From a virus: a stretch of DNA of 56,802 nucleotides. How positions within the stretch are numbered: the first letter of the stretch is position 1; the number at the start of each line of letters is the position of its first letter. Where the stretch lies: IMG/VR virus record IMGVR_UViG_3300049053_000110, positions 1-56,802 of that record; one strand, 5' to 3'. Position numbers and translations under genes: made by a program. The notes below the pieces were generated by a model that was not told where the DNA came from, made no database searches, and was given only the letters and a program-made list of their open reading frames with translations. Shown here one piece after another: positions 1 through 56,802 of the stretch.

Positions 1-134
1 CAATACATAAATATTTGTAAGCTTTTCGGTGTCGTTTTACAATTCATACACATTTTACTTTGTGTACATCAATTAGTTAAGTGTTTTTACATAGATTTTT
101 GTAAAAAGGTGCTTGTTGCTACAAAAATCTTTGT
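1..134. promoter_or_regulatory. Left-end noncoding region with palindromes
   Basis: There is no gene before about position 144. The stretch holds three dyads: TACACA (47-52) with TGTGTA (61-66) around an 8-nt spacer; AGATTTTTGTA (93-103) with TACAAAAATCT (120-130), an 11-nt perfect inverted repeat; and TACAAA (120-125) with TTTGTA (130-135), which overlaps the second arm. Such dyads in front of the first early gene suggest operators. No clean TTTG / TAnnTTTG promoter pair with correct spacing was found. If the genome is circular, this region would lie between the divergent integrase and the first early gene. Confidence 0.45.
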
Positions 135-143
135 ATGTTTGTC

Positions 144-416
144 ATGTCAACGGTAAATCAACACGACAGCAACATGAAAACAACGGATGAAAATAAAATA
201 AAAACACAACTTGACCAAGCAAACGAGCTTTTGAAGGAATTGGCTATCAATGTGACTTCAGAGGATAAGAAAGAAGCTGAAAAAAAATACTCCAGGTTTA
301 CCATAGCTACTTATCTCAAAGGTGAAGCTAAAGATTTAGACATCGCCGTTGATCTAATCGGAATATTCAAAAAGAGGATACAGGAAAGAGACAAGCTTTT
401 AAAAAAGGCGGTATAA
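144..416 (+). CDS. Small hypothetical early protein
   Basis: A 90-residue, charged, lysine- and glutamate-rich protein that is probably mostly helical and cytoplasmic. I do not recognise the family. An ATG at 135 is in the same frame, but it overlaps the palindrome at 120-135. The ATG at 144 is therefore preferred, and one at 174 is also possible. It is the first gene after the left-end palindromes, so it is probably expressed early and may be regulated by them. Confidence 0.6.
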   Translation: MSTVNQHDSNMKTTDENKIKTQLDQANELLKELAINVTSEDKKEAEKKYSRFTIATYLKGEAKDLDIAVDLIGIFKKRIQERDKLLKKAV

Positions 417-503
417 AGGAAAGTATTGTAAAACAAAAATTTTCATAAATCGGTGTTTTGTTAATGTGAATTAACGGTTACGCACACACTAAATCTAACT
501 GAC

Positions 504-764
504 ATGAGACAAAAAGCTCTTAATACGCTGTACTATTTGGTATGCAATTATGCAATGGTTGTTTTCTGCCTGGTTGCTTTTGTTAGCTTCTTTCTTCTGC
601 TATATAACATTTATGATTTAGCAGTAATGGAGTTGCAAAGAGTAGATAAGTCCGAAGATGTAACGGTTGAAAAAGTAGTCATCTGTGTTGCTGGTGGCAG
701 ATACATACAAGTGCAGGTTGTAAGGAAGATGAAGCGGGTAAAAAACAAAATCGCTGGACTTTGA
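504..764 (+). CDS. Small membrane protein, unknown function
   Basis: An 86-residue protein with one strong hydrophobic segment at about residues 17-36, followed by a short soluble domain and a basic C-terminus (several K/R in the last 15 residues). This predicts a single-pass inner membrane protein. No family is recognised. Its TGA stop shares bases with a possible TTG start of the next short frame (TTGA overlap). Confidence 0.6.
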   Translation: MRQKALNTLYYLVCNYAMVVFCLVAFVSFFLLLYNIYDLAVMELQRVDKSEDVTVEKVVICVAGGRYIQVQVVRKMKRVKNKIAGL

Positions 765-904
765 AAGTAGTGGTAAACAATATTAGTGATCGTGAAAAGC
801 AAGTAAAACGCTTATCGGAAATGCTTGTTGAAAAATGGAATGCACAACCGGTAAGGCGCCGCATAAAAAAAGCGAACACGGGAAATGTTCGCTCTAATTC
901 TTAA
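761..904 (+). CDS. Possible short basic protein with TTG start
   Basis: A 47-codon open frame begins at a TTG that overlaps the TGA of the upstream gene. The same 4-nt overlap style recurs in this genome with ATG, GTG and TTG. The peptide is lysine- and arginine-rich, with no recognised domain. The only ATG in the frame is at 821 and would leave 27 residues. The evidence is only the coupling geometry and the open frame, so this could be noncoding. Confidence 0.35.
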   Translation: MKVVVNNISDREKQVKRLSEMLVEKWNAQPVRRRIKKANTGNVRSNS

Positions 905-922
905 CTGACAAATTAAAAAGAC

Positions 923-1252
923 ATGGCAAAGGTAAACGTTTTTGAAATCACTTACTACAAAGACGACTTGGCATATCTCTCCAAGTATGCTCTTAAATAC
1001 GAAATCATTGAAACCATAGATGAAAAAATTGGCTTCCTGCGCATTCGCATAGAGCTCAATTCTAACTATGATCTTACCTGCTTTGCAGTGGCTAACAGCG
1101 AATGTGGTTTTGATAAAGGCAAAGCGCAGTGGTTAAAAGGTCGCCTGGTTGTTGTTGATGCAAACCCCGCAATTGAGCAATCAATTGATGATAAAATTTT
1201 CAAAACAGATTTTCAAAACGAAATTTTTCAAAGGGAGGTTTCAAATGTATAA
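923..1252 (+). CDS. Hypothetical early protein
   Basis: A 109-residue soluble protein with mixed charged and hydrophobic composition, no signal peptide and no recognised motif. It is preceded by about 18 nt of noncoding sequence after the putative short gene. Its 3' end overlaps the start of the next gene by 8 nt, which suggests translational coupling in one early operon. Confidence 0.6.
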   Translation: MAKVNVFEITYYKDDLAYLSKYALKYEIIETIDEKIGFLRIRIELNSNYDLTCFAVANSECGFDKGKAQWLKGRLVVVDANPAIEQSIDDKIFKTDFQNEIFQREVSNV

Positions 1253-1544
1253 CGAAGTAATAGCAATGATCGCTGAGATCAAGGGCAACGGAACACTTCT
1301 TTTTAATGAGCCCGTGACCGTTCGGGTATCAGATAATGCTTTTCCTCTTGAAATATACGGGCTTGGTGTGTCGCCTAAAAAAGAATTGCACATAATGACA
1401 TTGCGAGACGATGGCCGCGGTAAGCCTATGGAGTGGTGGGATAAGATGGAGCCTACGGATGCAAATATTGATAAGTTATTGCCCGCTATCAATAAGAGAG
1501 TGCAATTAATCTACGGACAGGCTGTAAAACCAATGGCTGTATGA
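1245..1544 (+). CDS. Hypothetical early protein
   Basis: A 99-residue soluble protein. The frame is open from 1149, but the ATG at 1245 is chosen because a purine-rich AAGGGAGG (1231-1238) lies just upstream and it overlaps the previous gene only slightly. The sequence contains the pattern G-L-G-V-S-P followed by a short acidic stretch; no family is recognised. Its stop overlaps the next start as ATGA. Confidence 0.55.
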   Translation: MYNEVIAMIAEIKGNGTLLFNEPVTVRVSDNAFPLEIYGLGVSPKKELHIMTLRDDGRGKPMEWWDKMEPTDANIDKLLPAINKRVQLIYGQAVKPMAV

Positions 1545-1669
1545 AAGTACATGCGATCCCATACATGCGACTGGTTAGGACTTGGGCAAAGGAAAGGCGG
1601 TTAAGGTTTTTAACATGGGAGCAAATGTGTATCGCTAGAAGACTTTACGAATGCGAAAGAAATAACTAA
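1541..1669 (+). CDS. Very small basic protein (42 aa)
   Basis: A 42-residue, arginine-rich open frame whose ATG overlaps the TGA of the preceding gene (ATGA). It ends 4 nt before the next ATG. The tight packing between two other small genes supports a real coding sequence, although nothing is known of the product. It contains several Arg and two Trp residues and could bind nucleic acid, but that is only composition. Confidence 0.5.
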   Translation: MKVHAIPYMRLVRTWAKERRLRFLTWEQMCIARRLYECERNN

Positions 1670-1673
1670 GTGT

Positions 1674-1973
1674 ATGACAGATCAAAAATTAAAAGCCATA
1701 ACCTGGTTAAGCATCACACTGATAACAATTGCTCTTTGGACTACTGTAGCTGTTTTGATTTTCGGTTGTGCAATATGTCCTCCTGGTAGTGACCCGAAAA
1801 ATATTCAGAGGTGGGAGCACAAACACAAATTCAGAGTTGAACGAATTAAAGAGAAGAAAGGTGTTTATGTGGTGAAGTTCAGAAAGAAAGTTGCACTGCA
1901 ACCAACATTTGAGAAGCGGGTTTACGAATGCCTTCCCGACTCTATCAAGGTTGGCAAAGAAGTTCTTTTATGA
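1674..1973 (+). CDS. Small membrane-anchored protein
   Basis: A 99-residue protein with an N-terminal hydrophobic helix at about residues 9-33, then a basic soluble tail rich in lysine. It has a Cys pair near the membrane end (C-A-I-C). The prediction is a single-pass membrane protein with a cytoplasmic or periplasmic basic domain. No family is recognised. Its stop overlaps a following ATG (ATGA at 1970). Confidence 0.55.
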   Translation: MTDQKLKAITWLSITLITIALWTTVAVLIFGCAICPPGSDPKNIQRWEHKHKFRVERIKEKKGVYVVKFRKKVALQPTFEKRVYECLPDSIKVGKEVLL

Positions 1974-2227
1974 TAGTGTTCATATTAATAATCGTAGGGC
2001 TTGCTTATGCAGTCCTATGGCCACCAAAAAACTGGTTTCCTTATGGGAAGGGTAAACATCGAACTAATACTAAATGCAGAAGAAAGAAAAATCTATCTGC
2101 TACTAAAAACCGTGAAGGGGCAAAGCCCGTATGCTATCAAGTGCAGAATGATAAAGACAAAAGAAGAGTTGTATCAAATGATCAACCATTTCTATCAGCA
2201 ATCAAAAACCAGTTTCTGGCTAACTGA
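1970..2227 (+). CDS. Possible membrane peptide overlapping the next gene
   Basis: An 85-codon frame starts at an ATG that overlaps the previous stop. The first 18 residues are strongly hydrophobic. After about residue 25 the composition becomes an asparagine/lysine/arginine-rich string of the kind seen when a frame shadows another gene, and from 2043 it overlaps the next gene in a different frame. Either the two genes truly overlap, or a frameshift joins the hydrophobic start to the downstream frame. Confidence 0.3.
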   Translation: MIVFILIIVGLAYAVLWPPKNWFPYGKGKHRTNTKCRRKKNLSATKNREGAKPVCYQVQNDKDKRRVVSNDQPFLSAIKNQFLAN

Positions 2228-2315
2228 GGAAATAATTGGCAAGACAGCCTTAGAGTCTGTGATTGCCTTTAAAGGAGCTATGGCCTTGGATGGCCAACCA
2301 GCGACAGTCAGTTAA
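2043..2315 (+). CDS. Hypothetical protein, last gene of first operon
   Basis: A 90-residue soluble protein with a balanced composition, predicted alpha-beta. The frame is open from 2001; the ATG at 2043 is preferred because it removes an unlikely leader. No family is recognised. It ends 10 nt before an intrinsic terminator and so closes the first small-gene operon. Confidence 0.5.
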   Translation: MGRVNIELILNAEERKIYLLLKTVKGQSPYAIKCRMIKTKEELYQMINHFYQQSKTSFWLTEEIIGKTALESVIAFKGAMALDGQPATVS

Positions 2316-2324
2316 GATTTAGTA

Positions 2325-2355
2325 CGGCCTTGTATTTCTATACCGAGGCCTTTTT
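2325..2355 (+). terminator. Intrinsic terminator of first operon
   Basis: GGCCT (2326-2330) and GTAT (2332-2335) pair with ATAC (2340-2343) and AGGCC (2346-2350) around a 4-nt loop, followed directly by a T-run (2351-2355). It lies 10 nt after the preceding stop codon. Confidence 0.8.
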
Positions 2356-2410
2356 AAAACAGTTCTTAAAGTTTCTCATATACCTCTTCTTACGTTGAGG
2401 TTAATAATGG

Positions 2411-2441
2411 AAAACCTCCTTGTTCTCAGGGAGGTTTTAAA
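2411..2441 (+). terminator. Hairpin, possible second terminator
   Basis: AAAACCTCC (2411-2419) pairs perfectly with GGAGGTTTT (2430-2438) around a 10-nt loop. The downstream T-run is only the end of the stem itself, so it may be a weak terminator or the first stem of the RNA unit that follows. Confidence 0.5.
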
Positions 2442-2451
2442 AACAGAAAAA

Positions 2452-2467
2452 AGTTCTTTGAAATAAT
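2452..2467 (+). promoter_or_regulatory. BoxA-like element ahead of the RNA unit
   Basis: The 16-mer AGTTCTTTGAAATAAT occurs here and again exactly at 17973-17988. It resembles the boxA antitermination signal of rRNA leaders (a T/C-rich TTCTTT core followed by A). Here it stands at the 5' edge of a long gene-free structured region, just where an antitermination signal for an untranslated RNA would be expected. The function is inferred from similarity only. Confidence 0.4.
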
Positions 2468-2469
2468 TG

Positions 2470-2982
2470 CGTGGCTACGGAGCAAGTAAATATGACGTAG
2501 CAAACCGGCCTTACCAACTAGAGAGAGTTTACAACAATTGTTTGGTGGAAAAATCATGCTTGTCATGCATAGGCCGGTTAAACTCTTTGACCGTTAGCCT
2601 TGGAGGTCACTAATATGACAAGGCTAACGGTCACACAAAGTTTAAGGGAAACAGGAATGCACTTAGATGTGTGGCGGTTAAACGATGGGGTGGCGAAATG
2701 GTAGCCGCTGCCGATGGCCTTCGGCGATAACAAAGAAAGGTATCACTGTTAATTCGGGTTCGAATCCTGACCCCATCACAACCTTTCAGAGAGTGGATCG
2801 ATTGCCCTTGTGAAATTCCTGGGCTCGTGTACAGACAAGACTCTGTACTAATCGCAATGCCAACAATAAGCAGTCTTGTGAGGCGTGCGAGGGTAAGGAT
2901 TCAAGATGCTATCCCTTGCCGGTGGAGGAGAAATAACGGGAACCGGCTTTTTAAAAGTTCTTACTAACCCAAGCATAAATCA
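2470..2982 (+). ncRNA. Candidate large structured noncoding RNA with embedded tRNA
   Basis: About 510 nt without a credible reading frame, dense in base-pairing. Stems seen by eye: GCTACG (2474-2479) / CGTAGC (2496-2501); AACCGGCCT (2503-2511) / AGGCCGGTT (2571-2579), which encloses ACCAA (2513-2517) / TTGGT (2542-2546); GACCGTTAGCCTTG (2589-2602) / CAAGGCTAACGGTC (2619-2632), 14 perfect pairs, extended by CTTTG (2584-2588) / CAAAG (2636-2640); a tRNA-like fold (2684-2778); GTACAGA (2829-2835) / TCTGTAC (2842-2848), whose 6-nt loop can pair with 2873-2878 (8 pairs including neighbours) as a pseudoknot; and GCCGGT (2918-2923) / ACCGGC (2942-2947). The unit is framed by a boxA-like element and a strong terminator. 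This layout recalls the large ornate phage RNAs GOLLD and ROOL, which lie beside or contain tRNAs, but no sequence match to either is claimed. Confidence 0.5.
2684..2778 (+). tRNA. tRNA-like, long variable arm, expanded anticodon arm
   Basis: A full cloverleaf can be drawn: acceptor GATGGGG (2684-2690) with CCCCATC (2771-2777) and discriminator A; T8-G9; D-stem GCG/CGC with the GG of the D-loop; a long variable arm closed by TAACA/TGTTA; and a T-arm TCGGG-TTCGAAT-CCTGA. The anticodon arm is 18 nt instead of 17: TGCCG pairs with CGGCG around the 8-nt loop ATGGCCTT (or a 6-nt loop with one more pair). If T33 is the second loop base, the triplet would be GGC, or GGCC as a quadruplet. A long variable arm normally means Leu, Ser or Tyr, so the identity is unclear. 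No CCA is encoded. Confidence 0.6.
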
Positions 2983-3014
2983 AAGAGGCTGACAGTAAAG
3001 CCAGCCTCTTTTTT
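2983..3014 (+). terminator. Strong intrinsic terminator after RNA unit
   Basis: AAGAGGCTG (2983-2991) pairs with CAGCCTCTT (3002-3010), followed by a run of six T (3009-3014). It separates the gene-free RNA unit from the recombination operon that starts at 3058. Confidence 0.85.
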
Positions 3015-3057
3015 CAATCAGGAAATTTTTTAATCGATAAATCAAAATTACAGCAAA

Positions 3058-4020
3058 ATGCCCATTTTAAAACAATCAGAACCGTTACCGAAAAGGCCGG
3101 TAATCATTTTAATTTATGGCGAACCTGGTATTGGTAAAACTTCTCTTGCCAATACATCTCATGAGCCTTTACTTATCGACTTCGACAGAGGTAAGGACCG
3201 TGCAATTTTCAGAAAGGACACCCTTGTAGTAAACAAGTGGGAAGATGTGGAAGTTGAAGAGAAAGCAGGAACATTCGCCGGTTACAAAACGATCATCATT
3301 GATACCGCAAAAGCGGCGCTCGATGATTTTTTAATGAGCTACGTGGTGAAGAAAGATTATAAGAATGCGAAAAACAAACTTGCTGCTTATGGTGCTATTG
3401 GTGACGACTTTAAAATATTTGTTTCCAACCGCAGGAGCGAAGATGCGGACATTGTTATTGTCGCACACTCCAAAGATGATAAAGACGGAGAGGTGATAAA
3501 AAAGATACCCGATGTAACGGGCGGCTCTTATCAATTGCTTTTACGCATTGCTGACCAGGTGGGCTATATGAGCATGAAGAACAATAAGCGCACTATCCAA
3601 TGGGAGCCTACGGATAACACCATTGGTAAAAATGTAGCTCGTTTGGGTGTGACAGAAATTCCAGGCGAATCAGATCCAGCAGTGAAAAGTTTAATGGCTA
3701 AAATTATCGACACGGTTAAAAATTCTATTTGCGCAATCTCTGAGGCGCAGAATGAAGCGATACAAAAGGGTGAAAAGATCACGGCTGAAATAGAGGCCTG
3801 CAAATCTCCTGATGATTTGACATTGATACTCCCTACAGTGAATGCGTTACCCAAGGTTCAGAAAGAACCACTCCGGTTGAAGATTGCTGCAAAACAAAAA
3901 GCGCAAGGGTGGGAGTGGAATAAAGAGGAGTCGAAATTTTTTGACCCGAAAGCGAAGCAAGCGTCACTCGTCGATCCAGAGCCAGCGGAAACCCAACAGG
4001 AAGAGGAGTTACAGTTCTAA
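3058..4020 (+). CDS. Sak4-like RecA-fold ATPase (phage recombination)
   Basis: A 320-residue P-loop ATPase of the phage RecA/RAD55-like type (AAA_24, Sak4 group). Walker A is GEPGIGKTS at residues 21-29 and Walker B is IIID ending at about residue 82; a short N-terminal lead and a helical C-terminal extension follow. Known Sak4 proteins help single-strand annealing or recombination together with SSB. Here it opens an operon with a PD-(D/E)XK nuclease and a NinB-like protein, which supports a recombination role. The last residues are acidic and end in E-E-E-L-Q-F, reminiscent of the SSB C-terminal tip that recruits partners. Cytoplasmic. Confidence 0.8.
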   Translation: MPILKQSEPLPKRPVIILIYGEPGIGKTSLANTSHEPLLIDFDRGKDRAIFRKDTLVVNKWEDVEVEEKAGTFAGYKTIIIDTAKAALDDFLMSYVVKKDYKNAKNKLAAYGAIGDDFKIFVSNRRSEDADIVIVAHSKDDKDGEVIKKIPDVTGGSYQLLLRIADQVGYMSMKNNKRTIQWEPTDNTIGKNVARLGVTEIPGESDPAVKSLMAKIIDTVKNSICAISEAQNEAIQKGEKITAEIEACKSPDDLTLILPTVNALPKVQKEPLRLKIAAKQKAQGWEWNKEESKFFDPKAKQASLVDPEPAETQQEEELQF

Positions 4021-4049
4021 ACAAAATCATTCACTGCAAAAAAATCAAA

Positions 4050-4907
4050 ATGGAAACAATTGAAAAAGCTGACCTGCTAGATGATGCCCCGCAGGTTATT
4101 AATGCAGACTTACGCAAGTTTAATCGCACGGAGCAAATGGTTACTAAGGCAGTAACCGAGCTCGCAAAATATACTGTCATTGTTGACATGCAAACATGCA
4201 ACGCAGCAATGGAAGCACTTAGAGAAGCAAAGGAGGTAGAGAAGGCAATTGAAAAAAAACGTGAGGAGTTGGGCAAACCTTTTTTTGATGCAAAGAAAAA
4301 AATTGATGCCAAGGCAAAGGAAATTGTTGCCAAACTTCCTGATGCTATTGTAACAACCAAACAAGCCGTTCTCGCATTTCAGCAGGCAGAAATTAAAAAG
4401 GCTTTGGAAGCCCGAAAGAAAGCCAGGGAAGAGCAATTAGCAGCGCTTGGATTTACTCAGCAACAAGGAGGTTTTGTTTATCCTCATTCATCCGTTGGGA
4501 ATGTAAGCAACTATACCATTGAACATTTTAGCGATGATCAGTGGAGCGGATTAATGACAAGCGTGGTGATGGATATAAAAGCTGCCAATGAATCAAAGAA
4601 GCTGGAATTACAAGACAAATTGGAAGATGTTGAAATGTTTGGCAGTGATGAAGAGGCGCAGGAACTAATCGACACTATTCAAAACATGGAGTTGGAAACA
4701 TCGGTTATTCAAACTACAATCGTTGCCGCTCCTGCTAAAGTAAAAGGCATTACAAAGCGGTGGGTGTTTGAGCTTGTGAATCTTAAAGAGGTTCCGGTGG
4801 AATACCTGCAGGTTAATGAAACTGCTATCCGTGAAGCAATTGCAAAAGGCACTCGCTTAATTCCAGGTATCAAAATTTTTCAACAGGAAAGTTTAAGTAT
4901 TAGATAA
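4050..4907 (+). CDS. Coiled-coil protein of phage recombination module
   Basis: A 285-residue protein. Residues about 55-130 form a long lysine/glutamate-rich coiled coil; residues about 225-285 form a compact domain with the pattern K-R-W-x-F-E, V-P-x-E-Y and I-P-G-I-K-I-F. That last pattern is seen in phage proteins next to annealing or nuclease genes. Its role is not known, and it may be an accessory factor of the recombinase. Its stop overlaps the next ATG by one base, which indicates tight coupling. Confidence 0.6.
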   Translation: METIEKADLLDDAPQVINADLRKFNRTEQMVTKAVTELAKYTVIVDMQTCNAAMEALREAKEVEKAIEKKREELGKPFFDAKKKIDAKAKEIVAKLPDAIVTTKQAVLAFQQAEIKKALEARKKAREEQLAALGFTQQQGGFVYPHSSVGNVSNYTIEHFSDDQWSGLMTSVVMDIKAANESKKLELQDKLEDVEMFGSDEEAQELIDTIQNMELETSVIQTTIVAAPAKVKGITKRWVFELVNLKEVPVEYLQVNETAIREAIAKGTRLIPGIKIFQQESLSIR

Positions 4908-5281
4908 TGGAACTAAAAGATTATCTGCATTTGTATTTAGGATGTGACGGCGAGTTGTTGTCTAAGAAACCCTATGGTTCGCCAAAGAGAACTATTATTA
5001 AGTTAAGCGCCGAACTGTTGGATAGGCTTGAAAAATTGCCTTCCATGCACTCGTTCAGGCCTATCCTTCGTCCATTAAGTGATATGACAGAGGTGGAGGC
5101 AACTGAGTTAGAAGCCATTCGCGGAATAGACAAAAAAATTCCATGTCCACACTTCAACAACATTCACCAAACAAAGCATGGTGAGCAATTAAGGTATCTA
5201 CTATCAAAGCGCTTTGATTTGTTTGGCCTTATTGAATCTGGCCTTGCCATTGATAAAACAAAGGAGGCTACTCATGTATAG
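4907..5281 (+). CDS. Conserved-looking hypothetical protein of recombination operon
   Basis: A 124-residue protein containing the stretches R-P-I-L-R-P-L-S-D-M-T-E and D-L-F-G-L-I-E-x-G-L-A-I-D, which I associate with small proteins in early operons of Bacteroidota phages. No catalytic motif is visible. It overlaps the nuclease gene by 8 nt. The function is unknown; its position between the coiled-coil protein and the nuclease suggests an accessory part. Confidence 0.6.
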   Translation: MELKDYLHLYLGCDGELLSKKPYGSPKRTIIKLSAELLDRLEKLPSMHSFRPILRPLSDMTEVEATELEAIRGIDKKIPCPHFNNIHQTKHGEQLRYLLSKRFDLFGLIESGLAIDKTKEATHV

Positions 5282-5966
5282 AGTATCAGTAACCACAATT
5301 GAAAAATTTCGTCGTTTCATGGTGGGCCTTACCTCATTCGATACAGAGGAGGCTTTGCTTGAATGCATAAAGGGTGTGTTCAAAGGCACGCCCAAAACTT
5401 CTTTCGGTGGAGCATATCACATAATCATTGAAGGGCAAAGTAAGCCATGCGTTTTAACTAAAAGCCAATACGCCGGTGATTATGTATTTACAGAAAAACA
5501 GGCAGCGCCGGCGCTCGAATATCGCAAGGCTCATCCAAGCATGGTGCATGAAATGAATGTGCGCAAGGTGTATGAAACTACATACATGCCCATCCAGGTA
5601 ACGGGTAGGGTAGATGCAGTGGAAGGCCTTTCGGTGCGTGATGCTAAATGTAAGTTCCGTGCGCCTGATTGGGAGGAGTATATCGATAGCTGTCAATGGA
5701 AGTTTTATCTCGACATGCTGGATGCAGAAATTTTCTGTTACGATGTGTTTGAAATAAAAGGGTTCAAGGAAGATGATTATTGTAAAAATCATTTGTTCCC
5801 TGATGTTCAGGTTTTAGGTCCTGAAACACTCGAATGCATTCGCTTCGCAGGCATGGAGCATCAACTTACAAATCTGCTTAACCTGTTTATGGGTTATGTC
5901 GTTAACCGTGACCTCTTCCAATATTTAAAACCGGCGATTGATGCCAACAAACTACCATTTGACTAA
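5274..5966 (+). CDS. PD-(D/E)XK exonuclease-like protein
   Basis: A 230-residue nuclease of the PD-(D/E)XK superfamily (YqaJ / Cas4 / RecB-like). The core signature is in order: G-R-V-D (111-114), D-A-K (123-125, the D-x-K half of the active site) and Q-W-K-F-Y (141-145, the Q-x-x-x-Y motif). The start at 5274 is chosen because AAGGAGG (5261-5267) precedes it and it gives a normal N-terminus; the frame is open from 5214. In such operons the enzyme resects double-strand ends to give single strands for annealing. Its stop overlaps the next start by one base. Confidence 0.75.
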   Translation: MYRVSVTTIEKFRRFMVGLTSFDTEEALLECIKGVFKGTPKTSFGGAYHIIIEGQSKPCVLTKSQYAGDYVFTEKQAAPALEYRKAHPSMVHEMNVRKVYETTYMPIQVTGRVDAVEGLSVRDAKCKFRAPDWEEYIDSCQWKFYLDMLDAEIFCYDVFEIKGFKEDDYCKNHLFPDVQVLGPETLECIRFAGMEHQLTNLLNLFMGYVVNRDLFQYLKPAIDANKLPFD

Positions 5967-6181
5967 TGGCATTAGTGGATTTGCAAAATAGAGTGATTTG
6001 GCAAAAGGCAGAACGTTCGGAATATCCGACTACCGAGTATGGGCATGTGAGAGAAGAGTTGAAGTATAAAATTCATCACAACGGTTTCTTTTATTTCTTA
6101 TATGAGTGGAGTGAAGCAAGGTGGAAGTATCGTGACCTTTTTGTTACTGTAAAGGATTTGAAAGAAAGATATCGTTATTAA
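5966..6181 (+). CDS. Small hypothetical protein
   Basis: A 71-residue protein rich in Tyr, Trp and charged residues. Its ATG overlaps the nuclease stop (TAATG). No motif is recognised. Tight coupling puts it in the recombination operon. Confidence 0.55.
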   Translation: MALVDLQNRVIWQKAERSEYPTTEYGHVREELKYKIHHNGFFYFLYEWSEARWKYRDLFVTVKDLKERYRY

Positions 6182-6191
6182 ATCGTGAGCT

Positions 6192-6644
6192 ATGACACAA
6201 TTCCTATGCACAAAAACTGCCGGTAGCATTAAGGTTCTTTTCGGCCAAAAGTTCCGGCAGGAGCTTATGCAAATGAAAGACGGTGAGTACTGGCTTGTAC
6301 TGAAACGTAAAGGCAAAAGAAGCTCTCAGCAAAATAGATATATGTGGGGTGTTGTCATATCCATGATCACAAGCCACCTGATACACTTAGGCAATGATGT
6401 GAACGACGAAGTGGTACACGAATGGTTAAAGCTAAAATTCAATCCGCAATACCTGTATGGTGAGAATGGCGAAGTGCTCGACACGCTGCCCGGTTCTACC
6501 GCTGATATGAATTTAGAACAGATGATTGCCTACTTGGATAAAATCATTGCATGGGCATGGCATCAATTCAAATTACATATACCGCCACCTGATGAAATAC
6601 AGATGGCAGAGATACGGGAAATGACTCAAAAGAATGTGGCGTGA
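6192..6644 (+). CDS. NinB-like recombination protein
   Basis: A 150-residue protein with the signature K-R-S-S-Q-Q-N-R-Y-M-W at about residues 42-52, typical of the NinB / lambda Orf-like family, which binds single-stranded DNA and assists phage recombination by acting on RecF-pathway intermediates. The length agrees with the family (about 140-150 residues). Its neighbours, nuclease and Sak4-like ATPase, support the call. Its TGA overlaps the GTG start of the next (interrupted) gene as GTGA, which also shows that TGA is an ordinary stop in this genome. Confidence 0.7.
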   Translation: MTQFLCTKTAGSIKVLFGQKFRQELMQMKDGEYWLVLKRKGKRSSQQNRYMWGVVISMITSHLIHLGNDVNDEVVHEWLKLKFNPQYLYGENGEVLDTLPGSTADMNLEQMIAYLDKIIAWAWHQFKLHIPPPDEIQMAEIREMTQKNVA

Positions 6645-6931
6645 CACCTGGAGGCGAATATTTCCTGAGCCAAGATGTTATCGGACCATACAGCGGTAAA
6701 GAGTGGGGCAAGCAGGGTGAAAAAGTAAGGCTCATTTCAATAAGTGGAACAATGGCAATAGTGAAAAGAGACAAGGATAAAGAAGGCTTTCTGATGTGAG
6801 CTGAGTGGTTGACAAGCAACAAACCGGCGATAGTGAAAGCGGTGGAGGAAATAAAAGAAGAAACTACAGAGCGCACATTGCTCTATAGTGAAAGAGGGAA
6901 AAAGAAACCAACAAATTCAAAACTTTTTTAA
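6641..6931 (+). pseudogene. Small gene interrupted by an in-frame TGA
   Basis: A GTG at 6641, overlapping the upstream TGA, opens a 96-codon frame that is interrupted once by TGA at 6797-6799 and then continues to TAA at 6929-6931. Both halves read as one ordinary soluble protein: a small beta-rich N-terminal half, then E-W-L-T after the stop and a charged helical tail. No other disruption is visible. The simplest reading is a point mutation or sequencing error changing a Trp, Cys or Arg codon; readthrough is possible. The function is not recognised. Confidence 0.6.
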
Positions 6932-6952
6932 AACCTAAACAATACAATTTTT

Positions 6953-7633
6953 ATGGAAGAAGTATCTAAAAACGATGTGCTCAAGGTGCTGCAAAATTGC
7001 ACCGTCGATGGATCACGCATTGTTCTACCAAGCGAACCAATGGACGGCGTGATGTACGATGCAATGAAAAAACTTTTTAAAGAAAATGGTGCCTCGCCTG
7101 TTCGCGGCAAGAAAGGAACTTTTGAGTTCGAGGTCGGCAGTGTTGGCGCTCAATCCACGCTGGAGGTTTTGATTGATCAGTACAGCGAAGCAGGCGACGA
7201 AAATTTGCATGCGCACGAGGAGCAAGAGGAAGAGCAACCAAAAGAAAAAAAGCTATTGCCTAAAAAAGAGAAGCGCACCCTCAAGTATGAATTTACCGAG
7301 CATGAAAAACACGACCTCTCCAGCCAACTTGCACAAGCATGTAAAAAATTGCAGGCTATCGAAGATGAAAAGTCCTCCGTTACTTCTCAGTACACCGCCC
7401 GCATTAAAGAGGTTCGTGCATCGCTGAACAAAATTTCTGAACTGGTTGCTAATGGCTTTGAGTACAGAGACACCGAGACAGAAGTTATGTATCACTCGCC
7501 TTCGCAGTTTATGAAAACCATTAAGCGCCTGGACACCGATTATGTGTGGACTGAGAAAATGGACCCGTGGGAGCACAACTTGTTTAATCAGCCGGAAGAA
7601 GAGGAAGAGGAATTAGTGGAGGAGGAGGCGTAA
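6953..7633 (+). CDS. Acidic coiled-coil hypothetical protein
   Basis: A 226-residue protein. The N-terminal 75 residues look globular, residues about 80-105 are a very acidic then basic linker, residues about 115-165 are predicted coiled coil, and the C-terminus ends in a long glutamate run. No family is recognised. It stands just before a DNA methyltransferase, 3 nt apart, in the early operon. The acidic tail could mimic nucleic acid or mediate contacts, but this is composition only. Confidence 0.55.
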   Translation: MEEVSKNDVLKVLQNCTVDGSRIVLPSEPMDGVMYDAMKKLFKENGASPVRGKKGTFEFEVGSVGAQSTLEVLIDQYSEAGDENLHAHEEQEEEQPKEKKLLPKKEKRTLKYEFTEHEKHDLSSQLAQACKKLQAIEDEKSSVTSQYTARIKEVRASLNKISELVANGFEYRDTETEVMYHSPSQFMKTIKRLDTDYVWTEKMDPWEHNLFNQPEEEEEELVEEEA

Positions 7634-7636
7634 GCG

Positions 7637-8365
7637 ATGGATCTGAATAAAATTCACCATATCGATGCAAGTAAAGGGGTGTATGATCTGCAACACGGTT
7701 CAATAAATTGCTGCGTATCATCCATCCCTTATTATGGCTTGCGTGATTATGGTGTGCCTAAAACTATGTGGCCGGAAATAACTTATTCTCTTTTTGGTTT
7801 TGATATTACTATTCCTGAAATGGAATGCTGCCTTGGCTTGGAAAAAACGCCAAAGGAATTTGTTGCACACATCGTTCATATCTATAGGGGCATTTGGAAT
7901 GCCTTGGCCGACGATGGCACCAACTGGTTGAATATTGGTGATAGTTATGCAGCAGCTGGCAAAAATCGAACGGAGGAACAAGCTTGTAGAAAATCAAATT
8001 TATCAGGTTCAAAAGGCACTCAGATTTCTTGTTCAAAACAGCCCAACAAAATAGTTGGTGGAGTTAAGGCAAAAGATATGTTAGGCATTCCATGGATGGT
8101 TGCTTTTGCTCTTCGTTCAGCAGGATGGTATTTAAGGCAGGATATTATTTGGCACAAACCCAATCCGATGCCCGAAAGTGTAACAGATCGTTGCACAAAA
8201 GCTCATGAATACATTTTCTTACTAACCAAAAGCAATAAATATTTCTTTGATCAGAAAGCTATCCTGCAGCCATTAGCAGATACAACTGAAATCCGTTTGG
8301 CACAAAATCTATCCGGCCAAAGGCCGGATCAGATCGAGTGCCAGGAAAAACAAATGGACCTATGA
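7637..8365 (+). CDS. DNA methyltransferase, N-terminal part (frameshifted)
   Basis: A 242-codon frame encodes the first part of a group-beta-type DNA methyltransferase: the catalytic motif IV variant S-I-P-Y-Y-G-L-R-D-Y-G is at residues 29-39 (usual form T-S-P-P-Y-W/Y-G-L-R), and D-I-I-W-H-K-P-N-P-M-P-E is the usual following block. The frame then runs into a stop 27 nt after the start of the second frame. The matching S-adenosylmethionine motif lies in the -1 frame downstream, so the two form one broken or frameshifted gene. The target is probably adenine-N6 or cytosine-N4. In phages such enzymes protect DNA from host restriction. Confidence 0.75.
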   Translation: MDLNKIHHIDASKGVYDLQHGSINCCVSSIPYYGLRDYGVPKTMWPEITYSLFGFDITIPEMECCLGLEKTPKEFVAHIVHIYRGIWNALADDGTNWLNIGDSYAAAGKNRTEEQACRKSNLSGSKGTQISCSKQPNKIVGGVKAKDMLGIPWMVAFALRSAGWYLRQDIIWHKPNPMPESVTDRCTKAHEYIFLLTKSNKYFFDQKAILQPLADTTEIRLAQNLSGQRPDQIECQEKQMDL

Positions 8366-8772
8366 AAGCAGTAAGTCGCAAGCATACTGCAAACCCTAAT
8401 CCTAAAGGCAATCAGCAGTCGTTTCACAAAACTGGTCATTCTGGATATGTAGATAATAATGGAAGGGTTTTGGTTAACCTGGATGGCAGCAATAAAAGAA
8501 GTGTGTGGAGTGTTACCGCCAAACCTTTTTCTGAAGCTCACTTCGCAACCTATCCACCTGATTTAATTATTGATTGTATTAAAGCCGGCTGTCCTGTTAA
8601 TGGCGTTGTGCTTGATCCTTTCATGGGCGCCGGCACTACAGCATTAGTTGCTGCGAAGCTCAATAGAAATTTTATCGGCTTCGAACTTAATGCTGATTAC
8701 ATCAAAATAGCAAACAAAAGATTGAAGAAAGAATTAGGCATGTTCCATCCAGATAATACAAAAATTACGTGA
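8338..8772 (+). CDS. DNA methyltransferase, C-terminal part (frameshifted)
   Basis: This frame carries the AdoMet-binding motif I, D-P-F-M-G-A-G-T-T-A, followed by G-F-E-L-N-A-D-Y, which completes the methyltransferase begun at 7637. It is open upstream of 8338 to at least 8311, and the natural join (G-K-T-N-G-P-M-K) falls around 8320-8350. Going from the first frame to this one needs a -1 shift. A run of five A (8345-8349) is a possible slip point, but there is no classic heptamer. Taken alone, the GTG at 8338 or ATG at 8362 would start a protein lacking the catalytic motif. The stop overlaps the helicase start. Confidence 0.7.
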   Translation: MPGKTNGPMKAVSRKHTANPNPKGNQQSFHKTGHSGYVDNNGRVLVNLDGSNKRSVWSVTAKPFSEAHFATYPPDLIIDCIKAGCPVNGVVLDPFMGAGTTALVAAKLNRNFIGFELNADYIKIANKRLKKELGMFHPDNTKIT

Positions 8773-11411
8773 GTATATCATTACGACCATATCAAACACT
8801 CGGCATCGACAAGCTGGCAACGAAGTTCAGTAAGGGAATTAGCAGGATGATTTTTCAGCTTGCAACCGGAGGCGGCAAGTGTTTAGGAAATGGCACCCCT
8901 GTTCTTATGTATGACGGCACCATTAAAGAAGTGCAGGATATAAAAAGGGGTGAGTTTTTGATGGGTCCTGATTCAAGGCCAAGAAAGGTTTTAAGCACAT
9001 GTACCGGCAAGGAAATGATGTATAGGGTCAATCCCATTAAAGGAGAGCCATACGTTGTGAACGAAAGCCATGTTCTTTCTCTTCGGATTACAAACACCGG
9101 AGCAAAGAACGTAACTGCTCCAAACGGAAAGAAATATTGTAGCGGCGATATAGTAAATATTTCTGTAAGCGATTATTTGAAAGGCTCTAAAACTTTTAAG
9201 CATGTTGCAAAGGGCTATCAGTCTTGCGCAATTGATTTTAACTCTAATTCGGAATTATTAATTCCTCCTTACATTTTGGGGTTATGGCTTGGTGATGGAA
9301 ATAGCAAAACACCAGGATTTTCAACCAAAGACGCAGAAATAGTTTCCGCTCTTCGATCTTATGCAAAAGGAATAGGCTGCACAATTAGAGAGGAGTTGGC
9401 AGAAGGCAAATGTCCAATATATTATGTTGTTGGCGGGCCAAGTAAAGGAATGAAAGGTGGTAGCAATCCTATTGTTAATCATTTAAAAACTTACAGCCTT
9501 CGCAACAATAAGCACATACCGATTGCTTATTTAACGGCATCGTTTTCTGACCGATTAGAATTGCTGGCAGGATTGGTTGACACCGATGGCTATGTTCATC
9601 ATGCAGGTTTTGATTTTGTTTTCAAGGTTGAAAGGCTTGCGAATGATTTATGTTTTCTGGCAAGGTCGCTGGGGCTAAGAGCAATAAAAAAAGAGTGCGA
9701 AAAAACCTGTTGTAACAATGGCGTAACTGGCACTTATTACCGAGTTCATATTAATGGCGACTGTTCCAAAATCCCAACACGCATAAAAAGAAAGCAAGCT
9801 CCAAAAAGAAGGCAAATAAAATCTCATTTGATTACCGGAATTTCTGTCGAGAAAATTGGTCTTGGTGAATATTATGGTTTTGAATTAGATGGAGACGGCT
9901 TGTTTTTACTTGGCGATTTTACTGTAACCCATAACACCGTAATGTTTGCAGGGCTCATTAAGCGGTATTTAATGAAGCAACAAAAGAGGGTGCTTATCCT
10001 GGTGCACCGAGAGGAGTTGCTCTTGCAGGCATACAGAACATTATTTCACGGCTTTGATATTACTGCAGCTCCCGTAACTGCCGGAACAACTTACCTCCCT
10101 AACGTTATGGTGTACGTGGCCATGGTGGAAACAGCTAACAACAGGCTCAAGAAAAACCCGAACTATTTTGGAAGCATTGGTCTTGTAATAGTCGATGAGG
10201 CGCATATTGGAAATTTCAAGAAACTATACGATCAGTTTTCCGATTCGCTCATTATCGGCTTTACTGCTACTCCTATAAGCGGAAGCAAAAAGGATCCTCT
10301 CAAAAATTACTTTCAGGACATAGTAACGGGCATCGATATTCCTGACCTAATTGACTTATGGAAGAAAGATAATAGCACCGGCCTTGTACCAAACAGGACC
10401 TACCACATAAAGAATGTGGATAGAAAGGCACTTAGCATTAAGAACGGCGAGTTTGATGAGGAGGAAATGGGTAAAGTGTTTTCATCTACCAAGCATGTAC
10501 AAAACTGCCTGGCAGCTTATAACAACTATTGCAAAAAGGAGAAAACAATAATCTTCAATTGCAACATCGAGCACTCAAAGAAGGTCCGTGATGCATTCCT
10601 TTCCTTCGGATATCCTGTTAGGCATTTGGATGGAGAGACAGATAAGAAAGTACGGAAAGAAATATTGCACTGGTTTAAAGAGACCCCTAATGCTGTCCTC
10701 TGCAACGTGGGTGTGCTCACCGCTGGTTTTGATGAGCCGAGTATCATGCATGTAATAGTTAACCGTGCTACTATGTCACTCCCTTTATGGCTTCAAATGA
10801 CAGGGAGGGGGGCAAGGCCTTATCCTGGTAAGCAAGCGTTCCAGATTATCGACATGGGAGGTAATGCGTATGCGCACGGAGATTGGTGCGATTCGAGAGA
10901 CTGGAGCGATATGTTCCATAATCCACCAAAGCCAAAAGAGGGCGGTGAGGCGCCCGTTAAAGAGTGTGTAGGCTGCGCTGTGCTCATTCATGCATCGTAC
11001 AAGCTTTGCCCGCACTGCGGCGCTCTGAATGCCTCTAAACCGAAGTATGATGATGGCATAATAACCTTTGAGCTTCTTACCAAAAAGAGTCCGATTGAAA
11101 TTAATGTGCCTGCCTTGGTTGCTGAATATACAGGCAAGGTAAAAGCTGATGGTACGCCATACAAGGAACTTGCTGCAGTGCATGAAATGAAGCGTCAGAT
11201 AATTACGCATGTTAAGTACAAATGGAGGTTAAGGGTTTTGGATGATAAGACAGCCAATGCACTCGTCGCTATGTACCATGATGCAATTAACCATTGGTGT
11301 AGAGTAAAGAACAAGCCGTTTAGCTCCTGGTTACAAATGAACAGCCGTGAGTGGTTACTTGTGGAGTTAAAAAGGGTATTTAATTACGAAAGTCAAAAAC
11401 AGGTTGCATGA
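8769..11411 (+). CDS. SF2 DNA helicase with intein in the P-loop
   Basis: An 880-residue precursor. The helicase exteins are residues 1-37 and 390-880 (528 residues joined). Walker A, A-T-G-G-G-K, is split after K37 and resumes with T390. The DEAH box is at about 476-479, motif III-like G-F-T-A-T-P at about 497-502, and motif VI T-G-R-G-A-R-P at about 678-684. A C-x-x-C / C-x-x-C zinc site is near 733-752. This is the UvrB/RecG-like phage helicase type that unwinds DNA during replication or recombination. It overlaps the methyltransferase by 4 nt and the next small gene by 4 nt, so it is in the early operon. Activity requires splicing out of the intein. Confidence 0.9.
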   Translation: MSISLRPYQTLGIDKLATKFSKGISRMIFQLATGGGKCLGNGTPVLMYDGTIKEVQDIKRGEFLMGPDSRPRKVLSTCTGKEMMYRVNPIKGEPYVVNESHVLSLRITNTGAKNVTAPNGKKYCSGDIVNISVSDYLKGSKTFKHVAKGYQSCAIDFNSNSELLIPPYILGLWLGDGNSKTPGFSTKDAEIVSALRSYAKGIGCTIREELAEGKCPIYYVVGGPSKGMKGGSNPIVNHLKTYSLRNNKHIPIAYLTASFSDRLELLAGLVDTDGYVHHAGFDFVFKVERLANDLCFLARSLGLRAIKKECEKTCCNNGVTGTYYRVHINGDCSKIPTRIKRKQAPKRRQIKSHLITGISVEKIGLGEYYGFELDGDGLFLLGDFTVTHNTVMFAGLIKRYLMKQQKRVLILVHREELLLQAYRTLFHGFDITAAPVTAGTTYLPNVMVYVAMVETANNRLKKNPNYFGSIGLVIVDEAHIGNFKKLYDQFSDSLIIGFTATPISGSKKDPLKNYFQDIVTGIDIPDLIDLWKKDNSTGLVPNRTYHIKNVDRKALSIKNGEFDEEEMGKVFSSTKHVQNCLAAYNNYCKKEKTIIFNCNIEHSKKVRDAFLSFGYPVRHLDGETDKKVRKEILHWFKETPNAVLCNVGVLTAGFDEPSIMHVIVNRATMSLPLWLQMTGRGARPYPGKQAFQIIDMGGNAYAHGDWCDSRDWSDMFHNPPKPKEGGEAPVKECVGCAVLIHASYKLCPHCGALNASKPKYDDGIITFELLTKKSPIEINVPALVAEYTGKVKADGTPYKELAAVHEMKRQIITHVKYKWRLRVLDDKTANALVAMYHDAINHWCRVKNKPFSSWLQMNSREWLLVELKRVFNYESQKQVA
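8880..9935 (+). other. Intein with LAGLIDADG homing endonuclease
   Basis: A 352-residue in-frame insertion, from Cys (codon 38) to Asn (codon 389) of the helicase precursor. The splicing blocks are present: the N-terminal C-L-G-N-G-T-P-V (block A), N-E-S-H-V-L (block B), and the C-terminal F-L-L-G-D-F-T-V-T-H-N followed by Thr as +1 nucleophile (blocks F and G). The two LAGLIDADG-type motifs are I-L-G-L-W-L-G-D-G-N and L-A-G-L-V-D-T-D-G-Y, both with the acidic residue. It should therefore be able both to splice itself out and to home. Insertion in a Walker A lysine/threonine junction is a favoured intein site. Confidence 0.92.
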
Positions 11412-11572
11412 GATATATAACACCTATTATTATTTGCTTGGGATTTTATACTCTGATTGGTTTTTTGTGTTGGAATTTTAATCATTGGTGGCCTTCTCTT
11501 TTGCTATTAGTACAACCAACTTGGTCATCCGAAACATCTGAAAACAAATTTAGAATTAATAAGAAGGAGTGA
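11408..11572 (+). CDS. Small membrane protein (54 aa)
   Basis: A 54-codon frame begins with an ATG overlapping the helicase TGA (ATGA) and ends at TGA 11570-11572. The peptide has a hydrophobic N-terminal helix (residues about 5-22) and a tryptophan-rich stretch (C-W-N-F-N-H-W-W), then a polar tail. It is probably inserted in the inner membrane. No family is recognised; the support is the coupled start and typical membrane composition. Confidence 0.5.
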   Translation: MRYITPIIICLGFYTLIGFLCWNFNHWWPSLLLLVQPTWSSETSENKFRINKKE

Positions 11573-11650
11573 TTTTTTTAAAAGCTCAGGTTACGAGGTT
11601 AGACGTTTCTTATAATAAAACAATTAACAATCCACCAATAGTAGTATCCA

Positions 11651-12523
11651 GTGAATTACATACAAGAGATAAAGTCCTTCAACGATTGGCTCGTCATAAA
11701 CCCATCTGTCACATCCGACGATATCGTATTGTGGTATGCCCTTATGAACCTCAATAATATTAATGGATGGCATAAAGAGTTTACAGTAGCCATATCAACC
11801 ATAATGGATCGGACTCGGCTTTCACGCTCAGCGATCTATAGGTCAAGGAATCGCCTTGTACAAATGAACCGATTGATTGCAAAAGAAAGAACGGGCAATC
11901 AGTGTGCAGTGTATCAAATTATTTCATTCTATGCGTCTCAATATGGCACACACAATGGAACACAAGTAAAAACTGTGTCCCCTAATGGAACGCAACCTGA
12001 CACACAACTTGGAACGCAATCTGGAACACAAACTGGAACGGAACCTGGGACTATTAATAAAACTAAACTAGATGAAACTAAACAAAACAATGTTGGCGCA
12101 CCTGTCGGTGCTCCTGAAATTAAGCCGGTAAAAAAAATTGATAAGAAAAAAAATAAAGAACCGGCCACGCCTTTTTGGGAAGCCCTCGTAAAAGTTTGGT
12201 TTGATTACAACAAGCAAAAATTTGGCGACGATCCAAGTTTTGCTCAACGCGACCCTAGTTATTTCCGCAGCATCGTTCAAAGGTTGCGAAAGCGGGCAGA
12301 AAAGCAAAATGTTGAGTGGACAGAACCGGAGGCATGCAAACGGTTAAAAAGTTTTCTTGACAAGTGCTATAGCGACAAATGGCTAAGCACGAATTTCCTA
12401 CTAAACAATATTCTTAATCAATTTGACAAACTACAACTGAATCAAAAAAATGGAACCTATAAGCAAACTAATGCAAAACCAATTCCCGAAGCGGTCAGCT
12501 CGGGAGGCTTTGGAAACTTATAA
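11651..12523 (+). CDS. Phage replication initiator (winged-helix type)
   Basis: A 290-residue protein with GTG start; the opening M-N-Y-I-x-E-I is the usual N-terminus of replication proteins in Bacteroidota phages. Residues about 40-95 form a winged helix-turn-helix domain (T-V-A-I-S-T-I-M-D-R-T-R-L-S-R-S-A-I-Y-R), residues about 97-135 are a repetitive G-T-Q linker, and the C-terminal half is helical, basic and probably contacts the helicase loader. The next gene encodes a DnaC-like loader and overlaps it by 74 nt, as in lambda O-P. The linker DNA is a tandem 12-bp repeat and could be the origin. Confidence 0.7.
   Translation: MNYIQEIKSFNDWLVINPSVTSDDIVLWYALMNLNNINGWHKEFTVAISTIMDRTRLSRSAIYRSRNRLVQMNRLIAKERTGNQCAVYQIISFYASQYGTHNGTQVKTVSPNGTQPDTQLGTQSGTQTGTEPGTINKTKLDETKQNNVGAPVGAPEIKPVKKIDKKKNKEPATPFWEALVKVWFDYNKQKFGDDPSFAQRDPSYFRSIVQRLRKRAEKQNVEWTEPEACKRLKSFLDKCYSDKWLSTNFLLNNILNQFDKLQLNQKNGTYKQTNAKPIPEAVSSGGFGNL
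11986..12051 (+). repeat. Tandem 12-bp repeats (iteron-like, candidate origin)
   Basis: Five direct 12-bp units plus a partial sixth lie head to tail inside the initiator gene: TGGAACGCAACC (11986), TGACACACAACT (11998), TGGAACGCAATC (12010), TGGAACACAAAC (12022), TGGAACGGAACC (12034) and TGGGAC (12046). Related GGAACACAA copies occur just upstream at 11956-11965. They encode the G-T-Q linker of the initiator. In lambda the origin iterons also lie in the linker region of gene O, so an origin function is likely but not shown. Confidence 0.55.
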
Positions 12524-13289
12524 GCACATTGATCTTACTCCGGAGGAAGAAGCCGAAGCAATCCTTTGGGGTAAACAAAAAAAAGAACGGTTGCTCGAAA
12601 GCCAGGAGCTTGAACGCAGGGCTGCAGAGAACCGAAGGAAGCTCGTAGGAACCAAGTGGAGTTATGAGCAAACAAAAGGCTTCATGGAGTATCGGGCAAA
12701 GCAAATATTTCCAGAAAAAGGCTTTACTGTGGACCAAGGTAATCGACTCGTTTACGACCTGCTTTGCTACTATTTTTCTCGAGATGAAACATTTGTTTCT
12801 ATAGCGCAGAATGCAGGAGTGCAAAACCCTTCGATGGATAAAGGCATTATGCTTGCCGGTGTGTTTGGTACCGGTAAGACAACGGTAATGAAGTTGTTTC
12901 AAAAAAATCAAAGGCAAGTTTATTTTATGCGCAGTGCAAAACAACTTGCGGACGAATATCAGGCCAACGGCGTGGAAGCGGCAGAGATATATCAAAACAA
13001 ATTCAAGAATGCTGTAGGTGATGGAGCGATGTTTTTTCAGCCGTTTAGCGCTCTTTGTATCGATGATATAGGCAGTGAAGATGTTAAGAAGCACTTTGGT
13101 AATGAACGTAATGTTATTGGCGACATAATCGAGAACCGATATTCCAGGGGCAACGTTGGTATTTGGCTACACGCTACTACGAACTTAACCGGCGATCAGA
13201 TTGAGCAATATTACGGCGGCAGGGTACGCAGCCGGATGAGAGAGATTTTCAACTTTATTGAATTAGGAGGAGGCGACAGGAGAAAATGA
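12450..13289 (+). CDS. DnaC-like AAA+ helicase loader
   Basis: A 279-residue AAA+ ATPase. Walker A is G-V-F-G-T-G-K-T-T (137-145) and Walker B is A-L-C-I-D-D-I-G (D205-D206). A sensor-1-like H-A-T-T-N-L-T and an arginine-rich box (G-G-R-V-R-S-R-M-R) near the C-terminus complete the ring ATPase features. The N-terminal 100 residues are helical and would bind the replicative helicase or initiator. Known relatives load the host DnaB helicase at the phage origin. It starts inside the initiator gene and overlaps the endonuclease gene by 4 nt, so all three are co-translated. Confidence 0.8.
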   Translation: MEPISKLMQNQFPKRSAREALETYKHIDLTPEEEAEAILWGKQKKERLLESQELERRAAENRRKLVGTKWSYEQTKGFMEYRAKQIFPEKGFTVDQGNRLVYDLLCYYFSRDETFVSIAQNAGVQNPSMDKGIMLAGVFGTGKTTVMKLFQKNQRQVYFMRSAKQLADEYQANGVEAAEIYQNKFKNAVGDGAMFFQPFSALCIDDIGSEDVKKHFGNERNVIGDIIENRYSRGNVGIWLHATTNLTGDQIEQYYGGRVRSRMREIFNFIELGGGDRRK

Positions 13290-13672
13290 AAAACTTTTCA
13301 TTCGACGATATAAAAAAATCTGCATGCGCTCACTTGAATCCGCACTTATTTGAGGAGGATGCACGTGAAACAAAAAAGAGCAAGTATAATAACAAAAAAA
13401 CAGTTCTCGACGGACATGAGTTTGACAGCAAGAAAGAAGCAACCAGGTACTTTAATTTGAAATTAAAATTTCTTGGTGGGCACATTACAGATCTACAGGT
13501 ACAGGTAGAGTTTCAATTATCCACCTGTAAATACATAGCTGATTTTACCTACTATGAAAACGGTGAGTACGTGGTTGAAGATGTGAAAAGCAAGGCAACC
13601 ATGACGGCGATATACAGGCTGAAAAAGAAAATTATGTTGGAGGAGAAAGGAGTTGAGATTAAAGAAGTGTAG
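13286..13672 (+). CDS. DUF1064 endonuclease (PD-(D/E)XK type)
   Basis: A 128-residue protein of the DUF1064 phage family: K-Y-N-N-K-K-T-V-L-D-G-H-x-F-D-S-K-K-E-A-x-R-Y near residues 33-56, then Y-I-A-D-F-x-Y and V-V-E-D-V-K-S-K, the D / E-x-K active-site pattern of Holliday-junction-resolving or T7 endonuclease-like enzymes. The usual length is about 120 residues. It follows the helicase loader with a 4-nt overlap, and a role in resolving branched replication intermediates is likely. The next 136 nt (13673-13808) hold no convincing gene. Confidence 0.75.
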   Translation: MKNFSFDDIKKSACAHLNPHLFEEDARETKKSKYNNKKTVLDGHEFDSKKEATRYFNLKLKFLGGHITDLQVQVEFQLSTCKYIADFTYYENGEYVVEDVKSKATMTAIYRLKKKIMLEEKGVEIKEV

Positions 13673-13808
13673 CCGGTTGATAAGTATTCCAGCAGATGAA
13701 GACGGCGACGAGCAGGAAGATGATGAATAGAATTACTGAACGATAAACCGAGCGTGGCAACAGAAGCCTCATAGTAGCACCATAGCTCACAACCAAAAAT
13801 AAAAAACC

Positions 13809-14030
13809 ATGAACAATAAAATTTTAAACTTTTTAAAAACTCTTCCCGAGCCTTACAATAGACAAGCCATAAAAAACTACAACCCTTCTTTTTATGTAGA
13901 AGGAGCGCCAATAGAAAACAATAATGACGCTTTGGGATGGGCTTTTGATTGGAGCTTATCTCCTGAAGGAGAAGAGTATTGGATGAAATTAAGGAGACAC
14001 CTAGAGCAAGGCGAACCATTACCAAAATAG
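13809..14030 (+). CDS. Small hypothetical protein
   Basis: A 73-residue soluble protein with the pattern L-P-E-P-Y-x-x-Q-A-I and a tryptophan-containing C-terminal half (G-W-A-F-D-W-x-x-S-P-E-G-x-x-Y-W), a type of small protein that I associate with Bacteroidota phage accessory regions. The function is unknown. It opens a second set of small early genes after a 136-nt gap. Confidence 0.55.
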   Translation: MNNKILNFLKTLPEPYNRQAIKNYNPSFYVEGAPIENNNDALGWAFDWSLSPEGEEYWMKLRRHLEQGEPLPK

Positions 14031-14072
14031 CTCAAAACCAAAGCCTCTATAAAAAGAACTAAAAAAGATTGT

Positions 14073-14657
14073 ATGGAAAACGAACAAGACTTTACAGACG
14101 ATTTTGATATTCATGTTCCCTTACAAAAAAAGATATTAGCTGGTATGGAAAATAAAGAAGTATATGTATGGGTAAAAGCAAGTGAACCTCCAAAAGAAGA
14201 CGGTATTTATGTTTGTAGGCTAGAAAAAAAGGAGCATGGAGTAAGAACTGAAATAGCCTCCTTTATGGAATATAGAACCGTTTATGGTGCTTTCCATGAT
14301 AACAACGATGGTTTTAAGGTAATTGAATGGCTAGAAGCACAAACCCTTCCCCTACAAGAGTGTTATGTGCCTGTTTCTAAAGACGAATGGTTTGCTTTGA
14401 ATCAAGAACAAAGGCATCAATTATGGGCAGGTAGAGACTTGAATACTGGCGAACCTGTATGGCTTAAAAAACTATCCCTTCCCTTAAAGGAGCAGGAAGA
14501 TGTAGAGGCTTTGGCGAAGGATTTTGTTAATGAAAAGTATGAGCAAATGAAACATCTTCTTTATATGACCCCAATTGAACTACAACAATGGAAAGAATTT
14601 GCAATGAGAAATTTCATCTCAGGCTACAGAGCAGCCCAAAAAGAAATTAACCAGTAA
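14073..14657 (+). CDS. Hypothetical protein
   Basis: A 194-residue soluble acidic protein. The N-terminal 95 residues look beta-rich (E-V-Y-V-W-V, D-G-I-Y-V-C-R-L), which resembles small phage domains that end in an E-W-L motif. The C-terminal part is helical and ends in F-I-x-G-Y-R-A-A-Q, common in phage accessory proteins. No enzyme motif is seen. It lies in a run of small genes of similar character (13809-16824) between replication and packaging modules. Confidence 0.55.
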   Translation: MENEQDFTDDFDIHVPLQKKILAGMENKEVYVWVKASEPPKEDGIYVCRLEKKEHGVRTEIASFMEYRTVYGAFHDNNDGFKVIEWLEAQTLPLQECYVPVSKDEWFALNQEQRHQLWAGRDLNTGEPVWLKKLSLPLKEQEDVEALAKDFVNEKYEQMKHLLYMTPIELQQWKEFAMRNFISGYRAAQKEINQ

Positions 14658-14668
14658 ATGATAAGGTA

Positions 14669-14914
14669 ATGGAGCAGTATTATTTTAAAACCAGAGGCGA
14701 TGAAATAGATGTTGATTGCATTGAACCATGTATGGTAAGAAGTGGAGTTATGATAGGTAGTGTTGTTTGTCAAGAGTGCAAGCATTGTACACATTCAAAT
14801 GCTACAGACATCTTTGGATGTAGTTGGATTGCTTGCGAAAGGATAAATGAAGCTACGGCATTGCCGAATAGCGATAAAGGCGTACAAAAGTGCGACGCAA
14901 CAAAAGCTAAATAG
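14669..14914 (+). CDS. Cysteine-rich small protein, possible zinc binder
   Basis: An 81-residue protein with cysteines at about residues 17, 21, 34, 37, 40, 51 and 56 (including C-Q-E-C-K-H-C), enough for a zinc site. It has no other recognisable feature. It is probably a small cytoplasmic metal-binding or nucleic-acid-binding protein; this is an inference from composition. Confidence 0.55.
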   Translation: MEQYYFKTRGDEIDVDCIEPCMVRSGVMIGSVVCQECKHCTHSNATDIFGCSWIACERINEATALPNSDKGVQKCDATKAK

Positions 14915-14952
14915 CATTACAAATGTTTGGTAACCAATAAACAAAGAAAACA

Positions 14953-15312
14953 ATGGAAGCAAAAGATATAGCTACAGGGGATAGAATAATAGCAGAATTT
15001 GTCTCATTAAGAGTTGATTCTTTGAATGGTGATACTTGGATTGTGGGCCATAATGGAAATGAAGTATGGCACAATGAAAGTTCTGAAAATTGGGCTTTCC
15101 ACACTTCATTCGATTGGCTTATGCCTGTAGTAGGAAAGATAAAAAAGTCAGGGGATTATTATTATAGTAAGCATTTTTTAAGCAGACATGGGGCAGAAGC
15201 TTCTGAAATATTAGATCGCATTGATTTGGCTTTAACTTCTGTTGATATTGAAGCCGTTTGGCAAGCAGTAGTAGCTTTTCTTGAATACTATAATCAACAA
15301 TCTAAACCATGA
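14953..15312 (+). CDS. Hypothetical protein
   Basis: A 119-residue protein with a beta-rich first half ending in F-H-T-S-F-D-W-L-M-P-V-V and a helical second half (V-W-Q-A-V-V-A-F-L-E-Y-Y). I associate this arrangement with small proteins of Bacteroidota mobile elements; the function is unknown. Its 3' end overlaps the next gene by 4 nt. Confidence 0.55.
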   Translation: MEAKDIATGDRIIAEFVSLRVDSLNGDTWIVGHNGNEVWHNESSENWAFHTSFDWLMPVVGKIKKSGDYYYSKHFLSRHGAEASEILDRIDLALTSVDIEAVWQAVVAFLEYYNQQSKP

Positions 15313-15494
15313 GTAAAGACATAGCAGAGTTAACGAGAAATAAAATAGTTATCACTACTACCAGAGATGGCGAGGTGCAGACCGATGAATATTTAGTATC
15401 TGATAAGGTAATAGCTAAAATTCAAAAATTCTTTTCTGATATAGAAATGAAGAAGGAAGAGGTTAAACGACGCATAATCAATTCAAAGCCATGA
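15309..15494 (+). CDS. Small hypothetical protein
   Basis: A 61-residue charged protein with short beta-strand then helix pattern. ATGA overlaps on both sides couple it to its neighbours. No family is recognised. Confidence 0.5.
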   Translation: MSKDIAELTRNKIVITTTRDGEVQTDEYLVSDKVIAKIQKFFSDIEMKKEEVKRRIINSKP

Positions 15495-16600
15495 ACAAAG
15501 AACCCCGCATCTATCTAGAAGAACTAGGTAAGCTATTGCCTTTGCCGGAAAAGTTTAAGCCTATTAAAAAGGTTGATGAAACAATCTTAGACCGTCTTGA
15601 ATATGAAAATGACATGCACTTTTACAACTCATGGCTAAATTCAGGCATTACTGTAAGCCCTGAACTAAAAGAGATATTAAAGGATGGGGGAGTGTATGAT
15701 CTGAATGAGTTTGGTATTGAGGATTGCGAGACTTGCGGAGGTGATGGTAAAGAAACCTGCAATAATCCAGATCACGGACTTATAGGTGCAATGGGCTTTC
15801 ATGATATTGGGAGAATTGGATGCCCCGTCTGTGGGCATGACCCAAATTTTAAAGTTAAAAATGGTGGGGCTTGCGATCAATGTGATGGTAAGGGAAAGGT
15901 TGCTGTACCATTACCACAAGCCATAGAAGATAAGCCCCTGAGTGAACAAAGCGATATTGAAAATGAAGCTAATTCCCCAAAATTAACTCCGCAGGAATTT
16001 ATTCAGAAAACAAAAGCAATGTTGAAGCACATCTATGAAAGCTATTCTAAGTATGTAAAGCATGAGCAAATACCAGATAGTACTTGTAATCGGTGTGGAG
16101 GCTTTTTGTACATAGAACAAGGTGGAGTTGGTGATGTAGATTGCCCTTCATGCAGGGGAACCGGAATGGAGTACGAAAGCGGTTTTGATGCAGAAGGCTT
16201 TAGCGAATTCATTGAACATGGAATTATGTTTGGCAATCAACCATTCCTTGAATTAATGGACGCTCAAATAATCGAAGAACAGAACCCTACTGCCAGTAAT
16301 AGTGTATCTGCTGTTGATTGGGAGAAAGATTTTAGTAATTATTGCCTGGTTAATTTAAAAGTTGATGTTGAAGAAATATTTAAAATCATTGACTACATAA
16401 AGACTAACCTATTATCCACCACACAGCAGGAGTTACAACAGTTAAGACAATGGAAGAAAGAAGCACTTGAGGTAATGCAGGATTTTCAAGAGATAGGAAG
16501 ATTATTAAGAATACCATTAGGGCATAGCGTGAGTGAAAATATTATTACTTATATCAAAAAGCTATTATCCACCAAAGAAGAAGTAAAGGAAGTTTTATGA
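15491..16600 (+). CDS. DnaJ-like zinc-finger hypothetical protein
   Basis: A 369-residue protein with two Cys clusters: C-x-x-C-G-G at 79-84 with C90, C-P-V-C-G (111-115) and C-D-Q-C-D-G-K-G (128-135), then C-N-R-C-G-G (near 198) and C-P-S-C-R-G-T-G (near 219). The C-x-x-C-x-G-x-G pattern is that of the DnaJ central zinc finger, but there is no J domain. The C-terminal 80 residues are helical. It could be a chaperone-like or adaptor protein; the function is unknown. It overlaps both neighbours by 4 nt. Confidence 0.6.
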   Translation: MNKEPRIYLEELGKLLPLPEKFKPIKKVDETILDRLEYENDMHFYNSWLNSGITVSPELKEILKDGGVYDLNEFGIEDCETCGGDGKETCNNPDHGLIGAMGFHDIGRIGCPVCGHDPNFKVKNGGACDQCDGKGKVAVPLPQAIEDKPLSEQSDIENEANSPKLTPQEFIQKTKAMLKHIYESYSKYVKHEQIPDSTCNRCGGFLYIEQGGVGDVDCPSCRGTGMEYESGFDAEGFSEFIEHGIMFGNQPFLELMDAQIIEEQNPTASNSVSAVDWEKDFSNYCLVNLKVDVEEIFKIIDYIKTNLLSTTQQELQQLRQWKKEALEVMQDFQEIGRLLRIPLGHSVSENIITYIKKLLSTKEEVKEVL

Positions 16601-16824
16601 ACCACCGATCAGGAACCAAATACCAAATTGTAAAAGGCGAAGGAAAAGGAAAATATTGCCTTGCTCTCCCATCCGATCAGCGGGAGGATTATCTAAAGAG
16701 AGGAAAGTTGTTTGTTCGCCTGTATGATGATCAGGGTCTCCAACATCGGACCGTGGTGGAAGACAAAAAGGTTTGTGCACTCATCCACCTGGAGAAAGTA
16801 AAATATTGCGGAATGCAAGATTAA
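16597..16824 (+). CDS. Small hypothetical protein
   Basis: A 75-residue basic, beta-rich protein. Its ATG overlaps the stop of the zinc-finger gene. No motif is recognised. The next gene begins 11 nt after its stop. Confidence 0.5.
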   Translation: MNHRSGTKYQIVKGEGKGKYCLALPSDQREDYLKRGKLFVRLYDDQGLQHRTVVEDKKVCALIHLEKVKYCGMQD

Positions 16825-16835
16825 CAATTATACCA

Positions 16836-17054
16836 ATGAACCCTGAACTAAAAAACACACTGAAGCAAAAGTCAAAAGAAATGTACCGGTGCCTCACCAT
16901 GCTCGATGCGGCACTTCTTATGAATAGTATTGAAAAAGCGGAAGAGCAATTAACCAAACTAAATGTATTAATCGCTTCTACCATGGAGGCAATAAAATCT
17001 AATCCCAATGCAATCGACATTCTCACAGAACGTGAAAAAAGGCCGCAAGCTTAA
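16836..17054 (+). CDS. Small helical hypothetical protein
   Basis: A 72-residue helical protein with alternating charged residues. The frame is open from 16773, but the ATG at 16836 avoids overlap with the preceding gene. It overlaps the XRE regulator gene by 47 nt, so translation of the two is probably linked. No family is recognised. Confidence 0.5.
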   Translation: MNPELKNTLKQKSKEMYRCLTMLDAALLMNSIEKAEEQLTKLNVLIASTMEAIKSNPNAIDILTEREKRPQA

Positions 17055-17346
17055 AGGCTGGACACAAGAGCGGGCAGCATTCATGGCCGGCATGAAGCGG
17101 GCAACCTGGGGCTCGTATGAAGATAGCAGAGCGTTCCCCTCTGCCGATAACCTTTCTAAAATTGCAGATGCATTAAGCGTGGATGATGATCTTTACAACT
17201 TTATTAACTGCGATGATTTTTACACGGCCACGGGCAGGCGAAGAAAATACAACAGGAAAAACAAAGTCTCTCCTATAGAGAAAAAATACAACTCACTCCC
17301 CGCACCCATCCGGCACACAATTGATACACTTTTGGGGCTCTGCTAA
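17008..17346 (+). CDS. XRE-family HTH transcriptional regulator
   Basis: A 112-residue protein with an N-terminal HTH_3 domain at about residues 7-63 (G-W-T-Q-E-R-A-A-F-M-A-G-M-K-R-A-T-W-G-S-Y-E as recognition region, then the N-L-S-K-I-A-D-A-L closing helix) and a basic C-terminal tail. XRE proteins are the usual cI/Cro-type regulators of temperate phages. Unusually, it is encoded in the direction of the early operon rather than next to the integrase, so it could be a Cro-like or late-timing regulator. Its target operators are not identified; the palindromes at 47-66 and 93-135 are candidates. Confidence 0.75.
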   Translation: MQSTFSQNVKKGRKLKGWTQERAAFMAGMKRATWGSYEDSRAFPSADNLSKIADALSVDDDLYNFINCDDFYTATGRRRKYNRKNKVSPIEKKYNSLPAPIRHTIDTLLGLC

Positions 17347-17417
17347 ATAGTTTAACAAGAGGCGCAAGCACATTGTTGAGGTAGTATTGTATAACGCCAT
17401 CCACCACCACCTAAAAC

Positions 17418-17861
17418 ATGCTTGTAGTCACTAACCCACTTAAACGAGAGCATGCCCTTATAGGCAAGGCACTCGAAAAAGATTCGCCGGAAATCTACGA
17501 ACGGCTGAAATCTCTTTTTTGCGACACACCGCAGGAAATAAAATTCAAAAAAGTTCCAGCTTACTTTCTTCTTTACTGCGAAGTGTACAACATAAGCGCC
17601 GATGCTAACCTGAACACCCCAGAAGATCGCCGTGTATTTGTTGGTGCGATGGTTCGCCTGTTAAGGACGGACCTGCTTAGGCCGTCACTGATCAAAGTGA
17701 GGGTGCGTTCCGGCTTCAATAAAATCCTTTACGAAACATTAGGTGTAACCGAAAGGCTGATGAATTACTACATAGGACAGGTGGCTATGTGGCTCCGTAC
17801 TGATGAAAATTTTAAAGCAAGAGTTTCCCAGGTGGTTGAAGAATTAACCAGGGAAGATTGA
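17418..17861 (+). CDS. Hypothetical protein before tRNA
   Basis: A 147-residue, mostly helical protein, basic, without signal peptide. The C-terminal half (L-G-V-T-E-R-L-M-N-Y-Y-I-G-Q-V) could form a helix-turn-helix, which would make it a possible activator, but the match is weak. It follows the XRE gene by 71 nt and ends 8 nt before the tRNA. No family is recognised. Confidence 0.5.
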   Translation: MLVVTNPLKREHALIGKALEKDSPEIYERLKSLFCDTPQEIKFKKVPAYFLLYCEVYNISADANLNTPEDRRVFVGAMVRLLRTDLLRPSLIKVRVRSGFNKILYETLGVTERLMNYYIGQVAMWLRTDENFKARVSQVVEELTRED

Positions 17862-17869
17862 ATATAAAC

Positions 17870-17944
17870 CGCGGGGTGGAGGAGTGGTTCCTTGCCTCTT
17901 TGACTTGGAGGAGACCGGTAGTTCGATTCTACCCCCCGCAACCA
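17870..17944 (+). tRNA. tRNA with anticodon GAC and C1:A72 mismatch
   Basis: A complete cloverleaf of 72 nt plus encoded CCA. The acceptor strand CGCGGGG (17870-17876) faces CCCCGCA (17934-17940): six pairs and a C1:A72 mismatch. The discriminator is A and CCA is at 17942-17944. D-stem GAGG/CCTT has a GG loop; anticodon stem CCTCT/GGAGG has loop TTGACTT (anticodon GAC, valine); the T-arm is GGTAG-TTCGATT-CTACC. Position 8 is T. A C1:A72 mismatch is the hallmark of initiator tRNA, but the anticodon is not CAU and the three G:C anticodon-stem pairs are absent. Position 37 is T rather than a purine. Confidence 0.85.
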
Positions 17945-17945
17945 G

Positions 17946-17972
17946 AAAAAGGAGCTTTAAACGGCTCTTTTT
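17946..17972 (+). terminator. Terminator after tRNA
   Basis: GAGC (17952-17955) pairs with GCTC (17964-17967), and the flanking A-run (17946-17950) pairs with the T-run (17968-17972) around an 8-nt loop. It lies directly behind the tRNA. Confidence 0.7.
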
Positions 17973-17988
17973 AGTTCTTTGAAATAAT
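17971..17988 (+). promoter_or_regulatory. Second boxA-like copy
   Basis: The 16-mer AGTTCTTTGAAATAAT at 17973-17988 is identical to that at 2452-2467. The 13-mer TTAGTTCTTTGAA (17971-17983) recurs at 31973-31985. The element follows the terminator of the tRNA and precedes the promoter of the DUF932 gene. The role is inferred, not shown. Confidence 0.35.
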
Positions 17989-18055
17989 GGGTAAAAAGGC
18001 AAAAGAAAGCTGAAAATAGCTTTGAAAATCAATTATTTACAAAATAATTTGATTA

Positions 18056-18089
18056 TTTGCTACTTTTTCAAAAATAGTTGTATATTTAC
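18056..18089 (+). promoter_or_regulatory. Bacteroidota-type promoter of DUF932 gene
   Basis: TTTG (18056-18059) and TATATTTAC (18081-18089) are separated by 21 nt. They match the Bacteroidota consensus TTTG at -33 and TAnnTTTG at -7 except for the last G. A second TTTG (18048-18051) lies slightly upstream. It sits 45 nt before the ATG at 18135 and after a terminator, so the following gene has its own transcription start. Confidence 0.55.
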
Positions 18090-18134
18090 GGTGTCATTCA
18101 ATTACATCATTTAAACACTTTAAAAACTACAATT

Positions 18135-19067
18135 ATGAAACAAGCTTCAAATTTTGCAGACTCTTTGATTGGTTCAGCAATAGAAAATGTTCAAGCGGAT
18201 GCGGTTAACGAAATGCTCGATAAATACGGACTTAATTGGAACGTGAAAAAGGAAGGGCTTTATTTGCCTGGCAATATCGAAACTTCATTTTTTGGCATTG
18301 TTCGCGAGGATACAAATAATTGCTTTCAAACTTGCAAAGGTTCTTATGTGCCTTATCAGAATAAAGAGCTTGCGGAGTTGGTTTACAGAATAGGGGAAAA
18401 AACGGGCTATGAAATTCACAAGGGCGGCATGTTCAATGGCGGTGCAAAAGTTTACATACAACTGGAAACGGGCATCGTTAATGGCATAGGAGAAAACAAG
18501 GATAGTATTAAAAAGTACGTGACGGCAATCAATTCGCATGACGGCTCAACTTCTTTACGTTGGGGGCATACAAATATTACTATTTCGTGTCTCAACACTT
18601 TCAACGCCGCATACCGTGATGTTAAGAATAGCGCCAGGCATACGCAATCTATTCAACGCATAGTTGAACAATCATTAATGGAACTGGAAGCACTCGAAAA
18701 AGTTGAAAAGTCAATTTTTGATACTTATTTCAAGCTCGCTGAAACGCCTGTTAAAAAGGTGCATATTGAAGATATTGTTTTGCAAACTATTGACGTGGAT
18801 ATTTCGGTTACTAAGGACGTTTTAGAAAAGGAATACAGCACCTATAGGCTCAATCAAATGCATGAATTACTCGCATGCATTCAAAAGGAGATGAAGCAAA
18901 AGGGTGAGACGTTATGGGGGCTATTTTCGGGCGTTACCAACTACACTACGCATAAAATGAGTGCGCCAAAAAGAGACAACGGGCGCTTAGAAAGCAAATA
19001 TGTAGGCGAAGGCTTTCGGGTTGACAATGATGTTTTTGATGTAATAACGACAAAGTTTTTAAGCTAA
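18135..19067 (+). CDS. DUF932 (phage/plasmid-like) protein
   Basis: A 310-residue protein of the DUF932 family (TIGR03299-type), common on phages and plasmids, with unknown function, possibly in DNA modification or anti-restriction. Recognisable parts are the S-Y-V-P-Y-Q-N-x-E-L-A region near residues 66-76, and W-G-H-T-N-I-T-I-S-C-L-N-T in the middle. The frame is open from 18078, but the ATG at 18135 fits the promoter just upstream and the family start. It has its own promoter and a strong terminator, so it is a single-gene unit. Confidence 0.75.
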   Translation: MKQASNFADSLIGSAIENVQADAVNEMLDKYGLNWNVKKEGLYLPGNIETSFFGIVREDTNNCFQTCKGSYVPYQNKELAELVYRIGEKTGYEIHKGGMFNGGAKVYIQLETGIVNGIGENKDSIKKYVTAINSHDGSTSLRWGHTNITISCLNTFNAAYRDVKNSARHTQSIQRIVEQSLMELEALEKVEKSIFDTYFKLAETPVKKVHIEDIVLQTIDVDISVTKDVLEKEYSTYRLNQMHELLACIQKEMKQKGETLWGLFSGVTNYTTHKMSAPKRDNGRLESKYVGEGFRVDNDVFDVITTKFLS

Positions 19068-19075
19068 AGCCAGGC

Positions 19076-19098
19076 AAGGGGCTTCGGCCCCTTCTTTT
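19076..19098 (+). terminator. Intrinsic terminator with UUCG tetraloop
   Basis: AAGGGGC (19076-19082), loop TTCG, and GCCCCTT (19087-19093), followed by CTTTT. It lies 8 nt after the DUF932 gene and is a very stable hairpin. Confidence 0.85.
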
Positions 19099-19132
19099 CA
19101 TCAATCATTTATTCAACTTCAAAACTCATTTT

Positions 19133-19555
19133 ATGTTTATTCTAAAATTATATGATCGCAAAGGCAGAGAGTTGAACACGGGCGACATAGTAAAAATATC
19201 GAACGGCAAGTATTTTACTTTTTGGGCAGAGGTAAAGTATCTGCAAAAAGAAAAGGTTATCACTCCGTTCCATACGTTCAGTTTCCATTCCTTCGAAAAA
19301 GTTGACAAGGTTCCTGAAAATGCTACAAAGAGCACTGAGGATCGTTACAATATTTGGTATGTGTATCAGGACGAAGCAGAGGAAGATAAAGAAGCAAATA
19401 AATTCGAACAGTATTTGATGGATTGGCGCATATGCGAGCATTTGTTAGACGATAAGTGTTTTAGGATTGCTTTAATCGAAGGGAAAAATGTCGGCACTGG
19501 TTTTCCTCCAGGTGGTCCAAACGACGAGGCTGCGATGATAGCAGCACACGGTTAA
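19133..19555 (+). CDS. Hypothetical protein
   Basis: A 140-residue protein. The N-terminal part reads L-Y-D-R-K-G-R-E-L-N-T-G-D-I-V-K-I, like small beta-barrel phage domains; the C-terminus is acidic and helical, then glycine-rich. No function is recognised. It is flanked by terminators on both sides, so it is another single-gene unit; no clear promoter was found in the 52 nt before it. Confidence 0.55.
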   Translation: MFILKLYDRKGRELNTGDIVKISNGKYFTFWAEVKYLQKEKVITPFHTFSFHSFEKVDKVPENATKSTEDRYNIWYVYQDEAEEDKEANKFEQYLMDWRICEHLLDDKCFRIALIEGKNVGTGFPPGGPNDEAAMIAAHG

Positions 19556-19560
19556 CGGCA

Positions 19561-19582
19561 AAGGGAGCACGAATGCTCCCCT
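19561..19582 (+). terminator. Hairpin terminator
   Basis: AAGGGAGC (19561-19568), loop ACGAAT, and GCTCCCCTT (19575-19583). The stem is strong but the T-run after it is short, so termination may be incomplete. Confidence 0.6.
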
Positions 19583-19644
19583 TACTTGTCATTCAATTGC
19601 AAACACTTAAAAGCATCTACAAATGAGGTGCAAAGGTAGATTTT

Positions 19645-20340
19645 ATGGAACTAATAATAAATTTTTCTGGCGGCAAGGATAGTTCGGCAATGCTTGCTTA
19701 TCTGTGTGAAAAATATCCAGAAATTAAAAAGCATGTTGTTTTTGCTGACACCGGATGGGAACATAAAGACGCCGAGGCCTGGTGCCGACAAATAGTTTCA
19801 TCCTTTGGATTGGAATTGCATGTTGTTCGAAATAAGAATAAGACATTGTTGACTATGGCGGAACAGCGAGGCAAGTTTCCAGGCATGCAGCAAAGACAAT
19901 GCACCAGCGATTTAAAACGCGATCCGATTGCCAGTTGGATTCGAAACAATGTAAAAGATAAATTGATCATTAATTGCTTGGGCATTCGTTCTGAAGAAAG
20001 CAGCGGGAGGAAAAAACAAAGAAAGCTAAAGCGGAATAATCGGGAAACAAATTCAATGCGCACTATTTGGGATTGGGCGCCAATTAAAGATTGGACAGAA
20101 AAACAGGTCTTGGAATATCTTGAACAAAAGGGCATACCACTGCATCCCGTGTACAAATACCTGCATCGATTTTCTTGTCGTGTGTGTATTTTCATGCAAG
20201 AGCATGAGATAAAGGCTGTAAGCGAAAATGATCCCGAGGCAATTGATATTATTTCAAACGTGGAGAGGAGAATCAATTTTCACATGACACAAAGCGGCTT
20301 TATTGATGAAATTATCAAACGTCAAGCAATCGTTGCATAA
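19645..20340 (+). CDS. PAPS-reductase-like PP-loop protein
   Basis: A 231-residue member of the phosphoadenosine phosphosulfate reductase family (PP-loop ATPase fold). The PP-loop S-G-G-K-D-S is at residues 8-13; R-Q-C-T-S-D-L-K and G-I-R-S-E-E-S are the following family blocks, and a C-R-V-C pair lies near the C-terminus. The enzymes activate with ATP or move sulfur; phage copies have no proven substrate and may modify DNA (as DndC does) or tRNA. The next two genes are tightly linked, and a second PP-loop gene follows, so the three probably act together. Confidence 0.8.
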   Translation: MELIINFSGGKDSSAMLAYLCEKYPEIKKHVVFADTGWEHKDAEAWCRQIVSSFGLELHVVRNKNKTLLTMAEQRGKFPGMQQRQCTSDLKRDPIASWIRNNVKDKLIINCLGIRSEESSGRKKQRKLKRNNRETNSMRTIWDWAPIKDWTEKQVLEYLEQKGIPLHPVYKYLHRFSCRVCIFMQEHEIKAVSENDPEAIDIISNVERRINFHMTQSGFIDEIIKRQAIVA

Positions 20341-20341
20341 A

Positions 20342-20551
20342 ATGAAGAAAAGAAGAAAAAAAGGAAGTGGCGGCTACCGGCCAGGAGCCAAGAGGCCTTT
20401 AAAATACGGAGAGCCTACAGAGATTGTTCGCTTCAGTATTCCCATTTCAAAGACAGATCAAGCTAAAGAGATTATGAAAAAATGGCTAAAACAATTCGAG
20501 GCGCCAAAGGTATCAGGTAAGCCTGACGGCTCTCAACATTATTCTTTATGA
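20342..20551 (+). CDS. Small basic protein, possible ribbon-helix-helix
   Basis: A 69-residue basic protein. After a lysine-rich start comes G-G-Y-R-P-G-A-K-R-P-L-K-Y-G-E, then R-F-S-I-P-I-S and a helix, a pattern compatible with an Arc-like ribbon-helix-helix DNA-binding fold. The ATG at 20342 is chosen because it starts 1 nt after the preceding stop; the frame is open from 20303. It overlaps the next PP-loop gene by 4 nt. Confidence 0.5.
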   Translation: MKKRRKKGSGGYRPGAKRPLKYGEPTEIVRFSIPISKTDQAKEIMKKWLKQFEAPKVSGKPDGSQHYSL

Positions 20552-21252
20552 CAGTATCGAGCGAATATAAAGACAGCACGGAGCTAATGCAGAAAATGGC
20601 AGCACGGACAAATGGAACGTGCTTGCTTGCTTTCAGCACAGGTAAAGATGCTCTTTGCGCATGGGTAGAGCTTAGAAAATACTTTCACACTATTATTCCT
20701 GTTTACTATTATCTGATTCCAAAGCTTTCATTTATTGAGCGGTCGTTGTCATACTACGAGGAGTTTTTTAAAACTAAGATCATAAGGCTTCCCAACACAA
20801 ACTTGTATAAAATGCTCAATTATCAGGTTTATCAAACGCCCTCGACCATAAAAATTATTAATGCATTCGCCCTGCCAATGGTCAACAGAGAGCAATTACT
20901 AGGGTATTTAAAAGAAGATTTAGGATTAGATAAGGAATGCTTTGTTGCCATTGGAAACAGAATGTATGACAACCTTGCCAGATACAGGTCAATAACAAAG
21001 TTTGGCCCTGTTAATCAAAAGAATAAAACATTTTACCCAGTGTATGATTACAAAATAGCAGATGTTCTAAGCTCTATAAAACAAGCAGGGGTGCAATTAC
21101 CTGTGGATTACAGGCTATTTGGAAAAACGTTCGACGGCTTGGATTATCGGTTTTTAAAGCCAATAAAAGAGCAATACCCCGAAGATTTTGAAAAGATCAA
21201 ACAATTTTTCCCATTGGTTCACCTGGAAATTATGCGCTATGAGCAACTTTAA
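20548..21252 (+). CDS. Second PP-loop ATPase-like protein
   Basis: A 234-residue protein with a PP-loop variant S-T-G-K-D-A at residues 30-35 (A-F-S-T-G-K-D-A-L), fitting the adenine nucleotide alpha-hydrolase / PAPS-reductase superfamily. The following blocks differ from the gene at 19645, and no zinc or Fe-S cysteine cluster is seen. It could be a partner subunit or substrate-specificity factor of that protein. It overlaps the neighbours on both sides (4 and 14 nt). Confidence 0.65.
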   Translation: MTVSSEYKDSTELMQKMAARTNGTCLLAFSTGKDALCAWVELRKYFHTIIPVYYYLIPKLSFIERSLSYYEEFFKTKIIRLPNTNLYKMLNYQVYQTPSTIKIINAFALPMVNREQLLGYLKEDLGLDKECFVAIGNRMYDNLARYRSITKFGPVNQKNKTFYPVYDYKIADVLSSIKQAGVQLPVDYRLFGKTFDGLDYRFLKPIKEQYPEDFEKIKQFFPLVHLEIMRYEQL

Positions 21253-21646
21253 AATTAAATACGGCAGTCAGGGCGGCAAGAAAAGCATTTTCGTTAAGCA
21301 GCCAAAGACTACCAAAATAGATTACCCTGGCGAGCCAAACTTAGAGGTTGATACAGAGGTTGAGTTAAATGAACTTCAAAAGCAGTTCAGGGAAAAGGCT
21401 AAAAAAGAAGCAGAGTTAAAGGAGAAAAACACGTCTTCCGAGTATTGGTCATGTATCATTTTTGAAAACCAAGAACAGCGGGACAGTCTTTACGAGCTTT
21501 TAGGGTTACGGGAGTCAGATAATCAGTATATAAACGGCAAAAAGCTTATAAGGGCACTAGAATTGAAAATTGCAGAAATAAATGAAAAGGCTCCAGGGAA
21601 ATTCAAGTGCAATAAAGAGTTGCTGGAGCTTTCAATGAAACCATAG
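21239..21646 (+). CDS. Hypothetical protein of PP-loop operon
   Basis: A 135-residue protein. A charged N-terminal half with a coiled-coil stretch (E-L-N-E-L-Q-K-Q-F-R-E-K-A-K) precedes a compact C-terminal domain with W-S-C-I-I-F-E-N-Q-E-Q-R-D and Y-I-N-G-K-K-L, a pattern seen in small phage proteins. The start at 21239 overlaps the PP-loop gene by 14 nt; the frame is open from 21188. The function is unknown. Confidence 0.5.
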   Translation: MSNFKIKYGSQGGKKSIFVKQPKTTKIDYPGEPNLEVDTEVELNELQKQFREKAKKEAELKEKNTSSEYWSCIIFENQEQRDSLYELLGLRESDNQYINGKKLIRALELKIAEINEKAPGKFKCNKELLELSMKP

Positions 21647-21780
21647 TATTTTTATTTTTTAACCATTAAAAATTAAAGTTGAGTCAGAAGAAGAATTGAT
21701 TCTACGCTACGCCAACTTTCTGGGTTGAGCGGGCTGTCTTTAACAGGCAGGAGAGGCGTTACAGGTTCTTAATCATTAGC

Positions 21781-21812
21781 AAGGCTCCACCATAACCGGT
21801 GCGAGCCTTTTC
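21781..21812 (+). terminator. Hairpin terminator before packaging genes
   Basis: AAGGCTC (21781-21787) pairs with GAGCCTT (21803-21809), followed by a short T-run (21808-21811). It divides the PP-loop operon from the packaging operon. The 130 nt before it carry no convincing gene. Confidence 0.6.
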
Positions 21813-21824
21813 CAATTTACCACC

Positions 21825-22436
21825 ATGAAAAAGAAAGCCACCAGGAAAACCCCACCTAAAGCAAAGCCAAAAAGCTCTGCCAGGGGAAAACATGTGAAAA
21901 AACCTAAGCCGAAATCCACAAAACCAAAACCTCAGCATGTGGATAACGGCAGGAACGAGAAAGGGCAATTCGTTGCGGGCAACGCCGAGGGTCACCGTTT
22001 TGAAGAGGGGCATAAAGATTCTGAAAAGTGGACTCCCGAAACAGTAATACCCGTTATGGAAAAAATGCTCAAGCATCTTACTACTGATCCCATGGCAGAA
22101 GATGAAGGTGACAGTAAACCCATCAACGTGGTTAGAGCCAACGATATAAAGCTCGCCGGAGAAATAAGGTTGATGTTCGGGGTAACAAAACAAAGGTGGG
22201 CTGAATGGATGCAAAAGTTTAAGGATCATGCCGTTATTTCCGACCTCAGTGCGCAAATTATGGAAATCCTTGAGTGCCGTTTGATGTATTCAGGCACTTC
22301 AATGGACACATTTATACTTAAGAATCACTACGATTATACGGACAAGATCGATACTACTTCAAAGGGTAAAGAAGTGGGCACAGCATCATCTTTCCTTGAC
22401 CTATTAAAAGCAGCTTCCCAACAACCGAGTCAATAA
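21825..22436 (+). CDS. Terminase small subunit-like protein
   Basis: A 203-residue protein. A lysine/proline-rich N-terminal tail (residues 1-40) is followed by N-E-K-G-Q-F-V-A-G-N and a helical DNA-binding and oligomerisation region. The position directly before the large terminase, the length and the basic N-terminus fit a small terminase subunit, which recognises the packaging site and forms rings. There is no strong motif, so the assignment rests mainly on context. Confidence 0.65.
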   Translation: MKKKATRKTPPKAKPKSSARGKHVKKPKPKSTKPKPQHVDNGRNEKGQFVAGNAEGHRFEEGHKDSEKWTPETVIPVMEKMLKHLTTDPMAEDEGDSKPINVVRANDIKLAGEIRLMFGVTKQRWAEWMQKFKDHAVISDLSAQIMEILECRLMYSGTSMDTFILKNHYDYTDKIDTTSKGKEVGTASSFLDLLKAASQQPSQ

Positions 22437-22455
22437 ACAACAGGCTATACAACAA

Positions 22456-24057
22456 TTGGCCGAATGGCGCAAACCTGGTGGATGGAAACATTTCGCAAGG
22501 ATAGTGCTTGGCGTGAACCTCGATCCTGAACAGGAAGAGATACTCGATGCCGTTCAAATGCATAGCGCTGTGTCGGTTGCTTCCGGTACCGGTAGGGGCA
22601 AAGACTTCGTGGCCGCAGTTGCGGCAATGTGTTTTTTATACCTCACTCCAAAATGGAATGAGAAAGGCGAGCTGGTAGAAAACACCAAGGTAGCCATGAC
22701 AGCACCAACAGGCAGGCAGGTTAAGAACATCATGTTTGCCGAAATCTCACGCATGTTCAACCGGGCCAAGTTCTTACCAGGCAGGCTTACTGGCAATGAT
22801 ATAAGAACAGAAGATGCAGAATGGTTCTTAACAGGCTTCAAGGCCGATGATCATAATACAGAGGCATGGACCGGCTTCCACGCAGTAAATACATTCTTTG
22901 TAGTTACCGAGGCGAGCGGTATGCCCGAACTAATCTTCAATGCCATTGAAGGAAACCTGCAAGGCAATTCACGGATATTGATTGTGTTTAACCCCAACGT
23001 TTCCACCGGCTATGCCGCAGCTTCACAAAGGTCAAAGCATTGGAGGCATTTTAGGCTCGACTCACTCACGGCGCCAAACGTGGTGTATCACAAAGAGATT
23101 GCGGCAGGTACCTACAAAGCTATTCCCGCCCAGGTGGACCACAAATGGGTAAAGGATAGGGTTGAAAAATGGTGCATGCCCATTGCCCAAAGCGATTATA
23201 ATGAAGGCAAGGGAGATTTTTATTTTGAGATTGACGGCATAAACAGGCTATGGAGGCCAAACGATTTGTTCCGCGTGAAAGTCCGGGGCATGTTCCCCGA
23301 AGTCGGCGAAGATGTGCTCGTACCGCTCCACTGGATAGAGCTTGCCAATGACAATTGGCGGGAACACATGGAACAAGGATGGTCACACAAACACAAAGCC
23401 CTTCGCCTTGGCTCTGATATCGCCGGAATGGGAACAGATTCTACTTGTCACTGCTACCGGTTTGGAAGTTTTGTAAAAGAGTTTCGTTCTATCCACTCAG
23501 GAGGCACGGCAAACCACATGCAATCGGCAGGGCATATAGTTTCTGAATTACGTGCAAACACCTCAGAAACAATGCTTGCCCAGTCGTTCATAGATACAAT
23601 TGGCGAAGGTGCCGGCGCTTACTCCCGGGTGCTGGAAGTGTTGGAAGATGATGATATACTTGAAGTAGATAACCAGGTGCACAGCGTAAAGGCGGGAGAG
23701 CGGGCAGAGTATGAAGGCTCAGAGCTTACAGACTCCACCGGCCAATACTATTTTAAAAACATGCGAGCCTTCCTTTATTGGGCAATCCGCGAATGGCTCA
23801 ACCCTGTAAACAAGCACAAGCCATGCCTTCCACCCGATGATGAACTTGCTCAGGAACTAACAGAAACAAAGTGGAAGCTACTTAGTAACGGTATGATTCA
23901 GATTGAGCCGAAGGAAGAACTTAAAGCAAGGATTTCCCGCTCACCGGACAAAGCAGATTCTCTTTCACTCACATTTTACCCATCCGAGGACATACACCGC
24001 AAGGCAAGTCTATCGGGCAATAAAAAAGAAACATCTATTTGGAACAACTTTCAATAA
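22456..24057 (+). CDS. terL: Terminase large subunit
   Basis: A 533-residue packaging motor. ATPase: Walker A S-G-T-G-R-G-K-D at 43-50; Walker B-like F-F-V-V-T-E-A-S-G around 145-160. The C-terminal RNase H-like nuclease shows G-S-D-I-A-G-M-G-T-D near residue 315, D-T-I-G-E-G-A-G near 380 and S-P-D-K-A-D-S near 500. The frame has no ATG; it starts at the only candidate, TTG 22456, and is open upstream to 22408. It would cut and translocate concatemeric DNA into the prohead with the portal as docking site. Only 19 nt separate it from the small subunit gene. Confidence 0.92.
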   Translation: MAEWRKPGGWKHFARIVLGVNLDPEQEEILDAVQMHSAVSVASGTGRGKDFVAAVAAMCFLYLTPKWNEKGELVENTKVAMTAPTGRQVKNIMFAEISRMFNRAKFLPGRLTGNDIRTEDAEWFLTGFKADDHNTEAWTGFHAVNTFFVVTEASGMPELIFNAIEGNLQGNSRILIVFNPNVSTGYAAASQRSKHWRHFRLDSLTAPNVVYHKEIAAGTYKAIPAQVDHKWVKDRVEKWCMPIAQSDYNEGKGDFYFEIDGINRLWRPNDLFRVKVRGMFPEVGEDVLVPLHWIELANDNWREHMEQGWSHKHKALRLGSDIAGMGTDSTCHCYRFGSFVKEFRSIHSGGTANHMQSAGHIVSELRANTSETMLAQSFIDTIGEGAGAYSRVLEVLEDDDILEVDNQVHSVKAGERAEYEGSELTDSTGQYYFKNMRAFLYWAIREWLNPVNKHKPCLPPDDELAQELTETKWKLLSNGMIQIEPKEELKARISRSPDKADSLSLTFYPSEDIHRKASLSGNKKETSIWNNFQ

Positions 24058-24063
24058 ACCACC

Positions 24064-25461
24064 ATGAACAAACTCGAACTGGACCAACTCATTAAAGCAG
24101 GCGACTTTAATAAAGTAAAACAGGCGCTGGAAAACGAAAAGCCGGAAGATAACGGACTTGCTGATGCAAAAAAGCAGTACGATGTTAACGAACACGAAGT
24201 AATGAAGCGAGAGGATAAGATGATAACCACTAATTCAGGAAAAAAATTAGTGAAGCTGAATAAGATCGGCCTCGACTTCCAAGTACTTATTTCTTTCCGT
24301 CACGCAGCTATATTGTGTGCAAATAAAATACAGCTTCTCGCCACTCCGAAAGATGAAGCCGAAACTAATTACTTGCAGGTTATACAAAAGTCGTGGGATG
24401 ATAATAAGCTCGATTACAAAACCATGCAGTTGGCCGAAATGATGCTCAGCGAAACCGAGTGCGCAGAGCTATGGTATTTGGAAGATATCAAAGAAGATAA
24501 AACTTATTGGGCCAACACTCCAAATGAGGGAAGGCCATGGCGCATGCGTTCCGCTATCCTTGCATCATCAAGAGGCGACGAGCTTCTTCCATCCTATGAT
24601 GATAAAGACAACCTTATTGCTTTTGGCCGTGGCTTTAAAATAAAAGTGCAGGGAAAAGATGAGGAGCATTTTGATTTATATACCGACAAGACAATTTACA
24701 AATGCGTTGTTGGTGTTGGAGGCAAGTTGGAAGCAAAGCAAGAGAATAACCTTATTCAAAAAATACCGATTATTTATTTCAAGCAGGCAAAGACAGCATG
24801 GGCAAATGTTCAAACACTTATCAGCCGGCTTGAGTTGCTGCTATCAAAATGGGGTGACATTAACGACTATAACGGATCTCCGATATTGGTAGGTCAGGGA
24901 AAAATAAAAGGCTTGGCCGAGAAGGGAGAGGATGGTAAAGTGTTCGAGATTGAAAAAGGCGGCAAGCTCGAATACCTGTCATGGGATCACGCACCGGAAA
25001 GTATTAAGAATGAGATTGAAACGCTAATTCGTTTGATCTATGTGCTGAGCAATACACCGGACGTTTCATTTGAAAACATGAAAGGGCTTGGTGCCACTTC
25101 CGGCTTTGCACTGGAAATGATGTTTATGGATGCTCACATGAAAGCCGCAAAGACTGAGGGCACATTTGGCGAAGGAATACAGCGCCGTATCAATTTCCTG
25201 AAACACTCAATGGCTCACATCAATGTAAAGTTTGGCAAGAACACGGCGCTAAGCATTAAGCCAAAATTTGAATACTTCATGCCGAAGAACATTAGTGAAA
25301 TGATTGACATACTCACTACTGCAGTACAGGGGGGCATCATGAGTAAAGAGACAGCTGTTTCGCAAAACCCATTGGTGAAAGAACCGGCGAAAGAGCTGGA
25401 AAGAATCAAAGCCGAGCAACCCACCGATGCAGAGAAATTGAATAATGATTTAAACGATTAG
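24064..25461 (+). CDS. Portal protein (SPP1 Gp6-like)
   Basis: A 465-residue protein in the portal position after terL. It shows the SPP1-family portal pattern: an acidic N-terminal region, a beta-rich wing, a helical stem region (I-S-R-L-E-L-L-L-S-K-W-G-D-I-N-D-Y-N, residues about 255-275) and a C-terminal helical crown with charged end. It forms the dodecameric ring at the capsid vertex through which DNA enters and to which the neck attaches. It follows terL with a 6-nt gap. Confidence 0.85.
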   Translation: MNKLELDQLIKAGDFNKVKQALENEKPEDNGLADAKKQYDVNEHEVMKREDKMITTNSGKKLVKLNKIGLDFQVLISFRHAAILCANKIQLLATPKDEAETNYLQVIQKSWDDNKLDYKTMQLAEMMLSETECAELWYLEDIKEDKTYWANTPNEGRPWRMRSAILASSRGDELLPSYDDKDNLIAFGRGFKIKVQGKDEEHFDLYTDKTIYKCVVGVGGKLEAKQENNLIQKIPIIYFKQAKTAWANVQTLISRLELLLSKWGDINDYNGSPILVGQGKIKGLAEKGEDGKVFEIEKGGKLEYLSWDHAPESIKNEIETLIRLIYVLSNTPDVSFENMKGLGATSGFALEMMFMDAHMKAAKTEGTFGEGIQRRINFLKHSMAHINVKFGKNTALSIKPKFEYFMPKNISEMIDILTTAVQGGIMSKETAVSQNPLVKEPAKELERIKAEQPTDAEKLNNDLND

Positions 25462-25462
25462 T

Positions 25463-25705
25463 ATGAAGTATAAACTTGTCATAGGCTATTTAGTGGGGCA
25501 GAAGCGAACGGGAACAACAAGGGAATTTGTTCCTTCCACAACCGAGGAGCTAACGGAGCCTGAAGCAATAAAAAGAATGTCTGCTTTATTCTCATCAAGC
25601 CCCACGCTGAACTTTAAGATAGAAAGCTTTTTATCTACAGAAGATAAACCCAAAACTGTGTTGCTTGGTGAAAATCAGGGATGGCGCATTTATAAACTCA
25701 ATTAA
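25463..25705 (+). CDS. Small hypothetical protein of head operon
   Basis: An 80-residue protein, one base after the portal stop. It contains a basic N-terminal segment and a short beta-rich tail (V-L-L-G-E-N-Q-G-W-R-I-Y-K-L). No family is recognised; its place suggests a minor head or assembly protein. Confidence 0.5.
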   Translation: MKYKLVIGYLVGQKRTGTTREFVPSTTEELTEPEAIKRMSALFSSSPTLNFKIESFLSTEDKPKTVLLGENQGWRIYKLN

Positions 25706-25710
25706 TTTTT

Positions 25711-26124
25711 ATGCTACCAGTAGATTTTAAACATAGAAACCTTGTACTCGGAAAGCCTCAGAGCATGACCGATGAAGAGTGTATGTCTCTTCCTGTGTGG
25801 TTCGATGGGAAAGGAAGGTTTATAAGCAAATGGGTATTGAATAAGGAAGAGCGGGAGTTAATTGCCAAGACAGGCGAAATATATTTTTCAATTGCAAGTT
25901 GTGCCCACCCACCAATTGAGCCAATGGTTGAAAGCCCATTCGATGAAAGTTTAGAAACTGCTAAACCAAGCGACAGGGTCCGTGCAACAATCCGGTTGCC
26001 AAAAGAGCAGACCGCCGAAGTGGAGGGAACCATTCAGGACCGCAACGGGTTAATCGTTCTTGTTACTGATGAAGATAAAATTGAAGTTCCTTTTTACGCA
26101 TGCATTGAAGCCTATTTCATCTGA
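25711..26124 (+). CDS. Hypothetical protein of head operon
   Basis: A 137-residue protein beginning with L-G-K-P-x-x-M-T-D-E-E-C-x-S-L-P-V, a motif I associate with proteins of Bacteroidota phage and conjugative elements. The C-terminal half is beta-rich. The function is unknown. Its stop overlaps the next start by one base (TGATG). Confidence 0.5.
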   Translation: MLPVDFKHRNLVLGKPQSMTDEECMSLPVWFDGKGRFISKWVLNKEERELIAKTGEIYFSIASCAHPPIEPMVESPFDESLETAKPSDRVRATIRLPKEQTAEVEGTIQDRNGLIVLVTDEDKIEVPFYACIEAYFI

Positions 26125-26321
26125 TGTGCGCCAAAGTACCATATCGCACAAAGCAGGAAGCCCGTGAAGTTGCACAAGGCATGGGTAGGAATGGCAGGGG
26201 AAAAATGAATGTGTATTGGTGTGAAGTCTGTGAATGCTGGCATATACACACCGCTGGTAAGTGTAAGGTGAAGCGGAGTAGTTATAAAGACAAGTATCCT
26301 TTCAAGTTTAAAAATAAATAA
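26124..26321 (+). CDS. Small zinc-ribbon-like protein
   Basis: A 65-residue basic protein with C-E-V-C-E-C-W-H-I-H at 33-42 and Cys47, a probable zinc site. Basic flanks suggest DNA or RNA binding. It sits in the packaging/head operon, with a one-base overlap with both neighbours. The function is unknown. Confidence 0.55.
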   Translation: MCAKVPYRTKQEAREVAQGMGRNGRGKMNVYWCEVCECWHIHTAGKCKVKRSSYKDKYPFKFKNK

Positions 26322-26539
26322 TGACAAACTATTACTGCACTTGCCAACGTAGAGTTTTAAGTCACGGTGCAAAGTGCCGATGCATCCTTGTTCAATTTGC
26401 TTCATCATATATGACTGTATGGCGCGGCATAGATGCTTTTGGGGTGCCAGAGAGAAGCGAAATACTTTGTGTGAATGGATTAAACGAACCTGTTGCCGCA
26501 ATCAAAAACCCAATTATAAAAAATCAACCTCCTTACTAA
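26321..26539 (+). CDS. Small hypothetical protein
   Basis: A 72-residue protein with four Cys near the N-terminus (Y-C-T-C, K-C-R-C). The ATG overlaps the previous stop by one base and its stop overlaps the next ATG by one base, which supports translation of this frame over the alternative long frame from 26374. Confidence 0.5.
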   Translation: MTNYYCTCQRRVLSHGAKCRCILVQFASSYMTVWRGIDAFGVPERSEILCVNGLNEPVAAIKNPIIKNQPPY

Positions 26540-26820
26540 TGCAAAAACAATCAGTCGCTCACGTTCTATCCGGAATGACAGAAGAGCAACACGCAGAACT
26601 ATTTGCCACAGCAAAAAAGACATTGGGCATTGCCGAAACCAATGCGAAGTATGAAATACCTACGGACAAAGTGGATGAGATCGGCAAGTATCTTTTGAAA
26701 ACACAAAAGAATCATCCTGACTGGAAAAAAGATAAGGTGATGCGCAAAGCGGCTGAACATTTCAAACTCAAAAAGAAAATTCCGGTTATACCCGATGATG
26801 GGAATATTAGTAATCAGTAA
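26539..26820 (+). CDS. Small helical hypothetical protein of head operon
   Basis: A 93-residue helical, basic protein. The ATG at 26539 overlaps the previous stop; an upstream frame from 26374 would overlap the neighbour strongly and is rejected. No family is recognised. Confidence 0.5.
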   Translation: MQKQSVAHVLSGMTEEQHAELFATAKKTLGIAETNAKYEIPTDKVDEIGKYLLKTQKNHPDWKKDKVMRKAAEHFKLKKKIPVIPDDGNISNQ

Positions 26821-26831
26821 AACTTTATATC

Positions 26832-27236
26832 ATGCTAACAACAATTATTTGCACAACGAGCATTTTGCTCAACCTATTGCTTGTATTCGCAATCCGATAC
26901 TTGTTTAAAAACTATTATCCCAAAAAAGTAAATAATTCCGCTATGCATCTTCGTAGGGCATGTTACATGGTGCTTCAAGATGGGAGGTGGTCAGCCTACA
27001 CGGATAAGGGAGAACCCGTGCCGGGAATTAAGAAAGGGTCGGTGTGGATTTCTCAAGGCAAGGAAACTCTGAATGTTTGTTCACTTGAATTTTATGTAAA
27101 CATTTGCGGAAGTAAGGAGGAAATGTATCTCAGAATAAAACAAAGGGAAGAAAAGGAAAACGAGCGATTAAATATTACTAATCCCTTTTTACCCGGTTCT
27201 TACCAAGCAAACGAAATATCACCTAAGCAACATTGA
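26832..27236 (+). CDS. Membrane-anchored hypothetical protein
   Basis: A 134-residue protein with one hydrophobic N-terminal helix at about residues 4-24, followed by a soluble domain with a beta-rich core and a charged C-terminus. It is predicted to be a single-pass inner membrane protein, unusual inside a head operon. It overlaps the head gene by 4 nt (TTGA). Confidence 0.5.
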   Translation: MLTTIICTTSILLNLLLVFAIRYLFKNYYPKKVNNSAMHLRRACYMVLQDGRWSAYTDKGEPVPGIKKGSVWISQGKETLNVCSLEFYVNICGSKEEMYLRIKQREEKENERLNITNPFLPGSYQANEISPKQH

Positions 27237-28276
27237 TCGACTACAAAAAATATGAAGAGCGACTTATCCGCAATATCCTCAAGCAACATGAGGCTGTCCG
27301 TGCTATATACGGGGAAGCCATCAATGAAATAACTTTCACCGCAGCTAAGTACACCTATAAAGGCAAGGTGTTCGACCTCAATAAATACCCTGCACTGAAA
27401 ATAAAAGTAGATACTGCATTAAAGCAAATGCATGGTAGTATCTACTCCGTTTCTGTCAATGGTATAAAAGAGTCGTGGGATTTAGGCAACGAGAAAAATA
27501 ATGTGCTGATCGATCAACGGCTCAAAGGCCGCTCTGTTACTCCAAAGGCAAAGCAAATCCTTTACGACCCGAACACCAGTGCATTAAAATCATTCACCAA
27601 TAGAAGGCGTGACGGCCTCGGCTTAAGCGATAGGGTATGGAAAGGCCTGAAGCCATTTAACAATGAGCTGGAGCATGGCCTTGCTCTCGGTATTGGCAAA
27701 GGTCAGTCAGCAAAAGAAATGGCGAGGGAATTACAGAAGCATCTTAAAAATCCAGATGAATTATTTCGCAAGGTCCGCAATGCAAAAGGCGAACTGGAAT
27801 TATCGCAAAGGGCAAAGAACTTCCACCCTGGCCGCGGTGTGTACCGTTCATCTTATCAAAATGCTTTGCGGCTCACAGCAAGCGAAACAAATATAGCATA
27901 TAGAACGAGCGATCATGAGCGGTGGAAAGTGTCGCCAACGGTTTCAGCTATTGAAGTAAAGCTCTCGGACGCTCACCCGACGAGAGATATTTGCGATCAC
28001 TTAGTTGGTAAGTATCCAAAGGACTATAAGCATGTAGGGTTCCACACAAGGTGTTTATGTTATGCTATTCCAATCCTTACTAGCGATGCAGATTTTGACA
28101 GGCAGTTAGATGCAATCTTTAATGATGAAGAGCCGGGCAATCCAATGAGTGTAAAGAAGGTGCCAGGCAATGCGACCAAGTGGATGAAGGCGAATGCAGA
28201 GAAGTTGCAAGGATATAAATCACTTCCTTATTTTATTCGTGATAATCCGCAGTATTATGGAAAGTATTTTGATTAA
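27233..28276 (+). CDS. Mu F-like minor head protein
   Basis: A 347-residue protein with a Phage_Mu_F / SPP1 gp7 head morphogenesis domain in the C-terminal half: T-A-S-E-T-N-I-A-Y-R-T-S-D, followed by H-P-T-R-D-I-C-D-H and H-T-R-C-L-C-Y-A-I-P-I. The N-terminal half is helical and basic. Such proteins are packaged in small numbers and help ejection or portal-associated assembly. The start is a TTG overlapping the preceding TGA (TTGA); no ATG lies near the N-terminus. Confidence 0.8.
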   Translation: MIDYKKYEERLIRNILKQHEAVRAIYGEAINEITFTAAKYTYKGKVFDLNKYPALKIKVDTALKQMHGSIYSVSVNGIKESWDLGNEKNNVLIDQRLKGRSVTPKAKQILYDPNTSALKSFTNRRRDGLGLSDRVWKGLKPFNNELEHGLALGIGKGQSAKEMARELQKHLKNPDELFRKVRNAKGELELSQRAKNFHPGRGVYRSSYQNALRLTASETNIAYRTSDHERWKVSPTVSAIEVKLSDAHPTRDICDHLVGKYPKDYKHVGFHTRCLCYAIPILTSDADFDRQLDAIFNDEEPGNPMSVKKVPGNATKWMKANAEKLQGYKSLPYFIRDNPQYYGKYFD

Positions 28277-28285
28277 GTTTGCTAT

Positions 28286-28690
28286 ATGAAATATACCAGA
28301 GAACAGGTGTCAAAGTTTAATGGCTATATTCCTAAAATGGAACCCATGCAAGAAGAAAAATTATCCACAGAAACACAATTGAACTGGAATGATATAAGAC
28401 TTAATAATCTTATTCAAAAGTATAATAGCGAAATAGTAAAAGCTGAATTGTGGATGTGGTTCGAGGATGGGTTTTCACCAATTCCTTTAACTCCTGAAAT
28501 ATTGGAGAAGGCGGGGTTTAAGAAACAAAGCAGCGGTTACAGAAGGCTAAATAACATCATACTTATGTATGATAATGATGATAATTGTTGGCTTCTAAAA
28601 GGTCATCCGTTTTTTAAATTTCAATCCCTACACCAACTCCAAAACCTTTATCATTCACTCACCGGCAAAGAGCTGGAAATTAACCTATAA
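28286..28690 (+). CDS. Hypothetical protein
   Basis: A 134-residue protein containing P-I-P-L-T-P-E-I-L-E-K-A-G-F and H-Q-L-Q-N-L-Y-H-S-L-T-G-K-E-L, typical of small Bacteroidota phage proteins with unknown role. It is soluble and acidic. It is followed 9 nt later by another small gene. Confidence 0.55.
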   Translation: MKYTREQVSKFNGYIPKMEPMQEEKLSTETQLNWNDIRLNNLIQKYNSEIVKAELWMWFEDGFSPIPLTPEILEKAGFKKQSSGYRRLNNIILMYDNDDNCWLLKGHPFFKFQSLHQLQNLYHSLTGKELEINL

Positions 28691-28699
28691 GTTAAGTTT

Positions 28700-28993
28700 A
28701 TGGTTGTAAGCGCGGAAATAAAAAAACTGATAAAGGCAATTGTCAATTTTGATATATCTACATTAACAGCCATTAAACACGAGGCTGAGTTGAACTATAT
28801 AGCCGAATGCCTGAATACAGATAGGGAGAGCGTGACAAAATTTGTTCAAGAAAATAAAATCGGGTACGATGGCCTGAAACATTTTGCCGCAGCCATAGGT
28901 CGCTTTCCAACACAAGAAGAAATTAAGTTTATTCAAGCGGGCGTTACTCCATGGATGATTGATAGACTGATGCACGGTAAGCCTATAAGTTGA
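28700..28993 (+). CDS. Small hypothetical protein, possible HTH
   Basis: A 97-residue helical protein. The stretch A-E-C-L-N-T-D-R-E-S-V-T-K-F-V-Q could be the turn of a helix-turn-helix, but the call is weak. It lies between head and scaffold genes. Confidence 0.5.
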   Translation: MVVSAEIKKLIKAIVNFDISTLTAIKHEAELNYIAECLNTDRESVTKFVQENKIGYDGLKHFAAAIGRFPTQEEIKFIQAGVTPWMIDRLMHGKPIS

Positions 28994-28996
28994 TCC

Positions 28997-29206
28997 ATGA
29001 CCTACCAACAAGCAAAAAATAATTTACCGGAGTACATTACAGAGCAGGTGTTCAATAAACTGGTGGCTATGTTTTCAAAGCATGGCATTAACAGCTATTC
29101 AATAGAGAGGGGAGTGCTTTTGTTTCATGTCGGGAATGGAAATATTTTCAACGTGTCATTTGATTCGGTAAAAAAGAATGAGAGCTTTATTCTATCCTAC
29201 ACCTGA
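28997..29206 (+). CDS. Small hypothetical protein
   Basis: A 69-residue soluble protein with helical first half and beta-rich second half. No family is recognised. Its 3' end overlaps the minus-strand gene at 29192-29437 by 15 nt (convergent). Confidence 0.45.
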   Translation: MTYQQAKNNLPEYITEQVFNKLVAMFSKHGINSYSIERGVLLFHVGNGNIFNVSFDSVKKNESFILSYT

Positions 29207-29437
29207 ATCCTGACTATTATCAGCATACACCCACCCTACAGCTTCCACGTACACAAACTTCACATGCTTCTCTGATTGCGTTGGCACATCACGGTAAGGA
29301 ATGTAACACACCGTATCGCCAGGCTTTGCATATAGTTCGATATAGTCCTTAGCTCTCTCAGCTAGTTCCCATTCTTCAAATTCTCCCATACGGTGCAGCA
29401 TATCGTCAAAGTAAGCCTTTGTTTGTAAGTATCGCAC
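29192..29437 (-). CDS. Lone minus-strand hypothetical gene in late region
   Basis: An 81-codon frame on the opposite strand, in a place without any plus-strand gene (29207-29513). The product has the composition of a real protein: helical N-terminal F-E-E-W-E-L-A-E-R-A-K-D-Y-I, then a beta-rich V-C-Y-I-P-Y-R-D-V-P and V-E-A-V-G-W-V-Y. It starts with GTG (29437) or, more likely, the ATG at 29401; the palindrome at 29425-29444 covers the GTG. The function is unknown. It could be an independently expressed gene acquired by the phage. Confidence 0.5.
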   Translation of the reverse strand: MRYLQTKAYFDDMLHRMGEFEEWELAERAKDYIELYAKPGDTVCYIPYRDVPTQSEKHVKFVYVEAVGWVYADNSQDSGVG

Positions 29438-29447
29438 TACTTACACG
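29425..29447. promoter_or_regulatory. Palindromic element, copy 1
   Basis: GTAAGTA (29425-29431), 6-nt spacer, TACTTAC (29438-29444), followed by ACG. The same arrangement with another spacer occurs at 41542-41564. Both lie about 65-70 nt upstream of a plus-strand late gene (here 29514). A regulatory role is inferred. Confidence 0.5.
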
Positions 29448-29513
29448 GTTAAATTTTCTGCAAACAATCCCACACTATAGGTTTACAATCAAACTTAAAA
29501 GTTCTTTCCATTT

Positions 29514-30218
29514 ATGGCATTACTAGACAAGGTAAAGGCGCGACTGAAGGCTAAATACCCAGGCGTTGACTTATCCAAAAAAAGGCAAACCGCAATCGCG
29601 GCAAGACTTGCAAAAAAACTAAATGATGATTCAGAAGACAGCGAAGTCGATGAAGCGTTAGAGACTATTAATGAAATCACTCCTTTTATTGAAATAAAAA
29701 AGGATGATGACAGAGAGGCGTACTATAAGAAAAAACTTGAGGCCGCTTCTAAAAAAGGCTCTGATGAAATCGACGAGGAGGAAGAGGAACTTGAAGAAGG
29801 TTCTCCCACTTCGAAAGCTAAAAAACCAAAAACAAAGGATGACACTCCGGCATGGGCAAAAGCTCTTATGGAACGCTTGGAATCTGTTGAAAAGAAAAAC
29901 ACAGCAGCATCCATAGCAGAAAAGATAAATGCTCATCCAAAGCTTCAAGGCATTCCGGAAGCACGTCGAAAGATATTGCTGAAAGGGAAGTCTCAACCCG
30001 AAAAAGATGAAGATATTGATGCCTTCGTCGATGGAATTGAAGCGGACTACCTGGAGTTTAAACAATCCTTTGTTGACGAAGGCCTCGGCCAATCTTCTGC
30101 CACCATTTTAGGCCAGCAACAAAACAAAGAAGGCGTTTCGCTTGAGACAGCGCAATACATCGCTGCTAAAACCGATGCCTCTAAAGCTAGTGACTTAGGC
30201 GGGAAGAGACTTGAATAA
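29514..30218 (+). CDS. Scaffold-like protein
   Basis: A 234-residue protein that is highly charged and mostly helical: a basic N-terminal region, a glutamate-rich run (residues about 85-97) and lysine-rich linkers. Located just before decoration and major capsid genes, it fits a scaffolding protein which guides capsid assembly and leaves the prohead. There is no protease signature. The call is by position and composition. Confidence 0.6.
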   Translation: MALLDKVKARLKAKYPGVDLSKKRQTAIAARLAKKLNDDSEDSEVDEALETINEITPFIEIKKDDDREAYYKKKLEAASKKGSDEIDEEEEELEEGSPTSKAKKPKTKDDTPAWAKALMERLESVEKKNTAASIAEKINAHPKLQGIPEARRKILLKGKSQPEKDEDIDAFVDGIEADYLEFKQSFVDEGLGQSSATILGQQQNKEGVSLETAQYIAAKTDASKASDLGGKRLE

Positions 30219-30244
30219 TTCCTCACCACAAAAAAGCATGTTCC

Positions 30245-30820
30245 ATGCAAAATTATAAATCAACCGAGAGTGAAGTAGTTCTCGCGTTTACGAAGATTTT
30301 GGAAGATAGACCAGGTGGTATGACCGTTGCCGCGGCTAATCTTACGGCTGGTGATACAGTGAAGGCCGGCGCTATTGTCCGCAAAGACAGTAACGGGCTT
30401 TTTCATGTTATGAAAACTGCGGAACTGTATGCAAATGCTACTAACTCCGCGACAACGTACCAGGTAAAGAAAGGCCATCTATTTAAAGTAGGTGAATTTA
30501 TTGGCATCATCGGTGGTGTTTCCAAAACCATTACGGCAATAGATAGTACAACTAACACAACTCACGATGTGATTACTGTAGATGCTACTATCGGAACGGC
30601 CCTTACTGCCGGTGACGTGTTGGAGCAGGCTTCGTCTGCTTCAGCCACAAGCGCCCGCACGGGTACTCCTGTAGGTATGGTGGGAACTTCTTTGCTGATA
30701 ACAGCAAGTGATAACCACACCTCGCAGCTTGTGCTAAAAGGTACTGCCATCGCTGGCAATATACCTCCGGCAACAGCTACGCTGAAAGCATTGCTGCCTC
30801 AAATCACTTATGCTGTATAA
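30245..30820 (+). CDS. Head decoration/fibre-like protein
   Basis: A 191-residue protein rich in Thr, Ala, Ser, Gly and Val, with beta-rich repeats and few Cys. It stands 60 nt before the major capsid gene. The style and position suit a capsid decoration or head-fibre protein that binds the assembled shell. The first part R-P-G-G-M-T-V-A-A-A-N-L-T-A-G-D-T-V resembles the jelly-roll base of such proteins. Confidence 0.6.
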   Translation: MQNYKSTESEVVLAFTKILEDRPGGMTVAAANLTAGDTVKAGAIVRKDSNGLFHVMKTAELYANATNSATTYQVKKGHLFKVGEFIGIIGGVSKTITAIDSTTNTTHDVITVDATIGTALTAGDVLEQASSASATSARTGTPVGMVGTSLLITASDNHTSQLVLKGTAIAGNIPPATATLKALLPQITYAV

Positions 30821-30879
30821 GCTTGAGTGTTTAAGGCATTAGTTGGAAACCAAAAATCTTAAAGCAAAAATCGTTCGTA

Positions 30880-31962
30880 ATGAAAAATTCATTAGTACAG
30901 GGGTTGAAAGAAAAGGACATGCAGGCGGTAGTTAATACCTACAACCTGAATGACTTCTTTTATCCTTCGATCTTCCCTTTGAAATTTACGCCTACCCTCA
31001 CGTGGAAATCACTTGAGGCTGACTTAGGCCTTCCCATTGCGGCAGATGTAGTTTCTTATGATGCTACAGCTCCCCGTAAAACCCGCAGGGTGATCAATCG
31101 CCTTTCCGGTGATATTCCCAAAATTGAAATTGCCCGCGATAAAAAAGAAAGCGAGCTCAATGAGTATTATGAGCTTTTGAACTATGCAAAAACCACCGAT
31201 GGCGCTCAAGCTATACTTGATTGGATTTATGAAGATGTGGAGTTTTGCTTCAAAGGTGTAAATGCCCGTTTGGAGTGGTTAGCTCTCCGTGCCCTTTCTA
31301 CTGGTAAAGTGACTTTGGATAAAGACAACAACAATGGTGTTGTTACCGAAACTGCAATTGACTTCATGGTGCCAACTGCTCAAAAGAGCGGCGTTACAAC
31401 CATTTGGTCAACGGCCGCAAGTGCTGATCCTGTTGCCAACATCAAAGCCAAACAAAAGCTTGCGAAAGCTGCCGGTTGGAGATTGGGTGTTGCCTACATG
31501 GACCAGGACACTTTTGACTACATGGTTGCCACCGAAAAGGTGCAAAAGGCCATGGCTTCATGGGCCATTGTTGCAGTGAGCGGACAAAGCGCACCTGATC
31601 TGGAAACGGTAAACAAATACATGGCTAAAAATGGTTTGCCCCGCATTATCATTATCGATAGCCAAATGCAGATTGAAAAGCAAGATGGTACTAAAACTAC
31701 TGTTACGCCTTTCCAGGCTGGTGTTGTTGCCCTCGTTCCTGAAGCAGTTTGCGGTAATACTTACCATGGTCCTTTGGCCGATGAGAAAGTAGAAAGCAGC
31801 ACTGCGCTTAAGGTTAAGCGTGGTCACGTGATGATCAAAAGATTTTCTCAGGAAGAGCCTTTGGTGGAAAGCACCAAGGCGATGGCTAATGCATTCCCTG
31901 TGTTTGCATCTGCCAAACGTGCGTACCTGATGGATGCGCTCAACACTTCCTGGACTTATTAA
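30880..31962 (+). CDS. Major capsid protein
   Basis: A 360-residue protein of a size and composition usual for an HK97-fold capsid protein of the phage cap E type: a helical N-arm (residues 1-35), an alpha-beta core, no signal peptide and few Cys. The conserved-looking region M-D-Q-D-T-F-D-Y-M-V and the C-terminal F-A-S-A-K-R-A-Y-L-M fit capsid proteins of Bacteroidota phages. The context, between decoration and connector genes, supports the call. It should be the most abundant virion protein. Confidence 0.8.
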   Translation: MKNSLVQGLKEKDMQAVVNTYNLNDFFYPSIFPLKFTPTLTWKSLEADLGLPIAADVVSYDATAPRKTRRVINRLSGDIPKIEIARDKKESELNEYYELLNYAKTTDGAQAILDWIYEDVEFCFKGVNARLEWLALRALSTGKVTLDKDNNNGVVTETAIDFMVPTAQKSGVTTIWSTAASADPVANIKAKQKLAKAAGWRLGVAYMDQDTFDYMVATEKVQKAMASWAIVAVSGQSAPDLETVNKYMAKNGLPRIIIIDSQMQIEKQDGTKTTVTPFQAGVVALVPEAVCGNTYHGPLADEKVESSTALKVKRGHVMIKRFSQEEPLVESTKAMANAFPVFASAKRAYLMDALNTSWTY

Positions 31963-31972
31963 TATCGTTCCA

Positions 31973-31985
31973 TTAGTTCTTTGAA
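31973..31985 (+). promoter_or_regulatory. Third boxA-like copy
   Basis: TTAGTTCTTTGAA is identical to 17971-17983 and shares AGTTCTTTGAA with the copy at 2452. It lies between the capsid stop and the connector start, 3 nt before that ATG. The function is unknown; as it partly covers the ribosome-binding region, it may be a leader signal or coincidence. Confidence 0.3.
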
Positions 31986-31987
31986 CT

Positions 31988-32296
31988 ATGACCAATAAAG
32001 AAGCTTTAGTTAGAGGCGTGTTATCGGGGTTTTCCGTTGATAGTTTCCAGGCAGATAAAGTCCTACTTGATGCCGGCGTTAATGGGGGAACCGAATATAT
32101 CGCCTCTAACGAAAAAGCCATTGATGAATGCGCTGTTAGGCTTTTATATAGTCATTGCATAAGTAGTGTTTCCGAGGGTGGTTATTCTATTTCTTACAGC
32201 AGGGAAGCAGTAGAAAATTTGATTAACAGGCTTTGCAACAAATGGGGTTTAGATAACCCGTTGCAGCCCACAATCAAAGCTATCAACCTATGGTAA
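31988..32296 (+). CDS. Head-tail connector-like protein
   Basis: A 102-residue helical protein in the place of the gp6/adaptor connector, directly after the capsid gene. The middle has Y-I-A-S-N-E-K-A-I-D-E-C-A-V-R-L-L, typical of the helical connector core. It forms a ring below the portal that joins the head to the tail. The assignment is by position and fold-like pattern. Confidence 0.55.
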   Translation: MTNKEALVRGVLSGFSVDSFQADKVLLDAGVNGGTEYIASNEKAIDECAVRLLYSHCISSVSEGGYSISYSREAVENLINRLCNKWGLDNPLQPTIKAINLW

Positions 32297-32607
32297 GACA
32301 ATACCCAGATAGTATGAGTGTTACCACAAACCCAAACTCCACAAGAGACGGTGGCGGTAACTGGCAAAGTGGCGGTGCTCCAACTACAAAAACGTATGAA
32401 TGTAGGTACGAGCCCAACACTGGCAACAGGGTACTAATAGGCGAAGGAGGAAAAAAAATTGACTACTCGGGAACGGTGTACTTCAAATCATCCGATGTGC
32501 TCATTATCGGCCAACAGGTTACGGTTACGCTTCACAGTGGTTCCGTAATTAAAGGCTCGGTAAAAGGTTTTCATCCAGGGCAATTAAACTCTAGGTTATG
32601 GCTATAG
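32290..32607 (+). CDS. Head-closure-like protein
   Basis: A 105-residue beta-rich protein overlapping the connector by 7 nt. The pattern G-G-K-K-I-D-Y-S-G-T-V-Y-F and I-I-G-Q-Q-V-T-V-T fits the small beta-barrel head-completion (stopper) proteins of siphoviruses. It would prevent DNA leakage before tail joining. Confidence 0.55.
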   Translation: MVRQYPDSMSVTTNPNSTRDGGGNWQSGGAPTTKTYECRYEPNTGNRVLIGEGGKKIDYSGTVYFKSSDVLIIGQQVTVTLHSGSVIKGSVKGFHPGQLNSRLWL

Positions 32608-33050
32608 CAGTTGTACCAAAGTTTAATAAGGCCTATCTGGATAAGATCGCAAAAGAACACCTGGAGAAAATTGAAAAGGCCGTGTTGCTTGTGCTTCGAA
32701 GGGTTGGAGAGCAGTTTATACGGGATGCCCGAAATACGAAAACGTATAAGGACCAAACCGGAAACCTCCGCTCTTCCATCGGCTATGTAATTCTTAAAAA
32801 CGGTAAGCAGGTAGAGGGCTCTTTTGGTAGCAAATCAGTAGGGAAGCAAGCGGCAAAAGCAGCAATCGCAGAAGTGGCCAAGCAATACCCGAAAGGGTTT
32901 GCGCTCATTGGAGTGGCCGGTATGAGTTACGCTGCAGCAGTTGAGGCAAGGGGTTACGATGTAATTACAAATGCCTCTGATGCAGCCGCGGAACTTCTTA
33001 AAGAGCTAATGTCAAAAGTTGGTAAACGGGCGAGCAGATTACAGTTATGA
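32598..33050 (+). CDS. HK97 gp10-like neck/tail protein
   Basis: A 150-residue protein with the pattern of HK97 gp10: N-terminal helix, R-V-G-E-Q-F-I-R-D-A-R, Y-K-D-Q-T-G-N-L-R-S-S-I-G and M-S-Y-A-A-A-V-E-A-R-G-Y. These proteins act at the head-tail joining step. Overlaps on both sides show tight coupling with the head-closure and tail-terminator-like genes. Confidence 0.7.
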   Translation: MAIAVVPKFNKAYLDKIAKEHLEKIEKAVLLVLRRVGEQFIRDARNTKTYKDQTGNLRSSIGYVILKNGKQVEGSFGSKSVGKQAAKAAIAEVAKQYPKGFALIGVAGMSYAAAVEARGYDVITNASDAAAELLKELMSKVGKRASRLQL

Positions 33051-33466
33051 GAACCACAATTGATGCAATAAATCTTCTTTACACACGGATTGCGGCAAGC
33101 GATCTGAAACTCGCCCTTACTGGTGATGTGTACAAAGAAGATGCGCCGATCAATATGAATGTTGAAAAGGAAAATGTTGTTATCAATGGGCTTGGGATAA
33201 ATAACGAGCAACTGCAAAAAGGAACATTCAATGTAAACATTTTTGTTCCCGACCTGGATATAACGGTTGAGGGCATAAGTCAGAAAGCGAGGAATGATGA
33301 ACGGTTCAAAGAATTAACCGACATAGCAATAGAAGTGGTAGATGAGTATTGGATGAGTGATTGCTATTTCACCGTACAGCAACATAACCTATTGTTTGAT
33401 GAAACACTCAAGCAGTGGTTTAGCAACATAAGAGTTGAATTTTATTCAGAAAATTTTAAAAATTAA
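33047..33466 (+). CDS. Tail terminator-like protein
   Basis: A 139-residue soluble protein with a compact alpha-beta pattern, placed between the gp10-like and tail tube genes, exactly where siphoviruses encode the tail terminator which caps the tube and fixes its length. There is no strong motif. It overlaps the previous gene by 4 nt. Confidence 0.55.
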   Translation: MRTTIDAINLLYTRIAASDLKLALTGDVYKEDAPINMNVEKENVVINGLGINNEQLQKGTFNVNIFVPDLDITVEGISQKARNDERFKELTDIAIEVVDEYWMSDCYFTVQQHNLLFDETLKQWFSNIRVEFYSENFKN

Positions 33467-33469
33467 ATC

Positions 33470-34234
33470 ATGGGCAAAAGAATACTTGGATTAGTAAGTA
33501 TCGAACTTGCTCCCATCGCAAGCGATGGCGGCATAGGCTCAAATTGGGAAGCACTCGGACTGACTGTTAAAGACTCTTGTGTATTTAATGAGTCAGACCC
33601 AACAAAGACAGAGTTTTTTGTTGAAGAAAACGAGGATCCTATTGAGTCGTTTGTATCGCAAAAAGGAGTTGATAGTATTAGCTGGTCAACCAACAATACA
33701 ACAGGTAGAGCAATGTACCTGCTTTTCGGAGGCACATTTACTGCCTATAAAACCATTGCAACTTTCGGCTCAATCACGGCAGGTTCCGGTTATACCAGCG
33801 CTGCTTATAAATCAGTTCCTTTAACTGGTGGTACTGGTACCGGCGCACTCGCTGATATCACTGTTGCCGGCGGGCTTGTTACCGTGGTAACGCTGGTGTA
33901 TGGCGGTGAAGGATATACTGTGTCTGATTCACTGAGCGCATCTACAGCTTACTTAGGTGCTGGTACTGGCTTTGCGATTCCTGTTGCTACCCTTAGCAAT
34001 GGCAGTGCAACGAAATCCACGTATGAGCCACCAAGCACACAGCCGGAAGTAGAAAAATCGCTGAAGATCACTGATAAGAAGGGGAACATCTTTGAATTTG
34101 TGCGTGTAAAATTCGCAGCAAAGAAAAACTTCTCTTTCCAGGGTACAAGGCTTGGAGCAATTGACATTGTAGCAACGGTTCTTACTCCGACAAAATCAGG
34201 AGTATCCAACTGGAAGGCTACCTATGCGAATTAA
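33470..34234 (+). CDS. Major tail tube protein with inserted domain
   Basis: A 254-residue protein. The N- and C-terminal parts (residues 1-88 and 180-254) look like a tail tube fold (V-S-I-E-L-A-P-I-A near the start; T-R-L-G-A-I-D-I-V-A-T-V-L near the end). Residues about 90-175 are a glycine-rich insertion with A-G-S-G-Y-T, G-G-T-G-T-G-A and Y-G-G-E-G-Y-T, a module found as an add-on in several phage tail proteins and probably displayed on the tube surface. A strong terminator follows. Hexamers of this protein stack to make the tail. Confidence 0.7.
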   Translation: MGKRILGLVSIELAPIASDGGIGSNWEALGLTVKDSCVFNESDPTKTEFFVEENEDPIESFVSQKGVDSISWSTNNTTGRAMYLLFGGTFTAYKTIATFGSITAGSGYTSAAYKSVPLTGGTGTGALADITVAGGLVTVVTLVYGGEGYTVSDSLSASTAYLGAGTGFAIPVATLSNGSATKSTYEPPSTQPEVEKSLKITDKKGNIFEFVRVKFAAKKNFSFQGTRLGAIDIVATVLTPTKSGVSNWKATYAN

Positions 34235-34260
34235 TCCATCTTCCTCCATAAAAATTCCAG

Positions 34261-34286
34261 GCGCCCCGATAACAAGGGGCGTTTTT
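34261..34286 (+). terminator. Strong intrinsic terminator after tail tube gene
   Basis: CGCCCC (34262-34267), loop GATAACAA, GGGGCG (34276-34281) and a T-run (34282-34286). It is between tail tube and chaperone genes, so it may reduce transcription of the tail assembly genes relative to tube protein. Confidence 0.85.
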
Positions 34287-34302
34287 GCAAAAACGATTCT
34301 AC

Positions 34303-34863
34303 ATGCAGAAAGAAGAAATTTCCAAAGAAGAAATTCTCGAAAATGTTGCCAGTGCCATCACTGAGGAAACAATAAATTTTGATGTTGATGTCCGGGCGGA
34401 TGAAGAGGCTGGTTTTATTAAAAAGCTACTCAGAAAAAACAAAGCAACAAAGAGGTTTTTTGTTATCCGTCCGCTTACCATGGGCACGGCAATGCGTATT
34501 TCAAGGCTTATGATGAGGGTGAAGCCTGGACGGTTTGATTATAACGGCCTCATGGATGAAATGGGCAAGAGCAATGATAAAATGGCTGAGATACTTGCCC
34601 TTGCTGTTACCAACAAAAAGAAACTCCCTTCTCCAAAGATGATAGAGTTTTTTTTATTCAATGTGACAGCCGGAGAAATGCAGGCCCTTTGCTCCATGGT
34701 TATTAAACAAATGGGAGTCGAGGCTTTTTTGAATACTATCGTCTTAATGAGAGGCATCAACGCATTAGAGATAAGCAAGAAAGAAGCGGAGGAGCCGAAA
34801 GAAGAGACGAGCCCACAAGTCCCTGGGAATACGTTGGAGGTCTTGCAAAATCTTTTCGAGTAA
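34303..34863 (+). CDS. Tail assembly chaperone (gpG-like)
   Basis: A 186-residue soluble helical protein between tail tube and tape measure genes, the usual place of gpG-type chaperones. It carries a charged N-terminus, a basic middle (L-L-R-K-N-K-A-T-K-R-F-F-V-I-R-P-L) and an acidic C-terminal tail. The ATG at 34303 is chosen; a TTG at 34285 lies inside the terminator. The gene overlaps the -1-frame extension. The chaperone would coat the tape measure protein before tail tube polymerisation. Confidence 0.7.
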   Translation: MQKEEISKEEILENVASAITEETINFDVDVRADEEAGFIKKLLRKNKATKRFFVIRPLTMGTAMRISRLMMRVKPGRFDYNGLMDEMGKSNDKMAEILALAVTNKKKLPSPKMIEFFLFNVTAGEMQALCSMVIKQMGVEAFLNTIVLMRGINALEISKKEAEEPKEETSPQVPGNTLEVLQNLFE

Positions 34864-35024
34864 GCCCCGACTTTGTTCTTTGGAAAATGAGTTTTATAAA
34901 TGTCTGCATGTATGGTGCAACCATACCGATTCCAGAAATGCCGGAACCTGGCGAAGACAAAAAGGATAAAGATCAAGAGGTTGAAGGCCTTGGCGGGCTG
35001 AAGGACATTTTCGGAGGCGGTTAA
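34818..35024 (+). CDS. Frameshifted extension of tail chaperone (gpGT-like)
   Basis: In the -1 frame relative to the chaperone an open frame runs through its end: W-E-Y-V-G-G-L-A-K-S-F-R-V-S-P-D-F-V-L-W-K-M-S-F, followed by an acidic tail ending in I-F-G-G-G at 35024. The pattern of tryptophan-rich helix then acidic tail is the usual T-domain made by programmed -1 frameshifting in siphoviruses. No classic slippery heptamer was found in the overlap, so the shift point is unresolved; an internal ATG at 34887 could instead start a short separate protein. Confidence 0.6.
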   Translation, partial: SPWEYVGGLAKSFRVSPDFVLWKMSFINVCMYGATIPIPEMPEPGEDKKDKDQEVEGLGGLKDIFGGG

Positions 35025-35036
35025 AAATTATAAACA

Positions 35037-38000
35037 ATGGGTGTAAACGTTCAAGGTAGTCCACTCGAATTTGAAGCGTACATAAAAAGCGATTCATACG
35101 AGGCACATATAAGAAGGCTGATTGCACAAACTTCGCAACTAACCGATGCAGCACAGAAGGAAGCCAATGTTATTGACAGCATTGTTAAGCGAACTACTTC
35201 CGCAATCGGCCTATATGCTTCTTTTGCTGTAGGCTCAAACTTTGTTGGCGAGGTGGCACGGGTGCGTGGCGAATTCCAGCAATTGGAAGTTGCTTTTACA
35301 ACCATGCTTGGTTCAAAGGAAAAGGCAGATAAGTTACTTGCAGAAGTAACAGAGTTTGCCGCAAAGACTCCTTTTGAACTTTCAGAAGTTGCCGCAGCCA
35401 CAAAACAATTACTTGCTTTCGGGATCTCCGCAGACAAAATAAAAACTACACTAAAAAGCCTGGGTGATATTTCCGCAGGTATTGGCGCTCCCATTGGAGA
35501 AATTGCTTACCTGTTCGGAACGATCAAAACGCAAGGTGTTGCACTTACTCAAGATGTAAGGCAGTTTGCTACCCGCGGTATTCCAATTTATGAGGAGCTG
35601 GCAAAAATATTAGGTGTTGCTGTTGAAAAAGTTGGCGACTTCATTACTGCCGGAAAAGTTGGTTTCCCTGAAATAGAAAAAGTATTTCAGAACCTTACGG
35701 CCAACGGTTCCAAGTTTGGCGGGCTGATGGAGGCGCAGGCAAAAACTATTACCGGCCTTCAATCGAATTTCCGTGATGCTGTGGATAGGATGCTTAATGA
35801 TATTGGCAAAAGCCAGGAAGGAATAATTGCCAGCGCCATAAAAACCGCCACGGCTTTCGTTGAGAATTATGAAAAGGTGCTCGACATTTTGAAAGTGTTA
35901 GTGATTACGTACGGTGCCTACAAAGCAGCTATCATTGCCCACAATGCCGTTACTGCTATTTCTACCGCACTAACTAAAGGATGGACAATTGCAGAAATAT
36001 TGCGCTTCAACGCAATGAGAGCAAGTGCGGGGGCCATGCGGTTACTAAATGCTACTATGCTTGCTAATCCTGCCGTTGCTGTTGCGACCGGCGTGGCCTT
36101 ATTAGTTAGCGCACTGGTAGTTTTTGGGCGTACTGCAGATAGCGTGAAAAGCAAAGCCGAATTATTGGCTGATGCGCAAAAAAATGTTGGCGATAAGTTC
36201 GAAGAGCAGCAGGTTAAGATTAAGGCTTATGTAGAAACCCTTAAAGCGGGTAACACTACAGAAGATCAGCGTTTAAATATTTACAATAAGCTAAAAGAAA
36301 TTAATCCTGAGATTGTAAAAGGCTACGATGCTAAAACCAACTCCGTTCAAATCCTTACCGCCAATGTAAACAAATATCTGGAGGCTCTAAGAAAACAAAT
36401 TGCACTTGAGGCAAACGATGAAGCATTGCAAGCTTCCATTAAGCAGGAGAATGCATTAAAGAAAAGGATTAAAGGGTTGAATGACGCTGTAAAAGACTTG
36501 GCTGCTAATAAAGGTAAGTTCGACAAATCCGATCCGTATGGGCTAACTCAATTATTAGCGCCCGGACAAACAAAGTCTGCTATTTCTCAATTGGAGCAAC
36601 AGTTGAAGGGTCAGCAAAAAGTAACACAGGAGCTTGCCCAGGAAGGAGCTGCCACGGCTGCGCAAGGCGAAACAACAAAGCAGGAAGCAAAAAAACGCAC
36701 CATTGCCGTTATTGATGAAGAAATTTCTGCATTAAAAAAGCAACAGAAAGAAGAGTCCGATACTAAGGAAAAAAGAATTGCCTTTGATAAAAAAATTGCA
36801 GCACTAGAAGCAGAGAGGGCAAAGATTGTCGGCGAGTCGAAAAGGGAAATTGCAGCAGCCAACGCGCTTGAAAGCAAAACCAACGCACTTCTCGAACAGC
36901 GAAAAAATTTATTGGAAAAAATTGCAGGACTGAAGCGGGGCTCTGATCAATCCGGATTGATTAAAGAACAATCGGAGCTGGATAAGATCAATGAAAAATA
37001 CGATGCTGCCATCCAAAATGTTGTTGACTACAACCAAAAGGTTGCCGAGTTCAATAAGAAAAATAAAACCAGTGTGCAGGGTGTTGGCCAAGTAGATATT
37101 AATGCACTCAATGAAGCCCGCAACCGTGAACTTCAAAACACAAGGCTTAAAGATGATGCTGACAGATACCTTAAAAATCTTGATAACCAAAAGCGGATTT
37201 TCGAACAATTCGAAGAGGCTAAAAAGCAAATCGGCATTGAGAAAGCAAATGAGCTGTTTAATGAGCAAACCAAAAATTTGCAATCCTACGGCGAGTTTTT
37301 GCAAAACGAACTTGCTAAGATCACACCAAAGATTGTATTAGGCATTGCAAACATTGGCGACCTGCAACGGTTGAAAGGATTGTCCGATGCACTGAAAAAA
37401 TTTAATGAGGAGCGGGCGCAGGAAGAGCTTAAAAACATATCAAACCTTGTTTCAGCAACCCTTTCTTATAATTCTCAGCGAACCCTTATTAATGAGCGAT
37501 ACAATCAGCTTGAGTTGCAGTTGGACAAGGCTAAGGGGAAGGGGATCATTAAGAATCATGAAGCAGTAAAAGAAGCTTTGAAAAAAGGAAGGGCCGACGA
37601 GCTGGAGGCTCTTGAAAATTCTCTTATAAGGCAATCTGACCTTTATAAAAAACTAGGCACTGATATAATTGGATTTTCCAGGGAAAGACTGAAGCAGCAA
37701 ATAAAAGATTTGAGAGAGCAACTTAGGTCCGGCATTTTTACTGATGCGGAAGGTAAACAGCAGTCTCTTAGCCCGGAGCTCATAAAAGCAGTAGAGGCCG
37801 AGATTGAAAGGTTAAACAGTTTGCTTCAAAGCACTTCTGAAATTTTAGGCCTTTCTGTTACTGAATTAAATAAAATAGCTGCCGATGCCGCAAAACTATC
37901 AGGAGTTTTTTCAACGCTGGCTGAGTCGGTAGAACCTTTAAACAAAAATTTATCTACCACTCTTTCACAAATCGGCCAGGTGGTGAACCTGGCGGGCACT

Positions 38001-39173
38001 GCCGCATCCGGCCTCGCTTCGTTTGCAAGCGGTGATTATATTGGAGCGGCTTCAGCCGGAGCAAGTTTTGTAACACAGGTAATCAACCTTTTTTCATCTG
38101 CTAAAAAATCAGCAGCAGAAGCGCAAAGGCAAATAGAGTCGTTTAACGCCGCTGTTCTTCGTGGAGAGATAGAATATGGAATAGCATTAAGAAACCGGCT
38201 ATTGCTGCAAGCAGAAGGCAACAAGCTTACATTGGAAGGCCTCAAGGCACAGAAGGAAACTTTAGAAATAAGTAAACGGCAAAACCAGGAAGAGTTTAAC
38301 CGCATCCTACAGCTTCTGCAGCAAGAGCAATTTATTGCAGGGCAGAGCACTAAAAAGAAAAAGAACGGTTTTTTAAATTTTATAGGTGCAGCAGGTGCGA
38401 TTGCCTCTCTTTTTGGTGCAGGTGATACAACCCAGGTTCAAAATCAACTTGGAGGGCTGGCAGGATTAACCTTTGAAAAGTTAGAAGAGCTTTTTGCAAA
38501 GGGACAGTTGACTGATAAAGCAAAAGAGCTTTTCCAACAATTACAAAAACTAAAACAGGAAGGCGTTGATATTGACGAACAGTTATCCGATTTGAGGGAG
38601 AGAGCCCAAGAGGTTTTCACCGGTACCACCGCAAGCAATATACTTGACGGCATTGTTGACGGTTTTAAAAACGGACTTCGTTCTGCAAAAGACTTTGCCG
38701 GAAACTTCGAGGAGCTCATGCGAAATGCGCTTCTTAATGCTTTGAAGTTCCGCTACCTGGAAGGACCTATAAATGAAATTTTTGAACAGTTTGCCACTTT
38801 CTCGGAAGATGGGCTTACTGAAGCCGAAGTAAACCAATTGAGAGAAGCCTACAATGCGGCAATCACTTCCGCAGGCGAGAAGTTGGAGGATTTGCAGAAG
38901 ATTGCAGGTATTAACATTAGCGATGCCAGTACTCAAAATTCTATTGCAGGCCAGTTCAAGGCAATGACTGAAGACACCGGAAATCTTTTGGCTGGCCAAT
39001 TCGGAGGCGTGCGCTTAACGCTGATCGATGTTTTGAAAATAGCAACCGACCAACTTAAAGTGCAACAGAACATTGAGGCAAATACAGGAAGAACCGTGGC
39101 AAGACTGGACACAATCATTCGCAAGTTTGATTCTTACGAAGGCGGTACATCATCAATAAAAGTGGCAATTTAA
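35037..39173 (+). CDS. Tape measure protein
   Basis: A 1378-residue tail tape measure protein. Residues about 70-200 match the tape_measure domain (G-E-F-Q-Q-L-E-V-A-F-T-T-M-L-G-S, F-A-A-K-T-P-F-E-L-S-E-V-A-A-A-T, F-A-T-R-G-I-P-I-Y-E-E-L). Hydrophobic segments near 275-365 are probably the membrane-active part; long coiled coils fill about 380-920, and a second glycine/alanine-rich region lies around 985-1030. It determines tail length and helps DNA entry. At roughly 0.15 nm per residue the size predicts a tail of about 200 nm (inference). Confidence 0.9.
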   Translation: MGVNVQGSPLEFEAYIKSDSYEAHIRRLIAQTSQLTDAAQKEANVIDSIVKRTTSAIGLYASFAVGSNFVGEVARVRGEFQQLEVAFTTMLGSKEKADKLLAEVTEFAAKTPFELSEVAAATKQLLAFGISADKIKTTLKSLGDISAGIGAPIGEIAYLFGTIKTQGVALTQDVRQFATRGIPIYEELAKILGVAVEKVGDFITAGKVGFPEIEKVFQNLTANGSKFGGLMEAQAKTITGLQSNFRDAVDRMLNDIGKSQEGIIASAIKTATAFVENYEKVLDILKVLVITYGAYKAAIIAHNAVTAISTALTKGWTIAEILRFNAMRASAGAMRLLNATMLANPAVAVATGVALLVSALVVFGRTADSVKSKAELLADAQKNVGDKFEEQQVKIKAYVETLKAGNTTEDQRLNIYNKLKEINPEIVKGYDAKTNSVQILTANVNKYLEALRKQIALEANDEALQASIKQENALKKRIKGLNDAVKDLAANKGKFDKSDPYGLTQLLAPGQTKSAISQLEQQLKGQQKVTQELAQEGAATAAQGETTKQEAKKRTIAVIDEEISALKKQQKEESDTKEKRIAFDKKIAALEAERAKIVGESKREIAAANALESKTNALLEQRKNLLEKIAGLKRGSDQSGLIKEQSELDKINEKYDAAIQNVVDYNQKVAEFNKKNKTSVQGVGQVDINALNEARNRELQNTRLKDDADRYLKNLDNQKRIFEQFEEAKKQIGIEKANELFNEQTKNLQSYGEFLQNELAKITPKIVLGIANIGDLQRLKGLSDALKKFNEERAQEELKNISNLVSATLSYNSQRTLINERYNQLELQLDKAKGKGIIKNHEAVKEALKKGRADELEALENSLIRQSDLYKKLGTDIIGFSRERLKQQIKDLREQLRSGIFTDAEGKQQSLSPELIKAVEAEIERLNSLLQSTSEILGLSVTELNKIAADAAKLSGVFSTLAESVEPLNKNLSTTLSQIGQVVNLAGTAASGLASFASGDYIGAASAGASFVTQVINLFSSAKKSAAEAQRQIESFNAAVLRGEIEYGIALRNRLLLQAEGNKLTLEGLKAQKETLEISKRQNQEEFNRILQLLQQEQFIAGQSTKKKKNGFLNFIGAAGAIASLFGAGDTTQVQNQLGGLAGLTFEKLEELFAKGQLTDKAKELFQQLQKLKQEGVDIDEQLSDLRERAQEVFTGTTASNILDGIVDGFKNGLRSAKDFAGNFEELMRNALLNALKFRYLEGPINEIFEQFATFSEDGLTEAEVNQLREAYNAAITSAGEKLEDLQKIAGINISDASTQNSIAGQFKAMTEDTGNLLAGQFGGVRLTLIDVLKIATDQLKVQQNIEANTGRTVARLDTIIRKFDSYEGGTSSIKVAI

Positions 39174-39183
39174 AAACAGTACA

Positions 39184-39681
39184 ATGCTAGACCTTACAAA
39201 CTATTTTTATATCGACGGCATTGACCTTTGGGCTAATTACAATTTGGGCATTTTAAAGGGAGGCAGCGAGTTTTTGAAATACCCGAAAATAAAGCCACAC
39301 ATAGAATATGATTGGCCCGACCAACACGGAATTGATGTTGACCTGCAAACAACGTTTTTCCAACAGCGTGATATAAGCCTGCAAATGGCCATAGTAACAG
39401 AGAGCGAAGAGGATTTTTGGATAAAAAGAAATGCATTCATTGATATGCTCACAAGAACTGGAGAGAGAAGATTGTCCATTACTTCCCACGGAGCGCGGAG
39501 CTATTTCATTTATTATAAAGACTGTTCACAGATACAGAAAGTAAAAGCATTAACCGGTCTCAATGATCACCGGATTGCATACACTTTTACCTTGGTTGTT
39601 TGTGAGCCCAGGCCAAAGGGAGGCGAAGGAAATGCAAACCTTCCGCTATTAGCAGACGACAGAACGCCAATACTAACTTAA
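39184..39681 (+). CDS. Distal tail protein-like
   Basis: A 165-residue beta-rich protein located between tape measure and hub genes, the place of the distal tail (Dit) protein that joins the tube to the tip. It contains G-I-D-L-W-A-N-Y-N and an R-R-L-S-I-T-S-H-G-A-R pattern. There is no enzyme motif. The call rests on position and size. Confidence 0.6.
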   Translation: MLDLTNYFYIDGIDLWANYNLGILKGGSEFLKYPKIKPHIEYDWPDQHGIDVDLQTTFFQQRDISLQMAIVTESEEDFWIKRNAFIDMLTRTGERRLSITSHGARSYFIYYKDCSQIQKVKALTGLNDHRIAYTFTLVVCEPRPKGGEGNANLPLLADDRTPILT

Positions 39682-39682
39682 C

Positions 39683-41536
39683 ATGAACTCAGTAGATATA
39701 TACAGAGGAGCGGAAAAACTAATTACGGTAAAGCCTGAAAAAACAAGCGCCCAAACAAAAATTGTTATGGGTGATAATGTTGTGCAGTTGACTTTTTTGC
39801 TCAATGTAGCTGTTGATTTTCGCCTTTCCGATTGGTGCACCATATTTGGGGAAGAGTACCATTTGAACAAAACCCCTGATGTACAAAAGCTATCTACTTT
39901 AGATTTTAAATACAACCTCACTTTCCAGGCAGAGGGCTTTGATATAAGCAAGGTGTATTTTTTAGGCCTCGGTCCTGACAATGAGCTCACGCAGCCTTTC
40001 TTTTCATTTGTTGGCGATGCAAGCCAGTACATGGAGTTACTCTTAATGAACATTGATAGAATTTACAGCGGCTTTAGTATCGGCGAAGTGATTCCAACGG
40101 CGGCAAAGCATTTGGATTTTAATGCTGAAAACTGTTATAATGTTTTATCCCGATTAGCAGAGGAGTTTGAGACAGAGTTTTGGATTGAAGGAAAAGTTTT
40201 GCATCTAACCAAACGGTCCACTGATACCAGCATAACACTTAAGTATGGAAGCGGCAAAGGCCTTTATGATATTTCAAGAAAAGATTTAGGCAATGCTCTT
40301 GCTACAAGGCTTTGGGCCGTTGGTGCAGAAAGAAACTTGCCTGCTGATTACAGAGGCTTTGAAAAGCGGTTATTGCTTCCTGACTTTCAGCCAGGCATCA
40401 TAAGCAACTTAAATATTGTTGCCACTGCATCGGGAGTAAGCAACACGGAATTTTCCTTTACTTACGACCCTCCAAATATTTCCGGCCTGACATGGGTAAA
40501 AGTAGCTTACCGGTTGCAAGGATCTGATACGTGGGCATACAAAAACATTCCTCCTGCCGGCACCGGCTCAACGCAGTTCGTAATTGCGCCAAATGGTACT
40601 TATGAAATGCGTTTCATAACGATAACCTCAAGTCTTGAGTTATCAACGGAAACAATTATTGTTACCGGAACCTCGGGACCATTCTTTACAGAAGCTCCTA
40701 GATATATAGAACGCAATGTTGATCTGCATGGCATTATAGAGCATACGCAAATCTTTGATGATGTTTACCCGCACAGAACGGGAAAGGTGACAGCCGTTGA
40801 TGCAACAAACGAATTTGTATTTACTGATGCAGCACTAGACTTTAATGTTGCTGATTATTTTTTACCAGGCAAAGAACCAAAGATTGTTTTCCTTTCGGGA
40901 GAGCTCTCAAATTATCAGTTTAAAATTTATGCTTATGATAATGCGATAAAGAAGTTCACCATTTTAAAAAATGAAGAAGAGCGAAACTTAACCGTTCCTT
41001 CTCCAACGCTAAAGCCTTCTATTGGCGACACATATACGATCATCGATATTAAAATGCCTCAGTCTTATATTGATGCAGCAGAAGAGGAGTTATTAAACAG
41101 GGCAGAGCAGTTTTTGAATGAAGCAAGCGAACCGCAATTGCAATATGTGGTAAACATTGACTCTGTTGTAATAAGAAAAAAGAATTTAACCCTTGCTATA
41201 GGGCAATTGGTTTGGCTGATAGATGCGCAGTTAGGAGTAAATAAAAAAATCAGGATTACCCGAACCGTCCGTAACCTGGTGGAAGAAACAAAGTATGTAA
41301 TTGATCTTTCCGATATCGTACCACCGGCAAATAAAATAGAGCGCTCGCTTTCTGCTTCTGCATCCAATAGCAGGGGCCTTACGTCTGTTGAAAGAGGCTT
41401 ACAAAACAATGCAATACTGAATGGTGAAGTAGTGGGCACACTCAGGTTTTCCTCCATGCCGCAAACCGGCACATTGACCGGCTTTTTACCTGTTTATTTA
41501 GAAGTTGCTACAGGAAAATTATTCGTAAAAGTGTAA
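39683..41536 (+). CDS. Tail hub / baseplate protein
   Basis: A 617-residue protein in the tail tip position. The first 200 residues match the tail hub (Tal / prophage endopeptidase tail) fold: E-E-Y-H-L-N-K-T-P-D-V and S-L-K-Y-G-S-G-K-G-L-Y-D-I-S-R-K-D-like blocks. A fibronectin-III-like module is likely around residues 245-320 (P-P-N-I-S-G-L-T-W-V-K-V-A-Y-R-L). The end is helical. It probably forms the tip through which the tape measure and DNA exit. An internal peptidase was not identified. Confidence 0.75.
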   Translation: MNSVDIYRGAEKLITVKPEKTSAQTKIVMGDNVVQLTFLLNVAVDFRLSDWCTIFGEEYHLNKTPDVQKLSTLDFKYNLTFQAEGFDISKVYFLGLGPDNELTQPFFSFVGDASQYMELLLMNIDRIYSGFSIGEVIPTAAKHLDFNAENCYNVLSRLAEEFETEFWIEGKVLHLTKRSTDTSITLKYGSGKGLYDISRKDLGNALATRLWAVGAERNLPADYRGFEKRLLLPDFQPGIISNLNIVATASGVSNTEFSFTYDPPNISGLTWVKVAYRLQGSDTWAYKNIPPAGTGSTQFVIAPNGTYEMRFITITSSLELSTETIIVTGTSGPFFTEAPRYIERNVDLHGIIEHTQIFDDVYPHRTGKVTAVDATNEFVFTDAALDFNVADYFLPGKEPKIVFLSGELSNYQFKIYAYDNAIKKFTILKNEEERNLTVPSPTLKPSIGDTYTIIDIKMPQSYIDAAEEELLNRAEQFLNEASEPQLQYVVNIDSVVIRKKNLTLAIGQLVWLIDAQLGVNKKIRITRTVRNLVEETKYVIDLSDIVPPANKIERSLSASASNSRGLTSVERGLQNNAILNGEVVGTLRFSSMPQTGTLTGFLPVYLEVATGKLFVKV

Positions 41537-41541
41537 AGGTT

Positions 41542-41564
41542 GTAAGTAGTCCAATACTTACACG
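41542..41564. promoter_or_regulatory. Palindromic element, copy 2
   Basis: GTAAGTA (41542-41548), 6-nt spacer, TACTTAC (41555-41561), ACG. It is identical in its arms and 3' flank to the copy at 29425-29447. It lies 65 nt upstream of the fibre gene ATG (41626), just after the hub gene, so it may control the fibre/cargo block. Confidence 0.5.
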
Positions 41565-41625
41565 AATAATCAATCACACAAAAATTGTTACTGATATTTT
41601 GCGGCTAACTAAAAAGCCCGTGTAA

Positions 41626-42957
41626 ATGCCTGCTGATGGTTATAGGATTAATGAACTTCCTTCTTATTTGGTTTACACATCAACTCTTGCTAACGATGAT
41701 AAGTTTCCTTATTACTTAGCAGAGTTCGATAAAACCGTTTGGATGAATGTTTCCACTTTCAGAACCTGGGTTTTGAGTGGAGGCGGTGGCACAATTACAC
41801 CTATTATTTCAGGAAATAAAATAATCCATGATGTAACCCTTGCCGAGCATGGAGGCACTACGGTTAATCTTCCCGATCTCGCAGGTAAACTTTTCAATTT
41901 AGAAATTGATGGCCGTGATTTTATTCCTGCCGAATACAGCATATTAAGCGGCGGCGGTTTTCAGATAACAATACCTGATTATGCATTAGCAGAAGGGCAG
42001 CGTTGCACACTTGAATTATACGAGTTCGCAGTAACGGGAGGCACAACAACTCCATCAAGCGGTGGCAGTTTATTCAGAGGCTCTTTGCCCATTACTGCTA
42101 ACTACACAATGAGCGCCCTCAACGATGCAGGGAAGCTGTTGCAGTTCAGAGGACTTTCAAGTTCCTATAAATTAACCCTTGCATTGGTTGAAGAGTTACC
42201 GGTAAATTCTGTTGTAGTAATTGAGGCATCGATTCAAAATACAAAGCAACATGAGATTGCTACACAGTCCGGCCAGTTGATTTACATGAACGGTACGAGC
42301 TGGACGAGTGTATATATTGGCCCTGGCGAAGTTGTATGGCTATTTGTTGGTGAAGACGGCTATTATGTGATTAATGATTTTGCCAAAATCTACAGAGAAC
42401 TTCTTACTCCGTTTATTTCTCTTGATCCTACAGAGCAAATAGGCGAGGCGTTTCTTGACGGCTCGGAGGATTTAAGAGCAACCTATCCGAGAGCATTCCA
42501 AAAAATACAAGCGCTCGGTGCTGGATATATCACAGAAGCTAATTGGCAATTAGCAGCCGTTTACCGTCAAGGCAATACTTATACAACATCGGTTCCGGGA
42601 TCCGGCAGTTATGAAACAATTCCTTTCCCGAACAGAGGTAAATTTTCTGCCGGCACTGATACCACTACAAATACAAAATTCAGGTGGCCAAAATGGGAAG
42701 GAATGACAGTGAGGGGCTTGATCAGTGGAACGGACAATGAGCGGTATTCGAATACAGCAGGTAATTATCAAAAGTTCATGACCGAATTGCACGACCACGG
42801 ACAGCCTATAGAAAGTGGCGGTGGTACAAACAGGCAGTCGCTTGTTACAAACGCAAATTCTGATGAAGGCATAAGTGAAACGGACCGGACAGGAACCTTT
42901 GGCGGCGCTGAAACCCGTATGGATAACATAGGTATTTACTGGAAAATAAAAGTGTAA
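41626..42957 (+). CDS. Tail fibre / collar-type adhesin
   Basis: A 443-residue beta-rich protein. The N-terminal part (residues 1-50) resembles tail attachment regions of fibres, the middle is a beta-sandwich-rich receptor-binding region, and the C-terminus F-G-G-A-E-T-R-M-D-N-I-G-I-Y-W-K-I-K-V is the typical end of phage tail collar proteins (E-T-R-x-x-N). The family trimerises at the tail tip and binds the host surface. It has no signal peptide, in contrast to the next genes, with which it overlaps by 1 nt. Confidence 0.7.
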   Translation: MPADGYRINELPSYLVYTSTLANDDKFPYYLAEFDKTVWMNVSTFRTWVLSGGGGTITPIISGNKIIHDVTLAEHGGTTVNLPDLAGKLFNLEIDGRDFIPAEYSILSGGGFQITIPDYALAEGQRCTLELYEFAVTGGTTTPSSGGSLFRGSLPITANYTMSALNDAGKLLQFRGLSSSYKLTLALVEELPVNSVVVIEASIQNTKQHEIATQSGQLIYMNGTSWTSVYIGPGEVVWLFVGEDGYYVINDFAKIYRELLTPFISLDPTEQIGEAFLDGSEDLRATYPRAFQKIQALGAGYITEANWQLAAVYRQGNTYTTSVPGSGSYETIPFPNRGKFSAGTDTTTNTKFRWPKWEGMTVRGLISGTDNERYSNTAGNYQKFMTELHDHGQPIESGGGTNRQSLVTNANSDEGISETDRTGTFGGAETRMDNIGIYWKIKV

Positions 42958-45900
42958 TGAAGAAAATATTAATCATACTGTTTTTGCTGGCTGGGTATTT
43001 TGCAAATGCTCAAACCGAGCAATTTATTGGTAGCAACGTTAATACCGTTGTTGTTAGAAATGATTTTCGGGTTGATAGCGCCTTTATTCTTCCAGATACT
43101 TTAGCAAGCGCACCCAATGGCTCTTTTGGTAAAAAGAACGGAACTCTGTTTTTTAAATGGAGTAACGTTTGGGGTGTGGCTATGGGTGGCGGTAGTGGTG
43201 TTACTTCTGTGTTTGGCAGAACCGGTGCAGTTGTTGGGGAATTAGGCGATTACAGCGCATTCTACCCGTCACTAGCTGGCAGCTATGCAAATCCTTCATG
43301 GATTACTTCATTTCCGTGGAGCAAGATAACAGGTACGCCAACTACAAGGGCCGGTTATGGCATTACTGATGCAGCTGCTTTATCGCACACCCACTTATCT
43401 TCTCAAATTACAGACCTTACCACCGCAGTAAGGAATATGTTTTCCCAAGGAACTAACATTACTTACAACCCGCTTACGGGTGTAATTGCGGCCACTCTGA
43501 GCGGAGGCGTTGTTGGTAATGCCGATTCCTTGGACGGAGAAGACAGCCCTTTTTACCTAGATAGAACCAACCACAATGGTACACAACTTTCTTCTACTAT
43601 CAGCGATTTTACTTCAGCAGTACATACTCTTGGAGATGCACGTTACCCGCAATTAAGCGGCACCTATAATAACCCATCATGGTTAAACCAACTTGCATGG
43701 AGTAAGATTACGGGTGCGCCAAGTTTTCTCACGTCTGAGACAGATCCCACAGTAGATGCTATCATAAAAGCAATGCCCATCACAGCCGATGCAACCACAA
43801 ACAAATATTATTACTGGAACAATGGCAGTATAGGAAGAAAACAAATTTCTTATTCTGATTTGAGTGGTACTCCTGATTTAAGCGGTTATGAACTACTGAC
43901 TAACAAAGCAATCGACTTTACAACCCTTAATAATACCAAGTATCCAACCACGCAGGCGGTGGCTGATTACTTCGAGGACAATAATCAGCGATTTGGCGAG
44001 GGAGATAATCTATTTACAGACAACAGATATGTTAATGCGAAAGGCCATAGGTTCAAATTGGACTCGGCTACTAATATTTATATCTACGATTTCGATGGCG
44101 AATTTGTCGTATCCAACAATTCAACTTTTTCGGGGCAATATAATTACTTACAGATTGACCAGTCCTCTACCAGCCTTTCCAGCTACGCAGTTGGTTCGGA
44201 TGCAGTTTTTTTTACTGGTATAGATGCAGGTAAGGCTTATGGTGATTTCAACGCTGCTACAGGAGCTACAAAAACACTTCGCTGGCAATTGTGGGGGGAT
44301 TCAACAAGGCTGCGATTCAGCCTTAGCGGAACGCCTTATGATCTAATAAAATCTTTTAATCGAAAACTTACCTTAAATGGGGACTCGCTTTTTATTACAT
44401 CATTACCTACGGGTTCCTCTTCCGATAATATATTGCTTCGAACAGCAGGAGGGCAGATAAAAGAAATTGCTTCATCATCCTTTGCCTCTACAGGCGATCT
44501 TTCTGGTTATGTTCTTAAAACAACAACAGTAAACGGACAGGCTTTAAGCAGCAATATAAATCTTGACTTGCAAGACGTGACCGATGTAGATTCAGTAACA
44601 ACACACCAAATTATTGCACCATCTTTTACTAATGCTACTGGAAAGTTTTTATTAACTGAACTAGCTGGTATTGGTGCTCTTTATTTATCTAATACTTCTG
44701 CCCCTGATATTATAAGACCGCAAGCAGCTTCTTTAGGAGGTGCTTTTAGATTACCGAATACAGGAAATGTAGGTGATACGATTTCAACTCTATTTGATAT
44801 AAGAGCGGCGGTTGCGGGTCTTGGAAGTGGCGGTTACACAAACCTTACACAATTCGTAGCACAAAACAATTGGAAGTTATTTTACTCTAATGGTTCAGGC
44901 GATGTGCAGGAATTAGCATTGGGCGCTAGTGGAACAGTATTACAATCAAACGGCGCAACGTCTGCTCCTTCTTTTGCTACACCAACAACATATACAGCAA
45001 GCGGTGGTTTAACAATGTCTGGAAACGATATCAGATTAGGTGGTACAACTTTATCAGGTGGACACAATATATACAGCACATCTACTTCCAATGTCGTAAG
45101 ATTTTATGACAATACTGCCTCTGGCATGAGCAGCTCTAATGTTGCTTTAACGGTTGGTAGGTTTGTATCGTCCGGTACGCCTACTACTGGTTTCGGTGGG
45201 CACATAAAATTTGAAGGTAGTAATGCATCTCTTATTAATAAGGATATGGGTAGCGTTGGAATTATTTATAATGATGCCACCAATAATACAGAGCAAACAC
45301 AGTTTCAGGTATATCTATATAACGCCGGCAGCTCTAGTCGGAAATTATATTTAAGTGGCACCGGACAACTAAACCTTTCAGCCTATACAACCAGTACTGC
45401 ATTTACAGGAACTCCTGTTGGAACATTACAGGTTGATGCAAGTGGTAATGTGATTGTGAATAGCACTACCTCGTTAAGTGGCGGCGGTGGTTCGGGTACA
45501 GTAAGTTCAGGAAGTACAGGAGATATGCCTTACTACACAGGCGCTACTACAGTAGGCCCAATGACAGGCGCAGCATGGAACAACACTGATGCAGTATTTA
45601 CATTAACAGGCAACGGCTCACAATCACCTAATGTACATTTTTTCGATAGTGGTAATGATGTTCTGCATATTGGATGGAATAATGCCAATGGTGCAAGTGA
45701 AATAAATGCTAATGGGTGGCCACTAGAAATTTCAGGAGATGTAAAATTTCTGACAGTAAATACAGATAATACCGCTACAAGTGTATATGCAGAAGATGCA
45801 AGCGGGAACCTTGTTTTAAGAACAGTAGCAAGTTTGGGAGGTGGGAGTATTACAGCAGCCAATCCAACAGCAGCAGTAGGGCTTACCGCAACAAACGGAG

Positions 45901-46253
45901 TTGCATCTACCTATATGCGTAGCGATGCTGCACCGGCATTAAGTACAGTCATTACCAATAAAGCAGCCTTCCAATTAACTACAGCCACGGATGCCAATAT
46001 AACCGCAGTTGCAGGCACAGCGTATCATCTTCCTGCAACTACGCTTTCAGCAAATAGAACAATCGATGTAAGTGGATTAAACACCAATGGCGATTATGTG
46101 GAATTCTATAACAACGAAGAAGGATTCACCTGGTCATTCACCGGTGCAACCGTATATGATAGCGATGGAGCAACAGCAGTAACAGAATTATTGTTAAACA
46201 CCAACTCTGTCATTCGCAGAGTGAACGGAAAATTAATGATCTCAAAACTTTAG
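42957..46253 (+). CDS. Long fibre-like protein with Sec signal peptide
   Basis: A 1098-residue protein starting with a clear signal peptide (residues 1-19, hydrophobic then A-N-A-Q). The rest is Ser/Thr/Gly/Asn-rich. It contains phage fibre repeat motifs such as W-S-K-I-T-G-T-P-T-T-R-A-G-Y-G-I-T-D-A near residue 125 and a second W-S-K-I-T-G-A-P near 250, and many beta-helix-like strands. Tail fibres normally act from the cytoplasm, so a Sec signal is unusual. It may be exported and displayed on the host cell instead, or used after lysis. A C-terminal chaperone/peptidase (S74) domain is not obvious. Confidence 0.7.
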   Translation: MKKILIILFLLAGYFANAQTEQFIGSNVNTVVVRNDFRVDSAFILPDTLASAPNGSFGKKNGTLFFKWSNVWGVAMGGGSGVTSVFGRTGAVVGELGDYSAFYPSLAGSYANPSWITSFPWSKITGTPTTRAGYGITDAAALSHTHLSSQITDLTTAVRNMFSQGTNITYNPLTGVIAATLSGGVVGNADSLDGEDSPFYLDRTNHNGTQLSSTISDFTSAVHTLGDARYPQLSGTYNNPSWLNQLAWSKITGAPSFLTSETDPTVDAIIKAMPITADATTNKYYYWNNGSIGRKQISYSDLSGTPDLSGYELLTNKAIDFTTLNNTKYPTTQAVADYFEDNNQRFGEGDNLFTDNRYVNAKGHRFKLDSATNIYIYDFDGEFVVSNNSTFSGQYNYLQIDQSSTSLSSYAVGSDAVFFTGIDAGKAYGDFNAATGATKTLRWQLWGDSTRLRFSLSGTPYDLIKSFNRKLTLNGDSLFITSLPTGSSSDNILLRTAGGQIKEIASSSFASTGDLSGYVLKTTTVNGQALSSNINLDLQDVTDVDSVTTHQIIAPSFTNATGKFLLTELAGIGALYLSNTSAPDIIRPQAASLGGAFRLPNTGNVGDTISTLFDIRAAVAGLGSGGYTNLTQFVAQNNWKLFYSNGSGDVQELALGASGTVLQSNGATSAPSFATPTTYTASGGLTMSGNDIRLGGTTLSGGHNIYSTSTSNVVRFYDNTASGMSSSNVALTVGRFVSSGTPTTGFGGHIKFEGSNASLINKDMGSVGIIYNDATNNTEQTQFQVYLYNAGSSSRKLYLSGTGQLNLSAYTTSTAFTGTPVGTLQVDASGNVIVNSTTSLSGGGGSGTVSSGSTGDMPYYTGATTVGPMTGAAWNNTDAVFTLTGNGSQSPNVHFFDSGNDVLHIGWNNANGASEINANGWPLEISGDVKFLTVNTDNTATSVYAEDASGNLVLRTVASLGGGSITAANPTAAVGLTATNGVASTYMRSDAAPALSTVITNKAAFQLTTATDANITAVAGTAYHLPATTLSANRTIDVSGLNTNGDYVEFYNNEEGFTWSFTGATVYDSDGATAVTELLLNTNSVIRRVNGKLMISKL

Positions 46254-46254
46254 T

Positions 46255-47340
46255 ATGAAACAGCTTTTAATATTGATTGTTTTTTTTATCTGCATCAAAT
46301 CGAATGCACAGACTTATGGAAATGAAATTCAGGCAAGGAACAATTCGGGTACAATAGGTAAAATATACCGCAATAACGATGGGTTAAAGATTTGGGACAG
46401 CGTTGTAATCGCAAGATTAAACACAATTATTGCATCAGGAATACCTATTACGAATAGTTCCTTAGCAGTTACAGGAACTTTCTGGCAAGCAACACAGCCG
46501 GTAAGCTTGGCATCGTTACCAGCATTACCAGCCGGAACAAATAATATTGGCGATGTAGATGTGCTCACCGTACCATCAGATCCTTTCGGTGCGAATGCTG
46601 ATGCTGCCAGTGCCACTGGTTCTATATCTGCAAAACTTCGATTCATAGCAGGTACAGGAATCCCTATTACATCGCTACCAAATGTTACTATAACAACATT
46701 TCCGGATAACGAACCATTTAACGTTGCACAGATAAATGGAATAACACCACTAATGGGAGCAGGCAATACCGGTACAGGGTCATTACGTGTAACTATCGCA
46801 TCTGACCAGGTAGCAATACCAGTTAGTGGCACATTCTGGCAGGCAACACAGCCGGTCTCTATTGCATCAACGATTGGCATTAATACAGCTCAAGTGAATG
46901 GAAATACGGTGAACACTGGCAATGGAACTTCAGGAACGGGAACACAAAGAGTAGTAATCGCATCCGACCAAACAGCATTCAGCGTAAATGCGACTAACAT
47001 AGTTGGAACATCAGGAGGTTATAGTGCAGACAGCAGAACAGCATTAACCAATACGGTTGTTTCTGCAAAGGCTTCTGCCGGCCAGTTATATGGTTACTTC
47101 TGGTATAATCCAAATGCTACAGCAGCTTACATACAAGTATTTAATACTGCTTCTGGTTCTGTTACTCTTGGCACAACAACACCTGTATATGTAATCACTA
47201 TACCTGCTACCAGTGGCGCAAATGTGGAGTTCAGTAATGGCATTGCACATTCAACAGCAATCACATACGCGGCCACTACAACTGCAACGGGTAACACCGC
47301 ACCATCATCGTCATTAACCGGATTTATGCTTTACAAATGA
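46255..47340 (+). CDS. Secreted phage structural-like repeat protein
   Basis: A 361-residue protein with a signal peptide (residues 1-18, ends N-A-Q), followed by beta-rich phage repeats: T-G-T-F-W-Q-A-T-Q-P-V-S occurs near residues 73 and 190, and V-T/V-I-A-S-D-Q near 180 and 233. The same wording is common in phage tail and host-specificity proteins. Its size and secretion signal suggest a surface or virion-associated adhesin. It starts 1 nt after the preceding gene. Confidence 0.6.
   Translation: MKQLLILIVFFICIKSNAQTYGNEIQARNNSGTIGKIYRNNDGLKIWDSVVIARLNTIIASGIPITNSSLAVTGTFWQATQPVSLASLPALPAGTNNIGDVDVLTVPSDPFGANADAASATGSISAKLRFIAGTGIPITSLPNVTITTFPDNEPFNVAQINGITPLMGAGNTGTGSLRVTIASDQVAIPVSGTFWQATQPVSIASTIGINTAQVNGNTVNTGNGTSGTGTQRVVIASDQTAFSVNATNIVGTSGGYSADSRTALTNTVVSAKASAGQLYGYFWYNPNATAAYIQVFNTASGSVTLGTTTPVYVITIPATSGANVEFSNGIAHSTAITYAATTTATGNTAPSSSLTGFMLYK
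46469..46854 (+). repeat. Internal direct repeats in secreted repeat protein
   Basis: Two near-identical blocks of about 33 bp (46469-46501 and 46822-46854), both encoding T/S-G-T-F-W-Q-A-T-Q-P-V-S, stand 353 bp apart. A second pair encoding I-A-S-D-Q lies near 46790 and 46955. They give a modular protein that could expand or contract by recombination. Confidence 0.6.
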
Positions 47341-48146
47341 GAAGATTATTTTTCATAGCAGGTATCATTTTTTTGGTTAAATGCGCAAACGCACAAATAA
47401 CTTATTTCGGCTCGGCATCAACTCCTACAGACAATAGTACCAATACAGCAACAACAACTTCTGTTGCGCCTCCAGCCTCAATGGTCGCCGGTGATTTGGT
47501 AATTATAATAGCTTATCAAAGAGGCACCGGCACCACATACAGTGTTTCCAATAGCGGAGGCCAGTCATGGTCAAATCCATATACTTTAAGCGCTAATGCG
47601 GCAACGCTCTCTGCTTCTGTTTTTTGGTGTAGGTATAATGGATCATGGAGTGCAGATCCATCTATATTATTTAGTGCAGGAACGAACACCAATGTCATTA
47701 TGCATGTCTTTCGTCCCACAAACACATCAAAGGTTTGGGATGTCGATCCAGAGGCGGTAGGAACCTCTTCAAGAGGCCTTGCGTTTATGGCCGTGCCGGG
47801 GTCACCTTGTAATGTAGGCGGCTTCACCTTCGGTAATACAAATGCCTCTGCAGTTCTTGTATTTGGAGCCATAACAGATGATGATAATACGTGGACTTTA
47901 AGCACTGCCAATAGTAGCTCAGTACTGGGAAGCGCTCAATATCGAAACACTGCGGGAAGTGACGCTTCATCAATGTCTGCATACAGAATATTTACCTCGG
48001 TCAATGCAAGTTATACCGGCCCTGTTATAACGCAGGCTACGCTGGGTTGCGATGGCGGGTTAACATACAGGCTGGCATTTTTCGAATCTGATCCCCCGGC
48101 TGCTGTACCGTCAAAACCAATGACATTATTGGGAGTTGGAGGATAA
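47337..48146 (+). CDS. Secreted beta-sandwich protein, unknown
   Basis: A 269-residue protein with signal peptide (residues 1-20, ends A-N-A-Q). The mature part is Ser/Thr/Gly-rich and beta-rich, with V-A-G-D-L-V-I-I-I-A-Y-Q-R-G near residue 50, a pattern known from phage-encoded beta-sandwich surface proteins. No enzymatic residues are recognised. It overlaps the preceding gene by 4 nt, which indicates co-translation. Confidence 0.6.
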   Translation: MRRLFFIAGIIFLVKCANAQITYFGSASTPTDNSTNTATTTSVAPPASMVAGDLVIIIAYQRGTGTTYSVSNSGGQSWSNPYTLSANAATLSASVFWCRYNGSWSADPSILFSAGTNTNVIMHVFRPTNTSKVWDVDPEAVGTSSRGLAFMAVPGSPCNVGGFTFGNTNASAVLVFGAITDDDNTWTLSTANSSSVLGSAQYRNTAGSDASSMSAYRIFTSVNASYTGPVITQATLGCDGGLTYRLAFFESDPPAAVPSKPMTLLGVGG

Positions 48147-48165
48147 TCAAATTAAAACACACAAT

Positions 48166-48477
48166 ATGAAAAGAACATTTTTATCGATCGCTTTTTCAGT
48201 AGTAACAATGATTGCTTTTGCACAGGATAGCACAGCAAAAAAAGACACTGTGTACAAAGACAAGGTTGTACCTGTATATGTATTTGAAATAACAGACACA
48301 GTGCAAGTGGCAACACTTTTATACCAGGGAGAAAAAAACAAGGTTAAGTATTCCGCACCTGGCTATTACATCCGCAAAGGCCAAGCCGTGAAAACAGAAA
48401 AAGGTGCACAGTATGTAAAAGAGCCTGCCATCATTGGTGCGCTTGATGATAAGAAGCGACCAGTAAAACCGATATAA
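48166..48477 (+). CDS. Small secreted protein
   Basis: A 103-residue protein; the ATG at 48166 is used (an upstream ATG at 48136 overlaps the previous gene). Signal peptide residues 1-20 (ends F-A-Q). The mature part is basic and beta-rich. The function is unknown; as part of the secreted cassette it may be a partner of the neighbouring surface proteins. Confidence 0.55.
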   Translation: MKRTFLSIAFSVVTMIAFAQDSTAKKDTVYKDKVVPVYVFEITDTVQVATLLYQGEKNKVKYSAPGYYIRKGQAVKTEKGAQYVKEPAIIGALDDKKRPVKPI

Positions 48478-48494
48478 AAAAAACACAAGCCATC

Positions 48495-49298
48495 ATGAAA
48501 AAACTAGCCACCATCGTTTTTATTTCCATCACTCTTTTTGCCTGTCAAAAGGAAACAATTAAGCCTTTATCATTTCAGCATAAAGAGCTGAACCACGACA
48601 GCCTTAAATACTTCTTTAAAGATTATCTCAGCGCAAAGAGAATAGTGAGAAGTGGAAAGTTTGCAAGCCTATCTACTGCAAGAACAAAAATTCCACGGGG
48701 TGCAAACGTTATCCTTGTTGATTTTGATGGTGGCGTATGTTCAGGTACTTCGTGGAATGTAAGCGGTGATATTAATTATGCACCGGCCAATCTTACAACC
48801 GATGAACAGCAAAGGGTTTTAGATAGTATGCAGATTGATTATGCGCCGTTCAATATCTACATAACGACAAGCGAACAGGCTTATAATAACGCTAACCAGT
48901 ACAAGCGTAGGCGTCTGATATTCACTACTACTTATGAATGGTATGGTAACAGTGCCGGTGGAGTTGCTTATACCGGTTCCTTTACATGGGGCGACGAATC
49001 GCCATGCTGGGTGTTTACTTCTCTTTTAAACTACAATGTCAAAAGCATTCTTGAAGCAGGGAGTCACGAAGCAGGCCATACTCTTGGTTTGAGGCATCAG
49101 GCCGTTTGGGACGACAGTTGTAATCTGGTAAGCTCATACAATTACGGATACGATGACGGTGTCACAAGTTGGGCTCCTATTATGGGTGTTGGGTATGATA
49201 GAAGATTAACTACCTGGCATATTGGCCCGACATCATTAGGCTGCAACAATATTCAGGACGATAAACAAATAATCGCCTCAGTAGTGGGGTATAAATAA
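48495..49298 (+). CDS. Secreted lipoprotein metalloprotease
   Basis: A 267-residue protein with a type II signal peptide (residues 1-17, L-F-A-C). The mature part holds a zinc-protease signature H-E-A-G-H-T-L-G-L-R-H (H191, E192, H195 and H201) and a Met-turn-like P-I-M-G-V-G-Y about 35 residues later, so it belongs to the metzincin class. E192 would act as general base and the three His bind zinc. A lipid anchor places it on the outer membrane or exterior. Substrates are unknown; it could free the cell surface, modify fibres or cleave host proteins. Confidence 0.78.
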   Translation: MKKLATIVFISITLFACQKETIKPLSFQHKELNHDSLKYFFKDYLSAKRIVRSGKFASLSTARTKIPRGANVILVDFDGGVCSGTSWNVSGDINYAPANLTTDEQQRVLDSMQIDYAPFNIYITTSEQAYNNANQYKRRRLIFTTTYEWYGNSAGGVAYTGSFTWGDESPCWVFTSLLNYNVKSILEAGSHEAGHTLGLRHQAVWDDSCNLVSSYNYGYDDGVTSWAPIMGVGYDRRLTTWHIGPTSLGCNNIQDDKQIIASVVGYK

Positions 49299-49304
49299 AA
49301 CGCC

Positions 49305-50114
49305 ATGAAAAAACTCTTTTACATTTTAACTCTCCTGACATTCTTCTTCTCTTGCACAAAAGAGGCAGCGAAAAATCAAATAAAAGAACCGTCAACAAAA
49401 CATCTTTCTTACACGGAAAGACCAAAGACAATAGTATTTAAAGTTGTTGATGGGAAGGAGGACAAATCAGCTAGATTATCCACACTAGCAAGCATCGGTC
49501 AGGTTTGGATGGAACATTGTTATAATCTTGACACGGTTAAGGAAATAAGAACCACGGTAAATATTATTGGGCTTGGCGGCGGGCAATCTACAAAATCAGC
49601 ATGGGAAGCTTCTACTACTAATAACGATTACTGGTCACAATTTGGCTGGCAGACATTTGGAGGAAGAAATGTCTGGGCTTGGATGGCTCTTACAAATGGA
49701 CAGCCAAATGTCCCTTCATACACGCACCTTAATTATGCGCCTCCCTGCACCAAAGGCATTCATGTTCTTTCTCAAAAAATTACAGACACAGGAAGCGTGG
49801 TTTTAGGTATTGATGGTATAGAGATAATCGCCCTGAATCTAGGTGCCAAATATTTCAGACAAACAGAAGTTGCAACGGAGGCATCTTATTCAGTTGATGC
49901 CCCAAACTTTCCAACAGTTGATTGGGTAAAGACTTTTGAAAAGAAAGAAAACGGGGTATGGAAAGATTTCGATTATGCTCTTTATGCTGGTTCGGGCGGA
50001 TGGGGAACGGCGGGTAATAGCCAAGATATCAAGTTGGCTAAAGGAAGAGTGCTTATGAGTAGTAAGGTAAAGTCAAGGCCAAGTACCGGCGATTATCTGT
50101 ACAAAAGAGTTTAA
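49305..50114 (+). CDS. Lipoprotein of unknown function
   Basis: A 269-residue lipoprotein: signal peptide residues 1-16, then F-S-C with the lipidated Cys. The mature part is Trp/Gly-rich (W-E-A-S, W-S-Q-F-G-W-Q-T-F-G-G) and beta-rich. It has no enzyme motif. It follows the metalloprotease by 6 nt and has a similar leader, which suggests a functional pair such as protease and substrate, inhibitor or anchor. A hairpin follows its stop. Confidence 0.6.
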   Translation: MKKLFYILTLLTFFFSCTKEAAKNQIKEPSTKHLSYTERPKTIVFKVVDGKEDKSARLSTLASIGQVWMEHCYNLDTVKEIRTTVNIIGLGGGQSTKSAWEASTTNNDYWSQFGWQTFGGRNVWAWMALTNGQPNVPSYTHLNYAPPCTKGIHVLSQKITDTGSVVLGIDGIEIIALNLGAKYFRQTEVATEASYSVDAPNFPTVDWVKTFEKKENGVWKDFDYALYAGSGGWGTAGNSQDIKLAKGRVLMSSKVKSRPSTGDYLYKRV

Positions 50115-50121
50115 ATAAAAA

Positions 50122-50144
50122 CCGGCTGTCCACTATACAGCCGG
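50122..50144 (+). terminator. Hairpin after lipoprotein gene
   Basis: CCGGCTG (50122-50128) pairs with CAGCCGG (50138-50144) around a 9-nt loop. It has no T-run, so it may be a processing, stabilising or attenuating hairpin between secreted cargo and the lysis block. Confidence 0.5.
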
Positions 50145-50190
50145 CATGCATGTAAAACATTTTATAAACAAGCCACCACTCATCCACCTA

Positions 50191-50526
50191 ATGAGTAAGG
50201 GTAGTGAGTGGCAACAAAAATTAGACCGCCTTATGGAATTAACTATGATAATGCAATTGCTTTCGGCTGGGTTTGTAGCTGGCATTACATGGCTTTTGAG
50301 TAGATCAAAAAGCAAAGCCGAAATAGCCAAAATGAAGGAGCAGACGGCTCATGTGTATTTGCAGAATGTGGAAGATGCCGTTAGCCTGTGGAAGGGTATT
50401 GCAAAAGATTTGGAATTGCAGGTAATCAATTTAACCAAAGAGGTTAAGATGCTTCGTGAAGAAAACCATGAGTTGAAAATTGCTTATGAGAAACTAGAAA
50501 AGGCGATTGAAAAAAATGTGAATTAA
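50191..50526 (+). CDS. Membrane protein with coiled coil (lysis block)
   Basis: A 111-residue protein from ATG 50191; an ATG at 50146 would start within 2 nt of the hairpin and is less likely. One transmembrane helix lies at about residues 20-40, followed by a long coiled coil with heptads (L-R-E-E-N-H-E-L-K-I-A-Y-E-K-L-E). This topology suits an i-spanin-like or holin accessory protein. Its place before a holin-like protein and lipoprotein favours a lysis role. Confidence 0.5.
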   Translation: MSKGSEWQQKLDRLMELTMIMQLLSAGFVAGITWLLSRSKSKAEIAKMKEQTAHVYLQNVEDAVSLWKGIAKDLELQVINLTKEVKMLREENHELKIAYEKLEKAIEKNVN

Positions 50527-50545
50527 ACCACCTAAAACAAAGTAT

Positions 50546-50917
50546 ATGAACTTAGATTATTTGCTCCCTGGATTTCTTGGACTGTTACTTCAGGTATTTG
50601 CAATAAAGCTGCCCTACGCAAAAAAGAAGGCCACTGTTGCCAATTATCCTTTCTCTTTTAAATGCTGGATATTGGATGAGTGGACTGTTATTGTCGGGAA
50701 TATCGTTTCTGTTTTATTGCTGCTCGTATTGATTGACAACCTCATCGCATTAAAGCCCGGGTTAAAGAATTACATAGAATTTCTATTTGCTTTCGTCGGC
50801 TTTACTGGTAGTTCCATTTTCATGGCTGCGTTCAGTGCTTTTGATAAAAAAGTAATGAAGGTAATAGATGAAAAAACAAATATCGCGGACGGCATTACTC
50901 CACCTGGAAAAAATTAA
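50546..50917 (+). CDS. Holin-like membrane protein
   Basis: A 123-residue protein with about three hydrophobic helices (near residues 5-22, 47-68 and 78-98) and a charged C-terminus. It lies in the lysis block just before a lipoprotein, which fits a holin that times lysis by forming membrane holes. No specific holin family is recognised, so this is topology and context only. Confidence 0.5.
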   Translation: MNLDYLLPGFLGLLLQVFAIKLPYAKKKATVANYPFSFKCWILDEWTVIVGNIVSVLLLLVLIDNLIALKPGLKNYIEFLFAFVGFTGSSIFMAAFSAFDKKVMKVIDEKTNIADGITPPGKN

Positions 50918-50919
50918 TC

Positions 50920-51576
50920 ATGAAACCTATCCACCTGTTTTTTTGTGCTTTCTTTTTTATCCTTGGATTACTATTGGGATGCAATGGTTGTGGCAACTCT
51001 GGATCGATTGAAGTGAAAAAAACTACAAGCGACAGCAATGTTATTATACTTCCTCCTGAACGATCTGAAATAACACAGCCGGAAATTGCTGATAAGAAAA
51101 AGGATAAATCGTTTCCTTTTGTTACAATGCCAGTGCCGGTGATTCCGGTACCATCTGGCAATTATGACTCATTGTTAAACGAATTCAATGCACTCGCTGC
51201 AGCGTTAAAAGAAGTATGGCGCCAGTTCGATGAGCAAAAGAATTACACGCAATCATTCCGATTTAAAAACGGCGTAGTTGGCTTTTCCGGTAGTGTGTAT
51301 CAAAATAATTTATTCAACCTCCAAGCAACTCTCGACAGCGTAAAGGAAACTACCATTACCAACACAGTTTATGAGAGGGAGAAAAAGAGAAACCAATTCT
51401 CTTTGGGGCTGGGCGGTATTTACAATAATGACACTAGGATTTTAAGTGTGGGCGGTAGTGTTTTGTTGAAAACAAAAAATGGTCGCATGTACAACGCTGG
51501 AGCTTATGTAGGAACCGACAGAACCATAAGTTACAAGGTAGAGGCATACTTCCCAATATCATTTCGTAAACAATAA
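50920..51576 (+). CDS. Lipoprotein, possible spanin-like
   Basis: A 218-residue lipoprotein: signal peptide residues 1-20, G-C-N-G-C with the lipidated Cys (residue 21). It has a proline-rich linker, a helical middle and a C-terminal beta-strand-rich part that ends in F-R-K. Lying after a holin-like gene and before the endolysin, it may disrupt the outer membrane (o-spanin-like or outer membrane insertion). It has no classical spanin signature. Confidence 0.5.
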   Translation: MKPIHLFFCAFFFILGLLLGCNGCGNSGSIEVKKTTSDSNVIILPPERSEITQPEIADKKKDKSFPFVTMPVPVIPVPSGNYDSLLNEFNALAAALKEVWRQFDEQKNYTQSFRFKNGVVGFSGSVYQNNLFNLQATLDSVKETTITNTVYEREKKRNQFSLGLGGIYNNDTRILSVGGSVLLKTKNGRMYNAGAYVGTDRTISYKVEAYFPISFRKQ

Positions 51577-51601
51577 TTTTTAATAATCAAATTTTCAGAT
51601 C

Positions 51602-51991
51602 ATGAAAAAACATTTCTTCAGCGGATTAGTAAGCTGGTTTAGCAGGTTAACAGACGGCCAAAAGTTAGTAGGTATAGTGAGCGCTATCCTGCTGTTTTCT
51701 TTACTCTATTGGGGCCTCAATGGTGACGGTGGTATTACCGGTTTTCAGGTATTAGCTAGGCAAAAAGGCGGATTTTGGCTTGGGTTAATCATCTCTGTTA
51801 TTGCTATTGGCGTTCTTGTGTATTTTATGATACGTCATTACAGCAAGACACAGGATGGAAGTTCTACTACTGCATTCTTAATTGCCATTGCCATTTTTAT
51901 GGGCATCGCATTTGGTAAAGGTTGCACGGATAAGGCAAATGGCGGTACAACAGCAGGTAAAGGCCGACCATCAACAGAACAAACGAAGTAA
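51602..51991 (+). CDS. Membrane protein (lysis block)
   Basis: A 129-residue protein with about three transmembrane helices (near 22-42, 58-78 and 87-105) and a basic C-terminal tail. Its stop overlaps the next ATG by one base. It is probably a second holin, antiholin or accessory membrane protein. No family is recognised. Confidence 0.5.
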   Translation: MKKHFFSGLVSWFSRLTDGQKLVGIVSAILLFSLLYWGLNGDGGITGFQVLARQKGGFWLGLIISVIAIGVLVYFMIRHYSKTQDGSSTTAFLIAIAIFMGIAFGKGCTDKANGGTTAGKGRPSTEQTK

Positions 51992-52443
51992 TGCAAACTG
52001 TACTTTTTATCACCACTTGGTTTGTTAGCCTCTTAGCCTTCTGGCTATTCATCCGGTTCCTGGTTGGTCAGCAAACCGCGTGGTTGTTGTACATGCGTGA
52101 GAACATAGGCAGGCCAAACAAGATTGAAAAGCCCTTGCATGATGGTAACCTTAAGCTGGCAATAGTAATCGCTGGAGTGCTATCATTAGTGCAATGGATA
52201 ACTGGAGCCTGGTACTATGCTTTAATGTTCGGTGTACAATGCATTCCTTTTTGGAGTTTGGTTTTTGATCGCATGATCAATGATGCTATGGGTAACGATA
52301 AGGATTATGTCGGTACTGGTGCTAAAACAGATTTATGGGTTAGCGAGACATTCACCGGCGAAAAGAAGAACCTGTATTGTATGATCGCTATTATTTTGAT
52401 CAATGCATCAGCAATTACCATTCTTATTTTTCGAACCTATTAA
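51991..52443 (+). CDS. Membrane protein next to endolysin
   Basis: A 150-residue protein with about four hydrophobic segments (near 3-26, 55-73, 78-97 and 127-147). Its start overlaps the previous stop, and the endolysin gene follows 9 nt later. It could be a holin or an immunity/exclusion protein; the topology alone cannot decide. Confidence 0.5.
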   Translation: MQTVLFITTWFVSLLAFWLFIRFLVGQQTAWLLYMRENIGRPNKIEKPLHDGNLKLAIVIAGVLSLVQWITGAWYYALMFGVQCIPFWSLVFDRMINDAMGNDKDYVGTGAKTDLWVSETFTGEKKNLYCMIAIILINASAITILIFRTY

Positions 52444-52452
52444 AACCGTCCA

Positions 52453-53148
52453 ATGATTGCCACCACCACTAAAAATAAAATCCTCTCTATCGTATCAGTA
52501 TTTGAGACATCAAGCCTAAATCCCCGATATGATATTCTTGTCGTGCTCAATGATGGACCTCATAGGAAACCCCAAATCACGTTTGGTAAGCACCAGACGA
52601 CGGAGTACGGCAATTTGAAAGTATTGCTGCAGATGTATGATGCAGTAGGTGGACTTTATGCAAAAGAGTTCAAGCAATATCTGCCACTGATAGGAATAAA
52701 GCCGTTATCAAACAACGAAACTTTTAAATACTGGTTGAAACAAGCCGGCAAGGATCCTGTTATGATAAGAGTCCAGGACAAGTTCTTTGATCAAATGTAT
52801 TGGGCGCCTGCCGAGAAGTTTTTTAATGATAATAAATTCACTCTCCCCCTTTCAATGGCGGTTATCTATGACAGCTATATCCATTCCGGTAGTATTCCGG
52901 CCTGGCTGCGTGATGATTTCTCGGAAGTGCCGCCTGCAAAAGGCGGTGATGAAAAAGCCTGGATAACTGCTTATGTAAATACCCGTGATTACTGGCTGGA
53001 GCATCATTCAAATAAAATACTAAACAACACCGATTACAGAACCGACACCTGGAAGGATTGCATTGCTGCAAATGACTGGCAGTTATTAAAGCCGGTAGTT
53101 TGTAAGTTCAATTCTTCTGTTCCTTCCAAGTGGATCACAATACCATAG
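52453..53148 (+). CDS. Endolysin (GH46 chitosanase-like)
   Basis: A 231-residue enzyme of the GH46-like lysozyme superfamily. The N-terminal catalytic region has V-F-E-T-S-S-L-N at residues 16-23 with Glu18 as likely acid, and Asp27 / Asp34 nearby. A Y-D-S-Y-I-H-S-G motif near residue 140 is typical of the family. It has no signal peptide, so the holin must release it. It would cleave peptidoglycan glycan strands at lysis. It is directly after the membrane proteins and 3 nt before the secreted glycosidase. Confidence 0.7.
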   Translation: MIATTTKNKILSIVSVFETSSLNPRYDILVVLNDGPHRKPQITFGKHQTTEYGNLKVLLQMYDAVGGLYAKEFKQYLPLIGIKPLSNNETFKYWLKQAGKDPVMIRVQDKFFDQMYWAPAEKFFNDNKFTLPLSMAVIYDSYIHSGSIPAWLRDDFSEVPPAKGGDEKAWITAYVNTRDYWLEHHSNKILNNTDYRTDTWKDCIAANDWQLLKPVVCKFNSSVPSKWITIP

Positions 53149-53151
53149 TTT

Positions 53152-55341
53152 ATGAAGAAACTAACCACCATTCTTTTAATTTTCTTGTCAATTTTCACCA
53201 CCACCGTTAACTCACAAACTAAAATTCCTATTTACCCTCAATATCTATGGGAAATCAATAATGGAAATCCTGAAGGTTTGTGGATGCTTTTTGACGGCAT
53301 AACTAACCATTGGGTAGAAGATGGTTGGGGAAAAATATTTAAAGATTATGACGTGTATTATGAGTTTCCGGAGGCCCAGGGTGTGACGCTTACAAAAATG
53401 CGTGCCCATGACTTTGAGGCTTCGACAACTACACCAACAAAATTTTATTACTCCACCGTCGATAAACCTTTTGAGTTTGTAAAATTCTATGAGTTTTACG
53501 GACCCGATTATTTGTTCTGGCATGATATACCAATGCTTAATGTAAAAGTGAAGTATATAAAGATTGAATGTATCAATGGATTTCTTCCCACTGAACTCGA
53601 GTTCTTTGGTTCATATAATGCCTCATTTGTTGTACCTGCATTAAAGACGCCAAGGCGATATCCTTTCAAAAACATGGTAGGTGTGAACGGTAAGGTGTGG
53701 AGTGTTGGCGGTCCAAAATCAAATGGTGTGTATTTGAATGGTGAAGTAGATTTCAATAAAGTAGCACTGATCAAAAAGACATTTAAAACCTTCCGATTCT
53801 ATGCAGAAAAAAGCATGTATGAAATCGATAAAGACCGATATGCTTTTGCTCCAACTCCTAATGGTGGGTGGAACTATGATAAAGTGCTCACAGCATTAAA
53901 AGATGCCGGCGTTGAAGTGTTGTTTGATATCAAAGAATTACCTCTATGGCAGATGCAAACCTATCCGGTTGCTGAGCAACGTGGCGAACTGGCACCGGTG
54001 AATTATGGTGCAAGTAAAGAACTGGTTGAATCATATAGAAGTGATGGACAAACCTTTTTCCAGGTAACAGCAAGGTATGGCCGCTCACAGGTAAATTCTT
54101 CACTGTTAAAAACCGATGATAAAAAAACAGGCCTTGACCTAATACATAAAATTGAAGTCAATAATGAGACCAATGCATATTGGGGTGGTCTGCTTCGCTA
54201 TCAAACACCTTATGAATACGTGATGAATCTTTCTGTTGTTTACGATGGCCACAAAGGAACGATGGGTCCGGGAGTAGGTGTAAAGACAGCTGATCCTACA
54301 ATGAAAGTAATCATGGGTGGAAGTGCCGGCGCCGATGCATTTTATTTAAGAGGCATTATCATGGCCTGTGAACAAATCAGAGGTCGCAAAGCTGACGGTA
54401 CAATTGATGTTCCTTTTGATGGAATAAATTACCATTGCTATCAGTCAAATGCCAACATGCCTCCTTATCCAACCATTTATAGCTGTAAGGCAGGAAGTCC
54501 GGAAAGCACCAACTTAAAAAAGCTGCAGGAAGACATTGAATGGTTGAAGCAACAGTATATGACTGAAAATATTGAGGTATGGCAGACCGAGACGGGTTAT
54601 GATATTCATCCGGAAAGCAATGGAGCGCCGGTACCTCTACCTGGCATGGATGTAGAGCATACTGTTGCTGCTTTCGACGTGCGCACTTCTTTGCTTTATG
54701 CTGCTACAGGACTTTATGCGTTGGATTATTATATGATGGAAGATGTTCGATGGAGTAGTGAACTGTACACAACCAGCGGAATGGTGGATGCTAATTACAT
54801 GGCAAGGCTTCATACACAATACCTGCATCAAGCAGTAAAGTTTTTAGGAGAATACACCTTTAGCAGATGGATAAGTGAGAGCCCTCGCATTGCTGAATTT
54901 GATAGTGCTGGCGTTAAAAGGTATGCAGCCTGGCATGAAACAAGCAATGGCAAAACATCTGTTTACTCACTGCCCAATACCACGTTTAAAGTGTACGGAT
55001 TGGATGGAAGCATCGTTCCCAAAGATGTGGTTACAATTACTGAGACACCAGTGTTTTTTGATAAAATCAATTTAACTGCACTACCAATTAACAACCCGCC
55101 AAAAGGTAAAGGCCCACGTAAAAAAGATGAGCCGATAATATTAGCCTATCCAAACCCTGCACCGGATTATATTATTTATGAAAAAATGAAAAACGAAGTA
55201 GTGCACATCTATCACATGAGCGGCCAATTGGTGCGTGTAACAAAGGCAGATGCAAAAGGGAAAATCAATACTCAAAATCTTACACTTGGTATTTATACTG
55301 CATTAAGTCAAACTAATGTGATGCAGTTTAAAAAGCAGTAA
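53152..55341 (+). CDS. Secreted glycoside hydrolase with T9SS sorting domain
   Basis: A 729-residue protein with a signal peptide (residues 1-21, ends N-S-Q), an N-terminal beta-rich discoidin-like region (about 25-160) and a (beta/alpha)8 catalytic region. Two glutamates fit clan GH-A: E339 in V-N-N-E-T-N-A-Y (acid/base) and E480 in W-Q-T-E-T-G-Y (nucleophile). Residues about 661-729 are a type A C-terminal sorting domain (Y-P-N-P-A-x-D-Y, I-Y-H-M-S-G-Q-L-V, L-G-I-Y-T) which directs type IX secretion in Bacteroidota. It is probably a lysogenic-conversion gene that degrades an external or capsular polysaccharide; the substrate is not known. It is followed by a strong terminator. Confidence 0.85.
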   Translation: MKKLTTILLIFLSIFTTTVNSQTKIPIYPQYLWEINNGNPEGLWMLFDGITNHWVEDGWGKIFKDYDVYYEFPEAQGVTLTKMRAHDFEASTTTPTKFYYSTVDKPFEFVKFYEFYGPDYLFWHDIPMLNVKVKYIKIECINGFLPTELEFFGSYNASFVVPALKTPRRYPFKNMVGVNGKVWSVGGPKSNGVYLNGEVDFNKVALIKKTFKTFRFYAEKSMYEIDKDRYAFAPTPNGGWNYDKVLTALKDAGVEVLFDIKELPLWQMQTYPVAEQRGELAPVNYGASKELVESYRSDGQTFFQVTARYGRSQVNSSLLKTDDKKTGLDLIHKIEVNNETNAYWGGLLRYQTPYEYVMNLSVVYDGHKGTMGPGVGVKTADPTMKVIMGGSAGADAFYLRGIIMACEQIRGRKADGTIDVPFDGINYHCYQSNANMPPYPTIYSCKAGSPESTNLKKLQEDIEWLKQQYMTENIEVWQTETGYDIHPESNGAPVPLPGMDVEHTVAAFDVRTSLLYAATGLYALDYYMMEDVRWSSELYTTSGMVDANYMARLHTQYLHQAVKFLGEYTFSRWISESPRIAEFDSAGVKRYAAWHETSNGKTSVYSLPNTTFKVYGLDGSIVPKDVVTITETPVFFDKINLTALPINNPPKGKGPRKKDEPIILAYPNPAPDYIIYEKMKNEVVHIYHMSGQLVRVTKADAKGKINTQNLTLGIYTALSQTNVMQFKKQ

Positions 55342-55376
55342 CATTCTTTCTCATCGGCAAGCAATCGTTAGCAAAC

Positions 55377-55405
55377 GGCCTGTAGTTTCTACTACGGGCT
55401 TTTTT
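55377..55405 (+). terminator. Strong terminator after secreted glycosidase
   Basis: A 10-bp stem: GGCCTGTAGT (55377-55386), loop TTCT, ACTACGGGCT (55391-55400; two wobble pairs), followed by five T (55401-55405). It ends the late transcript 36 nt after the glycosidase stop. Confidence 0.85.
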
Positions 55406-55435
55406 ATGTGGAATATTTTTTGCTGCAATTCTTTT

Positions 55436-55627
55436 ATGGTCAACTTCATTCAGCAATACATACAGGACCAACTATCTCCGCACATTAACTACAATACCAA
55501 GCTGTCAAAAGCGGACCTGATTAATATTTTATACACCGCAGGAAAGAAAAAGCTTTTACGCATTGTTTTTCCTGTTGGCTTCAATTGGGTAAAGAAGGAT
55601 TCGAGCGGTGATGTTACTTTCGGCTAA
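55436..55627 (+). CDS. Small hypothetical protein
   Basis: A 63-residue protein (ATG 55436 preferred, ATG 55406 is within the terminator). It reads I-Q-Q-Y-I-Q-D-Q-L and L-L-R-I-V-F-P-V-G-F-N-W-V-K-K. Its stop overlaps the integrase stop by 4 nt (convergent). The function is unknown. Because it lies after a terminator, it is perhaps expressed weakly. Confidence 0.45.
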   Translation: MVNFIQQYIQDQLSPHINYNTKLSKADLINILYTAGKKKLLRIVFPVGFNWVKKDSSGDVTFG

Positions 55628-56802
55628 ATCTTTTTTGTTTTACTATGAAGTTCTTTTAGATCAATGTCAACTCCAAGGTCACGCACATACTTTGCTGTAG
55701 TGGCAATATCAGTGTGACGCATTAGCCGCATTATTTCAATCAACTTTACACCTTCTCTAAGCAAGTGGACGGCTCGAGTGTGCTTGAAGCCATATAGGGT
55801 GTAATCTTCACTCAACCCCATTTCCTTTCTGACATTTTGAAAGCGGCGGGCAAAGAAGTTTTTTCCGCATGGCCTTGGGCTCGGATTTAAAACAGGCGAA
55901 AAAATATAATGGTTTTTGTTTGCTTCAAGCAATCCCATTTCCTGCATTACATTTTTTAAATGCGGGTCTATTGGCACCAGGTCGTCACGGTCCGACTTGG
56001 TTACTTCTGCCCGAAATAAAAAGTTTTCTCCCTCATCGAGTATGTCACCCACCTTAATTGCCATGAGCTCTTTTTCTGACCGGACACATAAGTAATAAAC
56101 AAACTGCACGGCATACCATAGGTAAGGCTGATTGGTTTTTATTACATGGGTTACTTTGGGGAATAGTTGCTTGTCGTAATACTTGTGTTTTTTGGACCTG
56201 GTTTTTAAGCTCTCGATATCTTCCACCGGATTTTTTTCAATGAGCTCTTTTTTACGCAGGAATTCAAACACGGTATAGATAACACTTTTCAGATTGTTGT
56301 ATTGCCGGTTGCCCCATTTCTTTTCTTCCTTATTTTGCTCTAGCAGGTTTTCAATGTGCTGCTTTCTTACTTTGTTAATTGGTTGTGCGAGCAATCCTTT
56401 TGAAGAAAAGTATTCCCTGATCAATTCAACTGCGTATCGACACTTCTGCATGGTACCTTGCTCAAGGCCTCGCTTACCATACTTATCCAAGAAAAACTCG
56501 AGCGCCGATTTTATTGTTATAATGCCAGGGTTGGGCGCAACGCCTTCCATGGCCAATTGCATCTGTTCTTTATTGAAAGGATTGAATCCATTTTTAAGTG
56601 CTTCGTTTACGGCATCTAATAACAATGCTGCATGCTCTTCATCTTTATAGCGGTTAACATCTTCATTCACTTTGAAGCGCTCCCATTCCTTATTATCATG
56701 TAAAGGGCGCAGTTCTGCAGGTATCCGGTAGTAATATTCGATGTACCAGCGCTTGCCTTTTACCAGCTTTGCCGGTCGGTAATCAATGTACTTCATTGGC
56801 AC
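55624..56802 (-). CDS. Tyrosine integrase
   Basis: A 392-residue tyrosine recombinase. Residues about 90-180 form the core-binding domain (SAM-like). The catalytic residues in order: Arg in Y-L-C-V-R-S-E-K-E-L (box I), H-T-R in Y-G-F-K-H-T-R-A (box II), and H / Tyr in M-R-H-T-D-I-A-T-T-A-K-Y-V (Tyr nucleophile). It catalyses integration and excision of the phage at att sites. The start is GTG at 56802, the last base of the window, or ATG at 56796; the frame remains open beyond, so the gene may be cut. It is on the minus strand, convergent to the late operon. Confidence 0.9.
   Translation of the reverse strand: MPMKYIDYRPAKLVKGKRWYIEYYYRIPAELRPLHDNKEWERFKVNEDVNRYKDEEHAALLLDAVNEALKNGFNPFNKEQMQLAMEGVAPNPGIITIKSALEFFLDKYGKRGLEQGTMQKCRYAVELIREYFSSKGLLAQPINKVRKQHIENLLEQNKEEKKWGNRQYNNLKSVIYTVFEFLRKKELIEKNPVEDIESLKTRSKKHKYYDKQLFPKVTHVIKTNQPYLWYAVQFVYYLCVRSEKELMAIKVGDILDEGENFLFRAEVTKSDRDDLVPIDPHLKNVMQEMGLLEANKNHYIFSPVLNPSPRPCGKNFFARRFQNVRKEMGLSEDYTLYGFKHTRAVHLLREGVKLIEIMRLMRHTDIATTAKYVRDLGVDIDLKELHSKTKKI

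What the first reader, a model, noticed from the sequence alone, without database searches (positions are those of the whole stretch)
2452..3014. Gene-free transcription unit that looks like a large structured phage RNA
A boxA-like element, about 510 nt with no credible reading frame, at least six stable stems (one of 14 perfect pairs), a hairpin loop at 2836-2841 that can pair with 2873-2878 as a pseudoknot, an embedded tRNA-like sequence, and a strong terminator. Upstream and downstream genes are each separated from it by terminators. Known large ornate phage RNAs (GOLLD, ROOL) share this plan, including the tRNA, but belong to other hosts. This one could be a new member or a new class.
Basis: partly seen in the sequence, partly recalled or inferred. 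Interest (0 to 1): 0.78.

Follow-up and report, generated by a model that had tools for sequence, protein, structure and literature searches.

The report
Phage RNA carrying non-decoding tRNA-Leu mimic
A virus of Bacteroidota bacteria carries a gene-free stretch that probably makes a structured RNA built around an imitation leucine tRNA with no usable anticodon, and more than a hundred similar imitation tRNAs turn up in other phages where standard tRNA finders often miss or misname them.

Summary
Window 2452-3014 has a boxA, no credible reading frame, several strong stems, a tRNA-like element and a terminator. It is not GOLLD or ROOL: Rfam finds neither even at E<=5, while the same GOLLD model scores over 260 bits in other phage loci fetched here. 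No alignable homologue of the full ~545-nt RNA was found, so covariation of its flanking domains is untested. The two closest Sak4 relatives lack the RNA, so it is accessory.
Two results explain most of it. (1) The boxA 16-mer precedes stable RNAs in other phages: GOLLD, tmRNA, tRNA arrays, and several unassigned RNAs. (2) The tRNA-like element (2684-2777) fits a large class of phage tRNA-Leu mimics: acceptor, D and T arms kept, canonical anticodon arm lost. Of 114 found in one capped scan, 100 have fully paired acceptors; in a 51-row alignment all seven acceptor pairs covary. A model built without the window finds the element at 57.5 bits. One member lies unannotated in cultured Bacteroides phage BS-TP2.
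Best reading: a boxA-led non-coding cassette whose core is a non-decoding tRNA-Leu mimic, probably a decoy for tRNA-handling enzymes. The decoy role is inferred. Transcription is unproven; no Bacteroidota-type promoter lies just upstream.

The parts
2326..2355 (+). terminator-like hairpin after the upstream gene (ends 2315): GGCCT...AGGCC then TTTTT
   Evidence: sequence; not found by the consensus scan
2411..2438 (+). second terminator-like hairpin, AAAACCTCC...GGAGGTTTT, just upstream of boxA
   Evidence: sequence; L213 has the same hairpin-then-boxA order
2452..2467 (+). boxA, AGTTCTTTGAAATAAT
   Evidence: same 16-mer at 17973; precedes GOLLD, tmRNA and tRNA arrays in other phages; similar boxA-like elements in Bacteroidota 16S leaders
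2474..2579 (+). 5' domain helices: GCTACG/CGTAGC (2474-2479/2496-2501) and 9-bp AACCGGCCT/AGGCCGGTT (2503-2511/2571-2579)
   Evidence: 5' domain z = -4.2
2582..2794 (+). predicted 9-bp helix ACUCUUUGA/UCAGAGAGU (2582-2590/2786-2794) that would enclose the central part, tRNA-like included
   Evidence: minimum-energy fold only
2589..2632 (+). 14-bp perfect hairpin GACCGTTAGCCTTG...CAAGGCTAACGGTC
2644..2660 (+). 17-nt loop motif AAGGGAAACAGGAATGC, shared exactly with boxA-led RNA L213; near-match in L133
2684..2777 (+). tRNA-Leu mimic without usable anticodon: acceptor 2684-2690/2771-2777, D stem 2693-2695/2706-2708, 6-nt-loop arm 2710-2725, variable arm 2728-2732/2747-2751, T arm 2754-2770; discriminator A2778
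   Evidence: R1 57.5 bits, E 1.9e-12; R2 (normal tRNA-Leu) 40.1 bits; Rfam tRNA 34.2 bits
2829..2879 (+). hairpin GTACAG/CTGTAC (2829-2834/2843-2848) whose loop 2835-2842 matches 2872-2879 over 8 bp (possible pseudoknot or intermolecular contact)
   Evidence: 6 of 2000 shuffles
2982..3012 (+). terminator hairpin with U run at the end of the unit
3058..4020 (+). downstream Sak4-like ssDNA annealing ATPase gene (context, not part of the RNA); relatives have it without the RNA

Best explanation
A non-coding accessory cassette of a temperate Bacteroidota phage, led by an rRNA-type boxA and ended by a terminator. Its functional core is a tRNA-Leu mimic (2684-2777) that keeps what tRNA-handling enzymes recognise (acceptor stem, A73, D/T elbow, long variable arm) but cannot decode. 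Inferred mechanism: boxA lets host Nus factors protect the untranslated transcript from Rho, so it accumulates; the mimic is presented inside a structured RNA or cut out by RNases P and Z; it then occupies a tRNA-directed protein, most likely a tRNA-attacking defence nuclease, or alternatively LeuRS or EF-Tu. Shown here: the anatomy, the family of mimics, the company boxA keeps in other phages, and the absence of the unit from relatives. Inferred: transcription, Nus dependence, processing, and the decoy role.
For: No ORF. The boxA 16-mer precedes GOLLD (L025, L058, L121 cluster, L167), tmRNA (L105 cluster, L192 and near copies) and tRNA arrays. Mimic family: 114 distinct elements from a scan whose pattern left the acceptor free; 100 have 7/7 acceptor pairs, against about 42 when partners are shuffled; 3 of 109 keep a canonical anticodon arm; A73 in 97 of 109. 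Acceptor covariation in the 51-row alignment: 144 double-change cells, 0/500 shuffles, slides give 12-24; unguided RNAalifold returns the same 15 pairs. The variable-arm stem beside the T arm exceeds shuffles, 65 against 29. Window element found by R1, built without it, and it scores higher with R1 than with a normal tRNA-Leu model (57.5 against 40.1 bits). L155, L212 and L213 combine boxA with such mimics; L213 also shares the 17-mer and lies a short way before a P-loop ATPase gene. Sak4 relatives L003 and L383 lack the unit.
Against: No promoter of the Bacteroidota type upstream of the window's boxA, unlike several other boxA-led RNAs. BoxA is not generally enriched upstream of the mimic family (4/98 upstream, 4/98 downstream), so boxA and mimic are separate features that meet here. 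The window element keeps a stem at the anticodon position and scores below typical members (57.5 against 70-78 bits). The scan pattern fixed D- and T-arm letters and was designed partly from the window, so identity there is not independent. No direct evidence for a decoy role. Most mimics found stand alone or in tRNA arrays, not in a large RNA.
Confidence: 0.5

Rival explanations
1. A new class of large ornate phage RNA that works like GOLLD or ROOL: the whole ~545 nt folds into one multi-domain RNA, perhaps oligomeric, with the tRNA-like as linker cargo.
For: Same boxA as GOLLD units; central tRNA-like; z = -3.7; 8-nt loop complementarity that could be inter- or intramolecular; 9-bp helix enclosing the tRNA-like.
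Against: No Rfam GOLLD or ROOL match at E<=5; no alignable homologue in the scans made; 3' domain z = -0.7; the best architectural relative, L213, folds at only z = -1.3.
Confidence: 0.18
2. A precursor transcript: only the ~94-nt tRNA-like is the product; the flanks are leader and trailer removed by RNases P and Z and have no role of their own.
For: In BS-TP2 and several other loci the mimic stands alone in short intergenic gaps; acceptor stem and elbow, the features RNase P reads, are intact.
Against: 5' domain is much more stable than chance (z = -4.2); 17-nt loop motif outside the mimic shared with L213.
Confidence: 0.17
3. A leader or antitermination element controlling the Sak4 operon downstream.
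For: It lies directly upstream of the gene; boxA elements can act in cis (general knowledge).
Against: A terminator hairpin separates it from the gene; Sak4 relatives do without it; elsewhere boxA leads RNAs that are products in themselves (GOLLD, tmRNA, tRNA).
Confidence: 0.08
4. Debris: a decaying tRNA-Leu gene in a non-functional intergenic stretch.
For: Broken anticodon loop; no alignable homologue of the flanks.
Against: All arms of the window element are fully paired; across the family acceptor pairs covary while anticodon arms are gone, the opposite of neutral decay.
Confidence: 0.07

Closest known systems
Bacillus cereus pseudo-tRNA tRNA-Other (PMC3399842)
   Same: a tRNA-like element that does not act in translation and, by RACE, is part of a larger RNA extended on both sides
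   Different: one chromosomal element flanking a genomic island, studied as a host regulator; to my knowledge not phage-borne, not Leu-type and without a boxA or a covarying family
GOLLD RNA (Rfam RF02032)
   Same: phage-borne structured RNA, sometimes with a tRNA in its linker (PMC12286853); led by the same boxA in phages found here
   Different: no model match in the window; many GOLLD RNAs exceed 800 nt (PMC12286853); conserved 3' region absent
ROOL RNA
   Same: large phage RNA near tRNA islands with pseudoknots (PMC12286853)
   Different: no Rfam match to the window even at E<=5
tmRNA (RF00023)
   Same: tRNA-like fold with the anticodon arm replaced by an insert; phage tmRNAs found here are led by the same boxA
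   Different: window has a Leu-type D arm and no tmRNA match at gathering score; in the lenient scan one lower-scoring overlapping match of the tRNA clan was left unnamed
Phage-encoded tRNA-Leu
   Same: acceptor, D arm, variable arm, T arm, A73
   Different: no usable anticodon; T stem xCxGG/CCTGx; longer span between D and T arms

Membership tests
GOLLD | match to the GOLLD covariance model (conserved 3' region) | tested here: not met
   (none at E<=5); positive controls score 261-307 bits
ROOL | match to the ROOL covariance model | tested here: not met
   whole Rfam 15, none at E<=5; no positive control for ROOL was at hand
GOLLD/ROOL-like nanocage | homo-oligomeric assembly | not testable with these tools
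   needs native gel, light scattering or cryo-EM
Functional tRNA | anticodon arm with 5-bp stem and 7-nt loop with U33 | tested here: not met
   loop is UGGCCU, 6 nt
tmRNA | match to the tmRNA model and a tag frame | tested here: inconclusive
   no tmRNA call; one search shows only the best match of the tRNA/tmRNA clan
Non-decoding tRNA-Leu mimics (defined here) | acceptor, D and T arms paired, variable-arm stem next to the T arm | tested here: met
Non-decoding tRNA-Leu mimics (defined here) | no canonical anticodon arm | tested here: met
   6-nt loop; but a 5-bp stem is kept, unlike most members
Non-decoding tRNA-Leu mimics (defined here) | scores higher with a model of the mimics than with one of normal phage tRNA-Leu | tested here: met
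   57.5 against 40.1 bits; but normal tRNA-Leu also reach up to 64 bits with the mimic model
BoxA-led stable RNA unit | boxA at the start of a non-coding stretch | tested here: met
BoxA-led stable RNA unit | promoter immediately upstream of boxA | tested here: not met
   no TAnnTTTG between 142 and 3100; L155 and L213 also show a hairpin there instead
BoxA-led stable RNA unit | stable transcript made | not testable with these tools
   no expression data held

The most novel reading that the evidence does not exclude
Phages, mainly of Bacteroidota, carry a widespread unrecognised class of covarying tRNA-Leu mimics that have lost the anticodon arm. They serve as decoys or non-decoding leucyl acceptors against tRNA-directed host functions. 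The window shows the elaborate form, in which the mimic is built into a boxA-led structured RNA.
Probability: 0.4. Interest if true: 0.87.

Novelty: new variant of a known kind. Interest (0 to 1): 0.7.

Why it matters
Phage tRNA genes are usually read as help with translation. A large, covarying set of phage elements that look like tRNA-Leu but cannot decode points to another use of tRNA shape, with tRNA-targeting immunity as the obvious suspect. The set includes a member in a cultured Bacteroides phage, so it can be tested at once. Separately, boxA as a marker of phage non-coding RNAs gives a cheap way to find more of them: one 16-mer scan recovered GOLLD, tmRNA, tRNA arrays and several RNAs that match no Rfam family.

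Tried and rejected
Homologues of the whole RNA: blastn against phages and plasmids, nhmmer on fetched loci, DNA search of related virus records: only boxA-sized matches. Synteny from the Sak4 protein: the relatives found lack the RNA. The 17-mer motif in viral contigs finds only L213 and, loosely, L133; in 84,980 species genomes it gives only hits that look random, nearly all in open frames. Group I intron, RNase P RNA, riboswitches: no Rfam match. An attachment site was considered and set aside by inference only: the tRNA-like lies about 2.7 kb inside the left end and the integrase at the right end; no att repeat search was made. A general link between boxA and the mimics was tested and rejected. 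Papers on anticodon-less phage tRNA-like elements: none found in the open-access library, which is not proof of novelty.

Full report
What the window is. The record is a 56.8-kb virus contig. It encodes terminase, portal, capsid and tail proteins, a Sak4-like annealing protein and an integrase, so it is a temperate tailed phage. A protein with a T9SS-type C-terminal sorting domain (53152-55341) points to a Bacteroidota host.

The observation. Region 2316-3057 has no credible ORF. It holds a boxA at 2452-2467, a 5' domain with a 9-bp helix and a 14-bp perfect hairpin, a tRNA-like element at 2684-2777, a 3' domain with a hairpin whose 8-nt loop is fully complementary to 2872-2879, and a terminator at about 2982-3011. 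The fold of 2470-3014 has z = -3.7. The excess lies in the 5' domain (z = -4.2) and the tRNA-like (z = -2.9); the 3' domain is ordinary (z = -0.7). The loop complementarity recurs in 6 of 2000 shuffles, in a test framed after the fact. The reverse strand also folds well (z = -5.1), so fold energy alone does not fix the strand; boxA, the orientation of the tRNA-like and the flanking genes do.

Not GOLLD or ROOL. Rfam gives nothing at gathering thresholds. In the lenient search of 2300-3100 only the tRNA family is meaningful (34.2 bits). GOLLD itself is recognised at 261-307 bits in phage loci fetched here, so that model works on related material. No ROOL control was available. In one search one lower-scoring match of the tRNA/tmRNA clan is hidden by design of the tool.

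An accessory unit. The nearest Sak4 relative, L003 (64% identity), has protein genes directly upstream and no such RNA. A Chitinophagales genome with a 54%-identical Sak4 (G189, L383) also lacks it. The unit is thus an insertion into this gene order, or lost from the others; three loci do not decide which.

BoxA as a marker of stable RNAs. A complete viral-contig scan for AGTTCTTTGAAATAATD gave 102 stretches. Many are chance matches inside coding genes. Among the rest, boxA directly precedes GOLLD units (L025, L058, the L121/L154/L170 cluster, L167), tmRNA or tmRNA-like starts (L105 cluster, L192, L146, L148, L137, L151, the RNA starting within a few nt of boxA; model-confirmed for L105 and L192, the others by their shared opening sequence), tRNA genes (L050, L130, L162, L163, L186), and stretches with no Rfam assignment (L051, L081 cluster, L093/L100, L133, L155, L161). 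Several of these have a TATNTTTG promoter just upstream; the window, L155 and L213 have a hairpin there instead. Leaders of Bacteroidota 16S genes contain similar boxA-like elements (AGTTCTTTAAGAAA, AGATCTTTGAAAG). No scrambled-motif control was run.

The tRNA-like element belongs to a class. Scanning for boxA followed by a tRNA-Leu D arm returned seven stretches. L155, L212 and L213 are boxA-led RNAs whose Leu-type tRNA-like elements have no canonical anticodon arm, and ARAGORN calls none of them. L213 also shares the exact 17-mer AAGGGAAACAGGAATGC with the window and lies one small gene before a P-loop ATPase gene. A survey of fetched loci separated normal tRNA-Leu (32-43 nt between D and T arms) from elements with 33-239 nt and no canonical anticodon arm. 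Its pattern fixed parts of the D and T arms but not the acceptor. Of 114 acceptors 100 pair 7/7, against about 42 with partners shuffled; 37 different acceptor sequences occur, AGTCAGG/CCTGACT in 71; A73 in 97 of 109; a canonical anticodon arm in 3 of 109. A stem next to the T arm, as in a long variable arm, is present in 65 of 105 against 29 in shuffles. In a 51-row alignment chosen for 7/7 acceptors, all seven acceptor pairs change on both sides (144 cells over the whole structure; 0/500 shuffles; 12-24 when partners are slid), and RNAalifold returns the same structure unguided. The choice of 7/7 rows inflates percent paired there; the 100/114 figure is the unselected one.

Membership of the window element. 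The model R1, made without the window, finds 2684-2777 as its only hit in 56.8 kb: 57.5 bits, E 1.9e-12. A model of 17 normal phage tRNA-Leu (R2) gives 40.1 bits. R1 also detects normal tRNA-Leu, up to 64 bits, so the score alone does not separate the classes; the 6-nt anticodon loop, the wobble-kept CCTG strand of the T stem, the AT spacer after the variable-arm stem and the length do. The window element is atypical in keeping a 5-bp stem at the anticodon position.

Where the class lives. Elements occur in tRNA arrays of large phages, often in several copies with different middles, and singly in intergenic gaps of 40-70-kb phages. Seven Bacteroidota genomes give 4-7 R1 hits each, nearly all of normal tRNA-Leu length. 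Cultured Bacteroides phage BS-TP2 has an unannotated member at 19550-19656 between two genes, about 4 kb after its Sak4 gene. BoxA is not generally enriched upstream of the class, so the window combines two features that are usually separate.

Function. Keeping the acceptor, A73, the elbow and a variable arm while dropping decoding argues for recognition by tRNA-handling enzymes without translation. LeuRS does not need the anticodon (general knowledge), so charging is possible. Phages under attack by tRNA-cleaving defences would gain from decoys (inference from general knowledge), and this is the reading I favour. Nothing here tests it. The nearest precedent for architecture is B. cereus tRNA-Other, a tRNA-like element inside a larger RNA with regulatory effects (PMC3399842).

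Limits. Covariation could not be tested outside the mimic. Novelty of the class was checked only against an open-access library.

Noticed in passing
window 17870-17988: tRNA-Val followed by a terminator-like hairpin and a second exact copy of the boxA 16-mer (17973), then a Bacteroidota-type promoter before the gene at 18078.
   Followed up: partly
L025 417-825(-), L058 936-1349(-), L121 9775-10175(-), L167 5811-6230(-): GOLLD RNAs in IMG/VR contigs, each led by the same boxA about 400 nt or more before the Rfam-covered 3' region; L025 and L121 have a TATCTTTG promoter-like element just before it.
   Followed up: partly
L167 5080-6230: One contig carries tmRNA and GOLLD about 360 nt apart on the same strand.
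   Followed up: no
L148 12829-13423: BoxA, tmRNA-like start, then a group I intron (68 bits) about 380 nt downstream; the tmRNA may be interrupted by it.
   Followed up: no
L161, reverse strand about 5871-6690: Run of elements each closed by a perfect acceptor-like stem and joined by ACCTGAAT-type spacers; looks like an array of tRNA-like decoys.
   Followed up: partly
L051 (after boxA at 764, reverse strand), L093/L100, L081 cluster, L133: BoxA-led non-coding stretches of about 300-620 nt with no Rfam family; L093 and L100 are clear homologues of each other and could be aligned for covariation.
   Followed up: no
L414 2991-3574: A tmRNA-like element followed about 150 nt later by a non-decoding tRNA-Leu mimic.
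   Followed up: no
G021:C72:377218-377883: Two over-long R1 matches (122 and 124 nt) close together in an Algoriphagus chromosome, possibly a prophage.
   Followed up: no
window 53152-55341: Phage protein with a T9SS C-terminal sorting domain (Por_Secre_tail), unusual cargo for a phage and a host clue.
   Followed up: no
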